From: a virus | Length of the DNA: 22,794 nucleotides | Virus record (IMG/VR): IMGVR_UViG_3300025138_000393 | Span: 1 to 22,794 of that record | Strand: one strand, 5' to 3' | Part shown: one piece after another, positions 1-22,794 of the stretch | How the letters are laid out: every line of letters starts with the position of its first letter | Position numbering within the stretch: the first letter of the stretch is position 1 | The notes under the pieces: generated by a model | What the model saw: only the letters and a program-made list of their open reading frames with translations | What the model was told of the DNA's origin: nothing | Databases searched by the model: none | Made by a program: the position numbers and the translations under genes

Positions 1-687
1 ATTATTAATACTGTATTTGATGGTGAGATTTGTTTAGTAGATGAAGATGGAAATGAAGATTTTCAAGGTGTAATGAAGCAACTAAGACGTAAAGATCATC
101 AAATTAAAAATCCAGCTTACATGATGTTTGATATGTTAAATATTAAAGATTTCAATAATCAAAAGAGTGAAGAAATATTAAGGGATAGATTACACACACT
201 AAGATCATTTTTAGATAATAATAATGATACAAATATTTTACGTTATACTGAACAAGCAGTTATTACAGATGGTAGACATTTTGATATGTGGTCTCAAATG
301 GCTGCAGATGGTAATTGGGAAGGATTTATGTTAAGAAAAGACGTTGGATATGAAGGTAAGCGTAGTAAAAATTTAGTTAAAGTAAAAAAATTCCATGATG
401 CTGAATATGAAGTTATTGATTTTGATATTGATGATCATGAAGTAGTTAGAGATGGTAAATCAGAAACTATTAAAATGTTAGCCCAAGTATGGATTGAACA
501 TAAAGGTCACAGAGTAAAAGTTGGTAGTGGCTGGTCTCAAGAACAAAGATTACAATATATGGATGGTTCAATAGTAGGTAAAATTATTACAGTACAATAT
601 TTTGAAGAGACGACTAACGATAAAGGTGGGATTAGTTTAAGATTCCCAACATTAAAAATAATACACGGAGAAAAAAGAGAATTATGA
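1..687 (+). CDS. ATP-dependent DNA ligase, C-terminal part (5' end outside window)
   Basis: Seals nicks in phage DNA during replication and repair by transferring AMP from ATP to the 5' phosphate. The frame is open from base 1, so the gene starts upstream and the catalytic KxDG lysine motif is not visible. Of the 228 visible residues, 6-9 are FDGE (motif III), 41-46 MMFDML (motif IIIa), 107-112 EGFMLR (motif IV) and 125-131 LVKVKKF (motif V, with the paired lysines). Residues from about 132 to the end look like the OB-fold domain of phage and bacterial ATP ligases. The internal ATG at 73 is not the true start, because motif III lies upstream of it. The stop overlaps the next gene as ATGA. Family assignment is strong; the exact ligase subclass cannot be told from this fragment. 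Confidence 0.93.
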   Translation: MINTVFDGEICLVDEDGNEDFQGVMKQLRRKDHQIKNPAYMMFDMLNIKDFNNQKSEEILRDRLHTLRSFLDNNNDTNILRYTEQAVITDGRHFDMWSQMAADGNWEGFMLRKDVGYEGKRSKNLVKVKKFHDAEYEVIDFDIDDHEVVRDGKSETIKMLAQVWIEHKGHRVKVGSGWSQEQRLQYMDGSIVGKIITVQYFEETTNDKGGISLRFPTLKIIHGEKREL

Positions 688-827
688 AAAATAAAGAAGA
701 ATTAGCATTAATGTGGATAATAGTAGGAGCAACGGGTATTGTTACTACAATTTTATATCCACCAATCTTATTAATAGGAATATTTATGTATGCAGCTATA
801 AGCCTGTATAAACATTATAAAATATGA
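684..827 (+). CDS. small membrane protein, 47 aa
   Basis: A 47-codon ORF whose ATG overlaps the ligase stop (ATGA at 684-687) and whose own stop overlaps the next start (ATGA at 824-827), so translational coupling on both sides is likely. After a short charged start (MKNKEE), residues 7-43 are almost entirely hydrophobic, with Gly-Ala-Thr and a PP turn near residues 26-27. That would suit one or two membrane-spanning helices, followed by a basic end (YKHYK). I do not recognise a family. The fit between two real genes and the clear hydrophobic pattern support it as a gene; its function is unknown. Confidence 0.7.
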   Translation: MKNKEELALMWIIVGATGIVTTILYPPILLIGIFMYAAISLYKHYKI

Positions 828-1330
828 GCACTAAAAGTAAAGTATTAGACTATATAGAGAATGTTTTAGAAGTCCCAAGACAAGAGTATAATGGAATGTC
901 AGCATGTCCGTTTGCTAAACAAGAACGAAAATCAAATAATATCTATATTGATGAGGTAGCATCTAATTTAAATAAACAGTATCCTTCGGATAGTGATTTT
1001 GTTATGTGTATGAGTAGGTTTGTTAAGTCAGGTATGAATTCAGCTGTGTTTATTCAAAAGGATTTTATTGAGGAGAGTGATACTGTGGGGTATCAAAAGT
1101 ATTTGAATAGGTTATTAAAAACTTTAAATATAACATATTGGAAGGCGTTGTGTATTAATCCAAATGATAAGTTAGAGGCCGATGGGTTTAATGCTAGATC
1201 ATTGGCTCCTTGTTTTTTAATATTGATTAACCCAAAGAAACAGATAAATGAAGCCCATAAGTCAATGTTGGGTACAAAGTATTATGATAAAATGAGTGAT
1301 AAGTATAAAAAGTATTTAAATGTAAAATAA
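824..1330 (+). CDS. conserved-looking hypothetical protein with CPFA motif, 168 aa
   Basis: A soluble 168-residue protein of unknown function. Near the N terminus is a striking NGMSACPFAKQ segment (residues 24-34), followed by a strand-like NNIYIDEV. Near residues 124-137 is NARSLAPCFLILIN, followed by a lysine-rich helical tail. The early CPFA motif loosely recalls the LCPFA motif of the DUF1415 family, which is itself uncharacterised; this is only a resemblance. The start overlaps the preceding stop (ATGA) and the stop overlaps the next start (TAATG at 1328-1332), placing it in an operon with the ligase. Two separated cysteines (28 and about 130) could be a functional pair, but this is inference. 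Confidence 0.8.
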   Translation: MSTKSKVLDYIENVLEVPRQEYNGMSACPFAKQERKSNNIYIDEVASNLNKQYPSDSDFVMCMSRFVKSGMNSAVFIQKDFIEESDTVGYQKYLNRLLKTLNITYWKALCINPNDKLEADGFNARSLAPCFLILINPKKQINEAHKSMLGTKYYDKMSDKYKKYLNVK

Positions 1331-1554
1331 TGACACAAGAAGAATTTAATAAGCATTATAAGGAGTTTTTAATGAATATTGGTGCCTTGGATATGAGGAG
1401 TATAATGAAGCTAAAAGGAGTGGATGATAAGGAGTTTGATGAAAAGATAGGAAAAGCAGTAGGCAATGTGGAGAAGGAGCTTGTAAAAAGTGGGAGTAGA
1501 GGAGATGAAATGGATAGTCCAGTGACGAATGATAATAAGAATATAACGACGTGA
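1330..1554 (+). CDS. small acidic hypothetical protein, 74 aa
   Basis: The ATG overlaps the stop of the preceding gene by one base (TAATG). Residues 1-50 are predicted helical and mixed-charge, with a heptad-like spacing of hydrophobic residues (FNKHYKEFLMNIG, then a lysine/glutamate-rich segment). Residues 51-74 are polar and probably disordered. No family is recognised. A hairpin with a T-tract follows 12 bases after the stop, so this is likely the last gene of the ligase operon. An antisense ORF across the same stretch is low-complexity and not credible. Confidence 0.7.
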   Translation: MTQEEFNKHYKEFLMNIGALDMRSIMKLKGVDDKEFDEKIGKAVGNVEKELVKSGSRGDEMDSPVTNDNKNITT

Positions 1555-1565
1555 ATGACGGGTGG

Positions 1566-1588
1566 ACCTTTAACTCGAAGGTTTTTTT
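1566..1588 (+). terminator. intrinsic terminator after the ligase operon
   Basis: ACCTT (1566-1570) and AAGGT (1578-1582) form a 5-bp stem with a 7-base loop, followed directly by a run of T to 1588. It lies 12 bases past the stop at 1554, as expected for the end of an operon. The stem is short, so termination may be partial. Confidence 0.6.
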
Positions 1589-1647
1589 CGACATACCTTA
1601 ATACCCGAATCCGTATATCCTTAATACGTGGTCTTAAATTAATTTAT

Positions 1648-1667
1648 ATGCGGTTTAATGCGGTTTA
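1648..1667 (+). repeat. 10-bp perfect tandem repeat ATGCGGTTTA x2
   Basis: Two adjacent exact copies of ATGCGGTTTA. The ATGCG core recurs at 1715, 1736, 1759, 2328 and 2571, and as its complement CGCAT twice with the same 10-base spacing at 5588 and 5598. It may be a binding site for a DNA-binding protein; no function can be assigned from the sequence. Confidence 0.6.
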
Positions 1668-1779
1668 TTTATGTCATTGTGGTGATATATGTTGTGGGTG
1701 AGGTAATGTGTTAAATGCGTTGATAGTGCTGGATAATGCGAGGTGTGGCAGCAGGGTTATGCGCCAAATGTGTCAAGCA

Positions 1780-1808
1780 TTGATTCACGTGTGGAATACC
1801 TATATAAA
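1780..1808 (+). promoter_or_regulatory. sigma70-like promoter TTGATT-N17-TATAAA
   Basis: TTGATT (1780-1785) and TATAAA (1803-1808) are separated by exactly 17 bases. No ORF of size follows. The first structure downstream is the GGGTTA-TGTAT-TAACCC hairpin at 1857-1873, followed by ATTTATT. A short untranslated RNA of about 60 bases is possible. Hexamer matches of this kind can arise by chance in AT-rich DNA. Confidence 0.35.
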
Positions 1809-1856
1809 AATATTACAATATATGACAAAACGGTGATGTGTTATGTGGGATAAAAC

Positions 1857-1873
1857 GGGTTATGTATTAACCC
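1857..1873 (+). other. perfect 6-bp hairpin
   Basis: GGGTTA (1857-1862), loop TGTAT, TAACCC (1868-1873). It is followed by ATTTATT rather than a pure T-run, so at best a weak terminator. It might instead be an RNA structural element of a transcript starting near 1815. Confidence 0.4.
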
Positions 1874-1980
1874 ATTTATTGCGCGCCCCCAACCCTTCCA
1901 TAACGACGAAGTATATACTCATGAACCGCGCGCTATTCACGCCTTTTCATGGATATTCACAAACACATATGTAAAAATAT

Positions 1981-2009
1981 TTGGATACCGCAAGGAAAGG
2001 TCGTATATT
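1981..2009 (+). promoter_or_regulatory. TTGGATACC-type promoter, copy 1
   Basis: TTGGATACC (1981-1989), 11 bases, then TCGTATATTAC (2001-2011). Read as a promoter it is TTGGAT-N17-TATATT, with the extra conserved ACC after the -35 and TCG before the -10. The same arrangement is found at 2096 and 3824 and, less exactly, at 5710 and 6571. The next full-length gene downstream is at 2144, behind a second copy. Confidence 0.65.
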
Positions 2010-2095
2010 ACGGTTGTAATGAGGTTCACCGTCACCACATGAGAACATACTGGCCATATGTCTCCAAAACAGGTTTAAAATAATCGCGAGAGTGG

Positions 2096-2124
2096 TTGGA
2101 TACCGTACTCCTTGTTCGTATATT
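2096..2124 (+). promoter_or_regulatory. TTGGATACC-type promoter, copy 2
   Basis: TTGGATACC (2096-2104), 11 bases, TCGTATATTCAC (2116-2127), 115 bases after copy 1. The predicted start point is about 2131, just ahead of the ATG at 2144. Reading the TTG of the -35 box as a start codon for the following gene is an artefact. Confidence 0.7.
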
Positions 2125-2143
2125 CACATCGAATATTAAAATA

Positions 2144-2377
2144 ATGGTTATGAATGTAGAAAAGTTAAATGAATATATCGCCCTAGAGGCAAGTAAGTTA
2201 GATCGTTCAATTATTGCAACACCTTCATCGATGGGGGCATTAGAAGCGTTTGCGTATGGCAATCATGGTTCTAATGATATTGTTCTGATGCATATGGCTG
2301 TTAACTTAGGATATAAGATGGCTCTTAATGCGGTGGAGCATAAAGTTAGGCAATTAAATGTGGATGTGGTGGGGTAA
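2144..2377 (+). CDS. small hypothetical protein, 77 aa
   Basis: Begins MVMNVEKLNEY and reads as a mostly helical soluble protein with an alanine/methionine-rich middle (SMGALEAFAYGNHG, then VLMHMAVNLGYKMALNA). The frame extends upstream to a TTG at 2096, but that TTG is the -35 box of a conserved promoter, so the start is at ATG 2144 or ATG 2150 (75 aa). It stands alone within the unusual island, with its own promoter 20 bases upstream. No family is recognised. The balanced amino-acid composition suggests a real gene, and its promoter suggests independent, probably early, expression. Confidence 0.6.
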   Translation: MVMNVEKLNEYIALEASKLDRSIIATPSSMGALEAFAYGNHGSNDIVLMHMAVNLGYKMALNAVEHKVRQLNVDVVG

Positions 2378-2381
2378 TGTG

Positions 2382-2546
2382 ATGGTGAGTCCAGCGCAGC
2401 ATATTATGCTGTTGGTTGTAATCCCGTGTGACGTACTTTATATTATGGTGGAGGGGTTGCCGTTCGTACCTTATGTGTATTCAGCATATTATGCTGTCGC
2501 ACCTTATATGTACCCTATTATTAATAACATAGGGGGTTGTACTTAA
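2382..2546 (+). CDS. possible small membrane protein, 54 aa (doubtful)
   Basis: An ORF starting at ATG 2382, five bases after the preceding stop (an in-frame ATG at 2358 would overlap that gene). The peptide is very hydrophobic, with a run from about residue 8 to 45 rich in V, I, L, Y and P, which could span the membrane. Against it, codon use differs from confirmed genes, and the two copies of a 15-bp palindrome inside it are read in different frames, so that sequence is probably kept for a DNA or RNA reason rather than a protein one. Confidence 0.25.
   Translation: MVSPAQHIMLLVVIPCDVLYIMVEGLPFVPYVYSAYYAVAPYMYPIINNIGGCT
2397..2496. repeat. two copies of a 15-bp palindrome, 85 bp apart
   Basis: CAGCATATTATGCTG occurs at 2397-2411 and again, identically, at 2482-2496. 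Each is a perfect inverted repeat of 7 bp around one central base. Palindromes of this type are typical of operators bound by dimeric regulators, or can form small hairpins; which applies is not known. Confidence 0.7.
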
Positions 2547-2588
2547 TATATTATATAGCATTATATGTTAATGCGTGGCATTTGGCTG

Positions 2589-2600
2589 GCGTACGTACGC
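2589..2600. other. 12-bp perfect palindrome GCGTACGTACGC
   Basis: A perfect 12-bp palindrome with alternating purine/pyrimidine character, in the non-coding right half of the island. It may be a protein-binding or restriction-type site. Nothing adjacent identifies its role. Confidence 0.4.
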
Positions 2601-2757
2601 GCATATATGTAAATAATACCCATGTATTGCTGCCGTCCATCGACGCGTGTATGTGGTAAAAAAGGATTTAGACGGATTATTTGATCGAGTACACCTCTAA
2701 CCCATCGATTGTATATACTTATATCTATTTATATATTAAAACCACATATGTATAAAC

Positions 2758-2940
2758 ATGCCCCACAAAGTATTCATAAGACACACATATATCTACCAAT
2801 GTGAAAAATGCCATGAAGAATGGACAATAAACGAAGCAGAAGATATTGAAAAACCCACATGCCCTCATTGCGGGAGAAAAACTGACGTTAAGTACATAAT
2901 AGAAGATCAACGACGTAATCACCACCGTAAACATATTTGA
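2758..2940 (+). CDS. small zinc-ribbon protein, 60 aa
   Basis: Two CxxC knuckles are visible: YQCEKCHEEW (cysteines 15 and 18) and PTCPHCGRKTD (cysteines 35 and 38), spaced as in a zinc ribbon of the FmdB/rubredoxin-like type. The remainder is short and basic at the C terminus (RRNHHRKHI), compatible with nucleic-acid binding. The gene stands alone, just after the island, with a TATTTATA motif and a GTATATAC palindrome upstream, and no Shine-Dalgarno sequence. Zinc binding is a confident inference from the motif; the partner or target is unknown. Confidence 0.8.
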   Translation: MPHKVFIRHTYIYQCEKCHEEWTINEAEDIEKPTCPHCGRKTDVKYIIEDQRRNHHRKHI

Positions 2941-3018
2941 AGACCCATTTCGGTTCAGGGTTTAAAAATCCACAGATCCGCAACTCTTTAGAAGAAAAAA
3001 TCTTTTATATCGACAAAA

Positions 3019-3040
3019 GTATATACTTGCAATATTTATC
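3019..3040 (+). promoter_or_regulatory. late-promoter-like element ahead of the structural-like gene
   Basis: A GTATATAC palindrome (3019-3026) followed by AATATTTATCAT (TATTTATC at 3033-3040), eight bases before the ATG at 3048. TATTTATM recurs ahead of several genes (5276, 5929, 8760, 11734) and is a candidate for the element used by the phage's own gp55-like sigma factor. If it is a -10 box the message would have almost no leader; alternatively it helps translation start. Confidence 0.4.
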
Positions 3041-3047
3041 ATAAAAA

Positions 3048-3731
3048 ATGGCAACATACACAGCAGCTCAGACCAAAGGTAGTGGATCATTAGGAGAAGT
3101 ACTAACAGGTGCTAAAACATTCACAATCACTAACCATACAGGTTCAACAGGCACATACCCAATTGGATATCTTACATTAGAAGGAAATCCTATTGCGAAT
3201 AAAAACTTATCTACATTAAACCCACAAGTAGGAACTTTAATTCCGGGTGGGATACTCCCATTTTCAAGTCCTAATATTACTACAACAGTCCCAGCACTAA
3301 ACAGTACTTTTCTTTTTGATGTAGTTGGAGATACTCAAGGAAGTGGAAGTGTTATATCATTAACATCTGTTAATGGGGTGATTAAGGAAGGAATTGTTGT
3401 TGAGACAGGGAGTAATTTTATTAGTGGGGATGTTATTACTATATCACAAAATGACATACAGGCCGCAGGATTTACCAATGCTAATCGATCCGCTATATTG
3501 GACATATTCCCAGATAAAATAGATGGAAATTATATAGGTACTAATATGACAGGATCATTTGGAACTTACGCTAATGGTATAGAATCAGGATCTTTAAACC
3601 AAACTAACAGAAGATTTTCCATATCTATATACGGTAGTGGTGGTTCTTTTATATTCACACCATCTGCTACAATAGCAGTTAATTCCTATTACATAAAAGG
3701 TGTAGGTTCTTTTGATTTAACGATATCATGA
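3048..3731 (+). CDS. putative virion structural protein, 227 aa
   Basis: A Gly/Ser/Thr/Asn-rich, beta-strand-type protein with few charged residues and no cysteine. It starts MATYTAAQTKGSGSLG and contains repeated short strands separated by G-S-G or N-T-G turns, ending in a glycine-rich segment near residues 195-200. This is the composition of phage decoration, fibre or head-tail proteins rather than enzymes, and it resembles the composition of the structural proteins encoded from 9121 onward. No specific family is recognised. It sits apart from the main structural cluster but has its own TATTTATC motif upstream. The stop overlaps a tiny ORF (ATGA at 3728). Confidence 0.75.
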   Translation: MATYTAAQTKGSGSLGEVLTGAKTFTITNHTGSTGTYPIGYLTLEGNPIANKNLSTLNPQVGTLIPGGILPFSSPNITTTVPALNSTFLFDVVGDTQGSGSVISLTSVNGVIKEGIVVETGSNFISGDVITISQNDIQAAGFTNANRSAILDIFPDKIDGNYIGTNMTGSFGTYANGIESGSLNQTNRRFSISIYGSGGSFIFTPSATIAVNSYYIKGVGSFDLTIS

Positions 3732-3805
3732 TCAATATTTTAATTATTAGTAGTTCTATTATTGTTGTAGTAATAGTAATAGAAGAAGTATTCAAAATAT
3801 ATTAA
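3728..3805 (+). CDS. possible 25-aa membrane peptide
   Basis: A short ORF whose ATG overlaps the preceding stop (ATGA). Residues 1-18 are almost all Ile, Val, Leu and Ser, followed by EEVFKIY, so it would form a single membrane helix with a short charged tail. The overlap arrangement and the continuous hydrophobic stretch support it, but at this size chance is a real possibility. It ends 19 bases before the next promoter. Confidence 0.4.
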   Translation: MINILIISSSIIVVVIVIEEVFKIY

Positions 3806-3823
3806 AGACTTCCGGTAAAGTAC

Positions 3824-3852
3824 TTGGATACCCGAAGAATTGTTCGTATATT
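3824..3852 (+). promoter_or_regulatory. TTGGATACC-type promoter, copy 3
   Basis: TTGGATACC (3824-3832), 11 bases, TCGTATATTTAC (3844-3855); as a promoter, TTGGAT-N17-TATATT. It is the only promoter-like element between the preceding ORFs and the DUF932 gene at 3901, giving a leader of about 40 bases. Together with the terminator at 4717 it defines a single-gene transcription unit. Confidence 0.75.
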
Positions 3853-3900
3853 TACGGGGTAAATAAGGCAATAATGCCGGTTAATTAAAAAATAAGAGTT

Positions 3901-4707
3901 ATGTTAAATTTAGAAAATGTAGAGTTTAAAAGTAAAAATGAATTAAAAGTATTATGTCCTGTTATATTCTCAGATAAATCCTCAGGTGAAGTATCAAAAC
4001 ATTACACACACATTCCAACATCAAAAGTCATAGATGATATGGCTACATTAGGTTGGGGAGTAGTAGATGCTAAATCAGTTAAAGCTAGAAAAGAAAATAC
4101 TAAGGGTTACCAAAAACATCTAGTGATATTTAGAAATAATGATGTTGTTATTAATGGAGATGATGGTGATACTGTTTTCCCACAAGTATTACTTACAAAT
4201 AGCCATGATGGAAAAAATGCATTTACCTTTACAGCGGGTTTATTTAGAATGATTTGTGAAAATGGATTAGTTATATCAACTTCAACATTTGAAGATGTAA
4301 AAATGAGACACATGGGTTATTCATTCGAAGAGCTTCAAGTTAAAATCAAAGAAATGGTTGAGAAACTACCATTAACAGTTGAATCAATGAATAAAATGAA
4401 AGAAACAGAAATTGGTGAAAAACAAGCTGTTGAGTTTGCTAAAAAAGCTCTTAATACTAGATTCACAGATAAAGAGTTAAAAAGAATTAAAATTAATTTC
4501 GAAGAATTACTTACACCTACTAGAACAGAAGATGAAGGTAAAGATCTTTGGAGTGTATTTAATGTAGTACAAGAAAAAATCATTAGTGGTGATTTCGAAT
4601 ACACAACTGCTAACAAAGTTAGAAAAGCGAGAGAAATTAAAAATTTCAAGCAAGATCAAAAAATTAATAAAGATTTATTTGAATTAGCTTTAGAATACGC
4701 TCAATAA
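3901..4707 (+). CDS. DUF932 family protein, 268 aa
   Basis: Matches the DUF932 (phage/plasmid-like, TIGR03299-type) pattern: an N-terminal region with a threonine/histidine HYTHIPTSK segment, a central core VLLTNSHDGKNAFTF followed by GLFRMICENGLVIS (about residues 97-126), and the C-terminal LWSVFNVVQEKIISG signature around 215-230. The middle (about 140-190) is charged and probably coiled. The molecular function of the family is not established; it is common on phages and plasmids. The gene is monocistronic, between promoter copy 3 and a strong terminator, which suggests strong independent expression, probably before the late phase. The start at ATG 3901 has only a weak AAGAG upstream. Confidence 0.88.
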   Translation: MLNLENVEFKSKNELKVLCPVIFSDKSSGEVSKHYTHIPTSKVIDDMATLGWGVVDAKSVKARKENTKGYQKHLVIFRNNDVVINGDDGDTVFPQVLLTNSHDGKNAFTFTAGLFRMICENGLVISTSTFEDVKMRHMGYSFEELQVKIKEMVEKLPLTVESMNKMKETEIGEKQAVEFAKKALNTRFTDKELKRIKINFEELLTPTRTEDEGKDLWSVFNVVQEKIISGDFEYTTANKVRKAREIKNFKQDQKINKDLFELALEYAQ

Positions 4708-4716
4708 TATTAATAT

Positions 4717-4737
4717 ACCCCCGCAAGGGGGTTTTTT
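4717..4737 (+). terminator. strong intrinsic terminator
   Basis: CCCCC (4718-4722), loop GCAA (a GNRA-type tetraloop), GGGGG (4727-4731), then TTTTTT (4732-4737); the flanking A4717 can pair with the first T. It lies 10 bases past the DUF932 stop. This is the clearest terminator in the window. Confidence 0.93.
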
Positions 4738-4748
4738 ACAACTCACTC

Positions 4749-5210
4749 ATGCCTATTACTAAAATTTCCTTAAACGAAGCATCTAATTATATCAGCCAAA
4801 AAGAAGATAATTTAAATTCCCCCCTTAGATACTATACACTTGAGTTAGATGATGATGGATGGGATAAAATAACATATTACACCTCCAGGAGGAAAGACAT
4901 TTATAAAAATCGTGGTAAAGGAGACCAATGGGTATATGTTTTATCAAACCCATCTATGCCTAACTTTTTAAAAATTGGATATACTAAAAACGAGCCTGAT
5001 ATAAGGGCTAAACAAGTTGGATCCTCTACGGGGGTTGCATTACCCTTTGACTTAGAATGGGCATTTCAATGCTTTAATGGTGAACAACTTGAAAAAGAAG
5101 TTCATAAAGAGCTTGAGTCCTATAGAGTAAGCAATAATAGGGAATTTTTTGATATCCCATTAAATGAAGCAATTGAAGCTATTCAAATCCTCGGTAAAAG
5201 ATATGTATAG
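4749..5210 (+). CDS. GIY-YIG superfamily protein, T5orf172/MUG113 type, 153 aa
   Basis: The C-terminal two thirds match the T5orf172 domain, a branch of the GIY-YIG nuclease fold. WVYVLSNP (61-68) and FLKIGYTKN (73-81) stand in for the two signature strands. ARG86 follows in DIRAKQV, then ELEKEVHKELE-type helix residues (around 114-123) and NREFFDI (130-136). The first 55 residues are a separate, unrecognised helical segment. Related proteins are often annotated as nucleases or DNA-binding phage proteins, but activity of this branch is not generally demonstrated. The gene starts 11 bases after a strong terminator with no clear promoter, so it depends on read-through or an unrecognised start signal. 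Confidence 0.82.
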   Translation: MPITKISLNEASNYISQKEDNLNSPLRYYTLELDDDGWDKITYYTSRRKDIYKNRGKGDQWVYVLSNPSMPNFLKIGYTKNEPDIRAKQVGSSTGVALPFDLEWAFQCFNGEQLEKEVHKELESYRVSNNREFFDIPLNEAIEAIQILGKRYV

Positions 5211-5213
5211 GTA

Positions 5214-5230
5214 GTATATACGTATTTATA
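5214..5230 (+). promoter_or_regulatory. late-promoter-like element with GTATATAC palindrome
   Basis: GTATATAC (5214-5221) followed by TATTTATA (5223-5230), just past the stop at 5210 and 57 bases before the ATG at 5287. A second ATATTTAT lies at 5275-5282, almost touching that ATG. The upstream copy would leave room for a leader; the second would not. Confidence 0.4.
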
Positions 5231-5286
5231 AATTAAAATCTGTTAAGAGACTTAAAAGAGAAGTTACTTTTCATATATTTATCCCT

Positions 5287-5571
5287 ATGCATGTAAAAAA
5301 ATTAATACTTAATAGGAAAAATAAACCTTGGGGTAATTTCCTGAAAACTTTAGTTAGAGATAGAAAACTATCCCCTTTAGAGAGACTTTCTACAAGAATA
5401 GGATATATGGGAGTTGGATTTTTGATAGCAGCCCAATGGACTGTTAATCCTTATTTATATGTTTTAGGATTTTTATGTGTTTTAATTCAAACAACAGTAC
5501 GCAAACAGTGGAATTTGGTAGTTCTACAACTTAATGGATTACTTGCATGGTGTATGCATCTTTTATGCTAG
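5287..5571 (+). CDS. small integral membrane protein, 94 aa
   Basis: A basic N terminus (residues 1-35, rich in Lys/Arg with KPWGNFLKTLVRDRKL) is followed by hydrophobic segments at about 39-50, 55-70 and 77-94, giving two or three membrane helices. By the positive-inside rule the N terminus would be cytoplasmic. No lysis or transport family is recognised. It has no Shine-Dalgarno sequence; an ATATTTAT motif lies just before the start. The gene is isolated, with a non-coding stretch of nearly 190 bases after it. Confidence 0.75.
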   Translation: MHVKKLILNRKNKPWGNFLKTLVRDRKLSPLERLSTRIGYMGVGFLIAAQWTVNPYLYVLGFLCVLIQTTVRKQWNLVVLQLNGLLAWCMHLLC

Positions 5572-5573
5572 TA

Positions 5574-5628
5574 TCGCGCAATAGTCGCGCATAATTTCGC
5601 ATACAATACAATTTACACATACATCGCA
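5574..5628. repeat. short irregular repeats TCGCGCA/TCGCA
   Basis: TCGCGCA at 5574 and 5585, TCGCA at 5597 and 5624, in otherwise AT-only DNA directly after the stop at 5571. The pair of CGCAT words at 5588 and 5598 is the complement of the ATGCG-N5-ATGCG pair at 1648-1662. Possible protein-binding region; non-coding. Confidence 0.45.
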
Positions 5629-5637
5629 CACATTTAA

Positions 5638-5680
5638 ATTACCTATGTTTATATCACATTTGGTAATATTTTAATTTTTT
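5638..5680 (+). terminator. possible weak terminator
   Basis: ATTACC (5638-5643) can pair with GGTAAT (5662-5667) across an 18-base loop, followed by a T-rich stretch to 5680. The large loop makes it weak, but its place just ahead of a promoter at 5710 fits a transcription-unit boundary. Confidence 0.3.
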
Positions 5681-5709
5681 GAGGAAAATAGTATATTATT
5701 CTAAATTCC

Positions 5710-5738
5710 TTGGATACCCCAAATATTATTATTATTTT
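5710..5738 (+). promoter_or_regulatory. TTGGATACC-type promoter, copy 4 (divergent -10)
   Basis: TTGGATACC (5710-5718) is exact; the expected -10 position holds TATTTT (5733-5738), again with a 17-base spacer, but the TCG before it is TAT here. The gene start is ATG 5758, not the TTG of the -35 box, although the frame is open through it. Confidence 0.55.
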
Positions 5739-5757
5739 TATACAAATCTATAAAATT

Positions 5758-5928
5758 ATGAAAAATCAAAAAGAAGATTTAATAAATAACTTGATATTTT
5801 TAACATCAAGGAAAGATGATTTATGGTTATACCATCCAAATAATATGGAAGGGTTAAACCTTATTGCTGAATATGAAAGAGTTAGTAAACAAATTGATGA
5901 ACTTAAAGAAAAAATAGAAAAATTTTGA
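5758..5928 (+). CDS. small helical protein, 56 aa
   Basis: Begins MKNQKEDLINNLIFL and ends in a lysine/glutamate coiled-coil-like helix (KQIDELKEKIEKF). No catalytic motif or family is recognised. An in-frame upstream extension to TTG 5710 would add an Ile-rich leader made from promoter DNA and is rejected. It lies first behind promoter copy 4, followed 27 bases later by another small gene. It may be one of the many small early host-interaction proteins of T4-like phages, but nothing specific supports that. Confidence 0.65.
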   Translation: MKNQKEDLINNLIFLTSRKDDLWLYHPNNMEGLNLIAEYERVSKQIDELKEKIEKF

Positions 5929-5936
5929 TATTTATC
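5929..5936 (+). promoter_or_regulatory. TATTTATC motif
   Basis: GATATTTATCACC lies immediately after the stop at 5928 and 19 bases before the ATG at 5956. It is the same TATTTATM word found ahead of structural genes. Could be a late-type -10 element or chance in AT-rich DNA. Confidence 0.3.
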
Positions 5937-5955
5937 ACCACAAAATAATTTTATT

Positions 5956-6138
5956 ATGGGGAAATATAATGAAGATACTTTTTATGAAATCTACCAAAAA
6001 GTAGAAAATAAAGGAATTAGGAATAGATTTGATGATCAATTAAAAAAAATGTCATTACAAGAAAAACATAAACATAAAACCCCTGTAGAAAGGTGGGAAT
6101 ATGCATTTATGAAAGTAACCCAATCAATATCTAAATAG
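5956..6138 (+). CDS. small basic protein, 60 aa
   Basis: Sequence MGKYNEDTFYEIY, then a lysine-rich middle (EKHKHKTPVERWEYAF) and a short helical end. It is strongly basic and likely all-helical. No family is recognised; nucleic-acid or protein binding is possible from charge only. Its stop (TAG 6136-6138) is closely followed by the next gene, so the two are probably co-transcribed. Confidence 0.68.
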   Translation: MGKYNEDTFYEIYQKVENKGIRNRFDDQLKKMSLQEKHKHKTPVERWEYAFMKVTQSISK

Positions 6139-6149
6139 TGGGTAAGAAC

Positions 6150-6569
6150 ATGGATCATATATTTTCATTATTCTCCTCTAATGAAGAAATTAGTGGGGGG
6201 AATGATAAGTCATATATAGATTTTAAAGAATCTCCTGCATATTTTGTTGGAATGTACAAAAAATTAGTCTTGAATAATTTAAACTTTAATAAAAAAATAG
6301 TAAAAATGTTTAAAGATGCTAATTCTGATTTAGATGCTAATGAAATGTCCGAAGCTGGAGAATGGGTAACTTACAATAGGGCCTGGCATTACATCCAAAA
6401 AATAAACCTTAGTAATGAAGATCATATTTCTTCACTAAAAAAACATAATGATGAATATTTCCAGACCACAATAAAGCTGGGTATAAACTTCTTTGAGGAG
6501 CAAGAACAATATGAAAGATGCGCTCTATTAAAGAAAATCGAAGATATTTGTGAACATTTTGAAAAATAA
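6150..6569 (+). CDS. hypothetical protein with C-terminal UVR-like motif, 139 aa
   Basis: The C-terminal 26 residues (FFEEQEQYERCALLKKIEDI and onward, about 114-139) fit the UVR motif pattern E-x-Q-x-x-Y-E-x-A-x-x-L-R-x-x-I, the helical hairpin through which UvrB and UvrC interact. Here Cys replaces one Ala and Lys replaces Arg. The rest is soluble, alpha-helical and not recognised. Start choice: a GTG at 6138 overlaps the preceding stop by one base and would add four residues (143 aa); ATG 6150 is preferred. The UVR-like motif also occurs in other bacterial and phage proteins as a small interaction module, so a direct role in repair should not be assumed. Confidence 0.75.
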   Translation: MDHIFSLFSSNEEISGGNDKSYIDFKESPAYFVGMYKKLVLNNLNFNKKIVKMFKDANSDLDANEMSEAGEWVTYNRAWHYIQKINLSNEDHISSLKKHNDEYFQTTIKLGINFFEEQEQYERCALLKKIEDICEHFEK

Positions 6570-6570
6570 T

Positions 6571-6599
6571 TTGGAGTCGCCCTCTTTTATTCGTATGTT
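6571..6599 (+). promoter_or_regulatory. TTGGATACC-type promoter, copy 5 (variant)
   Basis: TTGGAGTCG (6571-6579), 11 bases, TCGTATGTT (6591-6599): TTGGAG-N17-TATGTT. The TTGGA, the TCG before the -10 and both spacings are kept although the rest has drifted. It begins two bases after the stop at 6569 and leads, through a leader of about 90 bases, into the gene cluster ending with the late sigma factor. Confidence 0.55.
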
Positions 6600-6694
6600 G
6601 GGGATACGGGCTTAAGGGAACAAGATAATTAGAGAAAATAAGGTTACTTAGGTATTAAGGGGTTAAGGAACACCCAATATAAACAACATAAGAT

Positions 6695-6880
6695 ATGAAT
6701 AAAGATTTAATTGATAGAAGGATATCCCAAATGGAAGGGAAAATTTCAAACTTAAAATATAATTTAAGTGGACAATCATCAAGGGATGAATTTAAAAAAA
6801 ATATAAATGATCTTGAAGAATTATTAGAAGATTTAAAATCTTTAATTGATAGAACCACTAACCCTCTTAGAAACGGATAA
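6695..6880 (+). CDS. small coiled-coil protein, 61 aa
   Basis: Nearly the whole protein is predicted helical with heptad-like leucine spacing (RRISQMEGKISNLKYNL, then NDLEELLEDLKSLIDR). No family is recognised. The next start follows after three bases, so it is the first gene of a cluster running through an HD hydrolase, a membrane protein and the gp55-like sigma factor. An opposing ORF on the other strand is a shadow. Confidence 0.7.
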   Translation: MNKDLIDRRISQMEGKISNLKYNLSGQSSRDEFKKNINDLEELLEDLKSLIDRTTNPLRNG

Positions 6881-6883
6881 TAT

Positions 6884-7660
6884 ATGAAATTAACAGCAGA
6901 ACAAATTCAAGATAATTTTGAAAAGTTATATAATACTATTAATAAATACATATCAGACCCTAGAAGGGAGAAATTAATAGAATTTTACACTAAATTCGCA
7001 GACAGAATAGTAATGATGCCTGCTTCCCATAAAAAAGAATACCATAATGCATTTCCAGGTGGGTATGTGGATCACGTTAATAGAGTTGTTGATGCTGCTT
7101 TAGAGATAAATAAAATCTGGAAAAAATTTGGAGCTGAACAAAATTATACAATTGAAGAATTAGTATTTTCAGCCATTAATCATGATTTAGGTAAAATGGG
7201 TGATAGTGAGCATGAATCTTATATCCCCCAGACTGATAAATGGAGAAAAGATAAATTAGGTGAGGATTATATGCATAATAAACAAATTGCATTTGCATCA
7301 GTTCCAGATAGAGGTTTATTTTTACTCCAAGAACATGATATTAAGTACACATTTAATGAAATGATTGCAATCCAAACACATGATGGTTTATATGATCCCG
7401 CAAATGATAAATATTTGAAATCATATATGCCAGAAACTAAACCAAGAACATCACTTCCATTTATTCTTCACCAAGCAGATATGATGTCAGCAAGAGTAGA
7501 ATTTGAAAAAGAATGGTTACCAAAATTTAAAGGAGAGAGTGGGTTGGATAAGCCAAAAGATAATTTTACATTGAACGGGAATAAGAAACAAGCTATTAAG
7601 AATAAAGCTTTAGGTTCAATAAAGAGTGAAGGTTTAAAAAATATTTTAGATAAATTATGA
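6884..7660 (+). CDS. HD-domain phosphohydrolase, 258 aa
   Basis: An HD-superfamily metal-dependent phosphohydrolase. Candidate metal ligands are in order: His64 in GGYVDHVNRV, His100-Asp101 in INHDLGK, His151, His166 in QTHDG, and Asp199 in LHQADMM. The segment PGGYVDHV ahead of the first histidine resembles HD proteins found in other marine T4-like phages. The natural substrate is unknown; nucleotides are typical for the superfamily, and a role in adjusting host nucleotide pools is inference. It overlaps the following gene (ATGA at 7657-7660). Confidence 0.9.
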   Translation: MKLTAEQIQDNFEKLYNTINKYISDPRREKLIEFYTKFADRIVMMPASHKKEYHNAFPGGYVDHVNRVVDAALEINKIWKKFGAEQNYTIEELVFSAINHDLGKMGDSEHESYIPQTDKWRKDKLGEDYMHNKQIAFASVPDRGLFLLQEHDIKYTFNEMIAIQTHDGLYDPANDKYLKSYMPETKPRTSLPFILHQADMMSARVEFEKEWLPKFKGESGLDKPKDNFTLNGNKKQAIKNKALGSIKSEGLKNILDKL

Positions 7661-7941
7661 TCGGTTATATAGTTACAATATGTGTTTTATCAGTATTAGT
7701 TATAATATTAGGTTTTACTACTTTTAATTTACTAAGAAAAAATGAAAAAGCAGAAGATATTGTGGTTGGATACTTAGATTATTTAGACAAAATCTCTAGG
7801 GTGATTGAAATTTCAGATGAAAAAGTTAAAAAAATAGATATTAAAGGCTCGTTTAAAAGTGATGATGAAATAGGTTTCTTTTTTGAACAAATCAAAAATA
7901 TACAAGAAGTTTTAAATGACTTCAAGTTAAAAAAGTATTAA
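7657..7941 (+). CDS. membrane-anchored helical protein, 94 aa
   Basis: A single N-terminal transmembrane helix (about residues 3-25, IGYIVTICVLSVLVIILGF) is followed by NLLRKNEK, a basic stop-transfer segment. An acidic/lysine-rich cytoplasmic helical domain follows, with a GSFKSDDEIGFFFEQIKNI core. Topology is probably N-out, C-in. Function is unknown. It is translationally coupled to the HD hydrolase and ends four bases before the sigma-factor gene, so all three are expected to be made together. Confidence 0.78.
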   Translation: MIGYIVTICVLSVLVIILGFTTFNLLRKNEKAEDIVVGYLDYLDKISRVIEISDEKVKKIDIKGSFKSDDEIGFFFEQIKNIQEVLNDFKLKKY

Positions 7942-7945
7942 TCTT

Positions 7946-8743
7946 ATGGATTCCATTATTAGAAAGCATTCTGCTAAAAAACAGAAAAAAAACTACTTTA
8001 CAAAAGAAACAGAACAGGCTATAGTTAGATATAATAACGAAAAAAATTTTGAAACACGTAGTAATATATATCAAAAGGAAATACATTATCCTTTTTTTAA
8101 ACTTACCCAAAATATAATTCATACATTTAAATTTTATCATACAGAAGTTGAAAATTTAGAAGATTTACAACATGAGATTATGATATTTTTACTTGATAAA
8201 ATTCATCTATTTAACCCAGAAAATGGAGCTAAGGCCTATTCTTATTTTGGTACTATTGTAAAACGATGGTTAATTGTTTATACAACTAAAAATTATAACA
8301 AAAAATTAAGTAATATACCTATTTCAGATCTAAATAATTATTCTAATCTAGATATGTCATCTCCTTCATTTGTAAATTCAGCTAAAATGGATTTAGGTGT
8401 TGAAAAAATAATAGAAGGAGAAACAAAAGATGAATTAGATTTTCAAGGATATAAATCATCAGATAAATTATCTTTATTTGTGGATCAGTATGTAGAATTT
8501 GTGACAGATAATATTTACGATATCTTTAAAAAACCTTATGATGCACAAATAGCAGATGCCATATTAGAGTTATTTAGAAAAAGAGATAATATAGACATAT
8601 TTAATAAAAAAGCACTATACATTTATATTAGGGAGCAAGTTGATGTAAAAACTCCAAAAATAACAAAAATAGCTAACGTTTTATACAAAATATTTAAAGA
8701 AAAATATTTATTTTATCTAGAAACCGGTGCCTTCCCGTCTTAA
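7946..8743 (+). CDS. late-transcription RNA polymerase sigma factor, T4 gp55-like
   Basis: Directs host RNA polymerase to phage late promoters. The N-terminal half matches gp55-type sigma region 2: an initial basic segment, YFTKETEQAIVRYNNE (about 17-32), then LEDLQHEIMIFLLDKI (71-86), FNPENGAKAYSYFGTIVKRW (89-108). These are the conserved region 2.2-2.3 polymerase-binding and DNA-melting segments. The C-terminal 150 residues are helical and lysine-rich and longer than T4 gp55 (265 aa here against about 185). It is last in its operon, and the late structural module begins right after it behind a TATTTATA motif. It may itself be expressed from the variant TTGGA promoter at 6571. Confidence 0.87.
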   Translation: MDSIIRKHSAKKQKKNYFTKETEQAIVRYNNEKNFETRSNIYQKEIHYPFFKLTQNIIHTFKFYHTEVENLEDLQHEIMIFLLDKIHLFNPENGAKAYSYFGTIVKRWLIVYTTKNYNKKLSNIPISDLNNYSNLDMSSPSFVNSAKMDLGVEKIIEGETKDELDFQGYKSSDKLSLFVDQYVEFVTDNIYDIFKKPYDAQIADAILELFRKRDNIDIFNKKALYIYIREQVDVKTPKITKIANVLYKIFKEKYLFYLETGAFPS

Positions 8744-8759
8744 AGGTTTATTTTAAGCA

Positions 8760-8767
8760 TATTTATA
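8760..8767 (+). promoter_or_regulatory. late-promoter-like TATTTATA at the head of the structural module
   Basis: CATATTTATAATC lies between the sigma-factor stop (8743) and ATG 8780. It is the best-placed copy of the TATTTATM motif, as a long run of overlapping baseplate genes starts directly downstream. Confidence 0.5.
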
Positions 8768-8779
8768 ATCAAAATTACC

Positions 8780-9121
8780 ATGGGACATCTAGATTCAATA
8801 ATATTTGGTAAAAAAAAATTTTCGGATATACTTGAGGAAATTTACCAAAATCAACAAAAACGAGAAGATCAAGTATCTTCCCTCATATCAGAACTAAAAC
8901 CTTTAGTCCAAGAAATAGGTGATGCTACGTTAATAGTTCCACTGATTAAAGAATATTTAGATATTGGGGTTAAAAATGATGAAGCTTTAATTAAAATGGC
9001 TACTATTATTCAACGTGCTTTACAAAACCAGGATGAAGATGGAGGGTTTGGTATAAGTGATGATGAAAAAACACAACTTTTAGAAGAAATGGAAAAACTC
9101 CAGAAAAATAAGGATAAATAA
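8780..9121 (+). CDS. conserved small protein heading the baseplate module, 113 aa
   Basis: Begins MGHLDSIIFGKKKFSDILEEIY. Helical and acidic with a glycine-rich linker (DEDGGFG near residue 91-97) and a coiled-coil tail. Short helical proteins with this type of start precede the spike gene in other marine T4-like phages, as far as I can recall, but no named function is known to me. Its stop overlaps the next start (TAATG), so it is coupled to the spike protein; a chaperone or minor baseplate role is a guess. Confidence 0.75.
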   Translation: MGHLDSIIFGKKKFSDILEEIYQNQQKREDQVSSLISELKPLVQEIGDATLIVPLIKEYLDIGVKNDEALIKMATIIQRALQNQDEDGGFGISDDEKTQLLEEMEKLQKNKDK

Positions 9122-10359
9122 TGGCTAAAAGTACTACAGGTTCTACTAGAAATCAATCGGGAAATTCAACACCATTTATACCTAAAGGGGTATTTTCAGG
9201 AAGAGTTAGAAGAGTATTGTTAAATCCTGATGATTATCCTGATGAGTGGGAAGATAAAGGTGGATATGCTGGAATGGCTGGAGTATTTTTTTCACCATTA
9301 GATTCACCAACTATAAATGTAGATGAAGATCAATTTGCTCTTCCATTATTCCCAAATTTTAAACAACCACCTACTCATAATGAAGTAGTATATATAATTG
9401 GTTTACCTAATCCCTTTTCTCAATTAAGCCCTTCAAAAATATCATATTATTATTTCCAATCAATTAATATATGGAATAGTGTCCACCATAATGCTATCCC
9501 AGATCCACTTTGGGCAGACCCAGAAGATAATAGTAATGGTGGTAATGGTGATTATACCCAAACCGAAGCAGGAGTCCCATTAAGACAATCATCTGATGGA
9601 GATACAGAAATTAAGTTGGGTGAAACTTTCATAGAAAAATTAGACACAAGAGCTTTACAGTTATATGAAGGTGATGTTACTCATGAAGGTAGATGGGGGA
9701 ATAGTATTAGATTTGGTTCAACTTCAAATGATGGTATACCTACAAACACATGGTCTGAGGAAGGTGAAGATGGTGATCCAATAACAATTATTAGAAATGG
9801 TCAACATGAAGAATTAACTGATCCATGGATACCTCAAGTTGAAGATATTAATGAAGATAAATCAAATATTTATTTAACCTCAACACAAAAAATACCAATT
9901 AATGCTATTAATACTAAATATTCTTCATACGATAACGAACCAATAATACCTAATGAATATGTTGACTCTCAAGTAATCTTAAATTCAAATAGATTAATAT
10001 TTAATTCACGTACAGACAGTATATTATTAAGTGCTGAAAAATCAATATTTTTAGGATCTAATGACTCAGTTAATATAACAGCAGCTAATAAAACAGTAGT
10101 AGAATGTAAAGATATAAAGTTTGGTGATAAAGATGCAACTGAACCCATTATATTAGGTAATAAATTTTTAGCTGATTTACAAAAATTATGTACTCAATTA
10201 GTAGCTTTAGGAACAGCTTTACAAACCCCTATAGGAGCAGGTCCACCTTTTGTACCTAATGCTGCAATACCTGTACCTGCGGTTAATGTAACACAAGCGG
10301 CTCAAACAATAATAAATAAAATTGAAAAATATAAATCAAAAGTAACTACAACTAAATAA
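9121..10359 (+). CDS. baseplate central spike protein, T4 gp5-like (no lysozyme domain)
   Basis: The protein at the tip of the tail tube that punctures the cell envelope. N-terminal residues 20-135 look like the OB-fold of gp5/VgrG-type spikes (GRVRRVLLNPDDY, PTHNEVVYIIGLPNP). The middle is a Gly/Asp-rich linker and includes RWGNSIRFGS, the conserved approach to the C-terminal domain. Residues about 285-350 (NRLIFNSRTDSILLSAEKSIFLG...) have the alternating pattern of the triple-stranded beta-helix, with KFGD and LGN motifs. At 412 aa it is shorter than T4 gp5 (575 aa) and I see no lysozyme domain between the two parts. Start and stop both overlap neighbours by one base. Confidence 0.85.
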   Translation: MAKSTTGSTRNQSGNSTPFIPKGVFSGRVRRVLLNPDDYPDEWEDKGGYAGMAGVFFSPLDSPTINVDEDQFALPLFPNFKQPPTHNEVVYIIGLPNPFSQLSPSKISYYYFQSINIWNSVHHNAIPDPLWADPEDNSNGGNGDYTQTEAGVPLRQSSDGDTEIKLGETFIEKLDTRALQLYEGDVTHEGRWGNSIRFGSTSNDGIPTNTWSEEGEDGDPITIIRNGQHEELTDPWIPQVEDINEDKSNIYLTSTQKIPINAINTKYSSYDNEPIIPNEYVDSQVILNSNRLIFNSRTDSILLSAEKSIFLGSNDSVNITAANKTVVECKDIKFGDKDATEPIILGNKFLADLQKLCTQLVALGTALQTPIGAGPPFVPNAAIPVPAVNVTQAAQTIINKIEKYKSKVTTTK

Positions 10360-11714
10360 TGTTAACTCCTATTATCATAAAACAAATTGTAAAGTTAGCA
10401 AAAGGAACAGCTAGGTTTGATGCTATGGCTGATTCTATGTTAGAAAAATTTGAATTAGGGTGTCCTCCTGCAGGTGAACTTCAAAGAATAATAGCTCAAA
10501 AACAACAAATTATATCAGCTTTAACGCAGGTATCAAGTGTTATTAACACTATTACTAAAATAGGTACAACTTTAAATGGTATATTAACAGGATTAAATAT
10601 AGCTGTAAATATAATTAAATTCCTTCCTATTCCTCTACCTCCATTTTCTCCTGCATTATTAGCTACAGGTCCCGCGGTTGTAGTTGATATATTAGGAGAT
10701 TTAGTAAAAGCAGGAAAGGGAGCAGTAGGTATTATACCTGGTGCTTTAAAACAAATAGCAGATGGAATAGCTGCGTTAATAGCTAAGTTAAATGCAATTG
10801 ATGGTTTATTAAATCCATGTTTATTAGAAGCTGGATTAGATGGCTCCATTAATAACTCTGATTTAAGTACTGTTTTAGCTTCAACCGGTTTAAGTTCAAA
10901 TGCTAGTGTTAACGAAGCAACAGAAGCTGAATTATTATTACAATTACAACCTAATTCTAATAATCCTCTTTTTTATAAAGGGTGGAAATTAGTAATTCAA
11001 AATGAGCCTAATAATACTTTTTCTTTTCCATCTAGAAGAATTGAAGGGACTAAAGATCTTGAAAAATTATATAATTTATCAGATGAAGGATATTCATATT
11101 CATCTTCAGTTACAGTATTAATTGAAGAAATTAAATTTAGAATTGATTTATTACAAATTACTGATCCTTCTCTTTTAAATCAAATGGATGGAAACCAGAG
11201 TGGAAGTAATAGTGGTCCTGAAACTGGAACTTGTTCTATAGGTAGTTTTACTACTAGAGCTGCTTGTGAAGGTGCAGGGGGTGTTTTTACATCTGATAAT
11301 CCAAATGCTTCATCATCAGATACAACTCAATTTGGATCATTTAATTTTAATTCACAGGGTCCAAATAGACTTATGGGTCCTGGAATATTAACCCCTCAAT
11401 TTGGTAATGTAAGTGCTAAATTAATGGTAACAACTCCCCCAGCAACTGTAGAAATTAAAGCTACTACAGGTAATATAAATATTAATTTACCATTAGGGAT
11501 ATCTTTTCGAAGTACTACTATAGTTCAATTCATAGCTACCCCAGATGCCGGTGGTTCTCCTATATCTAAAATAGTAACAGCGGGTCCTGGCCAAACAACA
11601 ATAGAAACATTTGCAATTACAACTCCAGGAAGATATAGCTATACATTTGAAACATTAGAAGATAAATTTCCCAAAAAGAAAGACCAACAGATAGGAGATT
11701 TAAAAATAACATAA
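10359..11714 (+). CDS. baseplate-region structural protein with a Cys/Gly repeat unit, 451 aa
   Basis: Residues about 50-150 are unusually hydrophobic and rich in Ile, Ala, Gly and Pro (ILTGLNIAVNIIKFLP and IPLPPFSPALLATGPAVV), which could be membrane-active or buried helices. After a mixed middle, a CSIGSFTTRAACEGAGG unit appears at 11232-11288 (near residue 292), matching the repeat found five times in the giant protein at 15882. The C-terminal 100 residues are beta-rich with an immunoglobulin-like feel (TTPGRYSYTFET). No family is recognised. Lying between spike and gp25, it is likely a baseplate or tail-tube component; that is inferred from position only. Confidence 0.7.
   Translation: MLTPIIIKQIVKLAKGTARFDAMADSMLEKFELGCPPAGELQRIIAQKQQIISALTQVSSVINTITKIGTTLNGILTGLNIAVNIIKFLPIPLPPFSPALLATGPAVVVDILGDLVKAGKGAVGIIPGALKQIADGIAALIAKLNAIDGLLNPCLLEAGLDGSINNSDLSTVLASTGLSSNASVNEATEAELLLQLQPNSNNPLFYKGWKLVIQNEPNNTFSFPSRRIEGTKDLEKLYNLSDEGYSYSSSVTVLIEEIKFRIDLLQITDPSLLNQMDGNQSGSNSGPETGTCSIGSFTTRAACEGAGGVFTSDNPNASSSDTTQFGSFNFNSQGPNRLMGPGILTPQFGNVSAKLMVTTPPATVEIKATTGNININLPLGISFRSTTIVQFIATPDAGGSPISKIVTAGPGQTTIETFAITTPGRYSYTFETLEDKFPKKKDQQIGDLKIT
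11232..11288 (+). repeat. single Cys-x11... type Cys/Gly repeat unit inside a baseplate protein
   Basis: The encoded segment runs C-S-I-G-S-F-T-T-R-A-A-C-E-G-A-G-G-V-F. It shares the C, G, F/Y-T-T, A-C and A-G-G positions with the five repeats at 16620-17009, with Phe in place of the final Trp and one residue fewer between the cysteines. Confidence 0.75.
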
Positions 11715-11733
11715 TAAAAACATAATAATTTAA

Positions 11734-11741
11734 TATTTATA
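11734..11741 (+). promoter_or_regulatory. TATTTATA motif ahead of the gp25/gp6 genes
   Basis: AATATTTATAAG lies six bases before the ATG at 11748, in one of the few gaps (33 bases) in the structural module. Candidate internal late promoter, or an A/T-rich translation signal. Confidence 0.4.
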
Positions 11742-11747
11742 AGAAAA

Positions 11748-12080
11748 ATGAAGTCCACAGAATTAAAAAAAATGATAAAAGAAGCTGTAAAAGAGGCAAT
11801 TCAAGAAGAACTTAAAGAGGTTCTTTTAGAAGCTGTGCGAGCTCCAAGACAATCAGTACCTTCACCAGTTATAGAAAATAAACAAACTCCCCAAACAGAA
11901 AAAACTTTATCTGATAAAAGAAGTTTATATGAACAGGCATTAGGAGAAACATCAATGAAATTTACATCTCAAAATGTCCCTAATACTTTTAAACCCCAAC
12001 CTGGATTTGATTCAACAAATGGTACATTACCCCAAGGTGAATTAGGTTTAGACCAAATAGCAAATCTTCTACCTAAATAA
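11748..12080 (+). CDS. small helical tail-module protein, 110 aa
   Basis: Residues 1-32 form an amphipathic, strongly charged helix (KKMIKEAVKEAIQEELKEVL). After a proline-rich break, the rest is polar and probably extended, ending GELGLDQIANLLPK. Such a helix plus flexible tail suggests an assembly factor or a wedge-binding peptide, but no family is recognised. It is coupled to the gp25 gene by a TAATG overlap. Confidence 0.72.
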   Translation: MKSTELKKMIKEAVKEAIQEELKEVLLEAVRAPRQSVPSPVIENKQTPQTEKTLSDKRSLYEQALGETSMKFTSQNVPNTFKPQPGFDSTNGTLPQGELGLDQIANLLPK

Positions 12081-12487
12081 TGGCTCAGATTATTTCAAAT
12101 AAAAACCCACTTGATCTAAATAAAAGAAAAGCAATTGGTTTTGGTTTCCCTTTAAATGGTAATGCTGTGTTTGTACCTACATACCAATCAAAAGACCAAA
12201 TTCAAGCCGACTTAATTAACTTTTGTTTAACTAATACCGGTGAGAGAGTGTTTAATCCAAATTTTGGGTTAAATTTAAGATCCCTTTTATTTGAAAATGT
12301 AACTGATACTTCATTAGATGAATTAAAAGAAGTAGTTTCTTCTGGAATTGCAAGTAGTTTTCCTCAAGTTAAGGTTGAAAAAGTAGAATTTATTAATCAA
12401 CCCAACTTAAATACTATTAATTTTATATTAAATTACAAAATTGAATTATTTGGTATAGAAGATGAATTAAATATAGAATTACAATAA
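12080..12487 (+). CDS. 25: baseplate wedge protein gp25-like
   Basis: A GPW_gp25-family protein (135 aa; T4 gp25 is 132), part of the inner wedge core and the site where the tail sheath begins to polymerise. The diagnostic segment is TGERVFNPNFGLNLRSLLFE at about residues 53-72, the counterpart of the GER...P.yG...lFe family core. The following helix/strand pattern (KEVVSSGIASSFPQVKVEKVEF) is typical too. The start overlaps the preceding stop and the stop overlaps the gp6 start, each by one base, matching the gp25-gp6 pairing of other contractile phages. Confidence 0.92.
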   Translation: MAQIISNKNPLDLNKRKAIGFGFPLNGNAVFVPTYQSKDQIQADLINFCLTNTGERVFNPNFGLNLRSLLFENVTDTSLDELKEVVSSGIASSFPQVKVEKVEFINQPNLNTINFILNYKIELFGIEDELNIELQ

Positions 12488-14349
12488 TGGCTGAATTAGA
12501 TAGAGACATAAATTATATTGATAGGAATTTTAATACTATAAAAAATTCCATAATAGATTATTCTAAGGCATATTTCCCAAATACCTTTAATGATTTTACA
12601 CCAGAATCTACAGGAATGTTATTTATAGAAATGGCATCATATGTAGGGGATGTTTTATCATTTTACTTAGATAACCAAGTACAAGAGACTTTCATACAAT
12701 ATGCTAGACAAACAGAGAACTTGTTTAATATCGCATATATGTTAGGATATACGCCCAAAGTTACCACGGTAGCGTCCGTTGATATTGATTTATATCAAAC
12801 TGTACCTTCAAAAACAGTAGGTACAGAAGTTGTCCCTGATCTAGATTATACCTTAACAATCCCCGCAAATACAACAGTAAATAATCCACAAAACCCAGAT
12901 TTAACTTTTATAATGGAAGATGCTTGTGATTTTTCAATTTCAAGTTCTATGGATCCTACTGTTATAACAGTATATGAAGTAGCTGGAGATTTACCTCAAA
13001 CATTTTTATTAAAGAAAACAAGAAAATCTATATCATCTACTATTAATACTACTACATTTACATTTACAAGAGCTAAAAAATTTGACACAGTTAATTTAAC
13101 AGGAGGTAATATTGTAGGTGTTTTAGATATATTTGATAGTAATGGTAATGAATGGTATGAAGTTCCTAACTTATCCCAAGATGTTATTATGGATTCAATT
13201 AGAAATACTAATCCTAATGATCCTAACTTTTATACAGATACGGAAGTTCCTTATTTACTTAGAACTAAACAAATACAAAGAAGATTTGTTACTAGATTTA
13301 TGAATGAAACTACTCTTCAATTACAATTTGGAGCAGGTTCATCAGGTTTATCAACAGAAGAAATAATACCTAATCCTGATAATGTAGGTTTAGGCTTACC
13401 ATTTGAAAAAACAAAACTAACAACAGCATTCTCTCCAACTAATTTTGTATTCACAGATACCTATGGTTTAGCTCCTTATAATACAACTTTAACAGTAAGA
13501 TATTTAACAGGTGGAGGAGTAGCATCTAATGTAGAATCTGGCCAACTTACACAAGTTAATGATTCTGGAATAGCATTTAATAATCCTAATTTAGCGAATA
13601 GTGCGGTAGCAAATGTAACGTTTGCATCCGTAGCAGCTAATAATGTGTTAGCAGCTGACGGTGGTCAAGATGGTGATACTGTAGAAGAATTAAGACAAAA
13701 TGCATTAGGTAATTTCCAAAACCAATTAAGAACAGTTACTAAAGAAGATTATATGATTAGAGCTTTATCTATGCCTGCTAACTTAGGAGTTATAGCAAAA
13801 GCATACTCAGCTCCAACCCCAGTATCACAATATCAAGTAGGTGAATTACCTACAATATTAGATTTATATATTTTATCATATGATATAAATAAAAAATTAA
13901 GAACAGCTTCAAGGGCATTAAAACGTAATTTACAAACTTATTTATCACAGTATAGAATGATAAATGATGCAGTTAAAATAAAAGATGCTTTTGTTGTTAA
14001 TATAGGAGTTGAGTTTGAAATTATAGTATTACCTAATTACAATAATAATTTAGTATTAACTAAATGTATAAATTCTCTTATAACATATTTTGATGGAAAT
14101 CGATGGCAAATTAATCAACCTATTATATTAAAAGAACTATCAGTTTTACTTGATAAAATAGAGGGGGTACAAACGGTACAAGATGTAAGAGTAGTAAATA
14201 AAGCGGGTTCAATCATGGGTTATAGTGATTTTGCTTATGATGTATATGGCGCTACTTATAAGCATGTAATTTATCCCTCAATTGATCCAATGATATTTGA
14301 ATTAAAGTTTCCAAACCAAGATATTAAAGGTAGAGTAGTACCACTATAA
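12487..14349 (+). CDS. 6: baseplate wedge protein gp6-like
   Basis: A large wedge protein (620 aa; T4 gp6 is 660) that dimerises to form the inner ring of the baseplate and holds gp25. The N terminus, FTPESTGMLFIEMASYVGDVLSFYLDNQVQE-like from about residue 37, is characteristic. The Baseplate_J-type core GGQDGDTVEELRQNALG (about 391-407), followed by TVTKEDYMIRAL, is clear. The C terminus carries YFDGNRWQINQPIILKELS and GVQTVQDVRV, also typical of the family. Positioned directly after gp25 as in many T4-like phages. Confidence is high because several family signatures occur in order. Confidence 0.93.
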   Translation: MAELDRDINYIDRNFNTIKNSIIDYSKAYFPNTFNDFTPESTGMLFIEMASYVGDVLSFYLDNQVQETFIQYARQTENLFNIAYMLGYTPKVTTVASVDIDLYQTVPSKTVGTEVVPDLDYTLTIPANTTVNNPQNPDLTFIMEDACDFSISSSMDPTVITVYEVAGDLPQTFLLKKTRKSISSTINTTTFTFTRAKKFDTVNLTGGNIVGVLDIFDSNGNEWYEVPNLSQDVIMDSIRNTNPNDPNFYTDTEVPYLLRTKQIQRRFVTRFMNETTLQLQFGAGSSGLSTEEIIPNPDNVGLGLPFEKTKLTTAFSPTNFVFTDTYGLAPYNTTLTVRYLTGGGVASNVESGQLTQVNDSGIAFNNPNLANSAVANVTFASVAANNVLAADGGQDGDTVEELRQNALGNFQNQLRTVTKEDYMIRALSMPANLGVIAKAYSAPTPVSQYQVGELPTILDLYILSYDINKKLRTASRALKRNLQTYLSQYRMINDAVKIKDAFVVNIGVEFEIIVLPNYNNNLVLTKCINSLITYFDGNRWQINQPIILKELSVLLDKIEGVQTVQDVRVVNKAGSIMGYSDFAYDVYGATYKHVIYPSIDPMIFELKFPNQDIKGRVVPL

Positions 14350-14358
14350 AATTAAAAA

Positions 14359-15492
14359 ATGGCAATTTATAAATTATTTCCCACAAAAGATGCTTCTATA
14401 TACACTCAAGATGTAGAAATGAACACAGGGCTAGATTCAATTCTAGAAGCTTCTACTTATTTAATTAATAACGATCCTTACCTTAGTAGATATTTAATAA
14501 AATTTTCAACTAATGAGATATCAAGTACATTTTCAAATTTAATAGGTACTGCATCTTGCCAAGTTAATTTAGTAAATTACTTAGCTTTAGCTGATGGATT
14601 AAATAATACTACTCATTTATATTTTTACCCTATTTCGGGGAGTTGGGCAATGGGTACTGGACAATATGATAATACTCCATCAACAAAAAATGGAGTATGT
14701 TGGAAATATTCTAACCTATCAGGGTCTAATTGGCCTACAACGTCATTTGGAGAATACGCAACAGGTTCATTTACAACAGTCCCAGGTGGTGGGTGTTGGT
14801 TTACAGGTTCAAATTTAGGTTTAAATGTAGAAGCTTCTAGATCATTTGATTATTATGGATCTAAAGATATTGATATTAATGTTACAAATACAGTTAGAAC
14901 TTGGTATAGTCATTCAATAGATAATAATAATGGTATTCCTAATGAAGGATTTATAGTAAAACAAGGACCAGAAGATGAATTTAATATTTCTATAGATAAT
15001 GCCCATACATTGAGATATTTTAGCATTGATACTAATACTATATATCCTCCGTCTTTAGAATTTAAGTGGGACAATTCAGAATTTAACACAGGTTCATCTT
15101 CAAATAAAATATTAAAAACACCAGAAACCTTTATCTCAATATATAATAATGCAGAAGTATATTACCCTCAAAGTATTCCAAGATTTAGGTTAGCAGCTAT
15201 CCCAAAATTCCCAGATAGAACATTTATAACATCTTCATATTATGGTGAAAATTACTATCTACCAGAAAATACTTCTTTATATGCTGTCAAAGACACAGAT
15301 ACAAATGAATTTATTATAGATTTTGATCCTAATTTTACAAAATTAAGTGCAGATGATACTTCAAGTTATTTTGATCTCTACATGAATGGTTTGGAGCCTG
15401 AAAGATACTATACTATATTAATTAAATCCGTAATAGGTTCTACAACAAAAGTTTTTGATGAAGGCATTAATTTCAAAATTATAAACCCATGA
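14359..15492 (+). CDS. DNRLRE-like beta-sandwich structural protein, 377 aa
   Basis: The N-terminal 190 residues resemble a DNRLRE/carbohydrate-binding-type domain: KDASIYTQD, then GLDSILEASTY and SRYLIKFS, followed later by DINVTNTVRTWYSHSIDNNNGIPNEGFIVKQ, the usual strand-turn ending. DNRLRE domains occur in cell-surface and carbohydrate-linked proteins. The remaining 190 residues form a second beta-rich part that ends in a fibronectin-like stretch (LEPERYYTILIKSV). It lies between gp6 and the giant gp7-position protein, so it probably sits on the baseplate periphery, with possible glycan contact. The identification is by pattern only. The stop overlaps the next ATG (ATGA). Confidence 0.68.
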   Translation: MAIYKLFPTKDASIYTQDVEMNTGLDSILEASTYLINNDPYLSRYLIKFSTNEISSTFSNLIGTASCQVNLVNYLALADGLNNTTHLYFYPISGSWAMGTGQYDNTPSTKNGVCWKYSNLSGSNWPTTSFGEYATGSFTTVPGGGCWFTGSNLGLNVEASRSFDYYGSKDIDINVTNTVRTWYSHSIDNNNGIPNEGFIVKQGPEDEFNISIDNAHTLRYFSIDTNTIYPPSLEFKWDNSEFNTGSSSNKILKTPETFISIYNNAEVYYPQSIPRFRLAAIPKFPDRTFITSSYYGENYYLPENTSLYAVKDTDTNEFIIDFDPNFTKLSADDTSSYFDLYMNGLEPERYYTILIKSVIGSTTKVFDEGINFKIINP

Positions 15493-15866
15493 AAGTACAA
15501 GCTGACTTAAACAAACAGGTATTTGATAAAAAGAAATTTGAGGATACAATTGATACTGGGTTTAATCAATTATCAACAGGTGAAGATTTAGGATTTTTTG
15601 ATATTAATTTAGCTACTTTAGAAGATTTTTGGTTATTATATGAAAGATTTTTTTATGATATACCTAAAGAAGGAGAAATAAATTCTCATGAATATTTAAC
15701 TAAAGAAAGTGGAGCATATGCCAATAGTGATGCAATTAATGATGAGGTTCAAGTATTACTAGATGAAATAGCAGAATTAAGAGCAGAGAATTTAGAATTA
15801 AGAGCAGCTGACTTAAATCAACAATTAACCTCAGCAGGTGCTGATCCTATAAGTTTAACAAATTAA
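15489..15866 (+). CDS. small baseplate-module protein with C-terminal coiled coil, 125 aa
   Basis: The N-terminal part is acidic with aromatic clusters (LEDFWLLYERFFYDIPKEG, about 45-63) and the SHEYLTKESGAY segment. Residues about 85-112 form a clear leucine-zipper-like coiled coil (VQVLLDEIAELRAENLEL). No family name can be given. Its ATG overlaps the preceding stop and its stop is 15 bases before the giant gene, so it is part of the same late operon. A trimeric or dimeric linker of the wedge is a plausible role, inferred from the coiled coil and position. Confidence 0.75.
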   Translation: MKVQADLNKQVFDKKKFEDTIDTGFNQLSTGEDLGFFDINLATLEDFWLLYERFFYDIPKEGEINSHEYLTKESGAYANSDAINDEVQVLLDEIAELRAENLELRAADLNQQLTSAGADPISLTN

Positions 15867-15873
15867 AGTAATG

Positions 15874-15881
15874 TATAAATA
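15874..15881 (+). promoter_or_regulatory. exact T4-type late motif TATAAATA
   Basis: TATAAATA abuts the ATG at 15882, too close to serve that start with a normal leader. The string overlaps the frequent ATAAATAATGG start context seen at 9121 and 12080, so it may be a coincidence of stop/start sequence. Confidence 0.25.
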
Positions 15882-18800
15882 ATGGCTGAAATAGATAGCA
15901 CACAAATTTTAAACTTAGACCCAACCCAAGATTTATTTAAAAGAGGATTTGATAATGGGATATTATATACTCTTTATAATTTTGTAAATCATGAGCTAGA
16001 CTCTAATCCTCAAAATACATATTTCATTTCTGAAATATCATCAGATAGGACTGAAATTAGATTAAGTTCTAATTTTATAGATAATGCTAGATTAGAGATT
16101 GTATATAAAGAATTTAAAGAAAGATTAGATTCTACTGATTATTTTGATGAATTTTACATTGCGTTTGCTGGAAATAACTACAATATAGGTGTTAATTGTT
16201 TTTTAGATACGTCTAAAGAAAAATACACACTACTTGTTAAATTATACGATGCTCTTCCAACTCAATTTAAAGATAAAGATGAGGTTTATGTTGTAACTAA
16301 AACAGCAGAAACTAAAGTATATAAAGTAAATCAAGACCCATCTAGTCCATCAACTGACCCAATAAATCCTGGGGTATTATTTGAAGATGGTTTTGAATTA
16401 GATAACCAATCTATAATACCAAACGAAAATATTAATAGCACATTCACACCAGATGAAAATAACATTGAACTTTACATATATGATGTAAATTTAGGATTAT
16501 TAGCATCAGATTTGGGAGTTTTAGGCCCAGATGGTAAATGGCAAGGTTTTTCTGATTACACAATTACAGACCCAAATGGGGGAGATTTAGAAGATGAATC
16601 AAATTTAGGAGAAGGAGTATGTTCATTAGGACCTGAATACACAACTCAACAAGCTTGTACTGAAGCAGGAGGTACTTGGACATCTACAGATGGAGGTACT
16701 TGTTCATTAGGACCTGAATATACGTCACAACAAGCATGTACTGAAGCTGGAGGAATTTGGACATCAAATAATGAGTCTGCAAATGGTTCATGTTCATTAG
16801 GACCTGAATTCTCAACTAAAGAAGCATGTTTATCTGCAGGAGGACAATGGACTCCAAGTAATGGTTCTTGTTCATTAGGCCCACAATTTACAACTCAAAC
16901 TGCTTGCGCAGCTGCGGGCGGTATTTGGTCGATCAACAAGCCCGGTGTCTGTACTTTAGGACCGCAGTATACCACACAATACGCGTGTATAGCGGCAGGA
17001 GGTATATGGCATAACAGTGAAATATATGGTGATGCTACTTTCTTAAGAGGACCTAATACTAACCTAGAAATAAAAGATTTTGTTAATAATTCTACAGTAT
17101 ATAAAACTAAAGATGAATTATTATCTTCACCTTCAACATCATCAAGAAATAATCTTGATTATTATTTAAATCAAAGAGGTGTTACAATAACCCCTGATTA
17201 TTCTAAATTTAATGAATTTGTTAATTTTTCATCTGCAAAACAAAGAGTACAAAACTTTTACCATAAAGTATCTCAAATACAAAGTTATGAAGATGAATTA
17301 AGTATATTAAATTCAATTACTGGTAACTCATCAGAATCAATATCTGTAACTTCTAGTAAAGCGTCTATTGAAGGTAATATTACAAATTTAATTAAAAATT
17401 TTGATGGTTATGAATATTATTTATACTATATTACAGGTTCAAGTTCATATCCAAAAACAGGAACTAAATTCCCATATGAATTAAAAGATACAGGTTCAAT
17501 AGAAGTATTAAATTGGTTAGGTAGTTCTAATGAAAGCAGCCAATATTATGGTGGTACATTATTAAGTGCTTCATTTTATGATGAAGATAATCAAAATTGG
17601 TTATTTTATACTGTACCTGACTTTATTAAAGAGAATGAAAATAATGATAATTATTTAACTTTTTGTAATATGGTTGGCCAATCTTTTGATGAGATTTGGC
17701 TTTATACAAAAGCAGTTAGTCAAAAGACTAACACTACAAATACTTTAGATGAAGGTGTTCCTTTAGATTTAGCTCAACCTACTATAGAAGGTTTGGGGTA
17801 TCAAGGATTTGGAAATAATTACAATAATCAAGATAATTATATAGGTTTAACAGGTGAAAATAATGGTGATTTTCTACCACCAACAGGAAGTGAATTAATT
17901 ACAAATTACATAGCTGTAAACAGTGGTTCTATAATTAACTACTGGGCAGATAATTATTCATTTTCGGGATATGTTGAACAAATTATAGAAGAAGGTTTCC
18001 CTTATGCAATAGATAAAGTAAGTAAAGAAATTTATAAACGTCTTTACCATAATATGGCTTATCTTGTTAAGAAAAAAGGTACAACAGCTGGATTAAGACA
18101 ACTTATTAATATATGGGGTATACCAAGTACAATATTAAGAATAAACGAATTTGGAGGTAAAGATAAAGATAATTCTGATGATTATGATTTATGGTACGAT
18201 AGATATAGTTATGCCTATACTCCAACAGGTACACAAAACTTTCCAAGTGCTTCAATGGTATTCCCATGGATGCCTCTTACAAGAAATTACACAGCAGAAA
18301 ATGCTGAAATAGTACCAGACAACTTCCAATTTAGGTTTAAAACTTTCGGCATTCCTACTAGTTCAAATGCTGCTATAGGAAACCATTACACTCAATCTCT
18401 ATTAGTTAAAAAATCAGATGGAGATGCTACTACAACAGATTTTGATTTTGGTATTAGGTTAACATATGAGCCACAAGAAACAGGTTCATATAATGGAGCC
18501 CAAAATGATGAACGTAACAAATATGGCACATTAAACTTCTTTATATCAGGATCTAATAGTCCAAATGAAACCATATTAAGTGGTTCTGGGATTTATTTAC
18601 CATTTTTTGATGGTGGTTGGTGGAGTGTTATGCTTCAAAGAGATCAACACCTAGCTACAAACCTTAATGGGACTAATACAACATATACCCTATCAGCTGC
18701 TAATAACATATATAATGGAGATGATGGAGATCAAATTGGATTTGTAGGGGGGACATCTGCTTCTTCCCATTTTACTAATTTATATGGTTCTGGTCTATAT

Positions 18801-21800
18801 GGAAACGCTTTATATGGTCCCCTTAATAGTACATTTAATAAATCCTGGAATGCTTATGGTACTACTGAATATGATGGAATTTATTTAGGTGGTTATGTTT
18901 CTGGTTCTACTGTAGGAAATATTATTTCAAACCCAGATGGAAAAATGTTTAGAGGTTCTTTTCAAGAATTTAGATATTATTCTAATGATATCTCTGCTGA
19001 AATATTTAATGATTTTGTAATGAATCCTGAAAGTATAGAGGGTAATAAAATCACAGGTTCAGAAAGTTCTTTTGATATAGTTAATTTTAGAGCTCCTTTA
19101 GGTAACGAATTAGAAAGTAATTTTGTTGTATCCGCAAGCTCAATTAATGCTACTCAATCATTTAAATCATTACATCCCGCAGTATCAGGAATGTCTAGTT
19201 ACGTAATAACTTCATCATTTTATAATCCTGTAACATCAGCTACATCAAGTGATTATACTTTAAGATTATATAACCCAACACCATCATATAGTAAAACACT
19301 TAGTTTATTAAATAGACAACCTTATTTATTAGATCAGCCTGCTATAGGGGTTTCTAATAGGATTTCAAATAAAATTCAAATAAGTGATGGTAATGTATTT
19401 GGTAATATTTTATCAAATCAAATGAGTATTCAACAAGATTATGTAGTAAGTAGAAGTTACACAGATGATTTAACTAGTTTAGAAGTAGGATTTGCTCCAT
19501 CAGATGAAGTAAATGATGATATTATAGCTACATATGGTCATGGTGTTATAGGAGATGGAATAGCCGATCCTAGATATAGACAGTTAAAAACAACAGATTA
19601 CCCAAAATTAAGAGAAACAGAAGCAGATTATCTTAGAAAATATACTAAGGGTAATGTTCAAGATTACATAAGATTAATTAAATATGTAGATGATTCTTTA
19701 TTTAAAGCAATAAAAGCATATGTTCCCGCTCGTACAAGTATTACAACAGGTATTATTATAAAGCAAAACATGCTTGATAGGAGTAGAAATATTCCTACTA
19801 CTATAGATTTTGATACTACAATAGCATTTTCTCCAACACCAAATTGGGGCACTCCTATAATAAAAAGAGACATAGTATTAACCTCTTCAATATCAGATTT
19901 ATTAGATGGTGAAGATAAAGATGGTCTAATATTTGGGGGTACAGGAGGTACAATGGATAGTTTTAATTATTACGGGGCTGCAACTACAGACCCAAGAACT
20001 GGAAATGCTGGTACTGCTAGTTATGGTGATGTTCCTATGAATGTAGGTCAATTCACTCAATCCTATATTGATAGATTTGATACTATTGCAGGTCAGCAGA
20101 ATTTAACAGCATCAACCCAACCCGAATTTTATACTGGAGAGTTTAGTGGATCAGAATTTCCTGCTGTAACTCAATCACTATTTAACAATCCATTTTCAGC
20201 TCCCTCTTCTTTAGAATCAACCTATCATATTTCTGAATCAGTTTATGATCACATCCATGCTAAGGTAGAATTTGAAATACAATACGCAGGTTTTGGTTAT
20301 TTGGATGAAACTGAAAATCCTTATGAACCAGGATTAACAGTAGAAGGGTTAACTGAAGGTTGGAATACACCTGGAAGAGGTTTAATTGTGATGGGAACTT
20401 CATCGGTTTATAGAAGTAATGCTGCAGATGGGGTTAATCATTTTTGTAATATAATGGCTGTAGTATTACCTAAACAAGATTTAAATGGTAATGATCTTAC
20501 AGAATATACTAATGTAGGTATAAATGGAGAACAAATATTTTATCCTACAATAGGGGAACAAAAACAAATTCCCCTTAGAACTGCTTTTTCATCATCACTC
20601 CCAGCCACTGGTGTAAATAGCCCTTACCCCCCTACTCGAGTTAGTAAATTTGGAGTTGACTTTATGAATTTATATGCATATAGGGTAGATTCTTATTATA
20701 ATAATTCTGTACAAGTTTCATCAGGAACAGAAAATGTTATGTTCAAGAACAAACCTTTTAATGGAATATCACAACCTACACTAGCTGCACCATTCTTCCA
20801 ATTTATAGCATACTCATCATCACTGAATCCAGCATCTCCAGCATCTTATTGGGATTTAGGTATTACTACAGGTAAAATTACAGGAACTACAATAGGTAAG
20901 TGTATCTTAAATTCTCCAACCTCTGGATTTGGTTCTGCAATTCAAAATCAAACACAATGTATAGCAGCTGGTGGGAGCTGGGTGAACTCACCCGTAGGTA
21001 GAGTATTAGATGATACATTTACAGGTTTTGGATCAAAAATGAACAACATTAATGGTCAGGATTTCTTTTCAAACCAATTAAGTGGAACCAATGGGACATT
21101 AAATGAAGGTCTTTACAGTTCATTGGTCAATAATGATTTTATTGGAACTGGAAATACAGGTTCATCATTTGATGTTGTTAGAATAGAAGAATACCCAGGA
21201 AATGGTGGTGGTAGTAAAATAGGATCCCTCCCATCATTTACTTATTCAGATATTTTGAATAATGAAAATCCAATAAATTTATATAATGGGGTAAATGGAG
21301 TTTTAAACGCTGGAGTTTTAGTTTCAACTACAATGAGACAACCTACAAATCCTGAATACGGAATGACCTTACCACCAAACAGAATAAATGATCAAGGTCA
21401 TAGAGTATTTCAATATGTAGGAGGTCCTTATGGATTACAAACCGCAAATCAGGGTCCTATAACGTCAGTTACACCACTAAGTGAAACTACGGTAATGGAA
21501 GTTGCATCTGGGCAAAATACTACGGATTTGCAATGGATGAATTCTCGTAATGCTATTTTAGGATATAGATCTCCAATAACAACAACTTACGGAGCTGCAA
21601 CTACTAATGTATTTGCTCCAGGTGGTGATTTAGATTATAGAGGTACTTTTAGAACATTATTGCATTTAGGTCAATCAAATAAAGCAAAACAAACAGCTAG
21701 AGAAGCCCTTAAAACATCTCCAATCCCTATATCAACCGCGAGTATACACACATACCCTGCAGGGTGGGTGTATTATTATGAACCTGATGGTTCAGTTACA

Positions 21801-22794
21801 AAACCATGGGATCCTATGGTAAATGTCAAAATCACATCTGGTACTTTTCTTTCAAATTATCGTAAAAACACCCCTGTTCCCTCAGGTTATATTCCAAACA
21901 AACAAATAATAGGAGTTGGAATTAGTAAAACCTCAATAGATATTGTAGGTAATGTAAATGATTTATCTGCAACATTATTAGATTCTAATTTCCAGTTTGG
22001 TCCTGTATCATTCCCAACTTCTGCTTCTTTTAACCCAGATCAAACAGGTTTTCAATCATCTATTTTAACTGCAAATCAGAAATTCATATTTGCTACCTCC
22101 GGTCAGGATGGCCTAGATATCCCTAGTAACTGGTACACTCCTTCTGTACCTCCTATTACTTACTTTTTGGAAGGTGGCGACACCAATAATTTCCAGAATA
22201 CTGATTTTGTTCAAATTTATGGGAGAACACCTGCACCTTTATCTAATGGATCTACATTACCGTTAGAAAATTTTGGTACAACTTTAGATTTAAAATCAAT
22301 CTATTATTTTGATTACCCAGCAGATCTCCAACTTCCATTTTTACAAAATTACCAACAGAATAAAAGTGAAAATACTGCATCTTTTGCATTACCTGTACTT
22401 ACAGATAGATCGATACCATTTTTCTTCTCTCCACTATTACCCGCAGGAAGTGTTAATTTTGATAATTCTCAATATAATGCTTTATTAAATAATTTTAATG
22501 CAAATAGAAATAATTCATATTTAATGGATATTGATTTCTCAACATCTCCTACTAATCCTGTAAATCAAGCTCAATTAATAGCGGGTACAGCAATAAAAGC
22601 AGAAATCCCAGATAGTAACTATACTGCAAAATCTTCAATAATACCTAGATATGAAGGTAGTAAAGTAACAAGTGCTAATTATAATTTCCCTACACCTGCA
22701 GGTGAAGTAGGTACAGCAGAAGATTTTAAGGAACTAGAAGATTATGTATTGCCCGAATTTTTAAATGGTGATACTGGTAGTTGGGGAGGTGATA
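15882..22794 (+). CDS. giant baseplate wedge protein in the gp7 position (3' end outside window)
   Basis: An uninterrupted frame of more than 2300 codons, still open at the window edge; T4 gp7, which also follows gp6, has about 1030 residues. Visible parts in order: N-terminal wedge-like domain (residues 1-200); five Cys/Gly/Trp repeats (247-376); a region from about 590 to 760 whose VSKEIYKRLYHNMAYLVKKKGT and TAGLRQLINIWGIP resemble the R..K-K-G-T helix pair of phage tail protein I-type baseplate proteins; a LamG-like jelly-roll (about 816-1047, with GGWWSVMLQRD and GSFQEFRYYSNDIS); further Ser/Thr/Asn-rich beta segments; and a sixth repeat unit (from residue 1674). The gp7 role is inferred from position and the partial resemblance. 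The LamG part suggests contact with the host surface. Confidence 0.72.
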   Translation, partial: MAEIDSTQILNLDPTQDLFKRGFDNGILYTLYNFVNHELDSNPQNTYFISEISSDRTEIRLSSNFIDNARLEIVYKEFKERLDSTDYFDEFYIAFAGNNYNIGVNCFLDTSKEKYTLLVKLYDALPTQFKDKDEVYVVTKTAETKVYKVNQDPSSPSTDPINPGVLFEDGFELDNQSIIPNENINSTFTPDENNIELYIYDVNLGLLASDLGVLGPDGKWQGFSDYTITDPNGGDLEDESNLGEGVCSLGPEYTTQQACTEAGGTWTSTDGGTCSLGPEYTSQQACTEAGGIWTSNNESANGSCSLGPEFSTKEACLSAGGQWTPSNGSCSLGPQFTTQTACAAAGGIWSINKPGVCTLGPQYTTQYACIAAGGIWHNSEIYGDATFLRGPNTNLEIKDFVNNSTVYKTKDELLSSPSTSSRNNLDYYLNQRGVTITPDYSKFNEFVNFSSAKQRVQNFYHKVSQIQSYEDELSILNSITGNSSESISVTSSKASIEGNITNLIKNFDGYEYYLYYITGSSSYPKTGTKFPYELKDTGSIEVLNWLGSSNESSQYYGGTLLSASFYDEDNQNWLFYTVPDFIKENENNDNYLTFCNMVGQSFDEIWLYTKAVSQKTNTTNTLDEGVPLDLAQPTIEGLGYQGFGNNYNNQDNYIGLTGENNGDFLPPTGSELITNYIAVNSGSIINYWADNYSFSGYVEQIIEEGFPYAIDKVSKEIYKRLYHNMAYLVKKKGTTAGLRQLINIWGIPSTILRINEFGGKDKDNSDDYDLWYDRYSYAYTPTGTQNFPSASMVFPWMPLTRNYTAENAEIVPDNFQFRFKTFGIPTSSNAAIGNHYTQSLLVKKSDGDATTTDFDFGIRLTYEPQETGSYNGAQNDERNKYGTLNFFISGSNSPNETILSGSGIYLPFFDGGWWSVMLQRDQHLATNLNGTNTTYTLSAANNIYNGDDGDQIGFVGGTSASSHFTNLYGSGLYGNALYGPLNSTFNKSWNAYGTTEYDGIYLGGYVSGSTVGNIISNPDGKMFRGSFQEFRYYSNDISAEIFNDFVMNPESIEGNKITGSESSFDIVNFRAPLGNELESNFVVSASSINATQSFKSLHPAVSGMSSYVITSSFYNPVTSATSSDYTLRLYNPTPSYSKTLSLLNRQPYLLDQPAIGVSNRISNKIQISDGNVFGNILSNQMSIQQDYVVSRSYTDDLTSLEVGFAPSDEVNDDIIATYGHGVIGDGIADPRYRQLKTTDYPKLRETEADYLRKYTKGNVQDYIRLIKYVDDSLFKAIKAYVPARTSITTGIIIKQNMLDRSRNIPTTIDFDTTIAFSPTPNWGTPIIKRDIVLTSSISDLLDGEDKDGLIFGGTGGTMDSFNYYGAATTDPRTGNAGTASYGDVPMNVGQFTQSYIDRFDTIAGQQNLTASTQPEFYTGEFSGSEFPAVTQSLFNNPFSAPSSLESTYHISESVYDHIHAKVEFEIQYAGFGYLDETENPYEPGLTVEGLTEGWNTPGRGLIVMGTSSVYRSNAADGVNHFCNIMAVVLPKQDLNGNDLTEYTNVGINGEQIFYPTIGEQKQIPLRTAFSSSLPATGVNSPYPPTRVSKFGVDFMNLYAYRVDSYYNNSVQVSSGTENVMFKNKPFNGISQPTLAAPFFQFIAYSSSLNPASPASYWDLGITTGKITGTTIGKCILNSPTSGFGSAIQNQTQCIAAGGSWVNSPVGRVLDDTFTGFGSKMNNINGQDFFSNQLSGTNGTLNEGLYSSLVNNDFIGTGNTGSSFDVVRIEEYPGNGGGSKIGSLPSFTYSDILNNENPINLYNGVNGVLNAGVLVSTTMRQPTNPEYGMTLPPNRINDQGHRVFQYVGGPYGLQTANQGPITSVTPLSETTVMEVASGQNTTDLQWMNSRNAILGYRSPITTTYGAATTNVFAPGGDLDYRGTFRTLLHLGQSNKAKQTAREALKTSPIPISTASIHTYPAGWVYYYEPDGSVTKPWDPMVNVKITSGTFLSNYRKNTPVPSGYIPNKQIIGVGISKTSIDIVGNVNDLSATLLDSNFQFGPVSFPTSASFNPDQTGFQSSILTANQKFIFATSGQDGLDIPSNWYTPSVPPITYFLEGGDTNNFQNTDFVQIYGRTPAPLSNGSTLPLENFGTTLDLKSIYYFDYPADLQLPFLQNYQQNKSENTASFALPVLTDRSIPFFFSPLLPAGSVNFDNSQYNALLNNFNANRNNSYLMDIDFSTSPTNPVNQAQLIAGTAIKAEIPDSNYTAKSSIIPRYEGSKVTSANYNFPTPAGEVGTAEDFKELEDYVLPEFLNGDTGSWGGD
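16620..17009 (+). repeat. five tandem Cys/Gly/Trp protein repeats
   Basis: Five units of 20 residues begin at 16620, 16701, 16791, 16869 and 16950, spaced 81, 90, 78 and 81 bases. The pattern is C-[ST]-L-G-P-x-[YF]-[ST]-[ST]-x-x-A-C-x-x-A-G-G-x-W with variable Ser/Asn/Gly linkers. Two cysteines per unit separated by 11 residues, plus the fixed Trp, suggest small independently folding knobs, perhaps disulfide- or metal-stabilised. The fourth unit's end and the fifth use noticeably more G/C codons than the first three. Confidence 0.88.
20901..20981 (+). repeat. sixth, diverged Cys/Gly/Trp unit
   Basis: Encodes C-I-L-N-S-P, then QTQCIAAGGSW, with 18 instead of 11 residues between the cysteines. 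The A-G-G-x-W end matches the tandem units at 16620-17009, more than 3.8 kb upstream in the same gene. Confidence 0.7.

Follow-up and report, generated by a model that had tools for sequence, protein, structure and literature searches.

Predicted two-part promoters of non-structural genes in T4-like relatives of a Flavobacterium phage

The repeats TTGGATACC-N11-TCGTATATT found in the viral record IMGVR_UViG_3300025138_000393 very probably constitute a real two-part promoter class, which, in a large group of T4-like relatives of a Flavobacterium phage, serves non-structural genes. Judged by sequence comparison, it is likely a pre-late (early or middle) class of widespread T4-like phages with likely Bacteroidota hosts, and its most likely reader is the host core RNA polymerase equipped with the primary sigma factor. 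To our knowledge, promoters of Bacteroidota phages have hardly been described so far, and no prior account of this class was found in the open literature. The window, i.e. the whole stretch of DNA analysed, is a 22.8 kb fragment from IMG/VR; genome-wide counts come from its relatives.

Motif copies in the window and in related phages

The earlier note had described three exact copies and two variants of the motif with a fixed geometry, and all five were recovered (Table 1). The exact copies begin at positions 1981, 2096 and 3824. Matches in the window were expected 0.03 times by chance, and none of 100 shuffled sequences gave four. The site at 6571 is a weaker variant, which is kept in six relatives; three of these six have the exact TCGTATATT. 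The geometry of the 5710 site is preserved in one relative (L328, 86% identical). In a further relative, L249, the counterpart of the 2096 site reads TTGGCTACC, with the right half preserved. On the basis of the matrix scores and the conservation in relatives, the sites at 1981, 2096 and 3824 are strong, that at 6571 is moderate, and that at 5710 is tentative.

Table 1. Predicted promoters, late-type boxes and associated genes in the window. Scores are from a matrix trained on four relatives, with the window excluded; +1, predicted transcription start.
Feature	Position	Strand	Remarks
Early-type promoter (predicted), TTGGATACC-N11-TCGTATATT	1981..2009	+	score 24.3; identical in L249; predicted +1 ~2016
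Early-type promoter (predicted), TTGGATACC-N11-TCGTATATT	2096..2124	+	score 22.2; predicted +1 ~2131; 5' of ORF 2144/2150-2377
Late-type box AATATTTATC	3031..3040	+	5' of ORF 3048, an ORF of unknown function
Early-type promoter (predicted), strongest site, TTGGATACC-N11-TCGTATATT	3824..3852	+	score 41.2; predicted +1 ~3859; 5' of DUF932 gene
DUF932-domain protein gene	3901..4707	+	3' of 3824 promoter; Pfam PF06067, E 1e-32; 40% identical to immuto protein
Weak tentative variant, TTGGATACC...TTATTATTTTTA	5710..5738	+	3 mismatches to TTGGATACC-N11-TCGTATATT; score 8.0; 5' of ORF 5758-5928
Variant promoter (predicted), TTGGAGTCG-N11-TCGTATGTT	6571..6599	+	score 11.2; predicted +1 ~6606
Phage sigma-factor-like gene (region 2 fold)	7946..8743	+	Sigma70_r2 weak scores; AlphaFold model match
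Late-type box CATATTTATAA	8758..8768	+	directly 3' of sigma-like gene, 22 bp before structural block
Late-type box AATATTTATAA	11732..11742	+	5' of ORF 11748

All sites had been placed in gaps before genes. This description fits the sites at 2096, 3824, 5710 and 6571, which precede ORFs by about 20–100 bp, and the 6571 promoter stands 5' of a run of genes (6695-8743) whose last member is the sigma-like gene. The 1981 site, however, is separated from the next promoter by about 85 bp in which no gene is evident, and no conventional ORF follows directly 3'. The stretch 3' of this promoter may be a short RNA or a leader. That it forms a structured RNA was rejected, the folding being no better than that of shuffled sequences. 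Rfam gave no family at the gathering threshold in the window, and none up to E 1 in the interval 1500-3100.

The gene order of the window (DUF932, T5orf172, HD phosphohydrolase, sigma-like gene, baseplate) is that of the Flavobacterium phage vB_FspM_immuto_2-6A (immuto), an isolate with a 160 kb genome, the host Flavobacterium sp. LMO8, and T4-like gp20 and gp23. The nearest isolate to the window phage infects Flavobacterium; to judge from its relatives, the host of the window phage most likely belongs to the Bacteroidota. The bipartite motif is also carried by immuto. When each genome was scored with a matrix built from the other genomes, matches with a score >12 lay almost exclusively on the forward, coding strand: 19 forward and 1 reverse in immuto, 26 and 0 in G002, 52 and 0 in G003, and 16 and 2 in G010. 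Reversed-sequence controls yielded 0 matches. No strand-biased copies were found in the relatives LR756508, LR756511 and RM378.

The cleanest test is the footprint upstream of DUF932 orthologues, because this set was picked by protein similarity and the motif was not used in the choice. The motif was present in 55 of 65 distinct phages, 32–74 bp before the start codon, with 2 on the opposite strand. The recurrence of intergenic copies beyond the window, for which a matrix scan had been proposed as a check, is thus borne out across relatives. An exact scan of IMG/VR gave at least 124 exact copies in at least 119 stretches, related sequences among the counted sites not being independent. Among the matches listed, 82 of 124 were outside same-strand ORFs, and an ORF start followed within 100 bp in 72 of these 82. 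Raw IMG/VR counts were rejected as promoter counts: among the matches listed, 42 of 124 lay inside same-strand ORFs and are no promoters; nearly all of these 42 fall into a single conserved coding sequence (..LLDTxxIxRIL..).

Consensus, geometry and relation to host promoters

Across 480 non-redundant sites, TTGG occupies positions -35 to -32, TTCG positions -16 to -13, and TATATTTA positions -12 to -5; the universal core is TTG[G/C]-N15-TTCGTATATTTA. The TTG element is found at a fixed position with frequencies of 94% (T), 89% (T) and 97% (G), positions that were included in the site-picking matrix. In the right half, each base of TATATT reaches 96–100%, the following T 65%, and position -5 contains A in 86% and G in 3% of the sites; this conservation is inflated by seeding the matrix on TCGTATATT, a bias that the DUF932 footprint and the cross-genome training lessen. 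The bases following TTG differ by clade: near the window the left half is TTGGATACC or TTGGCTCCC, in G002 it is TTGGAGAAG, in G003 the block reads TAGG or TTGG, and in immuto TTGC. The nine-base left half, although exact in three window copies, is therefore conserved only in the window's clade, and ACC, which the earlier note had regarded as a recognition element, is not universal. The feature that bears on a modified polymerase or an extra factor is the A at -5 together with the TTCG block, rather than ACC. Two further elements, one in the left half of the 480 sites and one around the start, found no support. Column pairs of a TTGG..CC mini-hairpin in the left half had no excess pairing; for an inverted repeat TATTTAC..GTAAATA over the start, considered as a general operator, only the column pair (11,15) stood out.

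The two boxes had been read as -35 and -10 hexamers of a sigma70 promoter. Their spacing instead fits the promoter of the Bacteroidota primary sigma factor (sigmaABfr), which consists of -33 TTTG and -7 TAnnTTTG (PMC6847099, PMC7366714). Counting the T of TATATTTA as -12 puts the G of TTG exactly at -33; the 20-bp gap and TAnnTTT (TATATTT) at -12 to -6 are likewise common to both. In contrast, the phage class contains an A at position -5, where G is nearly invariant in F. johnsoniae promoters (PMC6847099), and adds TTCG at -16 to -13 as well as clade-specific bases after TTG.

This difference is also seen in genomic counts. In a Chryseobacterium genome, upstream regions contain an excess of TAHHTTTG (67 forward, 31 reverse, 22 shuffled) and none of TAHHTTTA (71 forward, 73 reverse, 68 shuffled), and TCGTATATT is absent from the upstream regions of this genome. 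That the motif is itself a host promoter was rejected, the phage form not being enriched in six bacterial genomes. Conversely, intergenic regions of the phages show no enrichment of the canonical TAHHTTTG (immuto, 0 forward versus 4.2 in shuffles); the phage thus lacks the form for which the host sigma has a known preference. The Microcystis phage Mel-JY01, a more distant relative that has the sigma-like gene in common, contains a bipartite class TTGCATA-N16-TAnnTTTG (16 forward and 3 reverse matches), which keeps the 20-bp gap and agrees fully with the host consensus. Because Mel-JY01 combines the same geometry with the full host TAnnTTTG, the form with A at -5 may have been derived from a promoter of host type.

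Late-type box and sigma-like gene

A second box class, ATATTTATAA, stands 5' of structural genes. In immuto, Mel-JY01 and the window (8758, 11732), the late box upstream of structural genes is ATATTTAT. The two classes are divided by gene type. For immuto, whose structural blocks were assigned by the analyst from its annotation, the ratio of non-structural to structural genes was 24:2 for early-type and 5:11 for late-type sites (P 6e-5), in agreement with the earlier statement that the motif precedes non-structural genes. At 48 sigma-gene loci, 60 early-type sites were located upstream and 0 downstream of the gene, whereas 30 late-type matches were upstream and 107 downstream (P 3e-28); part of the late-type matches are chance hits, because the late-type pattern is short.

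The sigma-like gene itself follows the 6571 promoter and directly precedes the late-type box at 8758. Its product comprises a region 2 and a C-terminal helical domain. Sigma70_r2 was matched in 24 of 24 homologues (the window and 23 aligned relatives) with weak scores, the window protein remaining below the Pfam cut-off. An AlphaFold model (mean pLDDT 67.5) superimposes on sigma region 2 with 2.5–3 Å over about 100 residues. Nearly all structural matches listed for the model are sigma factors, with middling scores of a kind common for helical models. Homology to T4 gp55 was not detectable by profile, the alignment being shallow. The fold and the location make the protein a candidate late specificity factor. 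It probably belongs with the late class, because Mel-JY01 has both the gene and the late box in common, while its bipartite class differs.

Probable readers of the two classes and comparison with known systems

From the conserved sequence, strand, position and geometry, the different gene types served by the two classes, and the occurrence of a sigma-like gene, we infer promoter action, its timing, the reader of each class and the start site. The early-type promoter would consist of TTG at -35 to -33, an extended TTCG at -16 to -13 and TATATTTA at -12 to -5, and the predicted transcription start lies about 7 bases past TATATT. Its reader would most likely be the core RNA polymerase of the host, combined with the primary sigma factor of Bacteroidota (sigmaABfr type); the absence of G at -5 would be compensated by TTCG, the constant 20-bp gap and the near-perfect TTG at -33. 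Predicted targets are scattered small genes, DUF932, ssb, DNA-metabolism genes, tRNA arrays and the gene run with the sigma-like gene. In the simplest cascade, early-type promoters would be read by the host polymerase, the sigma-like protein would be made, and the late boxes (ATATTTATAA) and with them the structural genes would be turned on.

A possible, though rather doubtful, alternative is that the same promoters form a middle-type class and are read by a phage-altered holoenzyme, in which a phage sigma, a coactivator or a sigma-appropriating protein confers a preference for TTCG and A at -5. The A at -5 and TTCG occur clade-wide and not in host promoters, and the phages encode a sigma-like protein with the two domains described above. 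In addition, promoters of the canonical host form show no enrichment in these phages, which keeps a modified polymerase under consideration. It is conceivable, if unlikely, that a phage product (the sigma-like protein or an injected factor) retargets the Bacteroidota RNA polymerase from TAnnTTTG to TTCGTATATTTA. The phage would then avoid host-type promoters, and its early genes would be set apart from host transcription. However, an unmodified polymerase must read something first, and another early class was not seen. Moreover, Mel-JY01 has the same sigma-like gene, yet its bipartite class contains the canonical host G at -5, and its late box is the shared one, which links the gene to the late class.

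There is a small probability that the sites are composite promoter–terminator cassettes, which end the upstream gene, start the next one and are spread by recombination, an interpretation that would supplement the promoter function and not replace it. Similar elements are the promoter early stem-loops (PeSLs) of T4-type phages, described in work cited by PMC4503421. Hairpins clearly more stable than those of shuffled sequences (z < -1.5) were found in 24–26% of sites in immuto, G002 and G003 compared to 10–15% of control windows, the clearest ones having a stem across TTG and a T-run leading into TTCG, and near-repeat upstream sequences occur inside one genome. With about 25% of the sites in three relatives carrying a terminator-like hairpin, part of the conservation may serve termination. 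The majority of sites, however, have no hairpin, G010 is at control level, and the TTGG..CC stem lacks covariation across the 480 sites. It is highly improbable that the element acts in read-through mRNA, as a signal for RNA processing or translation, and is not a promoter. The leaders downstream are conserved and many copies have the start context AAAGGTTATG in common, as may be cited for such a signal. On the other hand, several copies stand 5' of tRNA arrays, which speaks for a role in transcription; some sites come after terminators, the -33/-7 spacing is fixed, and the conservation is one of sequence and not of base pairing.

For a T4-like group that includes the isolate immuto, the analysis yields predicted start sites across the genome, a transcription map with two classes and a candidate for a late sigma factor. 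One base (-5) and one block (TTCG) mark the departure of the phage from the host promoter rule and make polymerase takeover in Bacteroidota directly testable.

Among known systems other than the sigmaABfr promoter, the E. coli-type sigma70 promoter (TTGACA-N17-TATAAT) is not matched; the phage class has TTGG followed by clade-specific bases, and TATATT. Some sites overlap terminator hairpins in the manner of PeSL cassettes, the hairpin occurring in only about a quarter of the sites. As with T4 early promoters, short copies are numerous between the genes of a T4-like genome and stand 5' of small early genes; the sequence and the host sigma factor differ. T4 middle promoters (MotA box plus -10) are similar in that they, too, form a pre-late class in a T4-like phage and have an upstream block at a fixed place. 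Unlike these, the class described here includes a TTG element at -33, and no MotA-like box near -30 stands out in the position frequencies of the 480 sites. T4 late promoters (-10 TATAAATA, without a -35 element) are not matched by the early-type class, which has the -33 element and avoids structural genes. It is the ATATTTATAA class before structural genes that resembles the T4 late promoters, which are read with the phage sigma factor gp55; a phage sigma-like gene is present here as well.

Putative non-coding elements in the window

The early-type promoter copies at 1981 and 2096 both lie within positions 1555-2140 of the window, a stretch that is devoid of convincing ORFs and for which Rfam yielded no match. 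Identity to the compared locus L249 is 95.5% over positions 1771-2128 versus 88% for the neighbouring DUF932 stretch. Because of this higher identity, positions 1555-2140 may code for a non-coding RNA or serve another function at the DNA level. The promoter at 6571 is followed by a long conserved leader (6605-6700), which carries a GGGG..CCC hairpin (z -1.7) and is kept in six relatives.

Sequences adjoining the promoter at other loci

Downstream of the promoter in L037 (also in L054 and L065) lies a GC-rich sequence whose beginning, GGGGGTGACTTGGACTTGACG, is reminiscent of the 5' end of tmRNA; neither ARAGORN nor Rfam detected a tmRNA in L037. GC-rich sequences without an obvious ORF follow the promoter in L058, L067, and L116. 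Rfam gave no match at these three sites, and the sequences are candidates for unknown phage non-coding RNAs. At many loci, the start codons 3' of the promoter share the context AAAGGTTATG or AAAAGTTATG; the likely hosts of the phages in which it is conserved do not use Shine-Dalgarno sequences.

A repeat occurs four times in Chryseobacterium potabilaquae (L228, L231, L233, L240); in each copy, a hairpin resembling a terminator precedes an exact TTGGATACC-N11-TCGTATATT. This repeat is possibly the end of a mobile element.

Late-type boxes and related phages

Late-promoter-like boxes and 7-deazaguanine genes
Feature	Sequence	Position	Context
Box ATATTTAT[AC]	window	3031	just 5' of ORF
Box ATATTTAT[AC]	window	5274	just 5' of ORF
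Box ATATTTAT[AC]	window	5927	just 5' of ORF
Box ATATTTAT[AC]	window	8758	just 5' of ORF
Box ATATTTAT[AC]	window	11732	just 5' of ORF
QueC, QueD, QueE, FolE, DpdA, QueF	immuto (L203)	about 18607-37015	

The 7-deazaguanine genes of the Flavobacterium phage immuto suggest that its DNA contains modified guanines, which could alter the reading of G positions in promoters.

A similar late-type box precedes the tail, portal, and terminase genes of immuto and of the Microcystis phage Mel-JY01 (PP395634.1; L243, L429), which also encodes ribosomal protein S21. The recorded host of Mel-JY01 is cyanobacterial. This label deserves a check, because the Mel-JY01 promoters are nevertheless of the Bacteroidota type (TTGCATA..TAnnTTTG).
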